Both the position numbers and the translations under genes were made by a program. The notes under the pieces were generated by a model that did not search any database, had not been told where the DNA came from, and saw nothing but the letters and a program-made list of their open reading frames with translations. Positions 1 through 64,000 of a stretch of DNA of 64,000 nucleotides are shown here, piece after piece (position 1 is the first letter of the stretch; every line of letters begins with the position of its first letter). The DNA comes from Candidatus Poribacteria bacterium. Lineage in GTDB: Bacteria; Poribacteria; WGA-4E; WGA-3G. Location of the stretch: contig JAPOZO010000095.1 of the NCBI GenBank assembly GCA_026706025.1, positions 1-64,000 of the forward strand, read 5' to 3'.

Positions 1-185
1 AGCAAACAGCATAACAGACTCTAAACAATTACCCAATTTATTTCTTAAACTTCATACGGGGTGCGGTTGCTGGCACACACCGTTTTCTATAGATATAGCA
101 CCCCTACGGGGTGGCAAGAACGTCTGAAAAACCTTATGGGAACGTTGAAAATTTGTGAGTCGCAATTTGGATTACATACTATGCT

Positions 186-235
186 AAATTGACACCTATG
201 GGGCGGTTTCCTAACCCCACCATAAGTGTCAATTT
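186..235. repeat. Palindromic dispersed repeat
   Basis: Ten-base arms AAATTGACAC (186-195) and GTGTCAATTT (226-235) are perfect inverted complements. Between them lies a GC-rich core of the form GGGGCGGTT...AACCCCACC. Related sequence recurs at 11571-11595 (right half, attached to a different REP-like hairpin) and at 11838-11875 (left half). These sequences therefore behave as modular repeat pieces rather than gene remnants. Confidence 0.7.
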
Positions 236-280
236 AAGAAAAATAATCGTCGCGACCCCCAGGTCCGGTAGGTTCGGAGT

Positions 281-336
281 GTAATACAAGGAATGGATTT
301 AGTCTGGGGTTAGACTAAATCCGTTCCTTGTATTAC
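281..336. repeat. Long inverted repeat, 25-bp arms
   Basis: Arms at 281-305 and 312-336 are complementary except at one position and enclose a 6-nt loop (GGGGTT). No T-tract follows on either strand, so it is not a standard intrinsic terminator. It begins exactly where a REP-like sequence (GTAG plus GTTCGG, 262-280) loses its right arm compared with the intact copy at 11627-11649. This suggests that the palindrome replaced or interrupted that repeat. Confidence 0.75.
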
Positions 337-432
337 ATTTCCATTCCTTACAACAGAAATCTTATCACAAAAATCATTGAATCACATAAATCACAGTTCA
401 GAATTAACACAAAGCATTACCCATTTATCAAT

Positions 433-677
433 CCCGTAGGTTGGGTTGAACGCATACTCCCAAAACTCTGAAAAGGAACACAACACTCAGACCACACCAG
501 AGACCGCACGCCAAACAGAAAAACGAGTGAAACCCAACGCCTTGGCGGTTTCCGGGCACTTGAGGGGCTGAAGTTGGGTTTCACTGCGTGTTTGGATGTA
601 TACGATGGCTGGTTGGATTTCAGGCTATTAGCACACCGACATATACCTTTTCAACACCGTTCTACCCAACCTACGGG
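433..677. mobile_element. RAYT-associated non-autonomous repeat element (copy A)
   Basis: A 245-bp element bounded by 20-bp terminal inverted repeats: CCCGTAGGTTGGGTTGAACG at 433-452 and its complement with one mismatch at 658-677. Inside is a perfect 12-bp inverted repeat (GTGAAACCCAAC at 527-538, GTTGGGTTTCAC at 573-584). The same ends bound the elements at 3887-4760 and 5421-6009 that flank a REP-associated transposase gene, so this copy is inferred to be mobilised in trans by that enzyme. No obvious target-site duplication is seen. Confidence 0.65.
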
Positions 678-680
678 AAC

Positions 681-765
681 TACAATCAGCATCTTATTTA
701 CCACCAGAGGTCTTATCAAAAAAATCAAAAAAATCAAAAAAATCACAGTTCAGAATCCAAAATCT
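681..765. repeat. Dispersed AT-rich repeat, copy near 681
   Basis: The stretch 'ACAATCAGCATCTTATTTACC' followed by tandem 'AAAATCAAA' units and 'ATCACAGTTCAGAAT' is closely matched at 11731-11815. Shorter relatives lie at 361-410 and 11903-11945. All are intergenic and sit next to REP-like sequences. The function is unknown. Confidence 0.6.
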
Positions 766-795
766 TTTAGCAAACGCACGCGCATAAAAACCAAT

Positions 796-825
796 TTGCG
801 CCACGCGACAGACCTGTGTTATAAT
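796..825 (+). promoter_or_regulatory. Predicted sigma-70-type promoter for the UPF0182 gene
   Basis: A -35-like TTGCGC (796-801) and a consensus -10 TATAAT (820-825) are separated by 18 nt. They lie just upstream of a strong ribosome-binding site (AGGAGG) and the ATG at 851, which would give a leader of about 20 nt. Confidence 0.55.
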
Positions 826-850
826 TAATGTATATAGGAGGCTTCTCACC

Positions 851-3800
851 ATGACAGCGAATCTCGCGATCGCACAATTAGTACTCAGCGCGCTCCTTGT
901 GAGCGTTACCTTTATCTGGGGCATCTTCCGCTACCGCCGCGGCGACTACTACCGACGGGATCGGCATAGTAGATTACAAGCCTATCTCCTCTGGAGCTTG
1001 AGTGGACTTCTCACAATCAGTACATTTTACCCATTGGCGTTCTTATATACAGAACATCTCTGGTATGAACACCTCGGTTACGCCGACGTGTTCTGGGGAC
1101 TCCATAAGATCCGTTGGGGGTTCTTCGCACTCTGTTTCATCGTTGCGGCAGGGTTTATGAACATCAACGCTGCGATTGCGAATATACTGTGTCCAGAATC
1201 GCGCGAGTTCCGACGCTGGACACATACCCAGACGTTCTCTTTCCATCGAACGGTCATCTGCATCACCATCGTGCTCGGGCTGCTGATGGCGACCCCGATG
1301 CTCCTGCTCGACGACATCGCGCTCCGGTATCTCCATCAACCTGAGAGTCCGGTTGCGGCGGTCGCCGGTGAAACGGATGTAGCAGTACCGGACGGCGAAC
1401 CCGGTACGGAAGCAGCACCTGCAGAAAATGGACACCACTTCGGGAAAGACCGGAATTTCTATCTGTTCAGCTACCCGATGCACAAATGGTTGAGCCTCTG
1501 GATACAGATACTGTTATGGGTGACATGCGCCGTTGTCGGGTTACTGTATAATTTCTACTACCGTCGGGATGCGCACACGATGGCGCGCGTGAAACGGCAC
1601 ATTATTTTCCACGGAACAGCACTCTGGCTGTTGTTGCTGCTCGTCAATGCCTGGGGGAGCCACGTGAATTTATGGGGCACGGTCTATAAGACACCACTGA
1701 CGTTGGAAATCTCATCGCTCCACGGTCTGTTTTATGTTGACTTCCACCGTCTGGCTGCGACGAAACTCTATTGCGGCGTGCTGATCGGCATCGCCATCGT
1801 TATTGTGTTTAATATCTTCTGGCGACGGCGGTTGTTGTGGTACGTGACCGCCGGGGCATGGGGACTCAGCTACGTCCTACTCCTCCACGTCTACCCGATC
1901 GGGATCTATCTCTGGGACGCACGGATCGACGTCATCGTTAAAGAAGAACCGTATCTCGCACAGCACATCAAAGACACACAGCGCGCTTTTGAACTCGATA
2001 CGATCCAGCGGGTGACCCAAGAGCAAACGCAAACCCCCGCAACACTCGAAACGATCACCGAGAATGAGGACATCAAAAAGAATATCCAAATCTGGGACCG
2101 GCGTGTGCTTCATGAGGCACTCCGCGAAAAACAGATTGTGCCACACTACAACTTCCACCGGTTCACAGATGTCGATAGATACAAGGTAAATGATGAGTAT
2201 CGCCAAGTACTGATCGCTGCACGCGAGGTCGATCCCGAATCCAATATTACGGGCTGGGAGCAGCTGAGACTCGAATACACACACGGCTATGGGGTCTGCA
2301 TGTCGCCGGTCAACGTTTTCGTTAAGGACGGTTATCCTGACTTCTGGGTCAGCGAGGTACCGATAGAAAGCAAATTCGGACTCACAGTCGAGCAGCCACA
2401 GATTTATTATGGCGAAATGACGCACAATTATGTGATCGTAAAGGCGGGACGGCAGGCAAACGGCACCAAGGATAACGTCGAAACGGCAAGCGTTCCCAGC
2501 AGTACGGATGTAGATGTCAACGCGAAAAAAATTGCTGAAGCGTTGGCACATACCTATGAAGACGGTACAGGCGGGATTCCGTTAGGCGGTTGGTTCCGAC
2601 GGCTCTGTTTCGCACTCCGATTCGATTTCTTTCGGGTCCTCCGGTCGGATCGGATTACACCCGAAAGCCGGATTATGTTCCGTCGGAAGATCGGCACCCG
2701 TCACGAGGAACGTCTTGTCTCAGATCGCGTCTCATATATCGCACCTTTCCTTAATTATGACCCCGACCCGTACATCGTGATTAACGACGGACAATTATAC
2801 TGGATCATCGACTTCTATGTGACGAGCCGGTATTACCCGAACTCGCAAATGTATATCGATGATACGGCACAGTTGACACCGGGAAGCGAATCATACGAAG
2901 AACCGGATTTCGATAAGTTCAACTACATCCGGAATTCGGGGGTCGCTGTCGTCAACGCTTACAGTGGTGCCGTGAATTTCTATGCTGTTAAGGAAGATGA
3001 AGAGGTGATGCAGGCTTATCAGCAGGCGTTCCCGGAACTCTTTAAAACCGTCACTGAGATGCCGGACGGCTTGGCAGCACATCTGCGATACCCAGATTAT
3101 CTGACACGGATTCAAGCCAAGATGTACGGGAATTATCACCAGAACGCCGCCGATTTCTATGAGCACCGGAACCGCTGGGCTATCCCGAAAGAGGCCTACT
3201 ACTCCTCAGAAGCAGATCAGGAGATGATGCCCTACTATACCATGCTCAAACTCCCGGGGTCGGATACCGTCGAATTCGTGAATATGATTCCGCTGACACC
3301 GCCGAAACGCGAAAAACGACTCAAGGCATGGCTCGTCGCCCGCTGCGATCCACCCCACTATGGCGAACGGCTCGTTTATATCCTGACGACCGATGTCGCG
3401 GGGCCCACGCAGGTTGAGGAGGACATCAACAAAGAGATTGGTCAATATCTCGTCGGTTGGGAGAAGGCGAGTGATGTCATTCGCGGCAATCTACTGATTA
3501 TCCCGATCGCGGACACGTTGTTTTATATTGAGCCGATCTATCTGCAAGCGAAGGAGCCGAAGCCGAAGAAGGGCGAGAAGGCAGAGATTGACGAAAATCA
3601 GCCACGGCGTCCGAAGTTGGAGATGGTTATCGTGAAGGCAGGCACCAGTGAACTCGGAACAGCGAAGACGTTTGACGCCGCGTTGGACGTGATCTTCTTA
3701 GGTGCACCCGTAAACGGTGAGCAGGCAGCGAATGGTGAGGCAGTGTTGACGGCGCGGGATGTCTTGCAGCAGATCCGCCAAGCAAATGAGAAGAGCAGCG

Positions 3801-3853
3801 CGGAGATGGATGAACTCTTCAAGCAGCTCGGCAACCTAATCGGAGATCGGTAG
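851..3853 (+). CDS. UPF0182 family (COG1615) integral membrane protein
   Basis: This 1000-residue protein has seven to eight hydrophobic segments in its first ~350 residues, followed by a large hydrophilic domain. The early 'LWYEHLGYADVFW' and many C-terminal blocks are characteristic of UPF0182: 'YTHGYGVCMSPVN' near residue 478, 'GGIPLGGWFRRLCFALRF', 'DPYIVINDGQLYWIIDFY', 'AHLRYPDYLTRIQAKMYGNYH', 'ARCDPPHYGERLVY' and 'VIRGNLLIIPIADTLFYIEP'. The length is typical of the family. The biochemical role of UPF0182 is not established, so only membrane location can be stated. The start is supported by AGGAGG 8-10 nt upstream and a TATAAT box. The gene stands alone between repeat-filled regions. Confidence 0.93.
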   Translation: MTANLAIAQLVLSALLVSVTFIWGIFRYRRGDYYRRDRHSRLQAYLLWSLSGLLTISTFYPLAFLYTEHLWYEHLGYADVFWGLHKIRWGFFALCFIVAAGFMNINAAIANILCPESREFRRWTHTQTFSFHRTVICITIVLGLLMATPMLLLDDIALRYLHQPESPVAAVAGETDVAVPDGEPGTEAAPAENGHHFGKDRNFYLFSYPMHKWLSLWIQILLWVTCAVVGLLYNFYYRRDAHTMARVKRHIIFHGTALWLLLLLVNAWGSHVNLWGTVYKTPLTLEISSLHGLFYVDFHRLAATKLYCGVLIGIAIVIVFNIFWRRRLLWYVTAGAWGLSYVLLLHVYPIGIYLWDARIDVIVKEEPYLAQHIKDTQRAFELDTIQRVTQEQTQTPATLETITENEDIKKNIQIWDRRVLHEALREKQIVPHYNFHRFTDVDRYKVNDEYRQVLIAAREVDPESNITGWEQLRLEYTHGYGVCMSPVNVFVKDGYPDFWVSEVPIESKFGLTVEQPQIYYGEMTHNYVIVKAGRQANGTKDNVETASVPSSTDVDVNAKKIAEALAHTYEDGTGGIPLGGWFRRLCFALRFDFFRVLRSDRITPESRIMFRRKIGTRHEERLVSDRVSYIAPFLNYDPDPYIVINDGQLYWIIDFYVTSRYYPNSQMYIDDTAQLTPGSESYEEPDFDKFNYIRNSGVAVVNAYSGAVNFYAVKEDEEVMQAYQQAFPELFKTVTEMPDGLAAHLRYPDYLTRIQAKMYGNYHQNAADFYEHRNRWAIPKEAYYSSEADQEMMPYYTMLKLPGSDTVEFVNMIPLTPPKREKRLKAWLVARCDPPHYGERLVYILTTDVAGPTQVEEDINKEIGQYLVGWEKASDVIRGNLLIIPIADTLFYIEPIYLQAKEPKPKKGEKAEIDENQPRRPKLEMVIVKAGTSELGTAKTFDAALDVIFLGAPVNGEQAANGEAVLTARDVLQQIRQANEKSSAEMDELFKQLGNLIGDR

Positions 3854-3886
3854 TCCCATCGGTTCGGTTGAAACGGACACCATAGT

Positions 3887-4760
3887 CCCGTAGGTGTTTT
3901 TGCTTGGGTGTTTCCCTTAGGTTGAACGGCGGGGACAAGTCAGAGGGTGATACCACATACACACATCAAAACCAATATAACCCTACATATACTCCGAAAC
4001 CCAGCGAAACCCAACTTCACACTGGAACAGGGTCAGAAACTTCACAGCAAAAGCGGTGGGTTTCAATCGATCTCTGGTAGCACTTGCCTCTCTGGAGAAA
4101 GTTATGTGCTTCCAATCCCGTAGGTTGGGTTGAACGGCGGTGAGAAGTCAAATGTTGATACCACATATACACATCAAAACTAATATAACCCAAGATATAC
4201 TCCGAAACCCAACTTCACGCTGGAACAGGGTCAGAAACTTCGCAGCAAAAGCGGTGGGTTTCAATCGATCTCTGGTAGCACTTGCCTCTCTGGAGAAAGT
4301 TATGTGCTTCCAATCCCGTAGGTTGGGTTGAACGGCGGTGAGAAGTCAAATGTTGATACCACATATACACATCAAAACTAATATAACCCAAGATATACTC
4401 CGAAACCCAACTTCACGCTGGAACAGGGTCAGAAACTTCGCAGCAAAAGCGGTGGGTTTCAATCGATCTCTGGTAGCACTTGCCTCTCTGGAGAAAGTTA
4501 TGTGCTTCCAATCCCGTAGGTTGGGTTGAACGGCGGTGAGAAGTCAGAGGGTGATACCACATATACACATCAAAACTAATATAACCCAAGATATACTCCG
4601 AAACCAAGCGAAACCCAACTTTACACTGGAACAGGGTCAGAAACTTCACAGCAAAAGCGGTGGGTTTCACTACATCTCTGGTAGCACTTGCCCCTCTGGA
4701 GAAAGTTATGTGCTTCTGTAATTGAGCCGGTCTCGGAGGCATCCGTTCTACCCAACCTAC
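3887..4760. mobile_element. RAYT-associated element with 198-bp tandem units (copy B)
   Basis: The element opens with a degenerate CCCGTAGG end near 3887 and closes with CGTTCTACCCAACCTAC (4744-4760). Internally a unit beginning TCCCGTAGGTTGGGTTGAAC repeats at 4116, 4314 and 4512 (period 198 bp), with a diverged unit before 4116. The units at 4116-4313 and 4314-4511 appear identical, pointing to recent tandem amplification. Each contains an inner inverted pair (GAAACCCAAC ... GTGGGTTTC). Open frames inside the units are identical copies without a ribosome-binding site and are not regarded as genes. The element directly abuts the 3' side of the RAYT gene. Confidence 0.8.
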
Positions 4761-4779
4761 AAGAAAAAAATAAAGAGGA

Positions 4780-5322
4780 CTACTCACTACCGATTTCCGG
4801 AGAAAATAAAACCTCATCTCCCGCGCCCCACATCTCATCATACAATCCAGCCCGAACATAACGATGAAAACTGGAGTATTCCCAATCCTTTGGGGCAGTT
4901 ACCAAACCGTGTTTGACCGGATTGTAATGGATGTACTCAACATGATTGGCAAAGTCTCGATCATCTCGAATCGTGCGCTCCCAAAACCTGCGCTGCCAAA
5001 ACGAACGTTCCCCTTTACCTTGACGTGACACCGAAATGATTCCATCGTCTTTGTCTTGGCAGTGACGGCTGAAATAACTTTTAATTACCCGCCATCGCAT
5101 GGAAAAGTTGTGATCATCTCCAGGTAAGGTCCAGATGCAATGGAGGTGATCAGGCAGCAGAACAATAGCATCAATCTCCATAGGATGTCGCTGTATCGTA
5201 TCCCGAAATGCCTGGCGTAGCAATTCGACGTTGTTTGGATTGCAGAGGAAAGGTCTACGGTTGTAGGTAACAACGGTGAAAAAATATGTTCCACCTTCAA
5301 TCTTTGTTCGACGATATCTCAT
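4780..5322 (-). CDS. REP-associated tyrosine transposase (RAYT, Y1 family)
   Basis: This 180-residue protein belongs to the TnpA_REP/Y1 transposase family. The N-terminal 'YRRTKIEGGTYFFTVVTYNRRPFL' is the family's opening strand. 'LLPDHLHCIWTLP' carries the His-hydrophobic-His (HUH) metal-binding motif. 'HVEYIHYNPVKHGLV' holds the catalytic tyrosine region. 'FWQRRFWERTIRDDRDF' is the usual linker. Such single-copy enzymes cut single-stranded REP/BIME hairpins next to a GTAG tetranucleotide. Here both sides of the gene carry inverted and tandem copies of a GTAG-containing repeat (3887-4760 and 5421-6009), which strongly suggests its own substrates. All key motifs are present, so it may be active. 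Confidence 0.92.
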   Translation of the reverse strand: MRYRRTKIEGGTYFFTVVTYNRRPFLCNPNNVELLRQAFRDTIQRHPMEIDAIVLLPDHLHCIWTLPGDDHNFSMRWRVIKSYFSRHCQDKDDGIISVSRQGKGERSFWQRRFWERTIRDDRDFANHVEYIHYNPVKHGLVTAPKDWEYSSFHRYVRAGLYDEMWGAGDEVLFSPEIGSE

Positions 5323-5420
5323 CTACGCCTCTCTTTTTAAGGTATGACGTTGGGTGCCTCTACATTTTCGGAATAGTATCCACACAACCCATTTCACCAT
5401 CAAAAAATTTCAACGCCATT

Positions 5421-6009
5421 CCCGTAGGTTGGGTTGAACCCATACCACAAAAAACCCTCAAAAACAACAGAAGATTAAATCCTGCCATACCTGCTATATC
5501 AAACAGAAACCCAGTGAAACCCAACGATTTCAATCCCGTAGGTTGGGTTGAACGGCGTTCAGAAGGCAGATAGTGATAGACCAGACACACAGGAAAATAA
5601 TATACCCCTATATACTCCTGAATGGAGTGAAACCCAACGATTTCAATCCCGTAGGTTGGGTTGAACGGCGTTCAGAAGGCAGATAGTGATAGACCAGACA
5701 CACAGGAAAATAATATACCCCTATATACTCCTGAATGGAGTGAAACCCAACGATTTCAATCCCGTAGGTTGGGTTGAACGGCGTTCAGAAGGCAGATAGT
5801 GATAGACCAGACACACAGGAAAATAATATACCCCAAGATATACTCCGAAACCCAGTGAAACCCAACTTTACACTGTCAGGGTCCCGAAAACTTCACAGCA
5901 AAAGCGTTGGGTTTCACTCGGGCTCTGGTAGCAGTTGCGTCTCTGGAGAAAGTTATGTTCTCCTGTAATTTAGCCGGTTTCGCAGGCATCCGTTCTACCC
6001 AACCTACGG
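5421..6009. mobile_element. RAYT-associated element with 113-bp tandem units (copy C)
   Basis: It begins with CCCGTAGGTTGGGTTGAAC at 5421 and ends with CGTTCTACCCAACCTACGGG at 5990-6009, the inverted-end pair seen in copy A. Units starting TCCCGTAGGTTGGGTTGAAC recur at 5534, 5647 and 5760 (period 113 bp). The final unit switches to the longer type related to copy B, ending in 'CTCTGGAGAAAGTTATGT'. Copies B and C are in the same orientation on either side of the RAYT gene. No coding potential is credited here. Confidence 0.8.
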
Positions 6010-6064
6010 GAAGTTTGACGACAAAATAATCGCACTTCTGACGACCCAATCATCAACAATCAAT

Positions 6065-6805
6065 TCATGATATAATCGCATCCCGGCGGAGCACTTCATA
6101 ATGCGGCGAACATGCCGCTAACACGGCTTCTAATTCCGTAGGAAACGGCTCCGATTTCGGACGGTACGGTGCGAACCCTGTACTCCGATGCACGTTGCCA
6201 TACCAATACGGCGCCCATACCCCGTCCGCAGGATTACCACCCGCTTCCCACGACAACATAGACGCATCAAAGCGTAAATCGAGCCGTTCACAGAGTTGGC
6301 GCAAGACACGCCGTGGTGCCTCCAAGAGCAATCGCGCATCAAGAATCGGCGGCGATTGTCCAGCAGCGCGCAACGACATAAGCAGATCGTGCTGCGTCTT
6401 GAGTCCAGTATCAGCCAGCGTCGGGAGCCCAATGACCTTCGCAAGCGAGGGGAGCATCTCTTTCGGGTCGCGGATGAGGAAGATGTTGAGGGTCCGTTCA
6501 AGGAAGCCGAGATCAATCTCGATGAGATGGTGCGCCATCTGTTTCATGAACAACACAGGTGCGTCGCAGGGACCGAGGATAACATCACGGACCACTTCGG
6601 TCGCGTCCGTTGCCATTGATGCGATGACTTCAGCGGTCGCCGGATGCGTGCTATCGGCAGCAGCTGCGCCGTATTTTGTATGGAGGTAATGTGCGTAGAG
6701 CGGTTCGTCAATGACCTGCGTATCGCTGCGTTGTGCGAAGGCATACATGAGTGCGGTCGAAACATTCCGAGGCCCCGACCAGAGGCAGATCCGTTTTGTT
6801 TGCAC
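6065..6805 (-). CDS. Sulfotransferase family protein
   Basis: This 246-residue protein has the 5'-phosphosulfate-binding loop 'LWSGPRNVSTALM' at residues 8-20 and a 3'-phosphate-binding block 'IFLIRDPKEMLPS' at 108-120. Both are hallmarks of PAPS-dependent sulfotransferase-fold proteins. The 'RNVSTALMYAFAQRSDTQVIDEPLY' context is typical of a bacterial branch annotated only as sulfotransferase family. The acceptor substrate cannot be read from sequence. The start is a GTG, without a strong ribosome-binding site. It is the last gene of a minus-strand series but is separated from lgt by a 170-bp heptamer repeat, so co-transcription is uncertain. Confidence 0.8.
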   Translation of the reverse strand: MQTKRICLWSGPRNVSTALMYAFAQRSDTQVIDEPLYAHYLHTKYGAAAADSTHPATAEVIASMATDATEVVRDVILGPCDAPVLFMKQMAHHLIEIDLGFLERTLNIFLIRDPKEMLPSLAKVIGLPTLADTGLKTQHDLLMSLRAAGQSPPILDARLLLEAPRRVLRQLCERLDLRFDASMLSWEAGGNPADGVWAPYWYGNVHRSTGFAPYRPKSEPFPTELEAVLAACSPHYEVLRRDAIIS

Positions 6806-6837
6806 GTTTTCTTTAACGTTCCTTTATATTAAGGTAT

Positions 6838-6977
6838 ATAGTTATCAGAGGAAATAGTTGTCAGTTTTCAGTACGGTTTTTTTTTCAAAAAAACCTTTCA
6901 GTTGTCAGTAAAGAGACCTTTTGCATTGTCCCAACCCTCTTTTAACTGACAACTGACAACTGACAACTGATAACTAA
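6838..6977. repeat. Heptanucleotide inverted-repeat element
   Basis: The block is built from 7-nt units of the CAGTTGT/ACTGACA type. The left part (ATAGTTATCAG...GTTGTCAG) is complementary to the right part, where ACTGACA units repeat and end in CTGATAACTA. A central GGTTTTTTTT..AAAAAAACC hairpin lies between them. It could fold into one long stem. Similar blocks lie at 9150-9249, 14402-14709, 16466-16612 and 28053-28225. No coding sequence is seen in it. Confidence 0.75.
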
Positions 6978-7799
6978 TTACCTTCTCCTGCGGCGTTTCC
7001 GTGGGGGCGGTGTCTGTTTAGTGGGCTCCGCTTCCGCTGCAACGGCTTCTACCACCGCCTCGACAGGCGGACGGGAGCGCGCCCAAAAAATCAAAACGAT
7101 GCCGACAATGAACGCGCCAATACTGAAAAGCTGCGCACCTGTCATCCATCCCAACACGCGTGGCGTGATCCGCCAGAACTCCGCAATAAATCGCTCCACA
7201 CCTAACAAGATTAGACTGCTACCAAACAGGACACCGGGAATGTCCTCCAACTTGCGACGCTGCGACCAGAGAATCCCGAAAAACGTGAAGGATATGAGCG
7301 TCTCATAGATAGGTGTCGGATGGACAGGGACATCCGTTGGGACAGTGCCGTTCGGGAACGCCATCGCCCAAGGGAGATCGGATGGGGGTCCATAGTCACC
7401 ATCACCAGCCAAAAGACAACCGATGCGACCGATCCCGTAGCCGAGAAGGAGCGTCGGACCGATAATATCAATCGTAGGGAGTGTCGGGTTCGGTGACCGG
7501 ACAACGACAATGAGGACACCGAGACAACCGCCGAGGAAACCGCCGTACCAGACCAACCCGCTCGTAGAGAAAATCTCGGCGAGTGTGATCCTGCCGTCTA
7601 AGAGTGCCGCATAGATTTTCGCACCGATAACCCCACCCATAGCCGCCGCGACGACGATAGTCCCTGCGAGTTCTGAAACAAAACCGCGCCGTTTCAGTTC
7701 GTGTTGGATCACAAAGGTAGACGTAATAAAGGCAGTCGCTAACATCAGCCCGTAGCTATGGATGCCGAAGGGACCGAAATCGTAGATCGTTGGATACAT
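6978..7799 (-). CDS. lgt: Prolipoprotein diacylglyceryl transferase Lgt
   Basis: Lgt transfers diacylglycerol from phosphatidylglycerol to the lipobox cysteine of prolipoproteins in the inner membrane. This is the first step in maturing the several lipoproteins seen in this window. The 273-residue protein shows the family blocks 'IHSYGLML' (13-20), 'SGLVWYGGFLGG' (80-91) and 'GYGIGRIGCLLAGDGDYG' (120-137). The last is the Lgt signature in its Cys-Leu-Leu-Ala-Gly-Asp form rather than the enterobacterial Asn-Phe-x-Asn-x-Glu form. Seven hydrophobic segments are apparent. The C-terminus is a very basic tail (PPPRKRRRRR). It lies 19 nt downstream of the small coiled-coil protein gene and may share its transcript. 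Confidence 0.93.
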   Translation of the reverse strand: MYPTIYDFGPFGIHSYGLMLATAFITSTFVIQHELKRRGFVSELAGTIVVAAAMGGVIGAKIYAALLDGRITLAEIFSTSGLVWYGGFLGGCLGVLIVVVRSPNPTLPTIDIIGPTLLLGYGIGRIGCLLAGDGDYGPPSDLPWAMAFPNGTVPTDVPVHPTPIYETLISFTFFGILWSQRRKLEDIPGVLFGSSLILLGVERFIAEFWRITPRVLGWMTGAQLFSIGAFIVGIVLIFWARSRPPVEAVVEAVAAEAEPTKQTPPPRKRRRRR

Positions 7800-7818
7800 A
7801 GATATTTATTCCGTTAAG

Positions 7819-8292
7819 TTACGGGTTTACAATCCGCTGCTGCTTCAGTGTTTCTACTTCCTGTGTGAGTATCTCAACCTGTCTTTCGAGGGAGCGATCC
7901 CTTCCACTCCGCCATGTCACGATGAGTTGCGGGATCGCAATCGCCCCGACAATGAGCGCGATCAAGGCATACACCATATATGTCAGGAATTCCATCTGTT
8001 TTTGGACGCTATCCACTTCGATGTTGACGCTGTTCATTCTGACGTCAATATGCTCTTTCATGCGCTTCTCGGAATTAGCAATATCTTCTTTGAGTTCCTT
8101 TTTGACTGAGGCAATATCTTCTTTGAGTTCCTTTCTGAGTGCACTGATATCCGCTTTGACTTCCGCTTTAATACGGTTTTCGGCATCATTAACAATCAAG
8201 CGGATTTTATTCAGATCCGCCTCCGTTAGCGCACCAAGCGCAGGCAGCGTGATTACATAAAAGAGTATGGAGAAAAAAATGATAGTTTTCAT
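7819..8292 (-). CDS. Small membrane protein with coiled coil
   Basis: This 157-residue protein is not recognised as a named family. It has an N-terminal signal sequence (about 1-21, ending in 'LPALGA') and a long charged heptad-like segment (about 25-100) with the internal repeat 'LKEDIASVKKELKEDIANSEKRMKEHI'. One transmembrane helix follows ('YMVYALIALIVGAIAIPQLIV', about 105-126), and then a second short coiled coil to the end. The topology suggests a periplasmic coiled coil anchored in the inner membrane. It lies directly upstream of lgt on the same strand, with a MITE-like repeat just 5' of it. The function is unknown. Confidence 0.75.
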   Translation of the reverse strand: MKTIIFFSILFYVITLPALGALTEADLNKIRLIVNDAENRIKAEVKADISALRKELKEDIASVKKELKEDIANSEKRMKEHIDVRMNSVNIEVDSVQKQMEFLTYMVYALIALIVGAIAIPQLIVTWRSGRDRSLERQVEILTQEVETLKQQRIVNP

Positions 8293-8310
8293 GGCGTATC
8301 TCTCTAAAAT

Positions 8311-8433
8311 TAGGACTTACGCATGCTGCTCTTTTGTAGCATAGGCTGTTAGCCTGTGCCAAGAGAACATCTGCGTTTTTTCCAAACTCCCCACTTAACA
8401 GGAACCGCTAAAATCAAAATTGCGTAAGTCCTA
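8311..8433. mobile_element. MITE-like element with 13-bp perfect terminal inverted repeats
   Basis: TAGGACTTACGCA (8311-8323) and TGCGTAAGTCCTA (8421-8433) are perfect inverted complements bounding 123 bp with no coding capacity. Both ends carry a TA dinucleotide, compatible with TA-targeting transposases of the IS630/Tc1 type. An internal hairpin (AGGCT GTT AGCCT) is present. No matching transposase is in the window, so mobilisation in trans is inferred. Confidence 0.75.
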
Positions 8434-8441
8434 TAAAATAT

Positions 8442-9146
8442 TTATTCCCCAAGGTAAGCCTGTCGGACGCGTTCATCGGCTAACAGATCAGCAGAGGTGC
8501 CTTCGATTGTAATTTCGCCGGTCTCCATGACGTAGCCCCTATCGGTCACTTGTAACGCGATCTGCGCGTTCTGTTCGACAAGGAGGATCGTTGTACCGTC
8601 GGCATTGATCTGCTGGATGATCTCAAAAATCTGTTTAACGATGAGCGGAGCAAGCCCTAAGGACGGTTCATCGAGCAGAAGCAGCCGTGGCTGCGACATG
8701 AGCGCCCGTCCGATTGCCAACATCTGTTGTTCACCGCCACTGAGACTACCGCCACGCTGTTTTTGCCGTTCCTGGAGGACAGGGAAGAATTGGAAGATTT
8801 TGTCGATATCTTCTCTGATGCCCTGCTTATCGTTTCGCGCGTAAGCACCGAGCTCAATATTTTCAAGGACGCTCATATCCGGGAAGATGAGCCGTCCTTC
8901 TGGCACTTGGGAGATGCCGAGTGAGACACGCTCTTCTGCGGAAGTCTGTGTGATATCTCGGTCCTCGAAATGCGTGCTGCCTTCAACAGGTGCATGGATA
9001 CCGGAAATGGTCATCAGTGTCGTTGATTTTCCAGCACCATTTGCACCGATGAGGCAGACCATCTCACCGCTATTGACGGTGATGGAGATGCCGCGGACAG
9101 CTCGGATATTGCCATAGTAGGTATGAATGTCTCTGAGTTCAAGCAT
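8442..9146 (-). CDS. livF: Branched-chain amino-acid-type ABC transporter ATPase, LivF
   Basis: This 234-residue ATPase of the LivF class energises HAAT-family uptake of branched-chain amino acids, amides or urea. Walker A is 'GANGAGKST' (34-42), the signature 'LSGGEQQ' is at 135-141, Walker B is 'RLLLLDEPSLGL' from about 154, and the switch His is replaced in the usual place by 'LLVEQNAQIAL', as is typical of LivF. The start is the ATG of 'MLELRDIHTYYGNIRAV'. It lies downstream of livG with a ~100-bp heptamer repeat between them. The permease and binding-protein genes are not in the window, so the substrate is unassigned. Confidence 0.92.
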   Translation of the reverse strand: MLELRDIHTYYGNIRAVRGISITVNSGEMVCLIGANGAGKSTTLMTISGIHAPVEGSTHFEDRDITQTSAEERVSLGISQVPEGRLIFPDMSVLENIELGAYARNDKQGIREDIDKIFQFFPVLQERQKQRGGSLSGGEQQMLAIGRALMSQPRLLLLDEPSLGLAPLIVKQIFEIIQQINADGTTILLVEQNAQIALQVTDRGYVMETGEITIEGTSADLLADERVRQAYLGE

Positions 9147-9149
9147 GGT

Positions 9150-9249
9150 TTTTAGTAGTTATCAGCCGTCGGCTGTCGGCTGTCAGTCGTCAGAAATCAG
9201 GGCATCCGCTCCGCTTCTTTGCTGATGGCTGAGTGCCGATTGCTGACTG
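9150..9249. repeat. Heptanucleotide repeat between livG and livF
   Basis: GTCGGCTGTCGGCTGTCAG-type units at 9160-9190 face complementary 'GCTGATGGCTGAGTGCC...TGCTGACTGC' units near 9222-9250. This is a GC-rich variant of the heptamer family seen at 6838. It splits what would otherwise be a compact livG-livF operon. Confidence 0.6.
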
Positions 9250-10032
9250 CTATTCTTCCTCCGCTGTCCCTAAATACGCCTCGATGACACGCTCATCGTT
9301 TTGCACTTCTGCCGGTCTACCCTCACTGATTTTTTCGCCGTGGTCGAGGACTGTGACCCAATCGGAGATTTGCATTACCAGTTTCACATCGTGTTCAATG
9401 AGAAGCACGGTGATACCTTGTTCGCGTATGGCATAGATAAGATCAATGAGTTCTTGTGTCTCCTGTGGGTTCATTCCGGCGGCGGGTTCGTCGAGAAGCA
9501 GGAGTCTCGGTTCGGTCGCCAATGCTCTCGCGATTTCAACGCGTCGCTGATCCCCGTAGGAGAGGTTACCAGCGGTCTGGTCGCTGAGGTTATCTAATCC
9601 GACGAATTCCAGCATCTCGTGTGCGCGCGCGGCGATGGCTGCTTCTTCGCTTCTCTGCGCGTTGGTGTGGAAGACTGCGCCGATGAATGTGCTTTTCGTG
9701 CGCGGGTGCCGACCGATTTTGACGTTATCAAGGACGGTCAGCTCGGCGAAGAGCCGTATATTCTGGAATGTCCTACTAACACCGAGCGCCGTGACCTCGT
9801 CGGGCCGAAATCCAGTGATCGATTCGCCTAAGAATTCGACGCTTCCGAGCGTCGGTTTATCCAAGCCAGTGACGCAGTTAAAAAGTGTCGTTTTTCCGGC
9901 ACCGTTGGGTCCGATTAGGCTGAAAATCTGTCCGGGATGCACCGCCATCGTCACTCCCGACAACGCGATGACTCCGCCATAGTGTCGGCTGAGTTCGTTC
10001 GTCGAGAGGAGGCGTATAGTAGTGTTTTCCAT
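9250..10032 (-). CDS. livG: Branched-chain amino-acid-type ABC transporter ATPase, LivG
   Basis: The partner ATPase of LivF, 260 residues from the ATG at 10032. This start is preferred because GAGGAG lies 5-10 nt upstream, whereas the frame extends another 19 codons without support. Walker A is 'GPNGAGKTT' (41-49), the signature is 'LSYGDQRRVEIARAL', and Walker B is 'RLLLLDEPAAGMNP'. The 'AAGMNPQET' after Walker B and the long insertion before the signature ('TFIGAVFHTNAQR') are LivG traits. No livH, livM or livK neighbours are present. The upstream side is a repeat-filled gap and then the divergent Rpn gene. Confidence 0.92.
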   Translation of the reverse strand: MENTTIRLLSTNELSRHYGGVIALSGVTMAVHPGQIFSLIGPNGAGKTTLFNCVTGLDKPTLGSVEFLGESITGFRPDEVTALGVSRTFQNIRLFAELTVLDNVKIGRHPRTKSTFIGAVFHTNAQRSEEAAIAARAHEMLEFVGLDNLSDQTAGNLSYGDQRRVEIARALATEPRLLLLDEPAAGMNPQETQELIDLIYAIREQGITVLLIEHDVKLVMQISDWVTVLDHGEKISEGRPAEVQNDERVIEAYLGTAEEE

Positions 10033-10393
10033 TTCCGTCTCCTCATCTAAGTGTCTGCTGTTAAAGTATACCTTAATTAAAGGGTGCAAGTCAACAATTT
10101 AAAAGGGGCAAGTCCAGAGCCATTCAGTTTTCGGTTTTTTCGTTTAATTTTAGACCCTCCAGGCCCGGTAGGTGCGGTTTGGAACCGCACCGGATCCTGA
10201 AAAAAGTACGAGAAACTCTATAATTTCTTAAAACTGAATGGCTCTGAGGGGCAAGTCCAGAGCCATTCAATTGTCCGTTTTTGGTGTTGTCCTTTTCGCA
10301 GGTATTAATACTTAATATATGTTATGCTTTTTGAAAAAACCCTGAAAAATTCGCAGCCTATCGCAGCCTGTCGCAGCATTTCGCCATATCTTG
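10033..10393. other. Intergenic repeats between livG and the Rpn gene
   Basis: No gene is seen. A perfect 16-bp inverted repeat (10116-10131 and 10231-10246, AGAGCCATTCAGTTTT) encloses a REP-like hairpin. GTAG at 10168-10171 is followed by GTGCGGTT (10172-10179), a 3-nt loop and AACCGCAC (10183-10190). The left end 'GGGGCAAGTCCAGAGCCATTCA' is repeated directly at 10249-10270, as if a second copy started there. Confidence 0.7.
10168..10190 (+). repeat. REP-like hairpin: GTAG plus palindrome
   Basis: GTAG (10168-10171) is followed directly by a perfect 8-bp stem GTGCGGTT/AACCGCAC with loop TGG. This is the layout of RAYT-recognised REP sequences, a 5' GTAG tetranucleotide at the foot of a hairpin. 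Similar copies lie at 11556-11580, 11627-11649, 33340-33363 (opposite strand) and 51867-51888. Confidence 0.75.
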
Positions 10394-10422
10394 TTGATTT
10401 TTCGGGATTTCTATGTTATACT
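10394..10422 (+). promoter_or_regulatory. Predicted promoter for the Rpn-family gene
   Basis: TTGATT (10394-10399), a 17-nt spacer and TATACT (10417-10422) lie about 40 nt before the ATG at 10465. Spacing and box matches are good for a housekeeping sigma factor. Confidence 0.5.
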
Positions 10423-10464
10423 TTGCAAAACGTTTTTCCTCAACGATTGAAAGTATAGACATCT

Positions 10465-11499
10465 ATGCCCGAAACACACGAGACTCAGATAGAACACTTC
10501 CCTGACCGGAGCCTCAGACGCTTGCTTCAAGACAAGGAATATGTGCGCGGGTTAGTCCAAATTATCGCACCCGACATCGAAACATTTCTCGACTTCAACC
10601 GGATCACATACCAGAAAAGAAGTTTTATCTCTAAAGCACTGCAAGAACGCGAGTCAGATGTGCTACTGAGTGTCCCGTTTCAAGAGAACATAGATGCCAT
10701 AGATACCGATGCCCTGTTCATCTATATCCTCATTGAACATCAATCTACAGTGGATAAAACGATGGGGTTTCGGTTATTGTCCTACATGGTGCAGATCTGG
10801 GAGTCGCAACGGCGGGAATGGGAAACGGCGAAGACTCCGGAAAATGAAAGACGTTTACAGCCGATCTTGCCGATCCTGTTTTATACAGGTGATCGTCCGT
10901 GGACAGTGCCGGTGTCCCTAACGGCGATCATGGATGTCCCTGAAATCTTGGAGCGTTTCGTTCCGAGTTTCGACACGCTGTTTTTAGGGGTCAAGGAGAC
11001 GGAAGCAGAGGCGTTGACGCAATCCGGGCATCCGCTGGGTTGGTTGCTCCGTGTGCTTCAAAAGGAGCATGCCGACGAGACAGAGATAAGCGAAGCATTA
11101 GCGGATGCTATGTCGCATATAGCGTCAGTCGATGAAGGCTTCGCACCGCAAGTTGCCGAGGCACTCCGATATTTTGTGCAGTTGATATTCCACCGGCGTT
11201 CTCGTGACGAGCGCGATACGTTAGTAGACATTATCAGACAACACATTCAAGACCCAAAGGAGTTAGAAACGATGGCACAGACTACAGCCGAATTTCTCAT
11301 AGAACAAGGCAAAGCCGAAGGCAAACAGGACGCAATCCTCAAACTCCTGCAGCTCCAATTTCAGAACGTGCCTGAAGTGCTTTCACGTGAAATCCGCAAC
11401 ATCCACAACCTATCGCTCCTCGACACGCTCTTAGAGCAAGCCATAACCGCGCAAAGCTTAGAAGAAATAGATACACATTCTGCCTCCAACTCAAACTAA
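10465..11499 (+). CDS. Rpn family PD-(D/E)XK nuclease/putative transposase
   Basis: This 344-residue protein is of the YhgA/Rpn type, whose E. coli members (RpnA-E) are DNA endonucleases that promote recombination. The N-terminal part has the expected fold blocks: 'HFPDRSLRRLLQDKEYVRGLVQ' (about 12-33), 'ERESDVLLSVPF' (catalytic Asp, about 62-73) and 'ALFIYILIEHQSTVDKTMGFRLLSYMVQIW' (the E-x-Q part of the PD-(D/E)XK core, about 83-112). The C-terminus has the family's 'LIEQGKAEGKQDAILKLLQLQF' helix. A good promoter precedes it. Poor Shine-Dalgarno complementarity is noted. It is flanked by repeats on both sides, consistent with an accessory gene. Confidence 0.88.
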   Translation: MPETHETQIEHFPDRSLRRLLQDKEYVRGLVQIIAPDIETFLDFNRITYQKRSFISKALQERESDVLLSVPFQENIDAIDTDALFIYILIEHQSTVDKTMGFRLLSYMVQIWESQRREWETAKTPENERRLQPILPILFYTGDRPWTVPVSLTAIMDVPEILERFVPSFDTLFLGVKETEAEALTQSGHPLGWLLRVLQKEHADETEISEALADAMSHIASVDEGFAPQVAEALRYFVQLIFHRRSRDERDTLVDIIRQHIQDPKELETMAQTTAEFLIEQGKAEGKQDAILKLLQLQFQNVPEVLSREIRNIHNLSLLDTLLEQAITAQSLEEIDTHSASNSN

Positions 11500-11555
11500 C
11501 CGGTTAGATGAAGTCTAAAAAAATAGATCGGTAATTCTACATTTTCCCAGGCCCG

Positions 11556-11580
11556 GTAGGCGCGGTCTCCTTACCGCACC
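11556..11580 (+). repeat. REP-like hairpin: GTAG plus palindrome
   Basis: GTAG (11556-11559) is followed by GCGCGGT, a short loop CTCCTT and ACCGCACC. The stem is near-perfect, with one C-A mismatch. It is followed directly by a right-half copy of the palindromic repeat of position 186. Confidence 0.65.
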
Positions 11581-11626
11581 ATAACTGTCAATTTAAGAAA
11601 AAATAACCGTCGCGACCCCCAGGCCG

Positions 11627-11649
11627 GTAGGTTCGGTTTCTAACCGAAC
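11627..11649 (+). repeat. REP-like hairpin: GTAG plus palindrome
   Basis: GTAG (11627-11630), stem GTTCGGTT (11631-11638), loop TCT and AACCGAAC (11642-11649). The preceding 'CCGTCGCGACCCCCAGG' is shared with position 246-262, where the same repeat is interrupted by the long palindrome at 281-336. Confidence 0.75.
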
Positions 11650-11987
11650 CGGATACTACGCGGAAACCTTGATGACTTCAAAACCCTCTTCAGTTCCGTA
11701 GGAACGGCATCTCTGTAGAAACTTCAACACCACAATCAGCAGCTTATTTCCCATCACAGACCTTATCACAAAAATCAAAAAAATCACAGAAATCACAGTT
11801 CAGAATTAATAGGACGAGAATCGAACGAAAAATCCCTAAATTGACACCTATGGTGCGGTCTCCTTACCGCACCGGATACTTCGCGAAAAATTTCAGCAGA
11901 GACCCTATCACAAAAATCACAGAAATCACAGTTCAGACTTACAATTTACCTAAAACTAAACAGTCCTGCAGCAGACTAACTGCCAAT

Positions 11988-12016
11988 TTGACATCTACCC
12001 GCGTTTGTGTTATACT
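11988..12016 (+). promoter_or_regulatory. Near-consensus promoter upstream of dprA
   Basis: TTGACA (11988-11993), a 17-nt spacer and TATACT (12011-12016). The predicted transcript would have a leader of about 85 nt before the dprA ATG at 12107. Confidence 0.65.
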
Positions 12017-12106
12017 GTATCAAGTATTCACAGCAGATGTGACCTTGAATCGCTCCCAATGCGTTTTGACGTTCAAATTAGGTAAAATTGAAAACTGATA
12101 ACACCC

Positions 12107-13069
12107 ATGACACAATCAGAAAAGCAAACGCCTCTCGAATACTGGTTAGCCCTCGCCTCGGTTGAAGGGCTTGGCAGCGTGCGGATTAGACGGTTAATAG
12201 CACGTTTCGGGAGCGCGCAGGCAATCTTTGAAGCAGAACTCCCAGAAATCGCGCGGTTGCCCTCCTTTAACCCAGTGCTCGCCTCACGGATACTCACGGC
12301 ATCAGGTAATTTCCCGACATTTCGCGAAAAACTCGACGCACTCAGAGATCAGGAGGTCCGGGTGATGTGTCCTGAAGATGCCACCTACCCCTCCCAACTG
12401 AAGCACCTCCCCGACGCGCCAGGCATTTTGTGCAGCGTCGGCACATTAACCGAACCTGATGAACGGTGTGTGGCGATTGTAGGGAGCAAGGCACCGAGTA
12501 TAGAAGGGATCCAGTTGACGCTCTCACTTGCGACACAACTCGTCCTATCTGGATTTACGATTGTCAGTGGACTCGCCGCCGGTATTGATACGTACGCGCA
12601 TTCCGGCGCACTTGCGGGGATGGGAAAAACCGTCGGGGTCATCGGTACAGATTTGTCAGCGATCTACCCAGCGCAGAACAATCCACTCGCGATGAAGGTC
12701 TATGAGCACGGTTGCCTGTTTTCGGAACACCCCTTCCCATCAACACCGTCGCCGGGCAATCTGATTCAACGGAACCGTATTATTAGTGGACTTTCTATGG
12801 CGACAATTGTCGTTGAGGCACCCAAAACTGGAGGCGCGATGCATACGGCGCGGTACGCACAACGCCAAGACAGAGCAGTGCTGGCGTGTCGGTGGGATAT
12901 ACAGCACCCGCTGAGCGAGGGACCCCGGGAACTCATCAGGACGGGCGCGTTTCCGTTCGCACCGACTGAGGTTGATAAGGTCGTCGATGTATTGACACAC
13001 CCAGAACGTCTTGAGACCTACGCGAGCGGTACTGCAAGTGAACAGATGGGACTCTTTGAGGGAGAATAG
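12107..13069 (+). CDS. dprA: DNA-processing protein DprA
   Basis: DprA (Smf) binds incoming single-stranded DNA during natural transformation and loads RecA on it. The 320-residue protein has an N-terminal helix-hairpin-helix-like region ('VEGLGSVRIRRLIARFGS', about 18-36). The Rossmann-like core follows with 'VAIVGSKAPS' (about 122-131), 'TIVSGLAAGIDTYAH' (about 152-166) and 'LIQRNRIISGLSMATIVVEA' (about 219-238). The C-terminus ends shortly after 'TEVDKVVDVL' and seems to lack a full winged-helix domain, as in many DprA proteins. Its presence hints at competence, but no other competence gene is in the window. Confidence 0.92.
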   Translation: MTQSEKQTPLEYWLALASVEGLGSVRIRRLIARFGSAQAIFEAELPEIARLPSFNPVLASRILTASGNFPTFREKLDALRDQEVRVMCPEDATYPSQLKHLPDAPGILCSVGTLTEPDERCVAIVGSKAPSIEGIQLTLSLATQLVLSGFTIVSGLAAGIDTYAHSGALAGMGKTVGVIGTDLSAIYPAQNNPLAMKVYEHGCLFSEHPFPSTPSPGNLIQRNRIISGLSMATIVVEAPKTGGAMHTARYAQRQDRAVLACRWDIQHPLSEGPRELIRTGAFPFAPTEVDKVVDVLTHPERLETYASGTASEQMGLFEGE

Positions 13070-13113
13070 CGGTCAGCTATCCTTGCTGACCGCTGATGGC
13101 TATTGAAAAAGAT

Positions 13114-13284
13114 TTGCCAACACCTTAAAAATGTAGTATAATTAAGGCATACGAAATGGGGGACCTCTTTTCGGTTAGGCGTTATAGGCGCGTATCTTTT
13201 TTTCTTGACAACGTTTAGATTTAAGGTAGAATTTGCATAATAATGAAGTTTTCTCTTGACAAAAGAGACTAATTTTTGTATAAT
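13114..13284 (+). promoter_or_regulatory. Three tandem promoters upstream of the leader and lipoprotein gene
   Basis: P1: TTGCCA (13114-13119), 17-nt spacer, TATAAT (13137-13142). P2: TTGACA (13205-13210), 16-nt spacer, TAGAAT (13227-13232). P3: TTGACA (13256-13261), 17-nt spacer, TATAAT (13279-13284), a perfect consensus. The three point the same way as the gene at 13683. P3 is the best promoter in the window and suggests high expression. Confidence 0.7.
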
Positions 13285-13682
13285 TTCGGAAAAATCCGTA
13301 TTTTACCTTTACAAAGTTTGCAATTTTTGCTAAACTTTAAGGTACTCGTTTAGATATTGACTTTCGGGCGAGGCGTTTAACGTTCCAATGGAATCTTTTT
13401 ACAGTTAACTGTCCTCGCGAAATTCTGTTCTCAACGTGTCGGTTCGTTCTTGACGCACTGCGACGAGAACAACAAACGAAATAGCCCAACGTTACTCGAC
13501 TTAACGAGAATATGATCGTGGGTTCCATACAGTGTTGAATTGTACAATCAACACCGAAAGCGGAACCAAAAATTTCCCAAGAACACAGTTTCATAAGTGT
13601 TAATGGGAAAGGACCGAAAGCTTTAGGACACCCTATCCGAAGGGTGATTTTGATAAACTTACAATTTAAGGAGTTAACTCTA
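13285..13682 (+). ncRNA. Long structured 5' leader or small RNA upstream of a lipoprotein gene
   Basis: About 390 nt separate the consensus promoter P3 from the ATG at 13683, with no credible reading frame. Several clear hairpins are visible: AAAGTTT-GCA..TGC-AAACTTT near 13313-13338, GTGTTGA..TCAACAC near 13529-13552, TTTCCCA..TGGGAAA near 13572-13610 and CACCCT..AGGGTG near 13630-13647. The ribosome-binding site AAGGAG overlaps the palindrome GAGTTAACTC just before the ATG. It does not match tmRNA, RNase P, SRP or the c-di-GMP riboswitch as I know them. It may be a regulatory leader or a stable RNA, and its class is unknown. Confidence 0.5.
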
Positions 13683-14342
13683 ATGGCAAAATTGTTTAGA
13701 ACCTTCGCTTTAGTATTGGCAGCCCTGTTTGCGCTCTCGCTTATAGTCGGTTGTGGCGGCGGTGATACAGAAGAAGAAGAAGCCGCAGCAGCTGAATTTT
13801 CATCAGCAGCACCGGCGGGAGGCTCGGAGATTGCCGCGAATGCTACCATTACACTTACCTTTAGCAGTGATCCTGGCGATGTAACGGTGAGCCCAGGGGC
13901 CGTCGCAGGTTCCGGTAAAACCCGTACAGTCACGGGGCCGTTCCCAGAAGGCGCACTCACGCTCAACGTCTCTTGGACAAACGGTGGCGGTAGCACTTCT
14001 TTGAGCTACACTGTTAAAGCCGCAGACAACACGGCTCCCGAAGTCACTGGCGGAACCGTCTCTGATGGCGACGAAGATGTTGATCCCGAAGCAATCAATG
14101 GTGACGGGATGATCGAAGTTACCTTCAGTGAAGATGTCTCTGGTAACATCGCACTGCAGACTGAAGCTGGCGACGATGTTGGCTGGCTCGGCAAAGTTGA
14201 AGGGAACAAAGGCACACTCGAGCTCGTCAAGGGCAAAGAAATCGGCAACGAGACGACCTATGTTATCAAAGGTAAAGTCGCCGACGCTGCTGGTAACGAA
14301 ACTGAAGTTAGTGTAACCTTTACAACTAAGGGTAAAGAGTAA
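13683..14342 (+). CDS. Lipoprotein with bacterial Ig-like (Big_5/SbsA-like) domain
   Basis: 219 residues from the ATG at 13683, chosen because AAGGAG lies 8 nt upstream. The N-terminus is a lipoprotein signal with lipobox L-I-V-G-Cys24, so Lgt (6978-7799) would be its modifying enzyme. An acidic linker (DTEEEEAAAAE) follows. Then come two beta-rich stretches. The second, 'DNTAPEVTGGTVSDGDEDVDP...MIEVTFSEDVSG...TTYVIKGKVADAAGNETEVSVTFTT', has the Big_5/SbsA Ig-like pattern. It is probably a surface or periplasmic lipoprotein. A triple promoter, long leader and strong terminator make it a self-contained, probably highly expressed unit. Confidence 0.85.
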   Translation: MAKLFRTFALVLAALFALSLIVGCGGGDTEEEEAAAAEFSSAAPAGGSEIAANATITLTFSSDPGDVTVSPGAVAGSGKTRTVTGPFPEGALTLNVSWTNGGGSTSLSYTVKAADNTAPEVTGGTVSDGDEDVDPEAINGDGMIEVTFSEDVSGNIALQTEAGDDVGWLGKVEGNKGTLELVKGKEIGNETTYVIKGKVADAAGNETEVSVTFTTKGKE

Positions 14343-14367
14343 AATCGAGGCTATTTCGATTAACAAG

Positions 14368-14401
14368 GGCAGCGTATTTTTAATGCGCTGCCTTTTTTTT
14401 T
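14368..14401 (+). terminator. Intrinsic terminator of the lipoprotein gene
   Basis: A GGCAGCG stem (14368-14374) pairs with CGCTGCC (14386-14392), and a run of nine T follows. It lies 25 nt after the stop codon. Confidence 0.9.
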
Positions 14402-14709
14402 CGGCACAGTTGTCAGTTGTCAGTTGTCAGTAGTTTTCAGTTTTCAGTTCGGTTTTTTTTCAAAAAAACCTTTCAGTTTTCAGAAAGAATGGCAGTCAGC
14501 CATCAGCAATAGGCAGTCAGTTTTAAGAGTTATCAATCTGCCTCGCAGCGAGAAAAAGAGGCTTTCGGATCATCAAAAACCTCTTATAACTGACTACTGA
14601 CTACTGACTACTGATAACTATTTCCTCTGACAACTGATAACTGACAACTATTTCCCCTGAGAACTACTCCCTCTGAAAACTGAGAACTGAGAACCGAAAA
14701 CTATTTCCT
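14402..14709. repeat. Large heptanucleotide repeat block
   Basis: About 300 bp of CAGTTGT-type units (left, three perfect tandem copies at 14407-14427) and the inverted ACTGACT/ACTGACA/CTGAGAACT units (right, 14585-14700). A GGTTTTTTTT..AAAAAAACC hairpin lies at 14451-14471. It is the largest member of the family in the window, and apparently two nested or tandem copies. No gene is seen. Confidence 0.75.
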
Positions 14710-14738
14710 TTACACAATTCCTGCATTAATGTTATAAT
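14710..14738 (+). promoter_or_regulatory. Predicted promoter of the ECF sigma factor gene
   Basis: TTACAC (14710-14715), a 17-nt spacer and TATAAT (14733-14738). It resembles a housekeeping promoter rather than an autoregulated ECF promoter. Confidence 0.5.
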
Positions 14739-14855
14739 GCAGTCAAAAATCTTGTGAAAATATACTGAAAACTGAGAACCAAAATTTTTTGAACGGTTTT
14801 TGAAAAAGTGTTGTCTAACCCATGAATCAGTTAGAAATCTTGAGGAGAAAGTTCG

Positions 14856-15440
14856 GTGGATAGAACGGAAGCTTTGCTCATTGCCGATCTCTGTGAAGGC
14901 GACGAGACAGCCCTTGCCCCCTTAGTGGAAAGATATAAACGGATGGTGTACCGTCTCGCCGTGCAGATTACCAAGAACCATGCTGATGCTGACGACGTGA
15001 TGCAGGAGACCTTTATTAAGGTTTACCGCTCAATTCACACGTTCCGGAGAGATGCCGCTTTCGAGACCTGGCTCTACCGGATCGCCGTGAACGAGGCTCT
15101 TAACTTCGTCAGACGCAGAGAACGGCACCGCGAAACCACAATTGAGACAACACCAGAAACAGCATACGAGGTGTCCACCCGCTACCACGTGCAGCTTGCA
15201 AATGACCCGCACGCGCAGGCAGAAAAAGCTGAACTCCGGCAATACGTCACAGAAGCAGTCAATAGTCTGTCGCTTAAGCATCGCACAGTGGTAATCCTCC
15301 ATGAATTTGAAGGGTTAACGCACGCAGAGATCGCTTCAATCCTTAACTGCTCCGAAGGGACAGTCCGTTCTCGGTTACACTATGCACGTAAGAAACTCCG
15401 AACGCTACTCAAACCCTACATGGAAGCCAGTGCGATTTAG
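14856..15440 (+). CDS. ECF-type RNA polymerase sigma factor
   Basis: 194 residues with only sigma regions 2 and 4. Region 2 is 'YRLAVQITKNHADADDVMQETFIKVY...FETWLYRIAVNEALNFVRRR' (about 30-88). Region 4 is 'LSLKHRTVVILHEFEGLTHAEIASILNCSEGTVRSRLHYARKKLR' (about 138-183), with the HTH 'LTHAEIASILNCSEGTVRSRL'. The GTG start at 14856 is supported by GAGGAG 9-14 nt upstream. It directs RNA polymerase to stress or envelope genes. The next gene is its probable anti-sigma factor, 65 nt downstream, followed by a large TPR envelope protein. Confidence 0.93.
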   Translation: MDRTEALLIADLCEGDETALAPLVERYKRMVYRLAVQITKNHADADDVMQETFIKVYRSIHTFRRDAAFETWLYRIAVNEALNFVRRRERHRETTIETTPETAYEVSTRYHVQLANDPHAQAEKAELRQYVTEAVNSLSLKHRTVVILHEFEGLTHAEIASILNCSEGTVRSRLHYARKKLRTLLKPYMEASAI

Positions 15441-15505
15441 CACCACAGTTTTAGTTGGACACCGCTCAAATTAACTAACTGCACGCAATGTCGTGGAGAA
15501 TATCA

Positions 15506-16465
15506 ATGAGAACGAAGTGTCATAAAATAGAACGCCTTGTCTCTGACTATATAGATGGGACGCTATCGGAACGGCAGACAGCGGTTGTTGCGGCACATAT
15601 CCGTTCCTGTCAACCGTGCCAACGAGAAGTCGCCGACCTGAAAAAAACGCGGCACCTCCTGAAAAACTTCTACGTTGAACCGGATGCGTCCGATGCCTAT
15701 TATACTCAGTTCACAACGCAACTTCAGCAACGTATTGAACACAGTGCGCCAACTGCACCGCATCAACGGTTCGCTGCAGTCGCGACGCGTCTCGGATGGC
15801 AGCTGCTGACACAGATGTACCGATACACGGATCATTTCCGTCCAAGCAGATTTATCTCCATAAGACGACACGCTTTACCGTACTATGTTCTCGCGTTAGC
15901 GGTGACGCTGTTGATTGCAGCACCGCTTCTTTTAACACAAGTTTCGCTACACAATACCGGAGAATATGTACGCTTGCCATCCGCCTTACAACCTGCCGTA
16001 ACACTTGCTACGGAGCAGGATCAGACTGCGGCACACCCGATCGGCATCCGCCGAAATATGAACTCTGAACGGACAACGGAGACACCGACTGTAGATTCTG
16101 GCTCCGATGTCTGGAAATTCACAGATGAACCGATGGTAGATGGATATATCTTTGCTAAACTCCGTAAGAATAGTTCAGACGCGCCGCCGAACGTCGCCTT
16201 GGGCATTGATTCGGCATTGCTGGCTTATGCGGAATCCCCTACACAAGGGGCAATCTGGGCACGCCTGACGAGTCGAGATGTCCTAACCGAGGGTAGGTAC
16301 ACCTTGCTATTGTTGCGAGGTATCAACACAGGACAGCACGCACTCCAACAGTATGAACGCAAACGCAGTGAATCCAAAGGTTTTTCACAAATATCAGAAA
16401 AATTGTTAGATGTACCGCTGGAGATGTTATCCGTCGCAGCGGTTTATGATCCAATAGAGTTGTAG
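15506..16465 (+). CDS. Anti-sigma factor with zinc-finger (zf-HC2) domain
   Basis: 319 residues from the ATG at 15506, which has GGAG 7 nt upstream. The frame is open for six more codons with less support. The N-terminal 'CHKIERLVSDYIDGTLSERQTAVVAAHIRSCQPCQREV' (about 4-42) is the zinc-binding anti-sigma domain, with its His-x3-Cys-x2-Cys ligands in 'HIRSCQPC'. A single transmembrane helix ('YYVLALAVTLLIAAPLLL', about 126-143) would place the remaining ~175 residues in the periplasm. That region has no recognised domain. It presumably holds the upstream ECF sigma factor inactive at the membrane. Confidence 0.88.
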   Translation: MRTKCHKIERLVSDYIDGTLSERQTAVVAAHIRSCQPCQREVADLKKTRHLLKNFYVEPDASDAYYTQFTTQLQQRIEHSAPTAPHQRFAAVATRLGWQLLTQMYRYTDHFRPSRFISIRRHALPYYVLALAVTLLIAAPLLLTQVSLHNTGEYVRLPSALQPAVTLATEQDQTAAHPIGIRRNMNSERTTETPTVDSGSDVWKFTDEPMVDGYIFAKLRKNSSDAPPNVALGIDSALLAYAESPTQGAIWARLTSRDVLTEGRYTLLLLRGINTGQHALQQYERKRSESKGFSQISEKLLDVPLEMLSVAAVYDPIEL

Positions 16466-16612
16466 TAATTAGCAGTCAGCAGTCAGTTAAGAGGTTCAGG
16501 GAAAACCAAGCATCTCTTTTTAACAACTGATAGTTATTTTTGCTGAAAGTTGATATCTATTTTTACTAATAGCCAGTTACTGATTGCTGACAGCCGACGG
16601 CTGACAGCCATT
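16466..16612. repeat. Heptanucleotide repeat block
   Basis: AGCAGTCAGCAGTCAGTTA (16471-16489) faces 'TGACAGCCGACGGCTGACAGCC' (near 16589-16610) with other CAGTT/ACTGAT units between. It is a diverged member of the family at 6838. No gene is seen. Confidence 0.6.
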
Positions 16613-16629
16613 TACACAAGGAGAATATA

Positions 16630-19600
16630 ATGAACCCAAGGATTTTGGGCATTATTGGAGGTCTCGCCTTAGTCGTCGCGCTCCTGTCACCCTTCATGAT
16701 GGGCAGCTCGAAAAAGGTGGAGCAGCTCTACAATTCCGCTGAAGACCTCTACGGGCAAGCGGATTATGAAGGCGCAATTGCCAAGTATACCGAGGCACTC
16801 GAAGAATCAACGAAGCGTGGTGTGAAAACCGAAGTTATTGACAAGGATTTTAACACGCTCGCCAACTATAAAATCGGTGTCTGTTACGCACGCCTCGCCG
16901 AACAGTCTGGTGATGTCAATCACTACGATACGGCGATTGAGTACATTGAAAAGGTTGCGCCGACAGCAACGATTCCGAAACACCAAGAGGGATTAACATA
17001 TCTCTGGGGGCACATCCTTTACCGAACCGAGCAGTTTGAACTCGCTGAACCGAAGTTCATGCAGCTGATTGAGAACTTCCCGAACAGTCTTTTCGTTGAG
17101 AATGCTTGGTATACTATCGGGCAGCTGAACTATAAACTGCAGAACTACGAAGACTCGCGTCAAGCCTTCAAATCTGTTCTTGACGGTTTCCCGAATTCTG
17201 ATTTTAAGGACGATGCACAATACTTCATTGCACAGTCGTTCCTCAACGAATCCAACTATGAACAGGCTTATCAGGAATTCGACAAGATTGCGACAGAAGA
17301 ATACAAGAATTATCCCGAGCTGCAAGCCGAAGCGATGTATAAAGCGGCTTTCAGTTTGAACCAACTCGGTCGCGACGATGAGGCGATCGGGCGGTATACG
17401 AACTTCATCACGCAGTTCCCGGAGAGCCAATACGTCACAGCAGCGTATTTTGACCAAGGTGCGATTTACTCGCGTCAAAAAGACTATGACAACGCGCGCG
17501 TCAACTATGAGTTGGCACTCCAAAACACTGCTGACCGCGAATTGCAAGCCGAAATCCAGTCCGCTATCGGTCGGACTTACTCCGATCAGGGTGACTATGA
17601 AAACGCAATCGCCTCCTACACCACACTCCTCGAAGAATATCCGGAAAGTGAATTCATCGCCGATGCGAAAATCGGTATCGCCGATAGCCATTTCCGTTTA
17701 GATAACTGGAGCGAGGCGACAGTCGCTTACGAACGCGTTATCAACGAACATCCAGAATCGGAAGATTTCATCCCTTACTGCTCCTACCAAATCGGTGAAG
17801 CCTACTACAAACTCGGCACAAATCAACGGAATGCTGGAGAGACCGAAACCAGTATCGCGACACTCGAACTCGCCTTGCAGTGGTATCAAAAAACAATTGA
17901 CGAATACCCGCAAGACCCCGTCGCACCGCACGCGCTCTACGGCGCGATTTGGGCACTGAACGATTTGGGACGCCAGGAAGAACTCGAAACGGTTGCCCGT
18001 GAGTTTATCGAAAAGAACAAAAACGATAACGAATTCGACATCCTCGCAGCAGAGGTACAACTCCGGTTCGCCGACATCAAACGGACGGAATTCAAACAGT
18101 ACGTTGAAGCTGCCGAAGAATATGCCAAGTTGTGGGAATACCGCGATCTACCGAAGTTCCATCTCGTCAAGTTGATGGGTAAATTCTTTGAAGGTCGTTC
18201 CTATTACGAAGCCGCGAAACCTGAAGGGTATCAGGAAGGTGATGCTGGCGAAGGCTTCAATCAAGAACACCTTCAGAAATCTGTTGCAGCCTATCAACAA
18301 GCCGTCGCTATGTTTAATGACGATGCCTTCCTCCCCGGGGTCGCTGAGGAACGTTATGACGACTTCAGTGAACGGGGCGCACGGGTAGAAGCCTGTCTGA
18401 TGAACGAAGCACTCTCCCACGAGATGCTCGGTAACTGGCTGCAAGCGCGCGAACGGTACGCCTCTATCCCAGAAACGAGCGAATACTACGAACGCGCACT
18501 CCTCCTCGTTGCTAACAGTCATGTTAAAGAAGGCGATAAAGAGGGCGCCATTGACTACTACAACACGATTTTAGACAAACTCGCCGATGCTGACAACCGC
18601 TCGTTGGCAGAAATCAAACTCGCTGACCTGCTCCGCGCAGAGGAACGGTTTGAAGAAGCCGCTGTCCAGTACCAAGCTGTGGTTGATGGTAATCCAGCCG
18701 GTGAATATGCCGACGATGCACTCTATCTCGTCGGGCTCTGCTACTACCGAGTGGCTTCCGAAAAACCGGAACTCTTGGCATCCTCAGAAGCCGCCTTCAA
18801 ACGCGTGATTACCGACTATCCCGATAGCCCTAACGCCGTTGAGGCCTACTACGGCTTGGCACTCGCCTATCGTGATGCCGCACAAAAACAGAACGATACG
18901 GAAAAATGGACCCTCATCCTTTCGCTCGTTGACGAAGCACACGAAAAATTTGGATCGAGCGACAGCGAACTCGTTCTGAAGGCACTCGGCCAAATTGAAT
19001 TGATTAAAGCGACCGCAATTGAAAACACGAGCGAAGAGGTTGACCTTGATATGCTCGTGGCTTCTTTGAAACGTGTTGTTGAAAATACCGGCGCGCCAGA
19101 AGAGGTACGCAGTCGTTCACAATTGAAGATTGGGCACACCTACTACGGTGAAAAACGCTACGACGAAGCCCTCGCCGAGTATCTCTTCTTCGTGCAAACC
19201 TTCCCGAATAGCGAACTCGCCCCGAACGCCCAATACCAAGCAGCCGTGTGTCACTATCAAATCGCACAAGCCGCAACAGATGCTGGTAGCAAGAAACTGA
19301 GCTTCCAGAACGCCGTTAGTGCTGCTGAAAAAGTATCAACGCTGACGAATGACGCGAATAACCTGATCAGTGCTAATTACACTGCAGGTTTAGCCTTGTT
19401 AGGGTTAGAGGACTCTAAAGGTGCAGCGGATGCCTTCCGACGGGTTACGGCGCAGGAAGGCAAAACCGAGGATGAAGCGCGGAAGATGCTTGTCTTCCAA
19501 GCACACTCACGGCTCGCTGAACTCAACGGCACCCTTGGCGACCACGCCGCCGCGGTGCAAGAGTACCAGTACATTATTGAAAATACTGAAGACGTTGACC

Positions 19601-21330
19601 TGAAGGGGCGTTCCTACTTCGCAATGGCTTTCGCGCAAGAGGAACAACTCCAAGCAAATCAGGACGCCTTGATGAGCTACCAGAACGCTATTGAATTGGT
19701 CGAGGATCCGCTCACAAAAGCGCAATCCTACTACCGAATGGGACTGATTTATCAGGACAAACTCAAACAATCCGATAAAGCGTTGGAAACCTTCCAAACC
19801 CTCGTCGGTGAGTACAGCGGTTCAGACAACACGAATATCGCATCAATGGTCGCTGATGCTGGCATCCGTCGCTCGACGCTTTATGTCGAATTGGGACGCT
19901 TAGACGAAGCCATCGCTGAAGCGGTGGAAGCACTTAACCGGACGAAGTCGAACCCGAATGCAAGTGTCGCAGAAAAAGCCGCTGCGCAGTACAACCTCGG
20001 TTTCCTCTATTCCGACAAAGCGCGCTCCCTTTTCTCTAACGCACCCGGAACCGACCTCCAACCGTACATTGATACGAGCCGCCAAGCTGCCGGCTCCTTC
20101 TTTGAAGTGAGCTCAATCGCAGCACCGGTTGAAAAAGCCGATAAGAAGACAGTGATTCCGTACGTGCAGAACTCGCTGTTCCAAGCCGGTCAGATCTTCT
20201 ACTCTGTCGGTATCGGCGTGAAACTGCCAGAAGACTTGGTAAGCGCGCTCACACCGCTAACAACGTTTGTCGCCCACGTCGATAAAGGCTTGTTCCCGCA
20301 ATCGGATGCACTCCGTAAGAACACAGAGACCTCTCTGAACTACCTCGCCGCCGCGAACTTTGAGTTGGGTCGGATGCAGGTAGGTATGGACGGTGAGATG
20401 TCTGAGAAAGCGGTCGATTATTTTGTCGCTGCTGCAGACGTGTTCCGTGATATGGTCAGTCGCTATCCAAACGCTAAAGATGCCGCTTATTGGCAATATC
20501 ACGTCGGTGAATCCTACTTCGCTTCGCAACAATTTGAGAACGCTATTACAGAATACGAGAAGGTCCGCCAAGTGGATAAAAACCACACGAGCGCGCCTGA
20601 ATCGTTGTATGCGATCTCAACCTGTGCGCAGCTGCTCAGTGAAGCCGCCGAAGAAGCAGGCGATGCCGAGGCACAGCAGCGTTGGTACGATCGACTCTTC
20701 GCCGCCAATGAAGCACTCGCTGCGGAGTACCCAGATAGCAAGTACACCGCTGATGCGCTTATCAATATCGGTAACAAGTACTTCAACGCCGGTTCGGAGG
20801 AAGGTATCGAGCAAGCAGCACGTATCAGCCTCTATCAACAGGCAATTGATCACTACCAGAGAGCGATTAACACACCGGGCATCGGTGCCGAATCGAAATC
20901 GACAGCGCAAGGCTATCTCAACGATACTGCCAACGCGCTCGCTTACTACGAATACGATGTGGCAAATCTGATGCTGACTGAGGCGAAACTCGCAAGTGGC
21001 GATGAACAGAAAACGAAGGTTGAAACCACTATCGAGGCGTTCAAGAAGATTATTGAAGCCTACCCGACCAGCAAATACGCCGACCTCGGTCTCGTGCAGA
21101 TCGGTGAAGCCTACATGGTGTTGGCGGACGCCGACGATATATATTTCAACGACGCTTTGGAATACTTCAACCGTCTCTGGGCAAAATATGAAGTCAATAA
21201 GCCGGTTGATACAAAAGTCAATAGTGCTCTCACGTATGCTCAGAACCAGGTACAGGTTATCCTGAGTTATATGCGAGCAAACAACCTGGAAATTCGCGAG
21301 GGTGCTGACCGCGCTGGCGGTGGCGAATAA
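16630..21330 (+). CDS. Giant tetratricopeptide-repeat envelope protein
   Basis: This 1566-residue protein opens with a short cytoplasmic end and one hydrophobic helix ('ILGIIGGLALVVALLSPFMMG', about 4-25), either a signal anchor or an uncleaved signal. The rest is almost entirely TPR-like units of the BamD/YbgF type with a recurring 'A..EY..AL..YPDS..A..A.Y.IG..Y' pattern, for example near residues 40-60, 125-160, 200-235, 335-375, 700-735, 840-870 and 1470-1500. I estimate more than 25 units. It is probably a periplasmic scaffold. It starts 164 nt after the anti-sigma gene, behind a heptamer repeat and an AAGGAGAA ribosome-binding site. Its target or partner is unknown. Confidence 0.88.
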   Translation: MNPRILGIIGGLALVVALLSPFMMGSSKKVEQLYNSAEDLYGQADYEGAIAKYTEALEESTKRGVKTEVIDKDFNTLANYKIGVCYARLAEQSGDVNHYDTAIEYIEKVAPTATIPKHQEGLTYLWGHILYRTEQFELAEPKFMQLIENFPNSLFVENAWYTIGQLNYKLQNYEDSRQAFKSVLDGFPNSDFKDDAQYFIAQSFLNESNYEQAYQEFDKIATEEYKNYPELQAEAMYKAAFSLNQLGRDDEAIGRYTNFITQFPESQYVTAAYFDQGAIYSRQKDYDNARVNYELALQNTADRELQAEIQSAIGRTYSDQGDYENAIASYTTLLEEYPESEFIADAKIGIADSHFRLDNWSEATVAYERVINEHPESEDFIPYCSYQIGEAYYKLGTNQRNAGETETSIATLELALQWYQKTIDEYPQDPVAPHALYGAIWALNDLGRQEELETVAREFIEKNKNDNEFDILAAEVQLRFADIKRTEFKQYVEAAEEYAKLWEYRDLPKFHLVKLMGKFFEGRSYYEAAKPEGYQEGDAGEGFNQEHLQKSVAAYQQAVAMFNDDAFLPGVAEERYDDFSERGARVEACLMNEALSHEMLGNWLQARERYASIPETSEYYERALLLVANSHVKEGDKEGAIDYYNTILDKLADADNRSLAEIKLADLLRAEERFEEAAVQYQAVVDGNPAGEYADDALYLVGLCYYRVASEKPELLASSEAAFKRVITDYPDSPNAVEAYYGLALAYRDAAQKQNDTEKWTLILSLVDEAHEKFGSSDSELVLKALGQIELIKATAIENTSEEVDLDMLVASLKRVVENTGAPEEVRSRSQLKIGHTYYGEKRYDEALAEYLFFVQTFPNSELAPNAQYQAAVCHYQIAQAATDAGSKKLSFQNAVSAAEKVSTLTNDANNLISANYTAGLALLGLEDSKGAADAFRRVTAQEGKTEDEARKMLVFQAHSRLAELNGTLGDHAAAVQEYQYIIENTEDVDLKGRSYFAMAFAQEEQLQANQDALMSYQNAIELVEDPLTKAQSYYRMGLIYQDKLKQSDKALETFQTLVGEYSGSDNTNIASMVADAGIRRSTLYVELGRLDEAIAEAVEALNRTKSNPNASVAEKAAAQYNLGFLYSDKARSLFSNAPGTDLQPYIDTSRQAAGSFFEVSSIAAPVEKADKKTVIPYVQNSLFQAGQIFYSVGIGVKLPEDLVSALTPLTTFVAHVDKGLFPQSDALRKNTETSLNYLAAANFELGRMQVGMDGEMSEKAVDYFVAAADVFRDMVSRYPNAKDAAYWQYHVGESYFASQQFENAITEYEKVRQVDKNHTSAPESLYAISTCAQLLSEAAEEAGDAEAQQRWYDRLFAANEALAAEYPDSKYTADALINIGNKYFNAGSEEGIEQAARISLYQQAIDHYQRAINTPGIGAESKSTAQGYLNDTANALAYYEYDVANLMLTEAKLASGDEQKTKVETTIEAFKKIIEAYPTSKYADLGLVQIGEAYMVLADADDIYFNDALEYFNRLWAKYEVNKPVDTKVNSALTYAQNQVQVILSYMRANNLEIREGADRAGGGE

Positions 21331-21355
21331 TCGCCAGAGTTTCCAGTTTCTTGCA

Positions 21356-21377
21356 GCCCCGCTCTCCTGAGCGGGGC
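21356..21377 (+). terminator. Probable terminator of the TPR gene
   Basis: A perfect 9-bp stem GCCCCGCTC/GAGCGGGGC with a 4-nt loop TCCT, followed by TTCTCT. The T-tract is weak, but the position just after the stop codon supports the call. Confidence 0.6.
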
Positions 21378-21500
21378 TTCTCTAAACGCTAAAGGAGGAT
21401 GCCGTCAGGTATCCTCCGTTCTTATGAACCCGCCTGAATCCTGAAACCCCTAATCCCGAAAATTCGCGATTTAGACGACGTCTGAGGAGCCTGCTAAACA

Positions 21501-22670
21501 GTGTATGATGAATTAATAGTGCCACCGCGCGTGCTGCTCGGTCCCGGACCGAGTGAAGCCAACGCGCGGGTTCTTAAAGCAATGACGACCCCGATGCTGG
21601 GGTACTTAGATGCCAAATTTGTCGAAGTGATGGATGACACGGTGGCACTGCTCCGCCAAGTCTTTGGAACCCAAAACAGATTGACTTTACCAGTCTCAGG
21701 GACTGGAACCGCAGGTATGGAAGCCGCTCTTGCTAATGTTGTTGAACCTGGCGATGGCGTCGTTGTGGGTATCAACGGCTACTTTGGCGAGCGGATCGCC
21801 AACATCGCTGCACGCTGCGGCGGGGTCGTTACAACTGTAGAAGCCGAGTGGGGCACACACATTCCCACCGAAAAGATTGCCGAAGCCGTCGCCAAGACTT
21901 CTGCCCCGAAACTACTTGCGTTGGTGCATGGAGAGACCTCTACCGGTATCCTTCAGCCCTTGGCAGATGCAATTGAGATCGCACACAGCAGCGGCGCCCT
22001 CTTTCTCGCTGACTGCGTAACCTCTCTCGGTGGACAGCCTGTGGACATGGATGCCCGCGGTATTGATATTGCCTATAGCTGCACGCAAAAATGCCTCGCC
22101 GGTCCGCCCGGACTCTCGCCCATCAGTTTCAATGAACGCGCTGTTAATGTAATTCGGAACCGAAAAACACCTATCCAGAGTTTCTATCTCGATATGACAC
22201 TTCTTGAAAACTATTGGCACGGCGAGAAACGGAGTTATCATCACACGGTTTCGATGTCAATGATTTACGCCTTACGAGAGGCACTACGCGTCGTTTTAGA
22301 AGAAGGGTTGGCGGCGCGTTATGAACGACATGAACTCAACGCCAGCGCGCTCCTCACAGGTGCAAAAGCGATCGGATTGCAGCCCGCAGCGGAAGAGGGT
22401 TACCGCGCGCCTATGCTAACCACGCTGCGCATCCCCGACGGTATTGATGACGCGACCATTCGGAAACGTTTAATTACGGATTACGGGATAGAGATCGGCG
22501 CCGGTTTGGGGACCTTTGCTGGAAAGGCGTGGCGAATTGGACTGATGGGCGAATCTGCTAATGAGCGGAATGTCATGCTTGTTCTCAACGCATTAGAGAA
22601 ACTGCTGATCGAGTTCGGGCATAGCGTGGCACCCGGTACGGCTGTTCATGCGGCATCGCAGGTGTATTAG
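21501..22670 (+). CDS. Class V aminotransferase (alanine/serine-glyoxylate aminotransferase type)
   Basis: 389 residues, a PLP enzyme of the AGXT/SGAT group that moves an amino group between alanine or serine and glyoxylate. Fold-type I marks are 'LGPGPSEANARVLKAM' (about 13-28), 'SGTGTAGMEAALANVV' (about 66-81, phosphate binding), 'LVHGETSTG' (about 141-149), 'FLADCVTSLGG' (about 170-180, the PLP-ring Asp) and 'SCTQKCLAGPPG' (about 193-204) with the Schiff-base lysine. The start is a GTG at 21501, preceded by GAGG. Its 3' end coincides with the left arm of an inverted repeat at 22667, so the stop codon TAG lies inside the repeat. Confidence 0.9.
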   Translation: MYDELIVPPRVLLGPGPSEANARVLKAMTTPMLGYLDAKFVEVMDDTVALLRQVFGTQNRLTLPVSGTGTAGMEAALANVVEPGDGVVVGINGYFGERIANIAARCGGVVTTVEAEWGTHIPTEKIAEAVAKTSAPKLLALVHGETSTGILQPLADAIEIAHSSGALFLADCVTSLGGQPVDMDARGIDIAYSCTQKCLAGPPGLSPISFNERAVNVIRNRKTPIQSFYLDMTLLENYWHGEKRSYHHTVSMSMIYALREALRVVLEEGLAARYERHELNASALLTGAKAIGLQPAAEEGYRAPMLTTLRIPDGIDDATIRKRLITDYGIEIGAGLGTFAGKAWRIGLMGESANERNVMLVLNALEKLLIEFGHSVAPGTAVHAASQVY

Positions 22671-23154
22671 CCGTCGGCTGTCAGCCGTCAGCCTTTAGCG
22701 GTCAGTTATTAGGAGAAAGTATGCGGGATTTCAGGAGATTACAGGTGTGGAGCAGATCTCACGATTTAACTTTACGGATATACGAGTTAACATCTCAATT
22801 CCCGCGCGATGAGATATATGGACTCACAAGTCAAATCCGTCGCGCTTGTGCTTCAATCCCAACAAATATCGCTGAAGGCTGTGGAAGAGATAGCTCCGCT
22901 GAATTCGCCCGTTTTCTTCAGATAGCAATGGGGTCAACAAGTGAGACAGAATATCTTACTCTTCTCGCTCACGACCTGAAATACCTCAATGATATTCAGT
23001 ATGTTGAGTTAATCGACACAATCGTTAGTCTCAAGAAGATGTTAACTGCTTTACTAAGGAATATTAGAACTGAAAACTGACCGCTATTTTTTTTGACCGC
23101 TGACAGGTTTTTTCGTAGAAAAAACCGCCCTGACGGCTGACGGCTGACGGCTAA
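22667..23154. mobile_element. Inverted-repeat unit carrying the S23 four-helix-bundle gene
   Basis: The left arm 22667-22691 and right arm 23130-23154 are 25-bp inverted complements with two mismatches, starting TTAGCCGTC at each outer end. The 488-bp interval contains only the four-helix-bundle gene plus heptamer-type repeats (AGCGGTCAGTT at 22697-22707, AACTGACCGCT at 23073-23083, also inverted). The arms belong to the same heptamer family as the other intergenic blocks. Either the gene inserted into a repeat or the unit moves as a cassette. Confidence 0.5.
22721..23080 (+). CDS. Four-helix-bundle protein (S23/23S rRNA intervening-sequence family)
   Basis: 119 residues of the S23 family, first known from ORFs in intervening sequences of 23S rRNA and later found as stand-alone genes. 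Family blocks are 'DFRRLQVWSRSHDLTLRIYELTSQFPRDEIYGLTSQIRRACASIPTNIAEGCGR' (about 3-56) and 'EFARFLQIAMGSTSETEYLTLLAHDLKYL' (about 61-89). The biochemical function is not settled. Here it is not in an rRNA gene but sits between inverted repeats. The ribosome-binding site is AGGAGAAAGT before the ATG. Confidence 0.92.
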   Translation: MRDFRRLQVWSRSHDLTLRIYELTSQFPRDEIYGLTSQIRRACASIPTNIAEGCGRDSSAEFARFLQIAMGSTSETEYLTLLAHDLKYLNDIQYVELIDTIVSLKKMLTALLRNIRTEN

Positions 23155-23158
23155 TCCG

Positions 23159-24730
23159 CTACTCCCACTCAATCGTGCTTGGCGGTTTTGAACTAATATC
23201 GTAAACGACACGGTTGATGCCTTGCACCTCATTGATGATCCGATTCGAGATTCTCGCGAGTACATCCGGCGGGATACGCGCCCAATCCGCTGTCATCGCA
23301 TCGCTGCTGGTGACTGCCCGGAGTGCCACAGCGTTTTCGTAAGTGCGTGCATCTCCCATCACCCCGACACTCTTGACAGGTAAAAGCACCACCAATGCTT
23401 GCCAAATCTGGTCGTACAAGCCTGCCGCTTTAATCTCAGCAATAAAAATCGCATCCGCTGCCCGGAGTATCTCCAAACGCTCATAGGTTACCTCACCTAA
23501 AATGCGGACAGCAAGCCCAGGTCCAGGAAACGGGTGTCGTCCAAGGACATGTGATGGAACATTTAGTTCTGCCCCAACGGCTCGCACTTCATCCTTAAAC
23601 AGTTCCCTGAACGGCTCAAGCAATTCAAACGGCATATCGGATGGCAGCCCGCCAACGTTATGGTGCGTCTTAATCGTAGCAGATGGTCCCTTGACAGAGA
23701 CGCTTTCTATGACATCAGGATAGAGCGTGCCTTGTGCGAGAAAACGGAAATTATGTCCCATCTCTGCCACCGAGTGTTTGAAAGTTTCAATGAACTGTGC
23801 CCCGATGACCTTTCGCTTCTGCTCCGGGTCCGTAACCCCTGCCAACCCATCAAGAAACGGCTTTACTGCATCAACAGCGACAAGAGGAATCCCGATCTGT
23901 TTGCAAGTTTTGATGACCTCAGCGGCTTCGTCTTTTCGGAGGAGTCCATTATCCACAAAAACGGATACGAGCGCGGCGCCTATCGCCTGATGGAGCAGCG
24001 TCGCCAGCACCATTGAATCAATACCGCCGCTGACTGCACAGAGGACGCGCGCATCACCGACCTGTTCCTGTATTTGTGCTGTCGCGCGTGCGATGAAAGC
24101 ACGCATCGTCCACGTATTGCGGCACCCGCATATCTCCCGCGTGAAGTTCGCCAAAATCCGGTCAGCATCTTGGGTATGCTCCACCTCCGGGTGGAATTGT
24201 AAACCGTAAAACGCGCGTTCGGTATCTACCATAGCAGCGATAGGGGCATTCTCTGTCTGTGCAATTGTTTCAAAACCGATGGGAGGTGCCTCAATCCGAT
24301 CGCCGTGGCTCATCCAAGCAGAAAAGCAGGAAGAGAGTCCCTCAAAAAGCGGATCCGTTTTGCTAAGCACTTGAAGCGGAGCGTGCCCGTATTCGCGTTC
24401 AGTGGCTGGATGTACCTTCCCACCCGCTAAGAGCACTGCCATGAGCTGCATGCCGTAGCAGATACCTAATACAGGTATGCCGAGATTAAAGAGTTTCGCA
24501 TCAATTTTCGGGGCATCCGTCTCATAGACACTTGCAGGTCCGCCACTGAGAATGATCCCCTTGGGCGCGATAGCCTCTATTTCGGGCAGCGTCAGTGTAT
24601 ACGGGTGAATTTCGCAATAGATATTTTGCTCGCGGACGCGCCGTGCAATCAGCTGCGTGTATTGCGAACCGAAATCCAAAATGAGGATAGTCTCTTGTTG
24701 TGTTGATGCAGTGTTGTCGGTATAGTCCAT
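23159..24730 (-). CDS. guaA: GMP synthase (glutamine-hydrolysing) GuaA
   Basis: GuaA converts XMP, ATP and glutamine to GMP in purine synthesis. At 523 residues it has the standard length. The class I glutamine amidotransferase domain (1-200) has the nucleophile Cys91 in 'GICYGMQ' and the His-Glu pair in '[10 protein letters not shown]'. The ATP pyrophosphatase domain has the PP-loop '[10 protein letters not shown]' (about 228-237). The C-terminal dimerisation domain ends in the conserved '[16 protein letters not shown]'. It lies 26 nt after the unknown 102-residue gene on the same strand, so it may share a transcript with the OmpA-like lipoprotein. Confidence 0.97.
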
Positions 24731-24756
24731 ATTATGTTTGTAGATCGGTTGTCTGT

Positions 24757-25065
24757 CTATAGGTCGCCACTATCTTTTAGAGGGTTGGGCACTGTCTCGC
24801 AATCAATTATATCGCCGGTCTGCGGCTCGAAAATGACACCATACGCTCCGGGAGGTGCGAAATCAATATCATTTAACATAGCCAAGCCAGTATTCGCGTC
24901 CTCTAAGTAGTAGTGCCCGCGATGCGTGTGTCTCGGTGTGTTGATACATCGCACGTGGTAGCAGTGGTTGTGGAACTGAATTGTATTTCCGTAAATGATA
25001 ATATATCTGTCTCCAAACAGATTCATCGCGATCTGATGGACGACATAAGGATCTACATGTTGCAC
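24757..25065 (-). CDS. Histidine-rich conserved hypothetical protein
   Basis: 102 residues, not recognised. The sequence is rich in His, Tyr and Asn, with a cluster '[27 protein letters not shown]' (about 30-56) that could bind metal. The second half ('[21 protein letters not shown]') looks like a compact beta structure. The start is a GTG without a clear ribosome-binding site, 6 nt after the stop of the OmpA-like gene, so translation is probably coupled. It ends 26 nt before guaA. Position conservation next to guaA in relatives would be informative. Confidence 0.6.
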
Positions 25066-25071
25066 AATTTT

Positions 25072-26718
25072 TCAGTTAGTCTTGATGATAACATCAATCC
25101 TGCGGTTCTTTTCTTCTTTGTTCGGTCCCTCCTCAACAATAGGTCGGGTCTCTCCTAAGCCTACTGCGGTAATCCGTCCTGCGTCTACCCGCCCGTCCGT
25201 AGTGAGGAATCTCTTAATTGAATCCGCGCGCCCCATACTTACACTTTGATTGACCCTTGCATTTCCTAAAGAACTGGTGTGCGCCTCAATGCGTACCGGA
25301 TATTTACTGAATCCAGCCGTTCGTAGGACTTTTGCAAGCTGCGCGAACGTATCAATAAATTCTGGTCGGATCTGTGTGCTCCCGTAGGCAAACGCATTAC
25401 CGCTAACACGGATTAGGATACTATCGCTTTGTTGTGTGACGGCAGCCTTAGGAATCCGCTTCGCGGCGAGCAGCAAATCTGACTTCGCCGATGTTACCCG
25501 CTCTGTGCCTGCAATGGCGCGTCGTAGGTAATCTTCTCCCTCCGTAGCTGCTTTAATCGCGTCGTCATATTCCTTAGCAGCGAATGCGGATTGCGATTTT
25601 TCGTACGCCGAATTTGCGAGTTCATAAAGTTTTGCTTCCAGCTGCGGCACCTGTGTCTCAGTCTGCGCGGCGATCTTTTCGCCTAAACCCTCAATAGCCC
25701 GTCGGGCACGTGCTATCAGCGTATTTAATTCCTGCTGGGCGCGTTGCCTATATTCCCTGACCTCCGCAGTTGCGACAGCCTCGTCGGCGGATTGTCGCGC
25801 CTGTTGTGCGGACTGCTGCGCCTGCTCATAGCGATTCGCGTCCAATGCCTGTTTCGCGCTTTGCAGTTGTGCACTCGCCTCTTGCAGCTGCTTCGGCGCA
25901 TGTTGAGTGGCATTGAGGATTTGCGCACGTTGGATGATAACTTCCACCTGCGCGATTGCGATTTGCGCGTTCGCCTTTGCCGTCCCCTCTGCTTCTCGTT
26001 TTTGCACCGCCAATTGGTAAAGATCATTCACGAGTCTCTGGGCATCAGTCGTGGCATCTTCGGCATCAAGAAACGCCTTTTGTTCAATAAGATTCGTTAT
26101 AGAAGCGACCGCCGTTTGAACGCGTTCGTAGTCAGCGGTCTCCTTAATGGCAGGATAAATATCTACCGTAATATTCACAAGCAACTCTAAACCGGCAATC
26201 GGGACACGGAGTTCGGCTTGACGTAGTTTTGTTCTTAAATCCGCAATTTCGGCTGAGAGTTGTTCTACCTGTTGTTGGCTCTCATCACCTGATCTCAAAG
26301 CCCGAGCAAACTGCTCTTCGGTGATCGCTTGACGGATACGTTCGATTTCGAGTTCATACTCCTGTATCTTTAGGGCCTGTTGATATATCTGTTCTCGGAT
26401 AGAGATGACCTTCTGCTTCGCGTGGTGTTGTCGTGCTTTTGCGATAGTGATCAGTGCCACCAATTCCGCCTGATACGCGAACTCATAACTCTGCGGAATA
26501 TCCGACTTCTCTTGCGAGTTCCGAGCGAAACTCATGAGTTTCACTGCGCGGCCGTATTCCTCTGGCACCAAAGATTCGGCTCCCAATTCAGCTGCATTAT
26601 TAATGGCTTGTTGCCCGTCTTGGAACTGCGTCGCCAGCATAACTTCATCAATCTCTGGTTTCGTACATCCAAAAACGACGAGGCAAGTGCATAAGAGTAG
26701 CCATCCGTAAAATTTCAT
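25072..26718 (-). CDS. OmpA-family lipoprotein with long helical DUF4398-like region
   Basis: 548 residues. A lipoprotein signal has lipobox V-F-G-Cys18. Residues about 25-130 resemble the DUF4398 pattern ('AINNAAELGAESLVPEEYGRAVKLMSFARN') and are followed by a long Ala/Gln-rich helical region (about 130-410). The C-terminal domain (about 425-548) is OmpA-like and peptidoglycan-binding: 'IRVSGNAFAYGSTQIRPEFIDTFAQLAKVL', 'VRIEAHTSSLGNARVNQSVSMGRADSIKRFL' and 'GLGETRPI...NRRIDVIIK'. It would tether the outer membrane to peptidoglycan. It follows a related short lipoprotein gene by 113 nt and precedes the 102-residue protein by 6 nt. Confidence 0.9.
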   Translation of the reverse strand: MKFYGWLLLCTCLVVFGCTKPEIDEVMLATQFQDGQQAINNAAELGAESLVPEEYGRAVKLMSFARNSQEKSDIPQSYEFAYQAELVALITIAKARQHHAKQKVISIREQIYQQALKIQEYELEIERIRQAITEEQFARALRSGDESQQQVEQLSAEIADLRTKLRQAELRVPIAGLELLVNITVDIYPAIKETADYERVQTAVASITNLIEQKAFLDAEDATTDAQRLVNDLYQLAVQKREAEGTAKANAQIAIAQVEVIIQRAQILNATQHAPKQLQEASAQLQSAKQALDANRYEQAQQSAQQARQSADEAVATAEVREYRQRAQQELNTLIARARRAIEGLGEKIAAQTETQVPQLEAKLYELANSAYEKSQSAFAAKEYDDAIKAATEGEDYLRRAIAGTERVTSAKSDLLLAAKRIPKAAVTQQSDSILIRVSGNAFAYGSTQIRPEFIDTFAQLAKVLRTAGFSKYPVRIEAHTSSLGNARVNQSVSMGRADSIKRFLTTDGRVDAGRITAVGLGETRPIVEEGPNKEEKNRRIDVIIKTN

Positions 26719-26831
26719 GACTTCATCCTCAACCGTGATAGTGAAGCTTTAACCCAAGTTTTACCTACAAACACTCGCATGTGAGATCACCGTGCCGCAC
26801 CTACCAAATACTGACAACTGATAACTCACTT

Positions 26832-27245
26832 TTATTCGTCACGCAATGCATCAAGTTCTGCTTTTATCAACGCAAGCCTCTGGAGGGCCTCAGCAACACT
26901 CTGTTCGCCGAGCGTGAGTTGCGCTTCTACCTCTTCAAGGAGTGCTTCCTCGCGCACAGCAATAGCGGTTTCAGTTGCGATGCGGGCATGGAGATAGGCA
27001 CGCAGTGCCAGCCGATATGCCTGTTCCGCATCACCAGCGTTCATCGCATTTTCAGCAGTAGTAAACAGCTCTTGAGCGGTGCTGAGCGGTGCCCCTGCGG
27101 TTTCCTGCGCGCCCATCGCCTCCGCGGAGGAGAGCGCGATTTGCGCGTTTTGCATTGTTTCTACGGCGAGTTGCTGCAATTGCCCACCGCACCCGAGCAA
27201 TCCAAGCATTGTTGTTAAGGTGATGAGGTAGATTATCCATCTCAT
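26832..27245 (-). CDS. DUF4398-like short lipoprotein
   Basis: 137 residues with lipobox L-L-G-Cys19 and an almost all-helical mature part. The central block 'NAQIALSSAEAMGAQETAGAPLSTAQELFTTAENAMNAGDAEQAYRLALRAYLHARIATETA' has the DUF4398 pattern and resembles the N-terminal part of the OmpA-like neighbour. The pair may therefore derive from one ancestor or work together at the cell envelope. It lies just after the L27 terminator, so it needs its own promoter, which I could not place with confidence. Confidence 0.78.
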   Translation of the reverse strand: MRWIIYLITLTTMLGLLGCGGQLQQLAVETMQNAQIALSSAEAMGAQETAGAPLSTAQELFTTAENAMNAGDAEQAYRLALRAYLHARIATETAIAVREEALLEEVEAQLTLGEQSVAEALQRLALIKAELDALRDE

Positions 27246-27318
27246 ATCGGTCTTTTCCTATCCGTTTTGCAGCAAGAGACTGCTTTAGAATTATGTGAAC
27301 ATTCGGGAATCTTGGAGT

Positions 27319-27367
27319 AAAAAAGCCTCGCTCGGGTGGCGCGCGATGCAGCACCCTAAGGCGAGGC
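27319..27367 (-). terminator. Intrinsic terminator of rplU-rpmA
   Basis: On the minus strand GCCTCGC pairs with GCGAGGC (27361-27367 with 27325-27331), with an inner AGGGTG/CACCCG extension, followed by six T (27319-27324). It lies about 35 nt after the rpmA stop codon. Confidence 0.88.
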
Positions 27368-27401
27368 TTCTCGTCGTTCGTTCCTGGTGCGGAGGTCTTC
27401 G

Positions 27402-27668
27402 CTAAAATTCAGGACGCTCTGTATAGACACTCACCTTCCGGCGATACTTGTCTTTCCGCTCAAACCATACATATCCATTAATTTTCGAGTAGAGCGTATA
27501 ATCATTTCCAAGACCGACGTTGTTGCCGGGGTGTATATGAGTCCCACGTTGCCGGGCGAGAATGCTTCCTGCGGTGACATAGCTTCCAGAAAATCTCTTG
27601 ACACCGAGTCGTTTTCCGATACTGTCGCGTCCGTTTCGCGTGCTTCCGCCGCCTTTCTTATGAGCCAT
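27402..27668 (-). CDS. rpmA: 50S ribosomal protein L27
   Basis: 88 residues. The N-terminal '[26 protein letters not shown]' is diagnostic of L27, whose N-terminal arm reaches the peptidyl-transferase centre. The '[35 protein letters not shown]' block follows. There is no Firmicutes-type N-terminal extension. The start overlaps the end of rplU by 11 nt, so the two are translationally coupled. Confidence 0.97.
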
Positions 27669-27996
27669 CAGATTCTTCCTCCACCGCGCCGATTGCGGTA
27701 ATTTTCACGCGTGTAAACGATTGACGGTGACCTAATTTGCGTTTGTACCCCTTACGTCGTTTCGATTTGAACACAATCGTCTTTTTCGTGCGTGCTTGTT
27801 GAACTACCTCGCCTGTAACGGCGGTATTTTCAAGGTAGGGCGAGCCAGCTTGCAACTGACCGTCATCATCAACGACAGCCAAGACAGATGGGAATATAAC
27901 ACTTTCGCCAACATCCGCGTCAAGTTTTTCAATATCAATCAAGTTTCCCACTTCTACGCGATGCTGTTTCCCACCGCTCGCAAAAACTGCATACAT
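27658..27996 (-). CDS. rplU: 50S ribosomal protein L21
   Basis: 112 residues. '[33 protein letters not shown]' and the C-terminal '[29 protein letters not shown]' are the L21 family blocks. The ribosome-binding site is AAGGAG, about 12 nt from the ATG. A consensus promoter lies at 28024-28052. It is the first gene of the rplU-rpmA pair. Confidence 0.97.
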
Positions 27997-28023
27997 TTTT
28001 CAACATCACTCCTTTCTGCTTAA

Positions 28024-28052
28024 ATTATACCCCCAAAACGCACCAATGTCAA
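28024..28052 (-). promoter_or_regulatory. Consensus promoter of rplU-rpmA
   Basis: Minus strand: TTGACA (28052-28047), a 17-nt spacer and TATAAT (28029-28024), about 30 nt before the rplU ATG. Confidence 0.8.
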
Positions 28053-28225
28053 TTAGTTTTCAGTTTTCAGTTGTCAGTTCGGTTTTTATAGTTTTCAGTT
28101 TTCAGTAGTTGTCAGTTATCGGTTATCGGTTGTCAGTAAAAGAGGGGTACGGTTTAATCAGATACCTCTTTAACTGACAACTGACAACTGACAACTGATA
28201 ACGATTTCCTCTGACAACGAATAAC
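28053..28225. repeat. Heptanucleotide inverted-repeat element
   Basis: CAGTTTTCAGTTGTCAGTT units (28060-28080 and 28098-28140) face ACTGACAACTGACAACTGAC units (28174-28202). It occupies nearly the whole gap between rng and the rplU promoter. Confidence 0.75.
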
Positions 28226-28228
28226 CCC

Positions 28229-29809
28229 TTAATCCAAAAACAGTTCTTCACCCCTGCCGACGAAGATCCGATAATCTTCGAGGTGCAGATCGGCATCCGC
28301 TTCCAGCGTTAAATCTAATTTCAACGACTTCTTGAGATCCCGCAATTTATTCGCCATCTGCGCCTTGATATGCGAGACAACATAGTCGTTGGCGATAACG
28401 CGTAGTTCCGAGTGTCCCGACTGGTTATGCGCCATCTTAACCGCACGGAGCAGCTGAATGACGACGGTTTCGATGGATAGGACAGTGCCATGTCCATCGC
28501 AGTAGGGACATTCTTCCATAAGTAGCGTAGAGAGACTCGGCCGGGTGCGTTGGCGCGTCATCTCAACGAGTCCTAAGTCTGAGAAATGGAGGATGTTGGT
28601 ACGGGCGCGGTCCTTCCGAAGTGCTTCCTGTAACATCTTGAAGACGCGCTTGCGATGCGCTGCCTCTTCCATATCAATGAAATCAACGACGATAATGCCG
28701 CCGAGATCACGTAATTGAATCTGGCGGACGACCTCCTCAACCGCCTCAAGGTTGGCACTGAGAATCGTGTTGTCAGGATCAGATTTCCCGACGAACCGTC
28801 CAGTGTTGACATCAATGGAGACCATGGCTTCAGTCTGTTGGATGATAATATGCCCACCACACTTGAGCCAAATTTTCTCACTGAGTGCTTCTTTGAGTGC
28901 CCGCTCAACACCATAGGCATCAAAAAGGGTCGCATCGTCCTTATAAAGCGAGACCCTCGGTTTCAAATCAGGCATCACAGAAGAGACATAGTCCATCGTT
29001 TCTTGATAGCCCGCCTTTGAGTCAATGAGGAGTTGCTTGACATCTTTGGTCAGCATATCCCGGACAATCCTGTTCGTAAAACTCAGGTCTTTACTAACGA
29101 GACTGGGAGCCGATTTCTGCTTGGCACGCTCACTGACCTGCTTCCACTGGTTGATGAGGTATCGGATTTCAGATGCAAATTCGGTCTCGTTTAACCCCTC
29201 CGCGGCAGTCCGTATGATAAAGCCGCCCTCAACATCCGCCTTAACCGTCTTTGCCATATTGCGCAACCTATCTCGTTCAGTGGCAGACTCAATCCGGCGT
29301 GACACGCCAATATTAGAGGAATTTGGCATATAGACGGCATAGCGTCCGGGAAGTGTAATGTTACTGGTAACACGTGCACCCTTTGTCCCGATAGGTTCTT
29401 TTCCGACTTGCACGAGAAGTTCTTGCCGCTTTGAGATGAGGTCGCTAATGAGAAATGGGAACCCGCGCCCCCCACGGGATTGTTTAGTAGGCTTTGCTTT
29501 CAAATCCAATGTATCAACATCTTTGTCGAGTTTCCGGTTTCCATTCACATTTTCATCTTCAGCTTCATCTTCGTTAGCACTCTCGTATTTGAGATCAGAA
29601 ATATGTAGAAAGGCGTGCCGGTCCAGCCCAATATCAACGAAGGCTACCTGCATTCCGGGTAAAACGTTCTCGACTCTTCCTTTGTAAAGATTTCCCAATG
29701 TCTGCGCCGCTGCTTTCCGTTCAATATAAATTTCATTTAGCACCCCCTCCTCAAGTACCGCACAGCGTGTTTCATACTCATCATCAGAAATAAGTATCTC
29801 CTTTTCCAT
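28229..29809 (-). CDS. rng: Ribonuclease E/G
   Basis: 526 residues, RNase G length, without the long RNase E degradosome tail. The enzyme cleaves single-stranded AU-rich RNA in rRNA maturation and mRNA decay. An S1 domain is near residues 38-75 ('GNLYKGRVENVLPGMQVAFVDIG'). The DNase I-like catalytic core has 'VSIDVNTGRFVGK' and 'GGIIVVDFIDM', carrying the two metal-binding aspartates. The Zn-link is 'ECPYCDGHG'. The ATG follows AGGAGG by 6 nt. It is a lone gene between repeats and the PorX-like gene. Confidence 0.95.
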   Translation of the reverse strand: MEKEILISDDEYETRCAVLEEGVLNEIYIERKAAAQTLGNLYKGRVENVLPGMQVAFVDIGLDRHAFLHISDLKYESANEDEAEDENVNGNRKLDKDVDTLDLKAKPTKQSRGGRGFPFLISDLISKRQELLVQVGKEPIGTKGARVTSNITLPGRYAVYMPNSSNIGVSRRIESATERDRLRNMAKTVKADVEGGFIIRTAAEGLNETEFASEIRYLINQWKQVSERAKQKSAPSLVSKDLSFTNRIVRDMLTKDVKQLLIDSKAGYQETMDYVSSVMPDLKPRVSLYKDDATLFDAYGVERALKEALSEKIWLKCGGHIIIQQTEAMVSIDVNTGRFVGKSDPDNTILSANLEAVEEVVRQIQLRDLGGIIVVDFIDMEEAAHRKRVFKMLQEALRKDRARTNILHFSDLGLVEMTRQRTRPSLSTLLMEECPYCDGHGTVLSIETVVIQLLRAVKMAHNQSGHSELRVIANDYVVSHIKAQMANKLRDLKKSLKLDLTLEADADLHLEDYRIFVGRGEELFLD

Positions 29810-30050
29810 TATTACCTCCTATCGTGCCTTTTTTAAGAGGCACCTCGGTTCATATTGTCATGTCAAAAATCGGCAGCGTTGCCAAAAGTCGTGAGGGCTA
29901 CAAAACAGCGTCAAGTATACGGTTACCCCCGGCTGGAGTGGCACCAAATTCCCGTGTAGTGAGACGATCCTTCCGTGTCTCAGTGCTCCGTTATTTCAAG
30001 TGAATTTGGCATAGATTATAGCGATTTAATCTCGGCTTCCGAGCCGCGCT
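29810..30050. other. Intergenic region between porX-like gene and rng
   Basis: No gene is seen. On the minus strand a hairpin CTGAGAC..GTCTCAC lies near 29963-29984, and GTGCCT..AGGCAC lies close to the rng start (29824-29846). A TTGACG-like -35 is present near 29916. These could serve as the terminator of the upstream operon and leader of rng, but none is strong. Confidence 0.4.
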
Positions 30051-31640
30051 TTACAGCCTCGGTGTCAGGGTTACGACGGGTGTTATGAGTTCACCCATTG
30101 AAATGCCACCGTGCTGGAACCCTCCTTGAAACTGCCGTTTATACTTATAAAAATCGTTTGGATAGACGAAATAGTAATCGTCTTTCGCGAGAATGTAATC
30201 CTTACTTGCGGTTTCCGCGGGAAGCCGATATTCCCCTGGATTATGGAGATGTACGGCTTCGTTCTTTTCGCAGCCGAGGTTCGTGCCGATTTTAAACCGG
30301 AGACTGGTGGTGGTCTCGCGGTTACCACGTGCACGGGTGGCGCGGTTGCAGAAGACCGACCCGTGGTCGCTGGTAAGAACTACAGTTGCGTTCTGCGCTG
30401 CAACCATACGCAAAATATCAAAAAGTACGGAATGTGAAAACCAAGAACGCGCGAGCGCCCGGAAAGCGGATACATCAGGGGCGAGTTGTTGTAGAACATC
30501 TGACTGTGAACGTTGATGGGTCAGAATATCAATGAAGTTAACAACCAGCGTCGAAAGTTCAACACGTGTATTCGCAGCGACCCGCTTTTTGTAGGTGTTT
30601 CCACCTCGGGTGTCAAAAATCTTGAAATACTGAGGGGCTGATTTTAACTTGACACCTCTGCGCTTAAGATGTTCTCCAAGGAGCTGCCGTTCGTAGCGAT
30701 TCGTACTTGTGTCGCCATCAGATTCCTCTTGCCAGTACTGCGGATAGCGTTCCGCGATCTCCGCGGGGAATAAACCACTGAACAGCGCGTTCCGTGAATA
30801 CATCGTTGCACTCGGTAGGATTGAAAAACTATACTCACGTTCAATAGAAAAATAGGGGTACAGGAGCGATTCCACTGCCAGCCAATGGTCCAAGCGAAAG
30901 CAGTCAACCACAATAAAATAGACGGATTTTCCGGCTTGAAGTTGGGGAATAACGTACCGATCCAAGATATTAACAGATAGGGGTGGGGCATCCGAACCGC
31001 CAGCGACCCAGTTGGCGTAATTCGCTTCCACAAAATCGGAGAACTCGGTGTTGCACTCCTTTTTTTGCCCAAGATGTGTCTCCTCTAACCCACCGTCGGC
31101 GAGTTTTTCAGACACTAAATCCCACTGTAAGAGTTTGAGGTAGATATCCACCCATTCCTGCCAGCTGGGCGCGGAATCTTTCAGAGTGCGGATCGCATTA
31201 AAATCCGCGGTGTACCGGCTCGGGATCTGATCTACGACGATCTGCGTCTGATCAAGGACACGTTTGAGGGTAGAGACGATCTGGGCAACACCGATGGGTT
31301 TTACCAGAAAATCTGTGACCTGTTTACCGAGCGCTATCTCAACAAATTGTTCATCACTCGATTGCGTGACGAGAATGACCGGGATTTGTGCGTTAATCGT
31401 ACGGATCGCATCAAGCGTCGCCATCCCATCTTTACCCGGCATCACCTGATCAAGGAGAATGGCATTGTACTGCGTATCGCTATTCGTTAAAAGCGCGATG
31501 CCGTCTTCGCCATTTGTGACAGGCGTGACGGTGTAACCCCGTTCGCGCAGCACGCGAATGTGCGGTTGTAAGGCTTCTATTTCATCGTCAATCCATAAGA
31601 TATGATGTGCTTGTGCCATACTCAAGTTGTAAAAATGCAC
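30051..31640 (-). CDS. PorX-like response regulator with PglZ domain
   Basis: 529 residues. The receiver domain (about 11-130) has 'ILWIDDE' (14-20), phospho-acceptor Asp64 in 'ILLDQVMPG', 'VILVTQS' and 'FLVKPIG'. The C-terminal alkaline-phosphatase-fold PglZ domain (about 230-525) has 'VYFIVVDCFRLDHW', 'SILPSATMYSRNALFSGLFP', 'VVLTSDHGSV' and 'FQHGGISMGELITPVVTL'. This is the architecture of PorX, which in Bacteroidetes regulates type IX secretion and hydrolyses oligonucleotides. The GTG start at 31640 has GGAG 7 nt upstream; an ATG seven codons inside is the alternative. It lies 69 nt after the kinase gene and is probably its cognate regulator. Confidence 0.9.
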   Translation of the reverse strand: MHFYNLSMAQAHHILWIDDEIEALQPHIRVLRERGYTVTPVTNGEDGIALLTNSDTQYNAILLDQVMPGKDGMATLDAIRTINAQIPVILVTQSSDEQFVEIALGKQVTDFLVKPIGVAQIVSTLKRVLDQTQIVVDQIPSRYTADFNAIRTLKDSAPSWQEWVDIYLKLLQWDLVSEKLADGGLEETHLGQKKECNTEFSDFVEANYANWVAGGSDAPPLSVNILDRYVIPQLQAGKSVYFIVVDCFRLDHWLAVESLLYPYFSIEREYSFSILPSATMYSRNALFSGLFPAEIAERYPQYWQEESDGDTSTNRYERQLLGEHLKRRGVKLKSAPQYFKIFDTRGGNTYKKRVAANTRVELSTLVVNFIDILTHQRSQSDVLQQLAPDVSAFRALARSWFSHSVLFDILRMVAAQNATVVLTSDHGSVFCNRATRARGNRETTTSLRFKIGTNLGCEKNEAVHLHNPGEYRLPAETASKDYILAKDDYYFVYPNDFYKYKRQFQGGFQHGGISMGELITPVVTLTPRL

Positions 31641-31709
31641 AGCCGCGCTCCAGAAAAGCAGGACAGAACCGTCTCCGCTGTTCTCTTTACACCACGCGTT
31701 AATTGATGT

Positions 31710-33206
31710 TCACGCGACCGGCAATCGAATTTCAAAAGTCGTACCTTCAGGACTCGTTTTAACCATGCGGATACTGCCGTGATGATACTCACGGATGATA
31801 CGTTGTACCACAGTTAATCCAAGTCCCCATCCGTGTGTCTTCGTAGACATCCCCGGTTCAAAGATTTTTCGCTGATTCTCACGGTCTATACCGCTTCCGT
31901 TGTCGGCGTACCGTATAACAACATCGTTGTGTCGCTTGTCATGCGTCGGTTCAATCTGAACCCATCCATCCGCTTTATCCATAGCGTCCAGCGAATTCCG
32001 TATCAGGTTTTCAAACACCCAGTGCAACAGTTGGGTATTTGCGAGGACAGATGGTACTTCGTGTAGCATCAGTTGAATTTCAACGCGTCGGCTAATGTGT
32101 GGCAACCGTTTCTCAAAGTACGCTTGGACTTCTTCAAATATCTCAGCCATGTTCACTTCGGTCAGTGGCGGTTGCGTACCAATCATACCGAAGCGGGCAG
32201 TTGTTTTCCCTAAACGCTCCAGATCGTTTCGCATGCTTTCGGAGAGCTCAGCGAGTGTTGCATCGCCTGTTTCTCTGCTCCGTTCATGCAAGAGTTCTGC
32301 CCATGCCAACAATGATGAAATCGGCGTTCCGAGTTGATGTGCTGTCTCTTTAGCTAAGCCACCCCAAATTGCCGAGTGTTCATAAGACTTAATCCGTTGG
32401 TAAACGAGGAAACAGACAACCCCGAATACTAATAAGACGAAAGGTACTATGAAAGGCACCACCAACCCATAGTACGGTTTGCTCTCATAATAAAAATAAC
32501 CGTTGTGACTCTTCGGAGTTGTTACAATCATCGAGGATGCGGGTGCGTTCTGAACGAAGATTTTCGCCCGTTCTCGTTCCTGCACAGTCGCGTTATCCGC
32601 GATGACGACATCATCCCATATCTGCCATTTTTGTGGGACACCAGCAGTATCAGTTATCACAAACGGCAAGTGCGCCATTTCGCTCGGGTCAGCATCACCG
32701 TAGTAAACGTATCCCTTTAGCTGCCTATCTTCAAGGAGCATGGGTATTTCGCGGGGCGGATTCTTTTCCTGCATGCGCGCTAATGTTACCGCCAGCAAAG
32801 TCTTCTCATCTTCTGTCAACGAAATTTTCTCATCTGCGTTTACTTTTGTCGTATCCAAATTGTCGATTTTTGCGTCCAATTCTGGGTCAACGCCTCGCGC
32901 AACCATGACGTTACCTTCAGCATCCGTGATAATAAATGAAAACGCGCGCGCTCTGTCTATGGCAGATGATTCCTGTTTTACGATCTCATTTAGTTTCTGT
33001 TGTAATTCCCGGTCCTCAACACTCGGAATGACCTCCGCGAGATTGGCGAAGATGTCTATCTGTGCCACTATGTCCGCGTTCAGCTGCGAGATCTGTCGCG
33101 TGTAATAAGCAAATCCAAATATGAGCGTCCCGAGTCCAACGATAAAGTAGACAAATATTAAACGGGTGGTCGTATACCTTGGAATAATTCGACGATTCAA
33201 CCGCAA
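31710..33206 (-). CDS. Membrane sensor histidine kinase
   Basis: About 498 residues from a TTG at 33206. This start is chosen because GGAGGG sits 8 nt upstream; the frame is open farther upstream without support. Two transmembrane helices ('LIFVYFIVGLGTLIFGFAYY' near the start and 'LVVPFIVPFVLLVFGVVCFLVY' about 245-265) flank a ~220-residue periplasmic sensor region with no recognised domain. The H-box 'AKETAHQLGTPISSLLAW' follows the second helix. Then come the N-box 'LIRNSLDAMDKADG', G1 'DNGSGID', F 'IFEPGMSTK' and G2 'GWGLGLTVVQRII'. This 'KETAHQLGTP' subtype is common in Bacteroidetes-type kinases. It is paired with the PorX-like regulator. Confidence 0.9.
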   Translation of the reverse strand: MRLNRRIIPRYTTTRLIFVYFIVGLGTLIFGFAYYTRQISQLNADIVAQIDIFANLAEVIPSVEDRELQQKLNEIVKQESSAIDRARAFSFIITDAEGNVMVARGVDPELDAKIDNLDTTKVNADEKISLTEDEKTLLAVTLARMQEKNPPREIPMLLEDRQLKGYVYYGDADPSEMAHLPFVITDTAGVPQKWQIWDDVVIADNATVQERERAKIFVQNAPASSMIVTTPKSHNGYFYYESKPYYGLVVPFIVPFVLLVFGVVCFLVYQRIKSYEHSAIWGGLAKETAHQLGTPISSLLAWAELLHERSRETGDATLAELSESMRNDLERLGKTTARFGMIGTQPPLTEVNMAEIFEEVQAYFEKRLPHISRRVEIQLMLHEVPSVLANTQLLHWVFENLIRNSLDAMDKADGWVQIEPTHDKRHNDVVIRYADNGSGIDRENQRKIFEPGMSTKTHGWGLGLTVVQRIIREYHHGSIRMVKTSPEGTTFEIRLPVA

Positions 33207-33473
33207 TTTCGTATCCCTCCGTACAACTCGGACGCAAACCTCAACATTAATAATATCATCTTTAAAAGGAAATTGCAAGCCTATTTTACTCCTGAGCGAT
33301 TTATAGTAGATCTGAGAATTAATGAGACATTGTAAACCGGTGTGGTTCGGAAACCGCACCTACGGGACTGTAGGAGCGAGCTGCGCTCGCGATCTCGCGT
33401 CGAAAGGTTAACATCTGCCAACCCAAACCAACATCGGAACCGAAAATTAAATCGCCTTAAAAGGACATATCAT
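33207..33473. other. Intergenic region with an inverted pair of REP-like hairpins
   Basis: No gene is credited in this region. The main content is the divergent REP-like pair at 33340-33390. The stretch upstream of 33340 is AT-rich and holds the leader of the kinase gene. Confidence 0.5.
33340..33390. repeat. Head-to-head REP-like pair (BIME-like)
   Basis: Minus-strand hairpin: GTAG at 33363-33360, then GTGCGGTT (33359-33352), loop TCCG and AACCACAC (33347-33340), one wobble. Plus-strand hairpin: GTAG (33370-33373), then a stem GCGAGC (33376-33381), loop TGC and GCTCGC (33385-33390). The two GTAG boxes face each other across 6 nt. The second hairpin resembles Pseudomonas-type REPs (GTAGGAGCGAGC...GCTCGCGA), as I recall them. 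Confidence 0.7.
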
Positions 33474-33502
33474 TTGACTTTTTCCGACAAATAGGGTAAA
33501 AT
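33474..33502 (+). promoter_or_regulatory. Predicted promoter of the HAD-aminotransferase-SDR gene series
   Basis: TTGACT (33474-33479), a 17-nt spacer and TAAAAT (33497-33502), about 110 nt upstream of the HAD gene. Confidence 0.5.
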
Positions 33503-33612
33503 AAAATTAGGAGTTATAAGGCGTATTTTTTTATGTTTACCGTTGCGTTAGCGTTCGGAATAAATTCGCAATTATAATTGGAAGGCAACGCAACTTAAAA
33601 CGAGAATCCTTG

Positions 33613-34341
33613 ATGCTTAAAGCAATTACATTTGATTTTTGGCAAACCCTTTATGCAGATTCTGAAAAGAATTGGCGAAAACGTCAAGCAATACGTGTTG
33701 AACGGTGCCACGCTTATCTGAATAGCCGTGGTTATGCTTGTAGGTTAACTGATGTGGAATTCGGACTCGAAGAGGCATACAATTTAGTGATGACCTTATG
33801 GCATCAACATAAAGGGGTCTCAGTAAAGCGATGCATGCAGCGATTTGCGGAAGTGCTTGAGATTCGGCTTGAAGAAGTCGATCTTGATCAATTAATCGAG
33901 TGCCTTGGGGCTGCTTTCTTAGACGCACCGCCGCGTATGATAGCGCATGTCAAACCTGTCGTTTCCCGGTTGAGTGAAAACTATCCGCTCGGAATCATTT
34001 CAGACTCGGCCCTGACTCCGGGGCGTTTTGCCCGGAAGCTGATGGCGCGCGATGGTATTTTGCAATTCTTTACAGCTTTCACTTTCTCCGATGAAACAGA
34101 TTATACGAAACCCCAAGTTGTCCAATTCCATTCAACACTGACAGAACTGGATGCCAAACCCGCGGAAGCAGTGCATATCGGTGATATTTTTCGAACGGAT
34201 ATCGTCGGGGCAAAAAACGCAGGAATGAAGGCAATCCGCTTTTCAGGGTTCAACAAAGGAGATGGAGATGACACACTCAGTGATGCTGTTGTTGATGACT
34301 ATAGAGAATTGGAAACCACCATCACTGAGTTGTCAGCATAG
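33613..34341 (+). CDS. HAD-superfamily hydrolase
   Basis: 242 residues from the ATG at 33613 (a TTG lies one codon earlier). Motif I is 'ITFDFWQTLY': the nucleophile Asp is present, but the usual second Asp two residues later is Trp. This resembles the FDxWxTL subgroup and haloacid-dehalogenase-type members rather than classic phosphatases. Motif II is 'GIISDSA' and motif III is around 'DYTKPQ'. Motif IV, 'AVHIGDIFRTDIVGAKNAGMKAI', contains Gly-Asp and a further Asp. The substrate is unknown. It is first in a close plus-strand series with the epimerase (20-nt gap). Confidence 0.85.
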   Translation: MLKAITFDFWQTLYADSEKNWRKRQAIRVERCHAYLNSRGYACRLTDVEFGLEEAYNLVMTLWHQHKGVSVKRCMQRFAEVLEIRLEEVDLDQLIECLGAAFLDAPPRMIAHVKPVVSRLSENYPLGIISDSALTPGRFARKLMARDGILQFFTAFTFSDETDYTKPQVVQFHSTLTELDAKPAEAVHIGDIFRTDIVGAKNAGMKAIRFSGFNKGDGDDTLSDAVVDDYRELETTITELSA

Positions 34342-34361
34342 AGAACATTACGGAGAAAGAA

Positions 34362-35270
34362 ATGACAAACGTGTTGGTCACCGGCGGTACCGGATTTATC
34401 GGTAGTCGAGTCTGCACCGCGCTCCACGAACAAGGCGATACAGTGCATGTGTTATCCCGAAATCCTGAGCGCGCAGAAACAAAATTGAAATCAGCAAGAA
34501 CCGTTTATGGTTGGGACCCTGAAACCGAGAAACTGCCTTCGGAAGCCCTATCGGATGCAGTATCGGTCGTTCATCTGGCAGGTGAAACGATCGCGGGCAG
34601 ATGGAACGCCGATAAAAAACGACGAATACGGGATAGCCGAATCCTTTCGACGCGGAACCTGGTTGAATCGTTTGCGGCAGCAGACACAAAGCCCGATGTA
34701 CTCGTCTGTGCCTCCGCAATTGGATACTACGGGGACAGCGGTGATGAACGTTTTACGGAGGTTTCGCCAGCTGGCACCGATTTTCTCGCGGAAGTCTGCC
34801 AAGAATGGGAGTCGGAAGCCCAGAAAGCAATCAATCTCGGGATTCGGGTCGTCTTAGTTCGCATCGGGCTTGTGCTTGGGTTAGGTGGCGGATTGCTGGC
34901 ACAGGTACTTCCACCCTTCAAAATGGGAGTTGGGGGCATACTCGGTAGTGGCCGGCAGTGGATGTCTTGGATTCATGTCGATGATGTCGTAGGCATTGTG
35001 CTGCACGCTTTAGAAAATAGCGAAATCCGAGGCCCACTGAACGCAACAGCACCTACACCTGTCAGAAATACAGAGTTCACAAAAACGCTCGGTACTGTAC
35101 TACGGCGTCCGACGCTGTTTCCCGTTCCGACATTTGGTTTGAAACTCATAATGGGCGAATTCGCGGACTTCGTCGTACTGAGCCAGAACGTGGTTCCAGA
35201 GAAAACGGAAGTGAGCGGCTACGAATTTCGTTACGCAACGCTTGAATCTGCTTTGCGGGATTTGCTATAG
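34362..35270 (+). CDS. TIGR01777-family NAD-dependent epimerase (YfcH-like)
   Basis: 302 residues of the extended SDR fold. NAD(P)-binding 'VLVTGGTGFIGSRV' (4-17), 'VVHLAGETIAGRWNADKKRRIRDSRILSTRNLV' (about 69-101), 'VCASAIGYYGDSGDE' (about 114-128, with Ser and Tyr of the active site), 'WMSWIHVDDVVGIVLHAL' and 'GPLNATAPTPVRNTEF' are all TIGR01777 signatures. The exact substrate of this family is unknown. It lies 20 nt after the HAD gene and 11 nt before the aminotransferase, so the three are likely co-transcribed. Confidence 0.92.
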   Translation: MTNVLVTGGTGFIGSRVCTALHEQGDTVHVLSRNPERAETKLKSARTVYGWDPETEKLPSEALSDAVSVVHLAGETIAGRWNADKKRRIRDSRILSTRNLVESFAAADTKPDVLVCASAIGYYGDSGDERFTEVSPAGTDFLAEVCQEWESEAQKAINLGIRVVLVRIGLVLGLGGGLLAQVLPPFKMGVGGILGSGRQWMSWIHVDDVVGIVLHALENSEIRGPLNATAPTPVRNTEFTKTLGTVLRRPTLFPVPTFGLKLIMGEFADFVVLSQNVVPEKTEVSGYEFRYATLESALRDLL

Positions 35271-35281
35271 ATGCACAGTTT

Positions 35282-36616
35282 ATGATGATTCGCGATGTCC
35301 TCCTCTCTGAATACGGAAAAATTTCAAGTATACCGTCCCCGGTTAATCAATTGATGACCGATTTTGCTGTCGGTTTTCGAGACGGATGCGACATCAACCT
35401 CGGTGTCGGATATGTCAATGAACGGACAATTCCGCACCAACAGATTCAAATTGCCTGTGAAAAAGTTCTCGCTCACCCCGAAAAGTATCGTGCTGCTCTG
35501 AATTACGGCGGCGCGCAGGGTTCCCCTAACCTGATTGCGTCGCTCAGACGGTTTCATATTGAGAACCGCATTGGCGGCATCACTGAACAGACACTAAATA
35601 ACCGAGATATTGTTATCGGTGCGAACGGCGCAACGAGTTTGTTGGAGAGCATCACCCACCTGCTCCCTGCTGGTATCATATTTACCGCAGACCCGATGTA
35701 TTATATCTACTGCAACGACTTGGAGCGGAAAGGTTTCAAGGTTGTAGCGATCCCCGAAGATGACGAAGGTCTTGACACCGAACGTCTGAAGGCAAAACTC
35801 GCGGCACTTGGTAAGGAAAAAGAGGCTATCCGTTTTTTCTACGTTGTGACCGTAAATAACCCCACCTGCACAATCCTGTCCAATAACCGTAAACGCAAAC
35901 TCGTCGATATTGCTACCCGACTATCCTACGAAGTTGGACGGAAAATCCCACTCTTTTTTGATAACGCGTATAGTGACCTTGTACACGACAGTACCGTCGA
36001 ACCTTTGGTGTCCGCCTTACGCTATGACACACTCGGCATTGTCTACGAAGTCGGCACCTTGTCAAAGATTCTTGCCCCAGGGCTGCGCATTGGCTATCTC
36101 ATCGGCTCTAAAGGTCCCTTTCTCAAGAGTATCATCCAGCGTACAAGCGACATCGGTTTCAGTGCACCGTTAATCAATCAGGAGATTGCAAGTTACCTGC
36201 TCGACAACGGTATTGAAACACAAATTGAGAGGGTTAATAACGGCTACCAACAGAAGGCGAAACAAGTGAAAACGTGGATGGCGAAACTGCTTGGTGATAA
36301 TATTCAGGAATGCCGCGGTGGGAGTGCGGGATTCTACTTCTATTTGACACTGGCAAATATCGCAACAGGCGCAACCTCCGACTTTTTCAAGTTTCTGACG
36401 CGAACAACTGGACACGAAGCCGTCGATGGTCCTTCGGATGCCCAACACCCAAAAGTAATCTACATTCCGGGTGAACACTGTGTCCATCCAAACGGCGATA
36501 TGGTTGAGGTCGGGAAGCGGCAGTTACGCATATCTTACGGGTTCGAGGAACTCCCACAGATTCACACAGCGTTGAAACTCATGAAATCGGCGATAGCCTA
36601 TAGCCAAGAAAATTGA
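35282..36616 (+). CDS. PLP-dependent class I/II aminotransferase
   Basis: 444 residues. Fold-type I marks are 'LGVGYVNERTIPHQQIQIA' (about 40-58), 'LNYGGAQGSPNLIASLRRF' (about 76-94), 'VIGANGATSLLESI' (about 113-126), 'VVTVNNPTCTIL' (Asn-Pro, about 188-199), 'LFFDNAYSDL' (PLP-ring Asp and Tyr, about 221-230) and 'EVGTLSKILAPGLRIGYLIG' (about 258-277) with the Schiff-base Lys and the Arg after it. It resembles the multi-substrate aminotransferase/MocR-type C-terminal domain, without a DNA-binding part. The amino donor is not predictable. The start ATG (doubled, ATGATG) is 11 nt after the epimerase gene. Confidence 0.88.
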   Translation: MMIRDVLLSEYGKISSIPSPVNQLMTDFAVGFRDGCDINLGVGYVNERTIPHQQIQIACEKVLAHPEKYRAALNYGGAQGSPNLIASLRRFHIENRIGGITEQTLNNRDIVIGANGATSLLESITHLLPAGIIFTADPMYYIYCNDLERKGFKVVAIPEDDEGLDTERLKAKLAALGKEKEAIRFFYVVTVNNPTCTILSNNRKRKLVDIATRLSYEVGRKIPLFFDNAYSDLVHDSTVEPLVSALRYDTLGIVYEVGTLSKILAPGLRIGYLIGSKGPFLKSIIQRTSDIGFSAPLINQEIASYLLDNGIETQIERVNNGYQQKAKQVKTWMAKLLGDNIQECRGGSAGFYFYLTLANIATGATSDFFKFLTRTTGHEAVDGPSDAQHPKVIYIPGEHCVHPNGDMVEVGKRQLRISYGFEELPQIHTALKLMKSAIAYSQEN

Positions 36617-36668
36617 TAGCCCTCAATAGGCGCGCTTATAAGACAATATCCCAGAAAGGAAATTGAAA

Positions 36669-37430
36669 ATGCGATTGAAAGATAAAGTTGCGTTATTCGC
36701 TGGTGCCGGTTCAAATATGAGCCGCGCAACCGCGCTACTTTTCGCACAAGAGGGCGCGAAGGTAGTCCTCGCCGCACGCACGACAGAGACAATGAACGAA
36801 ACAGCAGAACGCATCCGTGCCAACGGCGGCGATGTACGAACGCATCAGACCGATTTGACGGACGCAACACAGGTAGACGCACTGGTTGACGCTGCCGTAG
36901 CAGAATTTGGTGGCGTTGACTGCCTTATCCACGCAGCGGGTGGGTTCTTCTCAACCGAACACGATATTACGGCAATGGAACCAACGTACTGGGACGGGGC
37001 ATTACAAAATAACTTGCAAACACTGTTCAACCCTATACGTCGGCTTGTCCCGATTTTAGAGGCACGCGGCGGTGGATGCCTAATTACGATCTCTGCGGGT
37101 GAACGGGTACGGCAAGATGCAAACAGTGCTTATGCTGTCGCGAAGGCCGGGATGGTAGCGGCAGCGAAAAACCTCGCGAAAGAGTTGTATGATAAAAATA
37201 TTCGCGTCCACGCGTTATCTCCAGGTATTATATGGGATCCATTACCAGACGGAGCAATCGCGCCAGCATCAGCACAGCTGGAACGACTCGGGAACCCGAT
37301 TGATGTCGCCTATGCAGCACTCTGGCTCTGCTCGGACGAGGCGGCGTGGGTCACGGGATTGGAGTTGACGATTGATGGTGGCGATTCGCTATTCATAGAT
37401 TCGCCAATTCGACGGGAGGTTTTGGCGTAA
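36669..37430 (+). CDS. SDR family oxidoreductase
   Basis: 253 residues from the ATG at 36669, chosen because AAAGGA lies 8 nt before it. A TTG two codons earlier is less supported. This is a classical short-chain dehydrogenase: a cofactor loop 'FAGAGSNMSRATALLFAQEGAKVVLAAR' (less usual than TGxxxGxG), 'HAAGG', a Ser in 'ITISAGERV', the catalytic pair in 'SAYAVAKAG' (Tyr-x3-Lys) and 'LTIDGGDSLF' near the end. The Arg after the second strand suggests NADP preference. It lies 52 nt after the aminotransferase and probably ends that transcript. Confidence 0.9.
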   Translation: MRLKDKVALFAGAGSNMSRATALLFAQEGAKVVLAARTTETMNETAERIRANGGDVRTHQTDLTDATQVDALVDAAVAEFGGVDCLIHAAGGFFSTEHDITAMEPTYWDGALQNNLQTLFNPIRRLVPILEARGGGCLITISAGERVRQDANSAYAVAKAGMVAAAKNLAKELYDKNIRVHALSPGIIWDPLPDGAIAPASAQLERLGNPIDVAYAALWLCSDEAAWVTGLELTIDGGDSLFIDSPIRREVLA

Positions 37431-37455
37431 TAGAACTGGGGAAAGCTGGCTCCCG

Positions 37456-37596
37456 CTATCTTTTATCCCTGTTTTCTTCACTATTCCGCTCAAGATGTTT
37501 CTCAATCTTATATAGACTCTTTTCAATATCTCTGAGCAACCTGGCTATTATGATTAGAAGAGTCGTAATTACAATAAATGAGATAAAAGCGAGCAT
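37456..37596 (-). CDS. Small single-pass membrane protein, 46 residues
   Basis: An ATG at 37596 opens a 46-codon frame: a hydrophobic helix 'MLAFISFIVITTLLIIIARLL' minus its last residue (about 1-20), followed by a strongly charged amphipathic tail ('RDIEKSLYKIEKHLERNSEE', then NRDKR). GGAG lies about 10 nt upstream of the ATG. It is on the same strand as the adenylyltransferase gene and 139 nt downstream of it. The clean membrane-plus-coil design argues that it is real, but no homologue is recognised and the frame is short. Confidence 0.5.
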   Translation of the reverse strand: MLAFISFIVITTLLIIIARLLRDIEKSLYKIEKHLERNSEENRDKR

Positions 37597-37680
37597 ACCC
37601 AACAAACTCCGCCGTTAGGGGCATTTAGTTTCAAATTAAATCAACTATCGGATTGTCTAAATTTCTCAATCTTTTTTCAA

Positions 37681-37715
37681 ATCCGGCACCGTTACAAACC
37701 GCGCCTACCGAGCTT
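37681..37715 (-). repeat. Degenerate REP-like hairpin
   Basis: On the minus strand GTAG (37708-37705) is followed by GCGCGGTT, TGT and AACGGTGCC. The stem has two mismatches, so this is a weak relative of the hairpin at 51867. Confidence 0.4.
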
Positions 37716-37734
37716 GGGGGTTCAAAACCAGTAT

Positions 37735-38541
37735 CTACCACTGCACCTGACAAAATTCTTCGTAATCAATCAGTTCGTGGATAGTCGGATTTTCGCCGCA
37801 CACCGGGCAATTACTATCTTGTCGGAGTTTGAGTCGGTTGAAATTCATCGTTAGCGCGTCAAAAAGCAGAAGCGTTCCGATTAAGGAATCGCCGATGTCT
37901 AAAAGAATTTTGATCGCTTCAACAGCCTGGATTGTGCCGATGATACCGGGAAGGACACCAAAGACCCCTGCCTCTTGACAACTCGGTACCATTCCCGCTG
38001 GCGGCGGTTCCGGATAGAGGCATCGATAACACGGTCCTTTACCCGGATAGAAGACGGTAACTTGACCTTCAAACTGGAAGATGCTCCCGTGAACAATCGG
38101 TTTGCCGAGCATAACGCATGCATCGTTGATGAGGTAACGCGTCGGTAGGTTGTCACATCCGTCCACAACCAGGTCGTACTGCTCCAGAATCTGGAAGGCG
38201 TTTTCCGAGGTAATCCGTTCAGTGTAAGGGATCACTTTGACATCGGGGTTCATCTCTGCGATAGTGGCTTCCGCGGATTTCGTTTTTGGGATGCCGATGT
38301 CGCTCGTGCCGTGCAAGATTTGGCGCTGCAAATTACTGAGATCAACCACATCGTCATCAATGATACCGAGTGTGCCGACCCCTGCCGCAGCAAGGTAGAC
38401 ACCAACAGGCGAACCAAGCCCCCCTGCACCGATGAGCAGCACTTTTGATTCCAGCAGCTTCGTCTGCCCCATCCCGCCGACCTCGCTGAGGATAATATGT
38501 CGGCTGTAGCGTTCAATCTGTTCGTTGCTGAAGTTAAACAT
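37735..38541 (-). CDS. MoeB/ThiF-type adenylyltransferase
   Basis: 268 residues from the ATG at 38541 (GGGAG upstream, one nt after the stop of the preceding gene). It activates the C-terminal Gly-Gly of a ubiquitin-like sulfur carrier (MoaD, ThiS or similar) with ATP. Blocks are 'NEQIERYSRHIILSEVGGMGQTKL' (about 5-28), 'VLLIGAGGLGSPVGVYLAAAGVG' (about 32-54), 'NLQRQILH', 'VDGCDNLPTRYLIND', and a zinc site from 'CYRCLYPEPP' and 'CPVCGE'. A conserved Cys lies in 'VPSCQEAGVFGVLPG'. There is no C-terminal rhodanese domain. The sulfur carrier is not adjacent; the upstream conserved gene is tightly coupled and may work with it. Confidence 0.92.
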   Translation of the reverse strand: MFNFSNEQIERYSRHIILSEVGGMGQTKLLESKVLLIGAGGLGSPVGVYLAAAGVGTLGIIDDDVVDLSNLQRQILHGTSDIGIPKTKSAEATIAEMNPDVKVIPYTERITSENAFQILEQYDLVVDGCDNLPTRYLINDACVMLGKPIVHGSIFQFEGQVTVFYPGKGPCYRCLYPEPPPAGMVPSCQEAGVFGVLPGIIGTIQAVEAIKILLDIGDSLIGTLLLFDALTMNFNRLKLRQDSNCPVCGENPTIHELIDYEEFCQVQW

Positions 38542-38542
38542 C

Positions 38543-39121
38543 TTATGCTCCCAAATTGGAAAGGAGTTCCGAAATCGGTTTATCTGAATTCGCTGAGATT
38601 CGCAGCGCGAACCGTTCGCGTGCGTCTTCGGAGGTGCGTTCCACCGTGAAATCGTCACCACCGTACATCTGTTGTAAGACAGGTATCAGGTCCGCTTCAA
38701 TAGATGCAGCAACTTCCGATGTATTCGGTGCAATATGGCGGTTGTTTATCATGAACAGGAGATCACCACCGTTGAAATGTACTGCATTTTCCAACTCTGC
38801 CGATGCCTCAAGTTGCTCACATTTGGAAAGCACCTCTGCAAGTGCTTGGCGAATCTTACCAGCGTTATCCCCTTCAACTGCATGCTTCCGGTTGTAGAGG
38901 AAACCGTGTTCGTGGTAAGCGTTATCAATACTATAGTTGGCTTGTTTCAAAATCAACAACACACCCGGTCCCGCATCAACGTGTGAGTAGTCAGCGTAGT
39001 TCAGGTAGTCGTCTGAATCCGCCTCCTCCATCCAGCGATTGAAGACTTTGATGAAGTTGGTGTAGTTGATTTTGCTCTCTTCGGTTGTAAAAACCTTGAC
39101 GTTAATCTGTTGTAGATCCAT
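38543..39121 (-). CDS. Conserved hypothetical protein coupled to MoeB-like gene
   Basis: 192 residues of mixed alpha/beta character. I recall related uncharacterised proteins with the pattern 'DYSHVDAGPGVLLI...YSIDNAYHEHGFLYNRKHAVEG' (about 44-85), but no function or family name. The remaining part has 'LLFMINNRHIAPNTSEVAASIEADLIPVLQQMYGG' (about 124-158). The stop codon is 1 nt before the MoeB-like start, so translation is coupled. A role in sulfur-carrier chemistry is a possibility from position only. Confidence 0.7.
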   Translation of the reverse strand: MDLQQINVKVFTTEESKINYTNFIKVFNRWMEEADSDDYLNYADYSHVDAGPGVLLILKQANYSIDNAYHEHGFLYNRKHAVEGDNAGKIRQALAEVLSKCEQLEASAELENAVHFNGGDLLFMINNRHIAPNTSEVAASIEADLIPVLQQMYGGDDFTVERTSEDARERFALRISANSDKPISELLSNLGA

Positions 39122-39202
39122 TCTGCTAAAAAAATTTCCTTTCGTCAGTGAGTGACAAGGCAGTTAGGGATGCCTATACTGAATAAAAACACTAAGACTT
39201 AT

Positions 39203-39448
39203 CTATTCGGCTGCGAGTTCTTGTACATTCTGTCCATCAATGCTAACAACGGTAACTTGTGTCGCCTCTAACCAGAAAATCTCGCCTTTACTATTACAGA
39301 CACAGACTAATGCGTACTCGCCTTCTTCCACATCAGCCATCAAATTTCCGAGAAAAACATTCGGTTTCGAGGATTGAAAGACCCCGAAACCCGCACCGAG
39401 CATACAGTAACGTTTGCCTGTCTCGTTATGTTTAACGATTGTTGCCAT
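39203..39448 (-). CDS. Conserved small hypothetical protein
   Basis: 81 residues, beta-rich: 'ATIVKHNETGKRYCMLGAGFGVFQSSKPNVFLGNLMADVEEGEYALVCVCNSKGEIFWLEATQVTVVSIDG'. It has no signal sequence or helix and looks like a small barrel or SH3-like fold. It lies 81 nt upstream of the 192-residue gene on the same strand. GGAGAAAT precedes the ATG. The function is unknown. Confidence 0.65.
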   Translation of the reverse strand: MATIVKHNETGKRYCMLGAGFGVFQSSKPNVFLGNLMADVEEGEYALVCVCNSKGEIFWLEATQVTVVSIDGQNVQELAAE

Positions 39449-39538
39449 CTATTTCTCCGTAGGTATACTGCATTTCAGGGTTATTCGCCGAATTGACTGC
39501 TTCTTTATTATAGCGCAAGTTTGCGTGAAAGTCAATTT

Positions 39539-39916
39539 TTATTGTGGCGCGGTTGGTCGCTCTGCCACATGCGCCTTTTGTAAAGTATCGGCTTCAAGGT
39601 TAGCATTTTCGCACGCCAACGGCTTGATTGAAAGTTGATAGCCGAGTGCTTTGAGAACGGTGCCAAGCGCATCAATCAGCGGTGTCTCTTTGTTGGAAAG
39701 CATCTCTGAAAACGCCTGGGGTTCCATATCGGCACGTTTTGCAAGTTCGGAAACGCCACCTTGTGCCTCAACAACAGTTTCAAGTGCCCTTAGAACCACA
39801 GCAAGACTCCTGTAAATGTAGTAGTCGTCAAGAATTGCCTGAAGATAACCAATCGCTTCATCTCGATCAGCAAGTACTTCAATGAGATAGTCGCGCCATA
39901 TTCCCATTTTTCGCAT
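39539..39916 (-). CDS. HTH antitoxin of a RelE/ParE-type module (HigA-like, TIGR02684 type)
   Basis: 125 residues from the ATG at 39916, which overlaps the toxin stop codon by one base (TAATG) and has AAGGAGG 7 nt upstream. The N-terminal helix 'DYLIEVLADRDEAIGYLQAILDD' is typical of the addiction-module antidote family. The HTH is 'GGVSELAKRADMEPQAFSEMLSNKETPLIDALGTVLKALGYQL'. It presumably neutralises the upstream toxin and represses the operon. The toxin-first order matches HigBA-like modules. Confidence 0.9.
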   Translation of the reverse strand: MRKMGIWRDYLIEVLADRDEAIGYLQAILDDYYIYRSLAVVLRALETVVEAQGGVSELAKRADMEPQAFSEMLSNKETPLIDALGTVLKALGYQLSIKPLACENANLEADTLQKAHVAERPTAPQ

Positions 39917-40251
39917 TAGCGAACCTCCTTGTATTGCAACCAATATTCTTTTGCACGTGCAATGTCGCGCGTCTGTGATGACTTGTCACCGCCACAGAGC
40001 AAAAGCACTATTGTCCCACCTACTTGTCCAAAATAGATGCGATAACCTGCCCCAAAGTGAAGACGCAATTCAAAAACCCCCTCACCAACAGATTTGTAAT
40101 CACCAAAATTGCCATCTTCAAACTGAGCAAGCCGCGCACGAATTTGTCTTTGTGTCTTTTGATTCCTAATCGATCTCAACCATTGCATGAAAGGTTGTCG
40201 ACCATTTGGCGTGCGGTAGATTTGTATTTCTCGTGGATGTACGTCACGCAT
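39916..40251 (-). CDS. RelE/ParE-family toxin (HigB-like, TIGR02683 type)
   Basis: 111 residues: 'REIQIYRTPNGRQPFMQWLRSIRNQKTQRQIRARLAQFEDGNFGDYKSVGEGVFELRLHFGAGYRIYFGQVGGTIVLLLCGGDKSSQTRDIARAKEYW' is the addiction-module killer pattern, with conserved 'ELR..GAGYRIYF' and 'LLCGGDKSSQ..DI..A'. It is presumably a ribosome-dependent or free mRNA interferase. The gene lies between the sulfite reductase and the sulfur-carrier genes, on the same strand but after a strong terminator. Confidence 0.92.
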   Translation of the reverse strand: MRDVHPREIQIYRTPNGRQPFMQWLRSIRNQKTQRQIRARLAQFEDGNFGDYKSVGEGVFELRLHFGAGYRIYFGQVGGTIVLLLCGGDKSSQTRDIARAKEYWLQYKEVR

Positions 40252-40292
40252 TATCGACTAATTCATTTCCCCTGGGCAACTTTTGGTAGACT

Positions 40293-40341
40293 AAAAAAGC
40301 GATTGCCTGACCCGCCCGTTTCGGGCGCGGGCGGCAATCGC
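40293..40341 (-). terminator. Intrinsic terminator of the sulfite reductase gene
   Basis: A minus-strand GCGATTGCC/GGCAATCGC stem (40341-40333 with 40307-40299) holds an inner CCCGCGCCCG-type extension and is followed by six T (40298-40293). It lies about 40 nt after the stop codon. Confidence 0.9.
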
Positions 40342-40383
40342 CTTTGTGTGAAACTTAGTTCCGATGAACCACAATCTTAGACT

Positions 40384-42828
40384 TTACTCACCTTTCCGGA
40401 CGGTAAGGCGGTAGTGTTTTCCAACCTTCTTGGTGTCAACAATCTCATGCCCATCATTGCTAAGGCTCTTTGGCACGTTCTCGAAGGGTTCACCATCGTC
40501 AATGGTAACCTCCAGAAGCTGACCGATGTCCATTGTTTCCAAGCGGACTTTTGCTTGGACATAGTTGAACGGGCAGGCAACACCTTTAAGATCGAGGCTA
40601 TCAACGATTTCCTCAACGGGTTTCGTCTCCTTGACAACTCTCGGCTTCCGTGCCGGGCGCGAGCGGCGCTTTTTACGACGGCTCTCTTCCTCTTCTTCCT
40701 GCTTGATGCGCATACGATTATAAACGTTATGCGATTCTTCTACAAAGAGAGTGGCTTCTTCAACCCGACGGTGTGCCAATTCGTGATCGAATGTAGAGAT
40801 ATCCTCTTCCATTGCCTTGAAGATATGCGCACCGTAACCCGGGAAGAAGTTACCGGGTTCAAAGAAGTGCGGGCGGAAGTCGTTGACGGTGGTCGCGTCA
40901 TCAATATATTGCAACCCTACCGTTGTCAAAAGTCCGTCTGCGGCTCTGATCATCGCATTAAAAGCCAACTCCGCGGAATCCTGATATTCACCCTTCTCCA
41001 AGTTCAAGCCAGATTCATAGATAAGCCGATCTGCTTCTTCTAACTTCATAGAGACAAGTGCTACGACCTCTCCTGCGCACTCACCGACACCTGTTTTGAG
41101 CTGGTAATCTTTCGTATCGCCAGTGTCTACATAGAATTCCGGTGCTTCCTCGTAAGTCGGAATCTTATCGTACTTAGATAAAATGGTCTTGATTTCCGCT
41201 TTACCGAGCCGTGCGACGTAATCGGTGAAGGATTCTTCCGCATTTCGTTCCACCGTGTACTTACCGGTTAATTCCTCAATGAACGCCGGAATATATTTGC
41301 CGTGGATTTTTCCAGTGGCAAGTCCATAGGAACTGGCATTCTCGATCATGTGTCCACCGAGTAGTACCTGATAGAAAGGCGCAATATGCTCACCCATCCG
41401 GCGTGAGGAACCGAAGAAACCAATATTCGCGACGTGGTGCTGTCCGCAGGAATTGGGGCATCCGCTGATCTTAATCCGAAAGTCTTTGATTTCATTTTGC
41501 ACACCGGTTTCAATGAAATAGTTTCGTAGGTGCGCTGCCAGACCACGTGAAGAAGAGACACCGAGTTTGCAGGAATCCGTGCCCGGGCAAGCCGTAATAT
41601 CAACCATAGACTCCGCCCCTGGGTCACCGAGACCGATTTCTTTCAATTCGCGATAGAGTGCTGGCAGATCCGTCATCGTCACCCAGCGGAGCACAATGTT
41701 CTGCTCGACTGTGGCACGGATAGTGTCTTTAACGTATTTCCGCGAAATATCTGCCAAATCCCGCGTCTGATCTGCGGTAATATCGCCAAGCGGTAGCGTA
41801 ATCGTCACAAAAGCGTAGCCGGGTTGACTCTGTAACCGCACATTAGATTGATACCAGGCTTCAAACCCTTCGGGTTTCGTGGTACCGTTGAGCTGTGTCG
41901 GTGCTTTGAGAGGACTCTCATCGTAGGCATCTAAATTATCCAAATATGCTGTCCATTCGGGATCATGCCGTAGCGTTTCACGATCTTCAAGCACCAACTT
42001 ACGGAATTCTTCAATACCATATTTGGCGATGACAAACTTTAAGCGCGCCTTATTCCGATTTCTGCGTTCACCTAAACGGGTGAAAACTCTGCAAATTGAT
42101 TGTGAGATTGGCAGGAGTTCCTCTGCGGAGACGAAATCATCAAAGACCTTCGCCTGATGTGGCACCGCACCGAGTCCGCCACCGACATAAAGTTTAAAAC
42201 CGCGTTTGACTTCACCGTCTACCTCTTTAACCGCAGCAACTGCACCAATGTCGTGCATATTTGCTAAGCCGCAAGCGTGTTCTTCACACCCAGAAAATGC
42301 GATTTTGAACTTACGACCAAAGTCTTGGGCATCCGGGTGCCCCAAAAGGAAGGCAGACAACGCCTTAGAATAGGGTGTTACGTCAAATGTCTCATCTTGG
42401 CACACACCACTAAGAGGGCATGCTGTGACGTTTCGCACGACATTACCACACGCTTCTTTTGTTGTGATGTCAACGCTTGCAAGGCGACGCATCAACTCAG
42501 GCGTGTTGTTGATATCCACGTAGTGGTATTGTACATCTTGACGGGTGGTGATGTGGATGATGTTATCCGAAAATTCTTCGGCAACATCCGCGAGCATTTC
42601 GAGTTGTGTCGCTGTAAGCCCGCCGAACGGGATTTTGACACGGATCATCTGCGATCTATCATCGCGCTGCCCGTAAACCCCGTGCCGAAGTCTAAATTCG
42701 GTAAAGAGGGTCTCTTCCACTTGACCGGCTTGGACCCGACCAAGTTGAATCTCATAAATTTCAATTTCGCGGGCAACATCTGGTGGAATAGCCGATGTAT
42801 CGAAGGGACCCGCGTATTCAATAGCCAT
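40384..42828 (-). CDS. Siroheme nitrite/sulfite reductase fused to a C-terminal TusA domain
   Basis: 814 residues. Residues about 10-560 are the two-fold pseudo-symmetric ferredoxin-type nitrite/sulfite reductase. The 4Fe-4S/siroheme ligands are Cys414-x5-Cys420 ('ACPGTDSC') and Cys457-x3-Cys461 ('GCPNSCG'). The N-terminal half has a similar set: Cys137-x5-Cys143 and Cys181-x4-Cys186. Residues about 580-705 are helical with an 'AFNAMIRAADGLLTTVG' HEPN-like pattern. A basic linker (716-735) leads to a TusA-like domain (about 743-812) with the sulfur-accepting Cys752 in 'GVACPFNYVQAKVRLE'. The ribosome-binding site is AAGGAGG before the ATG. Sulfite reduction linked to persulfide relay is inferred; nitrite is the alternative substrate. 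Confidence 0.9.
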   Translation of the reverse strand: MAIEYAGPFDTSAIPPDVAREIEIYEIQLGRVQAGQVEETLFTEFRLRHGVYGQRDDRSQMIRVKIPFGGLTATQLEMLADVAEEFSDNIIHITTRQDVQYHYVDINNTPELMRRLASVDITTKEACGNVVRNVTACPLSGVCQDETFDVTPYSKALSAFLLGHPDAQDFGRKFKIAFSGCEEHACGLANMHDIGAVAAVKEVDGEVKRGFKLYVGGGLGAVPHQAKVFDDFVSAEELLPISQSICRVFTRLGERRNRNKARLKFVIAKYGIEEFRKLVLEDRETLRHDPEWTAYLDNLDAYDESPLKAPTQLNGTTKPEGFEAWYQSNVRLQSQPGYAFVTITLPLGDITADQTRDLADISRKYVKDTIRATVEQNIVLRWVTMTDLPALYRELKEIGLGDPGAESMVDITACPGTDSCKLGVSSSRGLAAHLRNYFIETGVQNEIKDFRIKISGCPNSCGQHHVANIGFFGSSRRMGEHIAPFYQVLLGGHMIENASSYGLATGKIHGKYIPAFIEELTGKYTVERNAEESFTDYVARLGKAEIKTILSKYDKIPTYEEAPEFYVDTGDTKDYQLKTGVGECAGEVVALVSMKLEEADRLIYESGLNLEKGEYQDSAELAFNAMIRAADGLLTTVGLQYIDDATTVNDFRPHFFEPGNFFPGYGAHIFKAMEEDISTFDHELAHRRVEEATLFVEESHNVYNRMRIKQEEEEESRRKKRRSRPARKPRVVKETKPVEEIVDSLDLKGVACPFNYVQAKVRLETMDIGQLLEVTIDDGEPFENVPKSLSNDGHEIVDTKKVGKHYRLTVRKGE

Positions 42829-43058
42829 TCTGGCCTCCTTATTAACCTCAAATTCGTAGTGTGCCTTGATTAATGTCCGATCGTTTTCTATTCAGGCGAA
42901 ACTTGCAAGCCGATATTGCACAGGATCTCCGAGTAGAAACTCTTTAAATAGTATAGTATACCAGAAAAAGCAATAAAAAGCAAACCTAATTTTCGATGCA
43001 GGGTGGGCATCGCGTGTAGATGCCCACATTTTGGAAACAGTAAGGATTGGGAAGCAGA

Positions 43059-43856
43059 TCAATCCGCTTTAATAGCAGCCCAAGTCGTAGTGAGTTTACC
43101 TGAAGGTTCAACATCAGTTGTTGTTCCTAATCCATCATTCATGATCGTTGCAATATCATCAACGCTCAACGCCGTATTGAAGACAGCAACGTCGTCAATG
43201 ATTGCCCCGAGAAACTCACCCCACTGACCGTGCTGTCCAGTTTCTAAATAGATGCCTATTAAAAAGGGTTTGTCAGTTAACGGGTTCCTTCCTATGTTTG
43301 CACCATTGACACCAGAACCAATCTCTTCAGCATCCAGATATACGCCGAACCCTTCACCGTCCCAAGTAACAGCGACATGATGCCAGTCTGTATCTGGTTC
43401 CCAAGCGGCATCTACATAATGAAGCGTAGCCGCCGGGTCATGCGTGTGATGTCGGATGATATTCCCATCCCACCAAAATCCAGGTGCCCAATCATCTTTG
43501 GTTATAACACCCATACCACCGCCGGGGACCGCATTTAATTTAAACCAAAGCGCAATCGTGTGCCCGCCGCCAACGTTTAAAGAGGCGTCGTGCGCAATTT
43601 CGACGTAATCATCTGAACCGTCAAACTTCAAAGCACTGCCAAACATGCCATCAACCCATTCTGCACCACCGTGGATTGTGCCGTTATTGCCCTTCCCAGA
43701 GGCATCTTCGGCGACATCACCACCGCCCTCATTAAAGAGCCATACGCCAACGGCAGTTCCAAAGTCAATTTCAGCGGAACTGATACCTACAAACATCAGG
43801 CTTATAACCATGAAATTGATACATAATAGTTTTAATCTTGCAACCGTAGTTTTCAT
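43059..43856 (-). CDS. Secreted LamG (concanavalin A-like lectin/glucanase) protein
   Basis: 265 residues: a signal peptide (about 1-28, 'INFMVISLMFVGISSAE') and one LamG/Concanavalin-type domain: 'AVGVWLFNEGGGDVAEDASGKGNNGTIHGGAEWVDGMFGSALKFDGSDDYVEIA' and 'GGHTIALWFKLN' (about 35-115), 'WHHVAVTWDGEGFGVYLDAEEIG' and 'FLGAIIDDVAVFNTALS'. It probably binds a sugar or glycan outside the cell. The C-terminal 25 residues after 'TTTDVEPSGKL' look like a sorting or spacer tail and are common in such proteins. It is monocistronic. Unusual hydrophobic character in the tail was not seen. Confidence 0.9.
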   Translation of the reverse strand: MKTTVARLKLLCINFMVISLMFVGISSAEIDFGTAVGVWLFNEGGGDVAEDASGKGNNGTIHGGAEWVDGMFGSALKFDGSDDYVEIAHDASLNVGGGHTIALWFKLNAVPGGGMGVITKDDWAPGFWWDGNIIRHHTHDPAATLHYVDAAWEPDTDWHHVAVTWDGEGFGVYLDAEEIGSGVNGANIGRNPLTDKPFLIGIYLETGQHGQWGEFLGAIIDDVAVFNTALSVDDIATIMNDGLGTTTDVEPSGKLTTTWAAIKAD

Positions 43857-43956
43857 CTTTTATATCTCCCTCATCACTTTCAAAGTGATATTCAGTGAAG
43901 TATTAACTGGCTATAGTTTACGCTAAAAAAATCAAAATTGCCAAAACAGATTAAAG

Positions 43957-45057
43957 TTAAATGCCCGTCTCTGGCGCGTCTCCCCAATCTGGAATCGGGA
44001 GTAATTCGCCATCTCGTAGCGCGGATTCATGTGCGACCAATCCGGGCGCGCAGTATCGGACGGCCTCCCAAACGTTAACGCGCGGTAATCGCTGACGATT
44101 GACAGAATCCACAAATTCGTGTACGAGATAGGCGTGTGAACCGCCATGTCCGCCGAGATCCGCCGCAAGTGCTTCAGGAAGGGATTCGTGCGTTTGTGAA
44201 GGCTGCACGATTTCTCTCTCGCGTTTACCTGCCCAAACGCTACCCGCGAGACTCTGCTCGTAACTGCCCTCTGTCCCGTAGATACCGCTGACGCGTTCGG
44301 ATCCAGGATGTCCAATCCGCCGGAACTCACAGATTTGCATCGTCGCGCCGTTGCTCATCGCGAATAGTCCGACTTCATTGGAGAACGGGTTCTTGTGAAT
44401 GGTATCCGTCCGAAACCAATCGTCGTTTGGATAGACATACCCCTGCGCTGAAACCGATGTCGCGTGTGCCTTCATCACAGAGATCGGGAAACAGGTTGAG
44501 TGCGTCGGATAGTACATTGGAATCCCACCCATCTTGTCGCGTCCCCACTGCGCACCCCACCGATTTTTTGCCACATCGTAGAGTCCGTGATCCATATCGT
44601 GAAAGTACTCGGCGCGGCAGTGAACAAATTCCCCAAACGCGCCCTCCGCCGCTTTCTGACGACAGAAAACCGCCTCCGGACGGAAATAACTCGTCTCGCC
44701 GTTCATGTAAATCATGCCGGTCCTTTCAACGGTTCTGACAAGCTGTTCACATTCATCCAACGATACAGCAGCCGGAACAGCAGTATACACATGCTTCCCT
44801 GATTCCATCGCCTGAATCGCTTGCGGCGCATGTATCCAATGCTGTGTAATAATCACAAGTGCATCCAAATCCGATTTGCAGATCTCATCAAGACTCGAAT
44901 ACGTTTCGGAAATCTCAAACTGTTTTGCCCATTTCGACAATCTGTCTTCACGCAAATCACAGAGCGCAAGCCGATGCACATCTGGATGCGCTTTATAGGA
45001 TTGGATAAACGACGGGCCGAACATCCCTAAGCCTACCATCCCGACACTGATACTCAT
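43957..45057 (-). CDS. Gfo/Idh/MocA family oxidoreductase
   Basis: 366 residues from the ATG at 45057 (AAGGAG 10 nt upstream; an upstream ATG is unsupported). The N-terminal NAD(P)-binding fold is 'SVGMVGLGMFGPSFIQSYKAHPDVHRLALCDLREDRLS', with 'VIITQHWIHAPQAIQAMESGKHVYTAVPAAVSLDE' in place of the usual E-K-P motif (here V-P). That variant is notable because the conserved Lys is absent. The C-terminal alpha/beta domain is typical ('YFHDMDHGLYDVAKNRWGAQWGRDKMGGIPMYYPTHS'). It is divergent from another family member at 45275, sharing a promoter region. Confidence 0.88.
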   Translation of the reverse strand: MSISVGMVGLGMFGPSFIQSYKAHPDVHRLALCDLREDRLSKWAKQFEISETYSSLDEICKSDLDALVIITQHWIHAPQAIQAMESGKHVYTAVPAAVSLDECEQLVRTVERTGMIYMNGETSYFRPEAVFCRQKAAEGAFGEFVHCRAEYFHDMDHGLYDVAKNRWGAQWGRDKMGGIPMYYPTHSTCFPISVMKAHATSVSAQGYVYPNDDWFRTDTIHKNPFSNEVGLFAMSNGATMQICEFRRIGHPGSERVSGIYGTEGSYEQSLAGSVWAGKREREIVQPSQTHESLPEALAADLGGHGGSHAYLVHEFVDSVNRQRLPRVNVWEAVRYCAPGLVAHESALRDGELLPIPDWGDAPETGI

Positions 45058-45095
45058 CCGCTTTTCTCCTTCAACACTGATAATATAATGATGAA

Positions 45096-45124
45096 AAAAT
45101 AGCATGTATTGAGAATACTGTCAA
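45096..45124 (-). promoter_or_regulatory. Predicted promoter of the minus-strand oxidoreductase gene
   Basis: Minus strand TTGACA (45124-45119), a 17-nt spacer and TATTTT (45101-45096), about 40 nt before the ATG. Confidence 0.6.
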
Positions 45125-45144
45125 GCATATTTTCAAGATATGTG

Positions 45145-45172
45145 TTGACAAAACCGTAAACAGTCTTATAAT
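45145..45172 (+). promoter_or_regulatory. Predicted promoter of the plus-strand oxidoreductase operon
   Basis: TTGACA (45145-45150), a 16-nt spacer and TATAAT (45167-45172). A leader of about 95 nt follows before the ATG at 45275. Together with the minus-strand promoter it forms a divergent regulatory region. Confidence 0.7.
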
Positions 45173-45274
45173 AAACACAAAGCCTGTTTTAGGGGGTTAC
45201 AAGCAAGCACAAATTTAAATTGCAAGTTTTCCCTACGGGCAGACCAAACTTCATCTATTGGAAGGAAGAATAAA

Positions 45275-46357
45275 ATGGCATTAAAAGTTGGCGTTGTTGG
45301 CATGAGTGGCATCGGTAATAACCATGCAAATTGCCACGCGAATGACGACTTAGCGGAACTGGTTGCGGTGTGCGATATTGTAAAAGAGCGTGCGGACAGC
45401 GCGGCGGAACGTCTCGGTGTAAAGGCATATTACAAACTCGCTGACATGATTGATGGTGAACCGGACCTGGACATTGTTGATGTCGGCACGGGTGGATATG
45501 AAAACGGAAGTTGGCACTATGAACCGACAATGGAGGCTCTTGATAACGGGAAGCACGTCCTCGTTGAGAAACCGATTTCCAACGACATCGGACAGGCACG
45601 AGAGATGGTCGCGAAAGCCACGGAAGAAGACCTTTACCTCGGCTGCAATCTGAACCACTATTTCACGCCGCCCGCGGAGCAAGCGAAGAAATACATCAAC
45701 GATGGACACATCGGGGAGCAGGTTTATTGTCTGCATAAAATGGGATTTGCTGGCGGTGAATTCAACTACAGTTATTCAAACGCCCCGCGTTCTGATGGGT
45801 TTCCCTACTTCCATGTGAAAGCCTTTCTGGCACACCCGTTCAGTGTGATGCGCCACTTCTGCGGTGATGTGACACACGTTCAAGCCTTTATGAATCGTCC
45901 TCATTTTAGACGCGGTGCTGGAGATGTGATGGTCTCCATTAACAGCATACACCTTCGTTTTGAGAACGGGTGTATCGGTTACCTGTTGAGCCAACGTGGT
46001 GATGCTACGTTCGGTCTCGGTGGTTGGTGGAGCGTCGAACTGGCAGGCACACGTGGCACCTTCTGCATTGAAAACTGTATCGAGAAGGTCACCTACTGGC
46101 CTTCCCCGGGTGCCCCTGATTTCTCCGGTGACCCCGTTGTCACTGAGTCCGGCATCAGTGACTTCGGTCAAACCTTCCCACTGAGAATTCATGCGTTTTT
46201 AGAAGACATCACAAACGGTGTACCGAAAGAGCAGCTGCGTGCCTCCGGTAGAGATGCGCTTGCCACGCTTGAATACACTTGGGCAGCGATGGAGTCTTAT
46301 GAACAGGGTGGTATCGTAGTCCGTCCACATCCGCTTCCGCCTTTGAAAGGACTATAA
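45275..46357 (+). CDS. Gfo/Idh/MocA family oxidoreductase
   Basis: 360 residues. N-terminal 'KVGVVGMSGIGNNHANCHANDDLAELVAVCDIVKERADSAAERLGVKAY' (about 3-52) is the NAD(P)-binding fold. 'ALDNGKHVLVEKPISNDIGQAREMV' (about 88-112) holds the conserved E-K-P. The C-terminal substrate domain includes 'GFPYFHVKAFLAHPFSVMRHFCGDVTHVQAF', with a conserved His. It likely oxidises or dehydrates a sugar or inositol. It is followed 49 nt later by a sugar-phosphate isomerase/epimerase, a common pairing for catabolism of an uncommon sugar. The start has GGAAGG 7 nt upstream. Confidence 0.92.
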   Translation: MALKVGVVGMSGIGNNHANCHANDDLAELVAVCDIVKERADSAAERLGVKAYYKLADMIDGEPDLDIVDVGTGGYENGSWHYEPTMEALDNGKHVLVEKPISNDIGQAREMVAKATEEDLYLGCNLNHYFTPPAEQAKKYINDGHIGEQVYCLHKMGFAGGEFNYSYSNAPRSDGFPYFHVKAFLAHPFSVMRHFCGDVTHVQAFMNRPHFRRGAGDVMVSINSIHLRFENGCIGYLLSQRGDATFGLGGWWSVELAGTRGTFCIENCIEKVTYWPSPGAPDFSGDPVVTESGISDFGQTFPLRIHAFLEDITNGVPKEQLRASGRDALATLEYTWAAMESYEQGGIVVRPHPLPPLKGL

Positions 46358-46406
46358 GGCAAATATAAAAATCCGTCTTCACGACTTCACAGAAGGAGAA
46401 TTACAT

Positions 46407-47204
46407 TTGAAATTAGGAGCAAATTCGGTGCTATTCGGCGGTTACGATATGGAAACCGCCTTCAAGCACATCGCCATGGCTGGTTATGATGGTATTGAAC
46501 TCTCTGCGATTGACGGGATGAGCCAGCATCTCGTCCTCGCAAACTGGCAAGCACTGGCTGACGACATTAAGGGGTTCGCGAAAACGTACGAACTGGAACT
46601 GTTAGCAATGGAGCAGCCTTCACGCGATCCAGAAAAAATGGAACTCGCATTCCAAGCGGCAGCTGAGATAGGCATTCCGATTATCAACTGTGGGCCCGGC
46701 GGCTCATCGGATGATGAATCGGCATGGCCCGAAGTGGTTGATTCATTGGGAAATCTCTCCGCACGAGCAGAACATTATGGTGTGACACTTTGCGTCAAGG
46801 CACATGTCGGTGCAAGCATCTATAACACACCGACAACCCTCCGTGTGATGGAAGAAATCTCGTCGCCAGCATTCGGGATTGATATGGATCCGTCGCATAT
46901 CCATCGTGCAGGCGAAAATCCTGTCGAGGCAATTGCCGCTGTGGTCTCGCGTGTTAAACACGTACATATCCGGGACTGTAAGGGGATGGAACGCGGTCCC
47001 GGCACCCCAGAATTGCAAGCGAATGGACGTGGCGACATCGACCTTGTCGGCTACATCCGTGTCCTACACGAGAACGACTATACCGGTCCGCTGAACCTTG
47101 AAGTCATCGGTGCGCGGGAATATAACTTAGAGCAGTGCTGCACGATTGCAGCAGAATCGCGTGGGCACATGCAGGCGTGTCTACAAGCGTGTGGTGCGCG
47201 CTAA
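46407..47204 (+). CDS. Sugar-phosphate isomerase/epimerase (xylose isomerase-like TIM barrel)
   Basis: 265 residues of the AP_endonuc_2 family. The frame has a TTG start at 46407 behind AAGGAGAA. Blocks are 'GYDGIELSAIDG' (about 28-39), 'IPIINCGPGGSSDD' (about 90-103), 'GVTLCVKAHVGASIYNT' (about 127-143), 'GIDMDPSHIHRAGENP' (about 157-172), 'VKHVHIRDCKG' (about 181-191) and 'GPLNLEVIGARE' (about 224-235). The metal-binding Glu, Asp, His and Glu of the family can be found in these blocks, except that 'VKAH' replaces the usual E-x-H. It is paired with the oxidoreductase upstream and probably isomerises or epimerises its product. Confidence 0.88.
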   Translation: MKLGANSVLFGGYDMETAFKHIAMAGYDGIELSAIDGMSQHLVLANWQALADDIKGFAKTYELELLAMEQPSRDPEKMELAFQAAAEIGIPIINCGPGGSSDDESAWPEVVDSLGNLSARAEHYGVTLCVKAHVGASIYNTPTTLRVMEEISSPAFGIDMDPSHIHRAGENPVEAIAAVVSRVKHVHIRDCKGMERGPGTPELQANGRGDIDLVGYIRVLHENDYTGPLNLEVIGAREYNLEQCCTIAAESRGHMQACLQACGAR

Positions 47205-47214
47205 TTCCTAAATC

Positions 47215-47243
47215 AAGTAGGTGGGTTAATAGCCTGCCTACTC
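47215..47243 (+). terminator. Hairpin after the isomerase gene
   Basis: AGTAGGTGGGTTAATAGCCTGCCTACT forms an imperfect stem with AGTAGG/CCTACT ends, 11 nt after the stop codon. No T-tract follows, so it may be a terminator of weak type or a degenerate GTAG hairpin. Confidence 0.4.
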
Positions 47244-47322
47244 GTGAAATTGTCTAAATACATTAAGTATATCTCCTTGAAGATACCTTGCACCATCTAA
47301 AATAGGATGGAGGAGAAACGCG

Positions 47323-47823
47323 ATGAAAGATAGAAGACTGTTGACTGCGCTCCTGATGTGCATCGTTTGCTTTGGTTGTGGATTGGAGAAAGCTACGGAC
47401 TACAATAGGCGTGGGGTAGCAAAGGCAAAGCACCGTGAATACAAAGCGGCGATTGAACTGTATAGTGCCGCTATCCGCCTGGATCCTGATTACGAAGTTG
47501 CCTACAACAATCGGGGAGTCGCAAAGAAACATCTGGGTGAATACGAGGCAGCGATCGCCGACTATGACTCCGCGATTGGGTTGGTCCCCGATGACGCAAA
47601 TGCCTATTTCGGTCGGGGGTTGGTAAAGAAAACTCTCAATAAGACTTTAGAGGCGATACAGGATTTTCAAACTGCTTTGGAACTCGCAGCACAAGCGGGC
47701 GATGTAGCACTGAAAGATGACATTAAAAGTTTCTTAGCTCAAGACGAATCAAATTCCGAAGAGGCGCAAGCAGATGTAAAGTTGAAAGACGATGTTGAAA
47801 GTTTTTTACTCCAATTTAAATAA
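47323..47823 (+). CDS. TPR-repeat lipoprotein
   Basis: 166 residues with lipobox C-F-G-Cys19 and three TPR units: 'ADYNRRGVAKAKHREYKAAIELYSAAIRLDPDY'-like (about 27-57), 'EVAYNNRGVAKKHLGEYEAAIADYDSAIGLVPDD' (about 58-91) and 'ANAYFGRGLVKKTLNKTLEAIQDFQTALELA' (about 92-122). The tail carries two related 'LKDDIKSFL/LKDDVESFL' segments. It is probably an outer-membrane-associated protein that offers a binding platform. The AUG is preceded by GGAGGAGA. Confidence 0.88.
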   Translation: MKDRRLLTALLMCIVCFGCGLEKATDYNRRGVAKAKHREYKAAIELYSAAIRLDPDYEVAYNNRGVAKKHLGEYEAAIADYDSAIGLVPDDANAYFGRGLVKKTLNKTLEAIQDFQTALELAAQAGDVALKDDIKSFLAQDESNSEEAQADVKLKDDVESFLLQFK

Positions 47824-47937
47824 TGTGTTCATAGCCGCGAGGAGTCAACCGCAATTGATAATCTCGTGGTAGGCACCTACACCGCAGAAAGCGCGGTTGT
47901 CCATCAATATCATTAGTGCATCCACCGAATTGCCCTG

Positions 47938-48732
47938 CTACTGAGGCCGAATTTCTGATAACGGAATCCCGCTGTTAAACATCTGTATCGGTGGAATTTC
48001 CTCCTCCACTTCTGCCAACCCACATAACCAGTTCCATGTCAATTCACCCCTCCGTCGGTCGCGGTAGGATTCTATCTCCGTTACGTAAGGATGCCGTCCC
48101 TGGTGTTGGTAAGGCGGAATCTCATCGGACTCGCGCACCCAATCGCGTTTGGGCATCGTCATTCGGTAATAGGAGAACTTAATCATCCCGCGTCTGTCAG
48201 CATTGAGTTTCGGACCCGCCTTATGCCAGATACCGTAGCGTGTCATCGCGACGGTGCCTGCTGGAACGGTGAGGGAAAGCTGTCCGAGAATATCGCCGTA
48301 GTGAGCGATTGCCTCCCTGTCCACGAGTCGCTGATGGGATCCGGGCAATATCATTGTCGGGCCGTCTTCAATCTTCACCGCTTTCGGGTAGTAGTAGCAC
48401 TGGAGATGCGTGATACCGTATCCGTATTCGGTGATCCCGTCGGAGTGCCACGTTTGTCCACGATGCGGCGCCTCAAAGAGATGGTGGTGTGCGCTTGTCG
48501 GCACGAGAAAATTCGCACCCAATAGCGAACGTACAACCCCCGCAACCTCTGGATGGAGCAGGACGTTCCGACGAAATTCATCCGTGAGCACAAAATCGTT
48601 GAGACGTCCACCGTCTACAGACTCACATTCCTTATTGAAATCCGGATCAATGATGTTCTCTAAGGTGATATAACCGTTGTGGATAAATTGCATGACCTCG
48701 TGGTCGTTTAGCGTCGGTTCAACGTTAATCAT
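47938..48732 (-). CDS. Phytanoyl-CoA dioxygenase (PhyH) family protein
   Basis: 264 residues of the Fe(II)/2-oxoglutarate PhyH family. The metal site is His-x-Asp in 'GQTWHSDGITEYG' (about 94-106) with the distal His in 'YGIWHKAGPKLNADRRGMIKFSYYR' (about 178-202), which also holds the 2-oxoglutarate Arg. The N-terminal 'DHEVMQFIHNGYITLENIIDPDF' is the usual family opening. The substrate is not predictable; such genes are very numerous in Poribacteria-like genomes. It lies downstream of a small unknown gene, 12 nt apart, and is probably co-transcribed. Confidence 0.9.
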   Translation of the reverse strand: MINVEPTLNDHEVMQFIHNGYITLENIIDPDFNKECESVDGGRLNDFVLTDEFRRNVLLHPEVAGVVRSLLGANFLVPTSAHHHLFEAPHRGQTWHSDGITEYGYGITHLQCYYYPKAVKIEDGPTMILPGSHQRLVDREAIAHYGDILGQLSLTVPAGTVAMTRYGIWHKAGPKLNADRRGMIKFSYYRMTMPKRDWVRESDEIPPYQHQGRHPYVTEIESYRDRRRGELTWNWLCGLAEVEEEIPPIQMFNSGIPLSEIRPQ

Positions 48733-48744
48733 TTCGTCCTTCCT

Positions 48745-49104
48745 TTAGACATATTTCTCTAAAATAAACTCATAAGTAAGATAGGTGTTATCAACATCTG
48801 TAAAGTTATAGAGTTCCGGACGCGGAAATTGCACGATCCGCCAACCGTCGCTCACCGCGTCAAGTACGGAGGTGTAAGGCGGCTCCTGGGACGGCAGCAC
48901 CGGCTCGTCCGGCGCGGTTGCGTCGTACAATGCCCATGCACCCAGCGGTGAACGTAAGTTCGTCGATTTGGAATAGAGATAGAGGAGGAGCTGCTTCTCG
49001 GAATTTAAGGCGGTGGTCACACCGCGCAGGTCAGCCTCAGTTAACTCGCCCGCGTCGAGTTTTTCTACACAATTGTCGAGCCATTCTTTTATTACTGATT
49101 TCAC
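48745..49104 (-). CDS. Conserved hypothetical protein
   Basis: About 119 residues from a GTG at 49104. This start is preferred because AAGGGAG sits 8 nt upstream, while the farther-upstream ATG codons have no ribosome-binding site and lie next to a -10-like TACAAT. The C-terminal half contains 'PPYTSVLDAVSDGWRIVQFPRPELYNFTDVDNTYLTYEFILEKYV'; the N-terminal half is helical. No domain is recognised. It is coupled to the PhyH gene (12-nt gap) and divergent from an SDR gene. Confidence 0.65.
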   Translation of the reverse strand: MKSVIKEWLDNCVEKLDAGELTEADLRGVTTALNSEKQLLLYLYSKSTNLRSPLGAWALYDATAPDEPVLPSQEPPYTSVLDAVSDGWRIVQFPRPELYNFTDVDNTYLTYEFILEKYV

Positions 49105-49207
49105 TCGCGTTTCTCCCTTCATTACGATTATTATCATTGTAGCATAAAAATGAAAAATATGGTATAATAGTCAGTAGATTATAGCCTCATAGGGAAAGGG
49201 GTTTATT

Positions 49208-50047
49208 ATGAGACTGGAAGGAAAAGTAGCGATAGTCGCCGGTGCTGCTTGGGGTGGTATCGGGGCGGCAACCGCTTATAGATTTGCTTGTGAAGGTGCG
49301 AAAGTCGTTGTGAATACGCGCCGCCGCGAAGAAAAACTCGCTGAGACCGTCCAACGTATCCAAGATGCCGGTGGTGAGGCGGTCTCTGTCATGGGTGATG
49401 TTGCCGATGAGTCAACTTGGCAGGCACTCGTCAAAACCGCTTTGTCAAACTATGGAAAAATAACAACACTCGTCCATAACGCGGCACACTCTTACACCAA
49501 AAAAGCCATAGAATTCACGATGGAAGAATGGAACGAAAGTCTCGGCGTGACGCTTGGTGGCCCCTGGCTCGGTGCAAAGTATTGTATCCCAGAAATGATT
49601 CAAAACGGTGGTGGTACTTTGGTCTTCATCTCCACTGTTAATGCCACAATTACGAATCCCGGATTTGGACTTTATGGTGCCGGAAAAGGTGGCTTAAACG
49701 CCTTGACACGCAGCATTGCGCTTGATTACGGCAGAGAAGGTATTCGGGCAAATGCTATCGCCCCCGGACAGATTGTCGGGGAACGCGGTGAAGCCTCGCT
49801 TGCTGAAGATGATTTGGAAGAACAAGCCTCGCGTGATTGCTATCCAGTTGGACGCTACGGAAAACCTGAAGATATCGCCAACGCTGCACTCTTCCTCGCA
49901 TCCGATGAAGCGGATTTCGTTACCGGTATCGTGTTGACCGCGGATGGCGGCTTGACGCTCCAATCGCCAGAAGCACTTGTACGCCCATCCTTCCGCCTCC
50001 GCTGGAGAGACGATATTCTGGTCCCACAACCGAAAGAGGATTCGTAG
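49208..50047 (+). CDS. SDR family oxidoreductase
   Basis: 279 residues. Cofactor loop 'VAGAAWGGIGAATAYRFACEGAKVVVNTRR' (about 10-39), 'VMGDVADESTW', 'LVHNAAHS', catalytic 'STVNATITNPGFGLYGAGKGGLNALTRS' (Ser, Tyr-x3-Lys, about 142-169) and 'IRANAIAPGQIVGERGE'. The Arg pair after the second strand suggests NADP. A TATAAT at 49163-49168 lies upstream, and GGAAAGG precedes the ATG. The C-terminal ~25 residues extend beyond the usual fold. The next gene starts 34 nt downstream. Confidence 0.92.
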   Translation: MRLEGKVAIVAGAAWGGIGAATAYRFACEGAKVVVNTRRREEKLAETVQRIQDAGGEAVSVMGDVADESTWQALVKTALSNYGKITTLVHNAAHSYTKKAIEFTMEEWNESLGVTLGGPWLGAKYCIPEMIQNGGGTLVFISTVNATITNPGFGLYGAGKGGLNALTRSIALDYGREGIRANAIAPGQIVGERGEASLAEDDLEEQASRDCYPVGRYGKPEDIANAALFLASDEADFVTGIVLTADGGLTLQSPEALVRPSFRLRWRDDILVPQPKEDS

Positions 50048-50081
50048 AACAAATTCTTACCTTTTTTTAGGAGAATTAAAA

Positions 50082-50798
50082 ATGTGTGGACGATTTACGC
50101 TTGCAAGTGACACCGAAACCATGACTCAAACTTTCTTCGATTTCGCGATGCCGATGAACTTGTCGCCGCGCTATAATATCTCACCGACACAAGACGTGGC
50201 TGTTATAGCCAATACACCAACTGATACGGAGATACACCCAGAAATGGGGCAAGTAGAATTCTTTCACTGGGGACTTATTCCGTCTTGGGCGAAAGACCCG
50301 AAAATCGGAAACAGGATGATCAATGCGCGTTCGGAGACCCTCGCGGAAAAACCGTCTTTCCGAAGTGCCTACAAACGTAGACGATGCCTCATCTTGGCAG
50401 ACGGCTATTACGAATGGAAACAGGTACCCGGCGACAGGCTCAAACAACCGGTTTATATCCGTCTCAAATCGCAAGAACCGTTCGCGCTGGCGGGGTTATG
50501 GGAGATATGGCAGGTGGAAGGGATGGATAAACCGCTCCGTTCTTGCACTATCATTACATGTCCCCCCAATGCTTTCTTGGAGAAGATTCACCACAGGATG
50601 CCTGTGATTTTACCGCAAGACGCTTATGCGGCGTGGCTTTCACCAGAAGCAAAGTCAGCCGATGCACTTCAACCGCTTCTCATCCCATACGTAGATGACG
50701 AGATAGAGGCGTATCCAGTATCACGGTTCGTCAACCGTCCTACGAATGATTCACCAGAGTGTATCGCTCCATCCGAGGTCACCCAGTCCTTGAACTGA
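50082..50798 (+). CDS. SOS-response-associated peptidase (SRAP/HMCES, YedK-like)
   Basis: 238 residues from the ATG at 50082 (AGGAGAAT upstream). SRAP proteins shield abasic sites in single-stranded DNA by forming a thiazolidine link. The catalytic Cys2 is in 'MCGRFTLASD'. Other blocks are 'WGLIPSWAKDPKIGNRMINARSETLAEKPSFRSAYKRRRCLILADGYYEWK' (about 63-113, including the conserved Asn and Glu) and 'IHHRMPVIL' (about 168-176, the catalytic His). Its presence suggests replication-damage tolerance. It may be co-transcribed with the upstream SDR gene. Confidence 0.95.
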   Translation: MCGRFTLASDTETMTQTFFDFAMPMNLSPRYNISPTQDVAVIANTPTDTEIHPEMGQVEFFHWGLIPSWAKDPKIGNRMINARSETLAEKPSFRSAYKRRRCLILADGYYEWKQVPGDRLKQPVYIRLKSQEPFALAGLWEIWQVEGMDKPLRSCTIITCPPNAFLEKIHHRMPVILPQDAYAAWLSPEAKSADALQPLLIPYVDDEIEAYPVSRFVNRPTNDSPECIAPSEVTQSLN

Positions 50799-50862
50799 AC
50801 ATCTATGGAACCGCCAAAACGTCTCAAACGTTTATATTCAGATAGAAAATAGGAAAGGAACT

Positions 50863-51846
50863 ATGTCAAAACCGAGTAAAGATCAGATGCTTTATATGTA
50901 TCGCAAAATGATAGAAATCCGCCAATTTGAGGAAGCTGCTGGTACACTTTATCAGAGTGGTCAACTTCCGGGTTTCCTGCATCTCTATATTGGTGAAGAA
51001 GCCACTGCCGTAGGTGTTTGCGCCCATTTGCAAGATGATGATTACATCACGAGTACACACCGCGGGCACGGTCACCTGATTGCCAAGGGTGGTAAACGCG
51101 ACCGGATGATGGCGGAGTTATTCGCGCGCACGACCGGCTATTGTAAAGGTAAAGGGGGTTCAATGCACATCGCCGATAAGGAGACAGGTATTCTGGGTGC
51201 CAACGGTGTTGTCGGTGCAGGAATTCCACTTGCCGCTGGTGCTGCACTCTCCGCGAAACTCCGCGGCACGCAGCAGGTCGCCGTGTCTTTCTTCGGTGAC
51301 GGTGCGACGAACCAAGGTGTATTCCATGAGACGCTTAATCTCGCTGCCGTGTGGGAGCTGCCTGTCGTGTTTGTTTGTGAAAACAACCGATTCGGTATGG
51401 GAACACCACAACACGAGCACCAACGGGTAGAGGATATCGCTGTCCGTGCCCCATCCTACGATATACCGGGTGTTACCGTTGATGGAAATGACGTGCTAAA
51501 GGTTTACGCTGCAGCAGATGAAGCTGTCGCGCGCGCACGCGAAGGTAGCGGACCGACACTCCTCAACTGCGATACTTACAGATTCCGAGGACACCATATC
51601 GGCGATCCGGGCACGTCCTATCGCGACCGTGAAGAAGTGCAAGAGCAGGAACGCCTACGCGACCCGATTCGCCGACTCGCTGAAGTCCTCACCGAAAAAG
51701 AAGGTGTGAGTGAAGACGAACTCACGGCACTTGAGACGGAACTCGCAAACGAACTCGAAGAAGCACTTGAGTTTGCCAAGAGCAGTCCGGAACCGCTGCC
51801 CGAAGATGCTTTGAATGACGTTTACGCCGGATCCATCCAGCCATAG
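50863..51846 (+). CDS. Thiamine-diphosphate E1 component alpha subunit (PDH/AcoA type)
   Basis: 327 residues of the pyruvate/acetoin/branched-chain dehydrogenase E1-alpha family. The TPP motif is 'SFFGDGATNQGVFHETLNLAAVWELPVVFVCENN' (about 144-177). Other blocks are 'STHRGHGHLIAKGG' (about 64-77) and 'GSMHIADKETGILGANGVVGAGIPLAAGAALSAKL' (about 102-136); 'YRFRGHHIGDPGTSYRD' follows. The beta subunit, E2 and E3 are not adjacent, which is unusual because E1-alpha and E1-beta are normally neighbours. The start has AAAGGAACT before the ATG. A REP-like hairpin follows. Confidence 0.93.
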   Translation: MSKPSKDQMLYMYRKMIEIRQFEEAAGTLYQSGQLPGFLHLYIGEEATAVGVCAHLQDDDYITSTHRGHGHLIAKGGKRDRMMAELFARTTGYCKGKGGSMHIADKETGILGANGVVGAGIPLAAGAALSAKLRGTQQVAVSFFGDGATNQGVFHETLNLAAVWELPVVFVCENNRFGMGTPQHEHQRVEDIAVRAPSYDIPGVTVDGNDVLKVYAAADEAVARAREGSGPTLLNCDTYRFRGHHIGDPGTSYRDREEVQEQERLRDPIRRLAEVLTEKEGVSEDELTALETELANELEEALEFAKSSPEPLPEDALNDVYAGSIQP

Positions 51847-51866
51847 ACAACCGATTTTCGGTAGAT

Positions 51867-51888
51867 GTAGGCGCGGTTTCAACCGCGC
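51867..51888 (+). repeat. REP-like hairpin: GTAG plus palindrome
   Basis: GTAG (51867-51870), a perfect stem GCGCGGTT/AACCGCGC (51871-51878, 51881-51888) and a 2-nt loop. The stem continues by one G-C pair. It sits in the 75-nt gap between the E1-alpha gene and the first MNT-HEPN gene. Confidence 0.75.
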
Positions 51889-51921
51889 CAGAATCAAGTC
51901 AGATAACAGGGAAGCTTAAAT

Positions 51922-52863
51922 ATGCATAGCGAAACCACGATAAGCGGAATGTCTCCATCAGAACTCGCGAAATGTAGAGAAAACCTTAAACGCCAGTGGG
52001 AAAACCGTCGGGTTGATAAAGAACTGGTTCAACGCGCGTGGGAGACGGCGCGTCGTCTCGCCATCGTACTTTATCGAGACTTTGGTGCAACGAAAGTTGC
52101 CGTCTTCGGCTCCCTCACTGAACCGAAACGGTTCAGACAAAATTCAGACATCGATATCCTTGTCTGGGGGGTCTCATACGATAAATGCCTGGACGCACTC
52201 TGGGAAACAAAAGGCTTGGATTCTGAATTTAAAATAGATATTATCAATTTTAAATCCGTTGACCGTTTATTCCGTGAGCGGATTCTCAGCGAAGCTATCC
52301 CTATTGATAAAGCCGGAACGGACGCTTTCACACTGGTAAACGCATCGTACCGAGAAAATGGAGAAACTTACAGAGTGAATCGAAATAAACTCATTCAACG
52401 CATCTCTGATGAACGCACCAAAATAGAACGAACTGTCCGAGGTATCGCGAATGCATTACAAGATATTGAAATCATTGCCGCTAACCACAAAAAATATGTA
52501 GAAAAGACAATCGCTTCTGATCTCGCTGAAGTTTACAGCGGCATTGAGAGAATTTTTGAGCGAATTGCCCGTGAGGTAGATATGCAAATACCGAGAGGAA
52601 GTCGCTGGCATAACGATCTACTTGAACAAATGGCAGAACGGCGGCCAGGACGCCCGCCCGTGATTTCCCCAAACACTCTACCGAGATTAAAAGCACTTTT
52701 AGACTTCCGACACAAAGTCAATAACATTTACCGCGACGAGTTGATTTACGAAAAAGCCGAAGAACATGCCAAATCGATTGGGGACCTATTTGCAACCGTT
52801 TCTAAAGAACTGGATACGTTGATCGCTTTTTTAACCGAAACCGAAGGCACTCATGAAGGTTGA
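51922..52863 (+). CDS. Fused nucleotidyltransferase-HEPN protein, paralog 1
   Basis: 313 residues. The MNT domain (about 20-140) has 'VAVFGSLTEPKRFRQNSDIDILVWG', i.e. Gly-Ser then Asp-x-Asp, with a third acidic residue in 'FKIDIINF'. The C-terminal domain (about 150-305) is helical and matches the HepT-like fold: 'YSGIERIFERIAREVDMQIPRGSRWHNDLLEQM' and 'LLDFRHKVNNIY'. Related HepT-like proteins carry R-x4-H at the last site; here Asn replaces His. Separate MntA/HepT pairs are toxin-antitoxin systems; fusion puts both in one chain. The last 11 nt overlap the next gene. Confidence 0.85.
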   Translation: MHSETTISGMSPSELAKCRENLKRQWENRRVDKELVQRAWETARRLAIVLYRDFGATKVAVFGSLTEPKRFRQNSDIDILVWGVSYDKCLDALWETKGLDSEFKIDIINFKSVDRLFRERILSEAIPIDKAGTDAFTLVNASYRENGETYRVNRNKLIQRISDERTKIERTVRGIANALQDIEIIAANHKKYVEKTIASDLAEVYSGIERIFERIAREVDMQIPRGSRWHNDLLEQMAERRPGRPPVISPNTLPRLKALLDFRHKVNNIYRDELIYEKAEEHAKSIGDLFATVSKELDTLIAFLTETEGTHEG

Positions 52864-54784
52864 TGAACGCCCAAAATCGCATGGTGTCACATGGAAATCT
52901 ATCGCCATCACGCTTGTATTGATTCCGTTTAATTTCTACTGGATCATTGCTGGCGAAGTCGGGCTTGTCGGTTATGCACTGAACACTTACGCTGTCCCGT
53001 TTTACAACGTCGTCTTTGTCGTATTCACCTTTACCCTCCTGAATCTCGCCGTTCGCCGCCGTCTATTCACCAATGCGGAACTGCTCACGATATACATCCT
53101 GCTCAGCACTGCCTGCGCTTTCCCGTCCATCACCCTGATGACGATTCTCGTCACAACCGTCGGGCACGCCTTCTGGTTCGCGACGCCTGAAAATGAGTGG
53201 AAGCAGCTTTTCTGGGATTATCTACCGAGATGGCTCCTCGTGGACGATCCAAAGGTTCTGGCAGGTTACTATATCGGTGAAACCAACCTCTCCACATTGG
53301 ACATCCTCAGTGCATGGATAATGCCAATCCTATCTTGGGCAGGGTTCATGACGGTCTTGGTCCTCGTGATGTTGTGTATCAATGTCATTTTGCGGAAGCA
53401 GTGGGTAGAACGCGAACGACTCGCCTATCCAATCACTCAGATTGCATTTCACGTCACACATAACACAAAATCGCTATTTTCACACCGTATCACGTGGCTC
53501 GGCTTCGGGATCGCCGCATCCATAGCCATCCTCAACGGCTTCAGTTTTCTATATCCGACACTCCCAACCTTACCGATTAAGCGGATCGGAGGTTGGCGCG
53601 GATTTGGACACCTGTTCACAGAAAAACCGTGGAACGCCATTGGTGGTATCAGTATGTCTTACTACCCGTTTGTCATTGGGCTTGGACTGCTGATGCCGCT
53701 GGATCTCTCGTTCTCAAGCTGGTTTTTTTTTATTTTTTTTAAGGCACAATTAGTATTCACAAGTGCCGTCGGGCTGTCCAGCCTACCCGGATTTCCATAC
53801 ATTGACAGACAATGCTTCGGTGCTGCGATCGGGATTTTCATCTCTGTGTTAGTGTTGAACCTTCGTCATTTCCGAGGTGTGTTCCGCATTGCGCGTCGTC
53901 GTACAGGCGAGGATGCCAATGAGCCTGTCTCCTATAGGTTTGCATTGTGGGGTATTGTTGGTGGACTCGCGCTGCTCTTTATCTTTTCCAAGCGTATCGG
54001 TATGTCACTCTGGCTGATTCCGATCTTTTTCGGGATCTATTTCATCATCGTCTTGGTGCTAACGCGGATGCGCGCGGAGCAGGGGTTTCCCGTGCATGCG
54101 ATGGAGAACATGCCGAACCACCATATCCTCGTTGACGGTTTCGGCACACGCACGTTAGGTACCAACAACCTCGTCGCATTGACGCTCTACCGCTGGTTCA
54201 ACCGAAGTTACACGAGCAACCCGATGCCGCACCAGTTAGAGGGGTTCAAACTCTCGGAACGTTCGGGAATCTCGACGAGACGCTTGTTTTTCGCACTGTT
54301 AGGCGTTTCAGGGTTCGCTGCCGTGATGGTCTTCGGTGTAATCCTCTATCTCTTTTATACCTACGGTGCGTTGAACATGAGTGGCAGCAGTAGTTGGTCA
54401 ACAGGCTTTGGTGGGCGCGTTTTCAACGGACTGCAACGTTGGCTTTATTATCCGACCGAACCGAATTTCTATGCCACGGGTGGCATCCTTTTCGGCTTAC
54501 TCTTCTCAACACTCCTGATGTTTATGCGGGCGCGTTTCTTCTGGTGGCCCTTCCATCCGATTGGATTCGTTGTTTCCAGCGATTGGGGGATGCGGTATTT
54601 GTGGAGTTGTATGCTGGTGAGTTCGATTATCAAGTGGAGCGTCTTGAAGATCGGCGGACCGCGGGCATCACAGCAGCTCGTGATGTTTGCGATTGGGTTG
54701 ATGTTAGGTGATTTCACTGTCGGCGGAATTTGGAGCCTCGTCAGCGTCGTGACACAACAGCCGATGTATAATTTCTGGCCTTAA
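52853..54784 (+). CDS. Polytopic membrane protein (DUF6785-like, OPT-related)
   Basis: 643 residues with about 13-14 membrane helices. The opening 'SIAITLVLIPFNFYWIIAGEVGLVGYALNTYAVPFYNVVFVVFTFTLLN' and later 'WVERERLAYPITQIAFHVT' and 'MRAEQGFPVHAMENMPNHHILVDGFGTRTLG' resemble the DUF6785/DUF6784 pair of proteins in planctomycete- and Poribacteria-like genomes, which appear distantly related to oligopeptide transporters. The substrate is unknown. The start overlaps the end of the MNT-HEPN gene (ATGAAGGTTGATG), so translation may be coupled, though the two functions look unrelated. Confidence 0.75.
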   Translation: MKVDERPKSHGVTWKSIAITLVLIPFNFYWIIAGEVGLVGYALNTYAVPFYNVVFVVFTFTLLNLAVRRRLFTNAELLTIYILLSTACAFPSITLMTILVTTVGHAFWFATPENEWKQLFWDYLPRWLLVDDPKVLAGYYIGETNLSTLDILSAWIMPILSWAGFMTVLVLVMLCINVILRKQWVERERLAYPITQIAFHVTHNTKSLFSHRITWLGFGIAASIAILNGFSFLYPTLPTLPIKRIGGWRGFGHLFTEKPWNAIGGISMSYYPFVIGLGLLMPLDLSFSSWFFFIFFKAQLVFTSAVGLSSLPGFPYIDRQCFGAAIGIFISVLVLNLRHFRGVFRIARRRTGEDANEPVSYRFALWGIVGGLALLFIFSKRIGMSLWLIPIFFGIYFIIVLVLTRMRAEQGFPVHAMENMPNHHILVDGFGTRTLGTNNLVALTLYRWFNRSYTSNPMPHQLEGFKLSERSGISTRRLFFALLGVSGFAAVMVFGVILYLFYTYGALNMSGSSSWSTGFGGRVFNGLQRWLYYPTEPNFYATGGILFGLLFSTLLMFMRARFFWWPFHPIGFVVSSDWGMRYLWSCMLVSSIIKWSVLKIGGPRASQQLVMFAIGLMLGDFTVGGIWSLVSVVTQQPMYNFWP

Positions 54785-54831
54785 GTCAAAACAACGCTTT
54801 TGTGTGCGTCTCTGATTTTAGGGGTTTTAAT

Positions 54832-54860
54832 TTGAGAAATCGTTAGAGATGTGCTATAAT
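54832..54860 (+). promoter_or_regulatory. Promoter placing an ATG at the transcription start (leaderless)
   Basis: TTGAGA (54832-54837), a 17-nt spacer and TATAAT (54855-54860). The first ATG is 7 nt after the -10 box (54868), so the transcript would begin at or next to the start codon. Confidence 0.65.
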
Positions 54861-54867
54861 CTTTTTG

Positions 54868-55110
54868 ATGAATACCAAAGAGAACCTATTTTCACAATTC
54901 GGTCTATGCCTTAATAACGAAGGACATGCTGCATCTCTTGAATCAGGGAAAGTATATCGTGTGATTCAGGATGACGAAGCAGCATCCCACGGTTATATCC
55001 GCGTCATAGATGAAAGCGGCGAAGACTATGCCTACACAACCAACCGTTTTCACCTCATCCAACTGCCTGTCACTGTTGAAAAGGTGTTGTTGTCTGCTTC
55101 ACAAGCATAG
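54868..55110 (+). CDS. Small hypothetical protein
   Basis: 80 residues from the ATG at 54868: 'MNTKENLFSQFGLCLNNEG' then a beta-rich part 'ESGKVYRVIQDDEAASHGYIRVIDESGEDYAYTTNRFHLIQL' with an SH3-like or small-barrel look. The gene has no ribosome-binding site but a perfect -10 box directly before the ATG, which fits leaderless translation. It points toward the YgiT/DUF4258 genes on the other strand. The function is unknown. Confidence 0.6.
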   Translation: MNTKENLFSQFGLCLNNEGHAASLESGKVYRVIQDDEAASHGYIRVIDESGEDYAYTTNRFHLIQLPVTVEKVLLSASQA

Positions 55111-55121
55111 GTTCAGCAGGT

Positions 55122-55358
55122 TCACGGGTTCATCACCATGACTGGGACAGATATTCTTTCCGGCGCGGTATCGCTATTCTGCGCCATAGTATCAAGTCGA
55201 TCTAAGGTTGCAGCTGCATAATATCGCTGACCGCATTCTTGGCAGACACCGACTGGTACATCTTTAATGATTACCAACTTTCCCTCATACCAGTGATCAA
55301 CAGTAACTTTCTTCTGGCGAATCTCACCATTGCAATATTCACATTTAGAAGCCTTCAT
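55122..55358 (-). CDS. YgiT-type zinc-finger antitoxin (MqsA N-terminal-like)
   Basis: 78 residues with 'CEYCNG' and 'GVCQECGQRYY', two Cys-x2-Cys knuckles of the YgiT/MqsA zinc finger, and a short C-terminal strand region. It has no helix-turn-helix domain. The ATG overlaps the stop of the upstream DUF4258 gene (TAATG). In such pairs the zinc-finger protein is the antitoxin. Confidence 0.88.
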   Translation of the reverse strand: MKASKCEYCNGEIRQKKVTVDHWYEGKLVIIKDVPVGVCQECGQRYYAAATLDRLDTMAQNSDTAPERISVPVMVMNP

Positions 55359-55651
55359 TATTGTGTCCCTTCTGTTGCGTAGACCGTTATGATCCGCAAT
55401 TCACCCGAATCTAAAATCCGACAAATCACGTTAATCTCTTTTCCATCGCGTGCAGGTCCTTGGAGTCTATATCGGATACCTCTCCGGTCGCGTGTGAATC
55501 TCTGAACCACCCGACCTCTCCGAATTGCGTGTTTCACATCAACCGTCGATAGCATGTCCTTTCGCATCTCGTCTAAGGCATGTTCAGTTATCTGATAGAA
55601 ATTCCTAACGACTTTTTGCTGGATTGATAGAAGAACTCTGCTCCTTCTCAC
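55358..55651 (-). CDS. DUF4258 toxin-like protein
   Basis: 97 residues: 'YQITEHALDEMRKDMLSTVDVKHAIRRGRVVQRF...GIRYRLQGPARDGKEINVICRILDSGELRIITVYA' is the DUF4258 pattern ('H...RM...I...DV..AI..G.....' and a final strand). DUF4258 genes commonly sit beside YgiT-type zinc fingers and are regarded as RelE-like toxins. The start is a GTG with a weak ribosome-binding site; AGGAG lies just inside the frame. Confidence 0.85.
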   Translation of the reverse strand: MRRSRVLLSIQQKVVRNFYQITEHALDEMRKDMLSTVDVKHAIRRGRVVQRFTRDRRGIRYRLQGPARDGKEINVICRILDSGELRIITVYATEGTQ

Positions 55652-55953
55652 GTCTGTTCCTATAAGTGAAAATCCCAGGTTCGGAATTGCGGTACATGTA
55701 TGCTAACGAACGAAAACCCTATATGCAAAGTAAAGTATATCACGAATCCTCTCGAAAGTCAAACAGTTTCAATACTCTCAAGATATTGTAGAAACGAGGC
55801 GTGACACGTGTTTGGTTGACTATAAAACAAGGGACCAGGGACCACTTTGATTTGCAAAATCGGTATATGATGTGTTAAACTTAATTTAAAGTGTGTCTAA
55901 TCGCTTAGATGGACTTATAGGGCAAGCATCCAGAAGTCTTGAAAGGTGAAATA
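55652..55953. other. Intergenic region, divergent regulatory
   Basis: This divergent gap separates the toxin-antitoxin pair and the AlkB gene. I see no gene or strong repeat. A weak TTGCAA...TATATG/TAAACT pair near 55852-55885 could serve the AlkB gene. Confidence 0.4.
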
Positions 55954-56568
55954 ATGATCAACTCACTATTTGAAGAAAATCCAAAGGAAATAGAAGAAAT
56001 TCCAATCCAAGATGGAGTTTTACGTCTCTATCCGCACCTCTTCTCGCCAGAAGAGAGGAGAACCTTTTTCAATCAACTAACAGAAAAAGTTAAGTGGCAA
56101 CAAGAAGAGATCAAATTATATGGCAGAAAAATACCGTTCCCTCGCTTAACCGCATGGTTTGGCGATGCAGGAAAAACCTATATGTATTCAGGAATAACGG
56201 TTGAACCTGAACCGTGGACACCAACATTATCAGAAATCAAAAACAGAATTGAGGAGGTTTCAACTGTAACATTCAACAGCGTCCTACTCAACTACTACCG
56301 AAACGAACGCGATAGTGTCTCTTGGCATAGCGATGACGAACCAGAATTAGGCAAAAACCCAATCATTGGTTCAGTCAGTCTTGGTGATGTCAGGACCTTT
56401 CAACTAAAACATAAAACGGATAAGTCACTAACAGTCAGCAGAGACTTGCCAGATGGCAGTTATCTCGAAATGGCTGGGAGTACCCAACATCATTGGTTAC
56501 ACCAGATACCAAAACGGACTCGGAAAATAGGTCCGAGAATAAATTTAACTTTCAGAATCATATTGTAG
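55954..56568 (+). CDS. AlkB-family 2-oxoglutarate-dependent DNA/RNA dealkylase
   Basis: 204 residues from the ATG at 55954 (GAAAGGTG upstream). AlkB proteins remove methyl groups from nucleobases by oxidation. 'FNSVLLNYYRNERDSVSWHSDDEPELGKNPIIGSVSLGDVRTFQLKH' (about 105-151) has the Fe(II) His-x-Asp and conserved 'SVSLGDVRTF'. 'GSYLEMAGSTQHHWLHQIPKRTRKIGPRINLTFR' (about 168-202) has the distal His and the 2-oxoglutarate Arg. It looks complete. It resembles ALKBH2/3-type short forms. It sits in a region of defence-like genes. Confidence 0.93.
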   Translation: MINSLFEENPKEIEEIPIQDGVLRLYPHLFSPEERRTFFNQLTEKVKWQQEEIKLYGRKIPFPRLTAWFGDAGKTYMYSGITVEPEPWTPTLSEIKNRIEEVSTVTFNSVLLNYYRNERDSVSWHSDDEPELGKNPIIGSVSLGDVRTFQLKHKTDKSLTVSRDLPDGSYLEMAGSTQHHWLHQIPKRTRKIGPRINLTFRIIL

Positions 56569-56601
56569 TTTTCTTGCGTCACTATCTGTGGAATCCAAAA
56601 C

Positions 56602-57972
56602 ATGTTAAATCCAACCTTAATTGCCATTTCTGTTATTTCTGTCTTTTTTATTATCCCTATTTTAATAATCAAATTGGCGAAAGTTCATCAACACAAGGCA
56701 CAACTTGAAACGGACTTGGCACAGGCTCAGAAAAAAAATAATCGTCTTTCCAATCAATTAGAACAGAAACATCACCACAACATGAATCTTAAAAACAAAT
56801 TGGAGCAAGAACGCCAGCGTAACGCAAACCTTGAAAGCAGTTTGACACAAGTTAATCAGAAAACTGAGGATTTCTCCAGCAAAAACACGCCCCTTGCTAG
56901 TGAATTGAAGCAAGAACGCCAGCGCATTACGAATCTGGAAAAGAAATTAGCCACCTCTAATTTTTCATTGGATCAGTCCCGCCAACATAATGAACGGCTT
57001 ACCGGTGAATTGACACAAGCAAATCAACGAAACGCGAACTTAGAAAGTAATCAAAAGCGTCTTTCCGTCGAACTGAGGCAGAAACGCGAAAACAAAATCA
57101 AACTTGAAAAGGAATTAAAACTTTCTGGTTCTTCAGCGTATCGCATACTTCTTGATGCAATTTACGCTGCAGGGCGTATCAAGACAGACGAGCAAAAACA
57201 GACGCTTCTTAATAACCTACTAAAAGCTTCTGAGGAATTAAGCAGAGAATACCAGCAACATAATGTTTCACCAGACTATTCTAAACCGTATTATCAAGAG
57301 GCATATTTGCTACGCTACTTTTTGCCATACTCTCAACCTGTTCCTTACTTGCTTAATCACCTGATCCTACAGAAGAATTTCCCATATCAACTACCAGAAG
57401 ATGGCACATTAACTGCCTCTTTCTTTGGATGCGGACCTGGACCAGAACTTTACGGACTTATGCATTACTTAGGTGGCCCTCAATCAAGTGTTGATATTTC
57501 CGCAGCTATGTTGGATATAGCACCTTGGAAAAATGCGAGAAAAATTGTCTTTGAGCACCTATTACGGAGCACAGAAATTCACGAATTCAGGTCAAATCTC
57601 GTAGGAAACCCCAGAGATTTCTTGCCAAATGATTCGGAAAAATGGGTTAGCAAATCCGACTTACTCGTCATTCAACATTGTCTAAATGAAAAGCATAATG
57701 CACAGAATGAACAACTGCTTGAAAACTTAAAACAGATAGTGAGGAAAATGAAGTCCGGTGCAGTCATGTTAATCATTGAGCGTGCTCGATATCCAGACGT
57801 TAAGGAATTACTTGGTAAATTCTGCTTTGAGTTGAAAGATAAATTTGATCACAGCGTAGATTTTAAAACCGAAATTGAAAGTAGGGACGGTGTTGATCTC
57901 AAACCAATTCTTCAAGTTATTCCTAAAGAATTAAGGACTGTTTTTTTGGAAAGAAGTCTTCAAATTCCGTAA
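56602..57972 (+). CDS. Membrane-anchored coiled-coil protein with methyltransferase-like domain
   Basis: 456 residues. One N-terminal transmembrane helix ('LIAISVISVFFIIPILIIKL', about 6-25) is followed by a coiled coil (about 28-175) made of repeating 'LKQERQR..NLE..L' units. A globular C-terminal half (about 180-456) follows. In it 'TASFFGCGPGPELYGLMHYLGG' (about 271-292) looks like the SAM-binding motif I. 'SVDISAAMLDIAPWKNAR' fits motif II, and 'DLLVIQHCLNEKHN...VRKMKSGAVMLIIER' resembles the later strands. No substrate domain is recognised. The membrane-coil-methyltransferase design is unusual. The low GC content compared with neighbours suggests transfer. Confidence 0.7.
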   Translation: MLNPTLIAISVISVFFIIPILIIKLAKVHQHKAQLETDLAQAQKKNNRLSNQLEQKHHHNMNLKNKLEQERQRNANLESSLTQVNQKTEDFSSKNTPLASELKQERQRITNLEKKLATSNFSLDQSRQHNERLTGELTQANQRNANLESNQKRLSVELRQKRENKIKLEKELKLSGSSAYRILLDAIYAAGRIKTDEQKQTLLNNLLKASEELSREYQQHNVSPDYSKPYYQEAYLLRYFLPYSQPVPYLLNHLILQKNFPYQLPEDGTLTASFFGCGPGPELYGLMHYLGGPQSSVDISAAMLDIAPWKNARKIVFEHLLRSTEIHEFRSNLVGNPRDFLPNDSEKWVSKSDLLVIQHCLNEKHNAQNEQLLENLKQIVRKMKSGAVMLIIERARYPDVKELLGKFCFELKDKFDHSVDFKTEIESRDGVDLKPILQVIPKELRTVFLERSLQIP

Positions 57973-58089
57973 ACCCGGTAAGATTTATTTGGATGGCCGT
58001 GTTGAAAAAGCATTAATTGTGAAATTGGAAAAGGCAAACCGATAATCAAATAGACAAACCTTTCATGTAATCATCCTGTCTCTTTTTTC

Positions 58090-58118
58090 TTGCACGTCAA
58101 ACCGTTTTATGCTATCCT
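58090..58118 (+). promoter_or_regulatory. Predicted promoter of MNT-HEPN paralogs 2-3 and VWA gene
   Basis: TTGCAC (58090-58095), a 17-nt spacer and TATCCT (58113-58118), 22 nt before the ATG at 58140, with AAGGAG between. Confidence 0.5.
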
Positions 58119-58139
58119 ACTCTCTAAGGAGATAGCGAT

Positions 58140-59093
58140 ATGCATCAACCCACAGACACCCATCGTACAGCGAACGACCTATCGCCAGAAGAGTTAGCAG
58201 AATACCGTCAACGACTCGATCAGCACTTCCAAAATCGGAAAGTAGATGAGGCGTTACTACAACGCGCATGGCAGACTGCACATCGGATTGCGGCAATGCT
58301 TTATGAAGATTTTGGTGCAACACAAGTCGCTGTGTTCGGTTCGCTTGCCGGACAAGAATGGTTCTCAAAAGGATCAGATATTGATATTGCTGTCTGGGGA
58401 CTTCCTGATGATACATATCTCGACGCGTTGTGGGAAACCAGGAATTTCAGTCCAGAGTTCAAAATTGATCTCATCAACTTTCACAGCGCGAAAGGACAAT
58501 TTCGCGAGCGGATTCAAAGCCAAGCGATCCAAGTTCAACAGGGAGAAACAGACTGCAGTAGATTAATCTCTGAATGTCAAAAAATCCGCGCAGAAAGGGA
58601 AAAAATTGATGGCAAAATGAACAATCAAGAACTCATCAATCGAATCGCTGATGAACGAAAAAAAATAGCGAGAACTGTTGAAGAAATCAAGACGCGCCTC
58701 GAAAAAATAGAAGCGGCATCTGCTGAAGATCGGGAAGATCTTAAAGACCTGATTGCCATGCGCCTCCCTGTTTTCTATATGGGATTGGAGAACATTTTCA
58801 AACGGATTGCCAAAGAAATTGACATGGACGAACCTCACGGAAAAAATTGGTATACAGATTTATTAGAACAAATGTCAATGTCGCGCCCCTTGCGTCCGTC
58901 TGTGATTTCCGAAAAAACAGCTGCCGCTTTAACTCGTATTTTAAAGTTCCGCCACCGTTTTAGAAACATATACGTATTTGAATTGGAACTCGAAAAAATC
59001 GTTGAAAACGCACAAGAGGTCTGCGATATATTTGACGGTCTATCTACAGAACTCGACGTGTTCATAGTATGGTTAAAGAATCCGGATGCATAA
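58140..59093 (+). CDS. Fused nucleotidyltransferase-HEPN protein, paralog 2
   Basis: 317 residues. The MNT part (about 20-130) has 'VAVFGSLAGQEWFSKGSDIDIAVWG' and 'FKIDLINF'. A linker of charged helices (about 150-190) precedes the HepT-like part: 'YMGLENIFKRIAKEIDMDEPHGKNWYTDLLEQM' and 'ILKFRHRFRNIYVFELE'. The last site is R-HRFR-Asn in place of the usual His. Compared with paralog 3, the first ~87 residues are almost identical, also at DNA level, while the rest is far more diverged. It probably is co-transcribed with paralog 3 (16-nt gap) and the VWA gene. Confidence 0.85.
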   Translation: MHQPTDTHRTANDLSPEELAEYRQRLDQHFQNRKVDEALLQRAWQTAHRIAAMLYEDFGATQVAVFGSLAGQEWFSKGSDIDIAVWGLPDDTYLDALWETRNFSPEFKIDLINFHSAKGQFRERIQSQAIQVQQGETDCSRLISECQKIRAEREKIDGKMNNQELINRIADERKKIARTVEEIKTRLEKIEAASAEDREDLKDLIAMRLPVFYMGLENIFKRIAKEIDMDEPHGKNWYTDLLEQMSMSRPLRPSVISEKTAAALTRILKFRHRFRNIYVFELELEKIVENAQEVCDIFDGLSTELDVFIVWLKNPDA

Positions 59094-59109
59094 TTCATGA
59101 GATAGCAAT

Positions 59110-60066
59110 ATGTCCCAACCTATAGACACCCATCGCACAGCGAAAAACCTATCACCAGAAGAGTTAGCGGAATACCGTCAGCGACTCGATCAACACTTTC
59201 AAAACCGGAAGGTGGATGAGGCGTTGTTACAACGCGCATGGCATACTGCACATCGGGTTGCCGCTATGCTTTATGAGGACTTCGGAGCAACACAAATCGC
59301 TGTCTTTGGATCACTCGCGGGACAGAAATGGTTTTCAAAAGGGTCAGATATTGATATTGCAGTTTGGGGGATGCCATCTGATCTATATTTTCGTGCTGTT
59401 GCACAAACTATCGGGTTTAGCCAAGAATTCAGAATCGATTTAGTCAATTTCGACAATTGTAAAGGCCAGTTTCGAGAACGTATTCAGAATCAAGCTGTGT
59501 TTATTGAAAAAAATGAGATATGCTTCGCCACGACCACTGGACCTAACTGCCAAGCAACCCTGATAAACAGAGAGGAAACTAACGTAGTGAATCAGGAGCA
59601 ATTAATACAGCGCATTTCCGATGGATACACAAACGTAGCGGATGCAGTTCGACTCATCGGGGAAGCTTTAGAAAATATTGAAGATGCCCCCGCGCGGTAC
59701 AGACGGAGTATAGAACTTGAGATTGCCAGGTACCTCTACGATTTCTATAAGCAATTGGAAAATATTTTCGAGCACATTGCACGCGAGATTGACAACACAT
59801 TGCCTGTAGGGGAAGAGTGGCATAAAGCTCTCCTACAGCAAATGGCGGAACCAAGAACGACACGGGTACCTGTCCTGTCCGAAAAAACTTTTACGGAACT
59901 ACAGGATCTTCTGGGATTCCGTCACGTTTTCGTCTACATCTACGGTGCTAAATTAGACTATGAGCAAATGCTCAAAAATGCCGAGCGAGTGAACAAAGTA
60001 TTCCCGAGCGTCTCCAAAGAATTGGACGCGTTCATAACGTGGCTGAAGAAACAAGAAAATGACTGA
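59110..60066 (+). CDS. Fused nucleotidyltransferase-HEPN protein, paralog 3
   Basis: 318 residues. The MNT part has 'IAVFGSLAGQKWFSKGSDIDIAVWG' and 'FRIDLVNF'. The HepT-like part has 'YKQLENIFEHIAREIDNTLPVGEEWHKALLQQM' and 'LLGFRHVFVYIYGAKLD', where the usual His of R-x4-H is Tyr. The last 8 nt overlap the VWA gene start (ATG at 60059), implying translational coupling. The N-terminal ~87 residues copy paralog 2 nearly exactly; the divergence after that is abrupt, as expected from partial duplication or gene conversion. Confidence 0.85.
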   Translation: MSQPIDTHRTAKNLSPEELAEYRQRLDQHFQNRKVDEALLQRAWHTAHRVAAMLYEDFGATQIAVFGSLAGQKWFSKGSDIDIAVWGMPSDLYFRAVAQTIGFSQEFRIDLVNFDNCKGQFRERIQNQAVFIEKNEICFATTTGPNCQATLINREETNVVNQEQLIQRISDGYTNVADAVRLIGEALENIEDAPARYRRSIELEIARYLYDFYKQLENIFEHIAREIDNTLPVGEEWHKALLQQMAEPRTTRVPVLSEKTFTELQDLLGFRHVFVYIYGAKLDYEQMLKNAERVNKVFPSVSKELDAFITWLKKQEND

Positions 60067-61219
60067 TCAGACACTTCTCCAACAAATCACAGACTTCTGC
60101 CGTTTGCTCCGACAGATGGACATTAACGTGACAACAACCAACCAATTGAGTTGGTGCAAAAGCGTTGAACTGATCGACATCGGTGAGCGTGAGGCGTTTT
60201 ATCATACAGCACGGACGAACCTCATCACGAAGGAAGCAGATCTGAAGACGTTTGACCTCGCTTTTAACCTGTTTTGGCGATATCCGCGTCCAGATTTTCA
60301 AGCCGTTGATACCGGTGGAGAGGCACCCGAACCGTCCAGTCTTCAAGACCTTTCGGACGCTACTGACGAACAGGACATGGTAGAACAGTGGCTGGATGCC
60401 GAGACCGAAGACGATGAGGAAGAAGGAGAAGAAGACGATCCGCTCGCTTATAGTGTAGAGGAAGTCCTAACCCGAAAGGACTTCAGTGAATTCACACGCG
60501 AGGATATGGAGAAAGCACGGGAGATCGTTGCGAAATTGGCGGCGGTGTTGGCAACAAAACTGAGTCGTCGGAAGGTTGTCGGCAAAAAGGGCAAAATTAT
60601 TGATTTTCGCAGGAGTTGGCGAAAGAGTCTGGTTCATGGCGGCGAACCTCTCGAATTAATTCGGAAACAGCAGAAGATTAAAAAGACCAAGATTTTGCTT
60701 CTCTGTGACGTGAGCGGGTCTATGGACTGTTATGCCAAGTTCCTCATCCAATTTATCTACGGCATGCAACAGGAGTTGAGAGAAGTAGAGGTAGCAGTCT
60801 TCAGCACGCACCTGACAGACATCACCGGACTCCTTCAACGGAAAGGGTTGACAGAAGGCTTGAATGAAGTGGCAAATGTCGTACCAGATTGGTCAGGTGG
60901 GACGAAGATTGGTGAAAGCCTGCTGGAATTCTATCGGCAGTTTGCGCCATCCTTTTCGGCGTATCGCACTGTAGTCATTCTCATCAGCGACGGTTGGGAC
61001 CGAGGCGATGTAGATGTGCTGCAGCGTTCTATGGAGATGTTGCATCGGCATGCGTACCGGTTAATTTGGCTTAATCCGTTGCTCGGCAGCGACGGCTATC
61101 AGCCAATCTGTCGAGGTATCCGCACGGCGTTGCCGTATGTGGACTATTTCCTTCCAGCACACAATTTGGAGAGTTTAGCGCAACTAACAAAAGTATTAAT
61201 TCCGCTCTGGTCAAAATAA
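60059..61219 (+). CDS. CoxE-like VWA-domain protein
   Basis: 386 residues. The N-terminal helical part ends in an acidic stretch (about 105-140), 'TEDDEEEGEEDDP'. 'KLSRRKVVGKKGKIIDFRRSWRKSLVHGGEPLELIRKQQKIKKTKILLLCDVSGSMDCYAKFLIQFIYG' (about 162-230) is the CoxE/VWA block, with an intact MIDAS Asp-x-Ser-x-Ser; 'PDWSGGTKIGESL' (MIDAS Thr) and 'VVILISDGWDRGD' complete it. Such proteins usually partner a MoxR AAA ATPase, absent here. It overlaps the third MNT-HEPN gene by 8 nt, so the two are likely made together. Confidence 0.9.
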   Translation: MTDQTLLQQITDFCRLLRQMDINVTTTNQLSWCKSVELIDIGEREAFYHTARTNLITKEADLKTFDLAFNLFWRYPRPDFQAVDTGGEAPEPSSLQDLSDATDEQDMVEQWLDAETEDDEEEGEEDDPLAYSVEEVLTRKDFSEFTREDMEKAREIVAKLAAVLATKLSRRKVVGKKGKIIDFRRSWRKSLVHGGEPLELIRKQQKIKKTKILLLCDVSGSMDCYAKFLIQFIYGMQQELREVEVAVFSTHLTDITGLLQRKGLTEGLNEVANVVPDWSGGTKIGESLLEFYRQFAPSFSAYRTVVILISDGWDRGDVDVLQRSMEMLHRHAYRLIWLNPLLGSDGYQPICRGIRTALPYVDYFLPAHNLESLAQLTKVLIPLWSK

Positions 61220-61240
61220 AAGAAAACAAGGATTCTAACT

Positions 61241-62365
61241 ATGCAAGTCCAAGCGGCGGTGATGCTCCAACCCGGGCAGATAGAGATCCGCGAATTTGAG
61301 AAACCGACACCCGCAGATGATGCACTCCTGCTACAAGTGGACCGCGTCGGTATCTGTGGAAGCGATAAACACATGTACCTCGGACACACTGCCCTGAAAT
61401 TTCCGGTCATTCCAGGACATGAAGTCGTCGGGACAGTTGCTGAGATCGGCAAAAACGCGAATCAAGCAATGAATGTGATGGGCGGTCCCATCAAGGCTGG
61501 CGACCGTGTGACGGTGGTACCGGGTTCAAAAAATTGTGGGAGATGCTACTATTGCTTGCACGTGCCGGGTCGTCCGACTTTGTGTTCCGGCAGAACCATC
61601 TACGGTTTTAGCAATAGTGAAACGCCGCCATATCTGAACGGAGAATTCGCTGAGTATACCTATATCCATGGGAACTCTTGGGTTTACAAAATGCCGGAAG
61701 GTATCCCAGAAGAAATAGGTGTGTTGACAGAACCGGTGGCAGTTGCGACGCGCGCCGTTGAACGCGCATGTGCCCCAGGGTTACCACAAGTCGGAGATGG
61801 ATACAGCATCGGGAGCAGTGTGGCAGTACTTGGCTGTGGTCCTATTGGTCTGCTCGTTGTCGCTGTGTTACGCGATAGTGGTGCCGGTACGATCATCGCC
61901 ACCGACCTCGTCGATAGTCGGTTGGATATGGCGAAACAGATGGGCGCGGACGTAGTTATCAATGTCGGAGACACAACGCCTGAAGAACGGGTTGAACAAA
62001 TTCAGGAACTCACAAACGGTGTTGGCGTGGATATCGCGATTGAGTGTGCGGGGTTACCGATAGTTTTCGCCGAAGCGTTAGACGTGGTGCGGCGCGGTGG
62101 GAAAGTTATTGAAGTCGGACACTACACAGATTCCGGGGATATACGGGTACGACCTCACCAAATTTGTAATAAAGATTTGGATGTCTGTGGCGTATGGGCA
62201 TACCCGCAAATACAATTTCAGACAGCGTTGGATTTTCTTCAAATAACACGCGCGCCGTTGCATGAATTGATAACGCATCATCTACCGCTGCAGCAATTGG
62301 AAAAAGGCATTGATATGCTTGGACAAGAAGGCGTTTACAAGGTCGTAATTGAACCACAGTCGTAA
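61241..62365 (+). CDS. Zinc-dependent alcohol/sugar dehydrogenase (MDR family)
   Basis: 374 residues. The catalytic zinc site is Cys in 'VGICGSDKHMYLGHTALKFPVIPGHEVVG' (about 36-64, with His and Glu). The structural zinc comes from four Cys in 'NCGRCYYCLHVPGRPTLC' (about 97-114). The cofactor fold is 'VAVLGCGPIGLLVVAVLRDSGAGTIIATDLVDSRLDMAKQMGADVVIN' (about 194-241). It resembles threonine/sorbitol-type dehydrogenases; the substrate is not predictable. It lies 21 nt after the VWA gene, but the function appears unrelated. Confidence 0.92.
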   Translation: MQVQAAVMLQPGQIEIREFEKPTPADDALLLQVDRVGICGSDKHMYLGHTALKFPVIPGHEVVGTVAEIGKNANQAMNVMGGPIKAGDRVTVVPGSKNCGRCYYCLHVPGRPTLCSGRTIYGFSNSETPPYLNGEFAEYTYIHGNSWVYKMPEGIPEEIGVLTEPVAVATRAVERACAPGLPQVGDGYSIGSSVAVLGCGPIGLLVVAVLRDSGAGTIIATDLVDSRLDMAKQMGADVVINVGDTTPEERVEQIQELTNGVGVDIAIECAGLPIVFAEALDVVRRGGKVIEVGHYTDSGDIRVRPHQICNKDLDVCGVWAYPQIQFQTALDFLQITRAPLHELITHHLPLQQLEKGIDMLGQEGVYKVVIEPQS

Positions 62366-62477
62366 TGTGGTAATCAATACTCTTTTAAGAAGAAAGATTC
62401 GTTTGAAAAAACGCGCGTAACTCCACAAATCCTCAGGTGTTTTAAAGCTAACAATAACACAAATGGAGGTACGTTAA

Positions 62478-63485
62478 ATGAAAAACCACAAAAGCGTTTT
62501 CGTGGTAACCTGTTGTTATATCCTGTTGAACTTCGTTATCGGGATTAGCGGAAGTGCTGCTGCGGATACCGAAGTCGCCACTTCAAATAAAATACCAGAG
62601 GGGCCTCCGCTCTTCAAAACCATAGAGGGCGCGAAAACCTATATTGTGCAGCACCAAAACCGAGATTGGGGTTGGCCCCTGGTCCCTGGCGGAGATAGCA
62701 ATGTGGAAAGTACCGCGTTCGCGGTTTGGGCACTGATTGATGCCGGGTGGGGCACCGGTTCAGAAGTCATTCGGACAGGTGTTGCGTATCTGCGAAATAC
62801 ACAGATGGATAATGGAAGTTGGAACAATAACACCGCACACACTATCTTTGCACTCATCGCTCTAACGACAGCAGAAACCGATCCCGAAGCCCGTTACATA
62901 GGACTACAGTGGTTGAAAAAAGTCCAAAATCGGAGCGGTGGTTGGGGTAAAAAGGAGCGAAGCCCAGACAATGTTCTCTACACCGCCGCTGTTTTAGCAG
63001 GATTCAGGAGACTTGGTTTTGAACAGAGCTTTGAACCCGTCTCTAAAGGCGCGGTTTGGTTGGAGGGAGCCATTAATCATGATGGAGGTTGGGCATTGCA
63101 ACGCGGCAGGCAATCCGACATTTTTTTGACATCTTGGGTGATACAAGGTTTAGAACCTGTTTACGATATTGACCTACTAATCGCATGGTTAAAGCAGCTC
63201 CAGAACAGGGATGGCGGGTTCGGAAGATATAGAAATAGCCCCAGCGATCCAGAAATCACTGCGATTGCGATTATGGCACTTGCGGCTGGAAACGATCCGC
63301 TCAACACGCGCCGTGTTGCGATCAACTATTTGGCAAAAACACGGCAAGAAGATGGCAGCTTTATCAGCAATACCCCGATTGAACTGACGAAACCGACCGC
63401 GAATTTGCAGTCCACCTGTTTCGTGCTCATCGCGATACATGCCAAAACAGCAGATGAACTTGCTGTAGAACAATCGGCAAAATAA
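62478..63485 (+). CDS. Secreted squalene-cyclase/prenyltransferase-like repeat protein
   Basis: 335 residues with a signal peptide (about 1-30, 'YILLNFVIGISGSAAA'). The rest is an alpha/alpha toroid with QW-type units: 'QNRDWGWPLVPGGDSNVESTAFAVWAL', 'TQMDNGSWNNNTAHTIFALIAL', 'VQNRSGGWGKKERSPDNVLYTAAVLAG', 'NHDGGWALQRGRQSDIFLTSWVIQGL', 'LQNRDGGFGRYRNSPSDPEITAIAIMAL' and 'RQEDGSFISN'. The cyclase Asp-x-Asp-Asp and the prenyltransferase zinc site are missing. An export signal and half-length suggest a periplasmic binding role, not a cyclase. Relatives occur in many Poribacteria- and planctomycete-like genomes. Confidence 0.85.
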   Translation: MKNHKSVFVVTCCYILLNFVIGISGSAAADTEVATSNKIPEGPPLFKTIEGAKTYIVQHQNRDWGWPLVPGGDSNVESTAFAVWALIDAGWGTGSEVIRTGVAYLRNTQMDNGSWNNNTAHTIFALIALTTAETDPEARYIGLQWLKKVQNRSGGWGKKERSPDNVLYTAAVLAGFRRLGFEQSFEPVSKGAVWLEGAINHDGGWALQRGRQSDIFLTSWVIQGLEPVYDIDLLIAWLKQLQNRDGGFGRYRNSPSDPEITAIAIMALAAGNDPLNTRRVAINYLAKTRQEDGSFISNTPIELTKPTANLQSTCFVLIAIHAKTADELAVEQSAK

Positions 63486-63507
63486 CCAAGAAGTGAAGGC
63501 GGCATCC

Positions 63508-64000
63508 TTATCGTCGCTGGTCAGGGCCACCTGTCGTGGTCACGGGTGCACTGGCACCCGGCATAATGTAGTGCTCACCTTTAGTAAGTTGGGCGACTTG
63601 CCGCTGGAAATCATCTCCAATGGAACCCGTTCTCATTGAGGTGACACCGCCGATGACGTAAACTCTTGCTCGCGCCCCACGGCACACTGAAACTGCTTTC
63701 CCCGCTGTATACCCTTTTTCGGCACGCTTACTCGTTGCTTCGTCCGTGACAATGATAAGCACAAGGTCACGCTCCTGTTCAGTCCGAAGTTTCGGTACGC
63801 CTTCAATAATGGCATCCAACAGATGCTCATCACCAGATTTTGGGAGCCGAAACATCACCTTCACCTGTTCGGACTCCAACGGCGGCTTGGTTACGACGAT
63901 AGTGCTTTCACCACCACCGACTGCTGCCCAAAACCGAATAATCCCAAACCGATAATCTAACCCCGCCGACTTAAACACAGAGACCATCAGATCCAAGCCA
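63508..64000 (-). CDS. VWA-domain protein, N-terminus beyond the window
   Basis: At least 163 residues; the frame continues past the right edge. It contains the second half of a VWA-like fold: 'GLDYRFGIIRFWAAVGGGESTIVVT', 'LLDAIIEGVPKLRTEQERDLVLIIVTDEATSKRAEKG' and 'RARVYVIGGVTSMRTGSIGDDFQRQVAQLTKGEHYIMPG'. The MIDAS start (Asp-x-Ser-x-Ser) should lie upstream in the next DNA. The C-terminal tail is short. It is convergent with the repeat protein gene. Confidence 0.75.
   Translation of the reverse strand, partial: GLDLMVSVFKSAGLDYRFGIIRFWAAVGGGESTIVVTKPPLESEQVKVMFRLPKSGDEHLLDAIIEGVPKLRTEQERDLVLIIVTDEATSKRAEKGYTAGKAVSVCRGARARVYVIGGVTSMRTGSIGDDFQRQVAQLTKGEHYIMPGASAPVTTTGGPDQRR

Follow-up and report, generated by a model that had tools for sequence, protein, structure and literature searches.

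A probable REPtron of Candidatus Poribacteria with giant-loop REPs

The locus described here, part of a 64,000-nucleotide stretch of DNA (the window), is with a probability of roughly 0.76 a REPtron of Candidatus Poribacteria with giant-loop REPs, in which a RAYT/TnpA_REP gene lies between tandem arrays of its own REPs. The enzyme, the tag, the dimer and the clusters are already known; the unusual feature is a hairpin loop of ~82 nt. From the association of gene and repeats, the RAYT–repeat phylogeny and the copy numbers, we infer that the RAYT moves these elements.

Results

The sequence-only reading had placed a RAYT at 4780-5322 with its own GTAG repeats on both sides, and our analyses agree. 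The open reading frame scores 207.9 bits against NF047646 (REP-associated tyrosine transposase; cut-off 80), and a Pfam Y1_Tnp domain was detected in its product. The HUH motif is H59-L60-H61, and the candidate catalytic tyrosine is Y130 or Y133, within YIHYNP; all of these residues are invariant across 10 orthologues. The closest solved structure is that of the E. coli TnpA_REP (4er8, E=2.8e-40). An AlphaFold model, computed with 10 sequences, had low quality (pLDDT 48) and was set aside. Judged by its sequence, the product is a predicted Y1-family HUH endonuclease with a catalytic tyrosine.

The window is part of a genome of 6.27 Mb from sponge-associated Poribacteria, and the named relatives of its RAYT are Candidatus Poribacteria MAGs. 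This type-1 RAYT occurs as one copy per genome in 11 genomes. In G000, G001 and G007 it lies in one shared gap, bordered by two conserved genes, and is absent from that gap in most other genomes of the genus with a readable gap, including the nearest relative, G015. No sign of mobility of the gene itself, as in an IS200/IS605 element, was seen, though the gene may be mobile. We saw no clean empty site or transposition event: G015, in which the neighbouring protein is 96% identical, is without the RAYT array, and its intergenic DNA is not alignable at that place. The right end of a further element of the window, copy A, is also found in G015.

The features of the locus are collected in Table 1. 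The gene is flanked by genome-dispersed GTAG REPs, and the complete elements on its two sides, as well as copy A, are inverted pairs of a REP of ~102 nt. Both tandem units noticed in the sequence-only reading, of 198 and 113 bp, were recovered by TRF, the left array at 3920-4716 (period 198, x3.9) and the right array at 5513-5866 (period 113, x3.1). The left array consists of four units, with a degenerate copy first and a complete element last; the right array has a different REP at its start and likewise closes with a complete element. Because the complete elements and copy A are inverted pairs, the 198-bp unit can be read as a REPIN whose second REP is cut off, and the 113-bp unit as a single REP followed by 12 nt. 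The units are thus truncated REPINs or REPs amplified head-to-tail, with GTAG at each start.

Table 1. Coordinates of the RAYT gene and the repeat elements in the window
Feature	Positions	Strand	Remarks
Copy A, complete HH REP dimer (REPIN)	436-674		REP 436-538 (+), loop 83 nt; spacer 34; inverted REP 573-674 (-), loop 82 nt
Left array, unit 1, degenerate	3890-4119	+	Stem disrupted, GTAG kept
Left array, unit 2, 198 bp	4120-4317	+	REPIN truncated in second REP
Left array, unit 3, 198 bp	4318-4515	+	Identical to unit 2
Left array, last unit, complete REPIN	4516-4760		Ends ...CCCAACCTAC, 20 bp from RAYT stop
RAYT / TnpA_REP gene	4780-5322	minus	180 aa; profile matches, invariant motifs, 4er8 homology
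Right array, unit 1, REP	5424-5525	+	Loop sequence differs; 12-nt tail GATTTCAATCCC as in other units
Right array, 113-bp unit	5538-5650	+	Long-loop REP 5538-5638 (loop 81 nt) + 12 nt
Right array, second 113-bp unit	5651-5763	+	Identical to 5538-5650
Right array end, complete REPIN	5764-6007		REP 5764-5866 (loop 82-83 nt), inverted REP 5906-6007

At 185-236 and 280-337 there are two strong inverted repeats whose loops are short (arms of 24 nt, 88% complementary, and of 26 nt, 96% complementary); neither is a REP. The heptamer AACTGAC / TCAGTTG forms short arrays at 6944-6975, 14407-14681 and 28172-28202.

The long-loop REP is composed of GTAG, an 8-bp stem GTTGGGTT/AACCCAAC, a tandem G.A mismatch (GA...GA next to the stem) and a 2-bp upper stem. 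The upper stem is A-T or G-C followed by C-G, and closes a loop of ~74 nt (82 nt from the lower stem). Mismatch and two-pair upper stem are common to long and short REPs, and GA/GA is present in 162 of 182 long ones. An alignment of 35 elements from the genome of the window gave the consensus GTAG-GTTGGGTT-GAACGG-(~75)-CGAGTGA-AACCCAAC for the first REP and, after a spacer of ~34, GTTGGGTT-TCACTCG-(~75)-CCGTTC-AACCCAAC-CTAC for the second. The dispersed element is therefore two inverted REPs with a variable spacer of ~34 bp, an HH dimer or REPIN. Most copies, about 217-247 bp long, are of this form; we found 34 complete dimers, and of 106 REP ends 63 belong to HH dimers and 32 are single. A tag and 8-bp stem at the hairpin foot are shared by 195 distinct poribacterial REPs. 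Since the repeat is 101-105 nt long with a loop of 81.8 +/- 1.8 nt, rather than a short hairpin of 20-65 nt with a loop of a few nucleotides, it is a variant and not a standard REP. A derivation of the long loop from a decayed short REPIN was rejected, as the 3' arm ends in GTGAAACCCAAC without CTAC and the inner arms are gone.

The arms of the hairpin covary across the long loop. At loop positions 3/-3, ~76 nt apart, 123 nonredundant REPs have A-T in 69 cases, G-C in 36 and mismatched A-C or G-T in 5 (Fisher p=2.5e-23, where the counts are sequences and few independent switches are traceable). The outer stem appears in the minimum free energy (MFE) fold of 115 of 123 reconstructed REPs, with the stem sequences fixed for the test, and the MFE z-scores of four window REPs (-1.33 to 0.03) are near those of shuffled sequences. 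We conclude from the covariation, and from the pairing kept within the REPs of dimers (see Discussion), that the hairpin across the long loop is in all likelihood real; an 8-bp stem closing ~82 nt is only marginally stable.

In the window, GTAGGTTGGGTT has 12 matches with at most 1 mismatch, against 0.18 expected, and the whole genome holds 95 exact copies. Exact long-loop REPs number 82 in this genome versus 2 short ones; across 38 genomes of the genus, exact matches comprise 1410 long, 212 short and 28 intermediate REPs. Matches of the long class occur in 8 of 11 genera of the order; outside the genus, the mid class includes some matches that represent dimers of short REPs. A REP variant of ~65 nt (GTAGGTTGGGTTGAACGGAACTGAAAAGAGGGACCAAACCTCGAAAAGGTGTGAGTGAAACCCAAC) is found at G000:C99:48729-48794 and at single places in about ten genomes of the genus; present in many species, once in each genome, it is perhaps a retained old orthologous copy.

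Genomes of the genus with the type-1 RAYT hold a median of 74 long REPs versus 20 in those without it (p=0.017), and when the RAYT of the long-loop clade alone is considered the medians are 78 versus 20 (p=0.006). The sequence-only reading would have counted equal abundance in genomes lacking this RAYT against the association. The repeats are not equally common there, but the separation is incomplete: five genomes of the genus, including the nearly complete G018 (3 contigs), have at least 50 long REPs and no detected type-1 RAYT. Loss of the RAYT after spread, or another RAYT, would explain these.

The genome of the window also contains a second REP family, GTAGGTTCGGTT...AACCGAAC, with a loop of mostly 3-4 nt and 64 matches. 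Its copies adjoin other RAYTs of the genome, those of contigs 10 and 39; even within a single genome, the type of REP thus goes with the type of RAYT. One copy, GTAGGTTCGGTT-TCT-AACCGAAC, lies in the window at 11627-11649. The RAYT of contig 56 represents another type, bordered by short inverted repeats (for example CCTCCTCTGTAGGA or TCCTACCAAGAG) and not by GTAGGTTGGGTT repeats (L082:8231-8965, L253, L259 and L262); these are possibly a third REP or TIR type.

We then compared 80 relatives of the RAYT from Poribacteria, Cyanobacteria, Thermodesulfobacteriota, Chloroflexota and others. Nearly all are flanked by the tag and stem GTAG-GTTGGGTT...AACCCAAC, or by compensated variants, among them GTCGGGTT, GTTGGGCT and GTTGGGTC. 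The loops beside these genes are mostly 9-12 nt long, and loops of 77-85 nt occur only in one poribacterial RAYT clade, in which long REPs lie within 500 bp of all nine distinct RAYTs. Short-loop REPs accompany 67 of 74 other RAYTs, and none was recognised at the remaining 7. RAYT phylogeny does follow the repeat type, a test raised by the sequence-only reading: the nine RAYTs flanked by long loops are monophyletic, requiring one change on the tree (SH-aLRT 85), and are nested in a poribacterial clade (SH-aLRT 99) whose other five members are of the short-loop kind. Long- and short-loop users inside this one phylum share 71-83% RAYT identity.

As for loops of 82 nt in Cyanobacteria, all candidates among the matches listed (gap of 62-92 nt) were, by eye, dimers of short REPs or structured loops of ~37 nt. 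The REPs with ~37-nt loops resemble inserted hairpins (GAGGAACGTTAGCGGAGCTTATCCGTTAGGATA) and come from G091, G096, G101 and G105 (cyanobacterial loci L129, L134, L139 and L143). By these examples, loop insertion may also have happened outside Poribacteria.

Discussion

Of the 80 RAYT genes, 13 have a GTAG array at a distance of at most 650 bp. Where the first copy is visible, homology often stops 0-5 nt 5' of GTAG, and the 3' end of the unit varies. An array edge falls within 5 nt of GTAG in 13 of 28 cases against 4.35 expected (p=6e-5); for periods of at least 60, this is so in 6 of 20 against 2.4 (p=0.02; p=0.08 under the strictest null). In a relative, the tandem array L126:2926-3333 has a 135-bp unit of a REP and the first RAYT codons, and the 5' end of the RAYT is present three times. 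The one-sided array start might suit a RAYT that links the 5' end at GTAG with a 3' end further downstream, but template switching induced by the hairpin would look similar.

To the proposal that replication slippage, or unequal recombination of adjacent REPs, produced the arrays without any role of the RAYT, we give slightly less than even odds. The start of units at GTAG above expectation, with variable 3' ends, speaks against it, although stalling at the hairpin foot would likewise place breakpoints there, and the identity of the 198-bp copies and of the 113-bp copies is compatible with slippage in the recent past. Arrays are also rarer at REP loci of the window's genome away from RAYTs (1 of 73 versus 13 of 80, p=0.001, in a comparison between different species), but the excess over REP-holding flanks of the same contigs at distances above 1 kb, where 1 of 22 has an array, is not significant (p=0.29), and arrays also occur where no RAYT was seen in the vicinity (L202, L203).

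The loop of the long REP combines a fixed length with a free sequence. Its length is 81.8 +/- 1.8 nt over 182 distinct REPs, 123 of them below 75% identity, while the spacer between REPs varies more (34.2 +/- 5.4). Between genera or genome groups, loop identity is 31% versus 29% for shuffled sequences. Weak preferences in register are nevertheless present, with A, C and T profiles that correlate at 0.44-0.68 at zero shift between genome groups (0.50-0.68 for the A-profile alone, three groups). Adenine peaks recur approximately every 9 nt along the loop in the three groups, near 8, 17, 26, 34, 45, 53, 62 and 72, that at 62 missing in one group; this periodicity was found post hoc and may be residual homology.

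We favour the view that the fixed loop length is a required spacing tolerated by RAYT recognition, since the enzyme would read only the GTAG, the lower stem and the bulge. More tentative, and in our estimate rather unlikely, is the idea that the ~82-nt loop is a working part set by length and not by sequence, either a single-stranded spacer or a protein-binding track, with adenines possibly every ~9 nt, which a poribacterial REP/RAYT acquired once and which is now required. A loop selected for lack of structure is unsupported, as the loops fold like shuffled sequences on both strands (z about -0.1). The same folding result bears on the possibility that the long loop is cargo or an RNA gene with its own conserved structure, the REP stems being merely its ends. 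The constant length and the register preferences would fit such a gene, but in loops of 81, 82 or 83 nt no internal helix is conserved beyond what a column-shuffled null gives, and the two loops of an element show no relationship, with scores equal to those of shuffled sequences; we therefore consider it improbable.

Improbable too is the reading of the ~235-bp element as an ordinary MITE, with terminal inverted repeats of 18-19 bp, arms that pair across the element and incidental inner repeats: although its ends are inverted repeats (I1-I24), and the inner arms GTGAAACCCAAC/GTTGGGTTTCAC are inverted too so that the whole could fold as one interrupted hairpin, half-elements act as units in the 113-bp array and as single REP ends, the same stem occurs with short loops beside related RAYTs in other phyla, and pairing within REPs is kept where pairing across the element is broken: position 3 differs between the two REPs in 16 of 34 dimers and would mismatch across them, while pairing within both REPs is perfect in 13 of these 16.

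Considered as a REPtron, the locus resembles the known TnpA_REP/RAYT systems (E. coli 4er8; group 2 / subclass 2.2) in its homologous enzyme, its HUH and tyrosine motifs and its GTAG-REP flanks, and the REPs of group 2 share the irregular zone above the lower stem (PMC8266576). It differs from them in the length of the REP and its loop. Described REPs measure 20-50 nt (PMC8266576) or 21-65 nt (PMC6006769), with loops of 2-5 nt, 9-15 nt or up to ~27 bp self-complementary (PMC3733652, PMC6006769). The large-loop family GTAG-15 of Di Nocera et al. 2013, whose hosts include cyanobacteria, has the GTAG tag and a stem of 6-9 bp, and its loops of 9-15 nt are like the 9-12 nt of our cyanobacterial short-loop relatives; a common identity with GTAG-15 is a lead only. 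However, the longest inner loop among those GTAG REPs is ~27 bp and self-complementary (PMC3733652), whereas the poribacterial loops are 74-85 nt and not self-complementary. The TIRtrons/TIRYTs of the same study also place a RAYT-like gene between long inverted repeats, but their TIRs are mostly unrelated to GTAG REPs, unlike the poribacterial elements with GTAG and REP stem.

The inverted REP pair as a dispersed unit is shared with the REPINs of P. fluorescens SBW25 (Bertels and Rainey 2011, PMC3116915), where tandem REPIN clusters including flanking DNA adjoin RAYT genes. The arrays are therefore not the novelty, contrary to the sequence-only reading, which had held such tandem units to be outside the usual REP/BIME form. 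Its suggestion of an unfamiliar REP variety is borne out, but by the ~82-nt hairpin loop. The poribacterial arrays do differ from the SBW25 clusters in their long loops, in units that have GTAG at the start but no fixed point of truncation, and in the unit of L126 that takes in the 5' end of the RAYT gene. We found no description of a length-fixed giant REP loop, and no GTAGGTTGGGTT in a REP context, among the open-licence papers searched.

In the mechanism that we propose, the RAYT would bind the folded single strand through GTAG, the lower stem and the G.A bulge, ignoring the apical loop, and would cleave next to GTAG and spread the REPIN in trans. A single loop expansion in an ancestral poribacterial REP would have been tolerated, and something may later have fixed the loop length but not its sequence. 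The head-to-tail arrays could perhaps form when a GTAG 5' end is joined to a downstream 3' end, which would yield units that start at GTAG and end variably; this joining step might be strand transfer by the RAYT, or the hairpin might induce template switching.

Programs that search for REPs expect very short loops (2-5 nt, or a short stem with a bulge; PMC6006769) and therefore overlook the long-loop REPs, even though these predominate among REPs with this stem in the poribacterial genus. The long- and short-loop REPs of one phylum constitute a natural experiment: with RAYTs 71-83% identical between their users, one enzyme family can be tested on both for the parts of the REP that it reads. 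The arrays suggest a possible route to mapping where the RAYT joins DNA, and the combination of fixed length and free sequence is a directly testable constraint.
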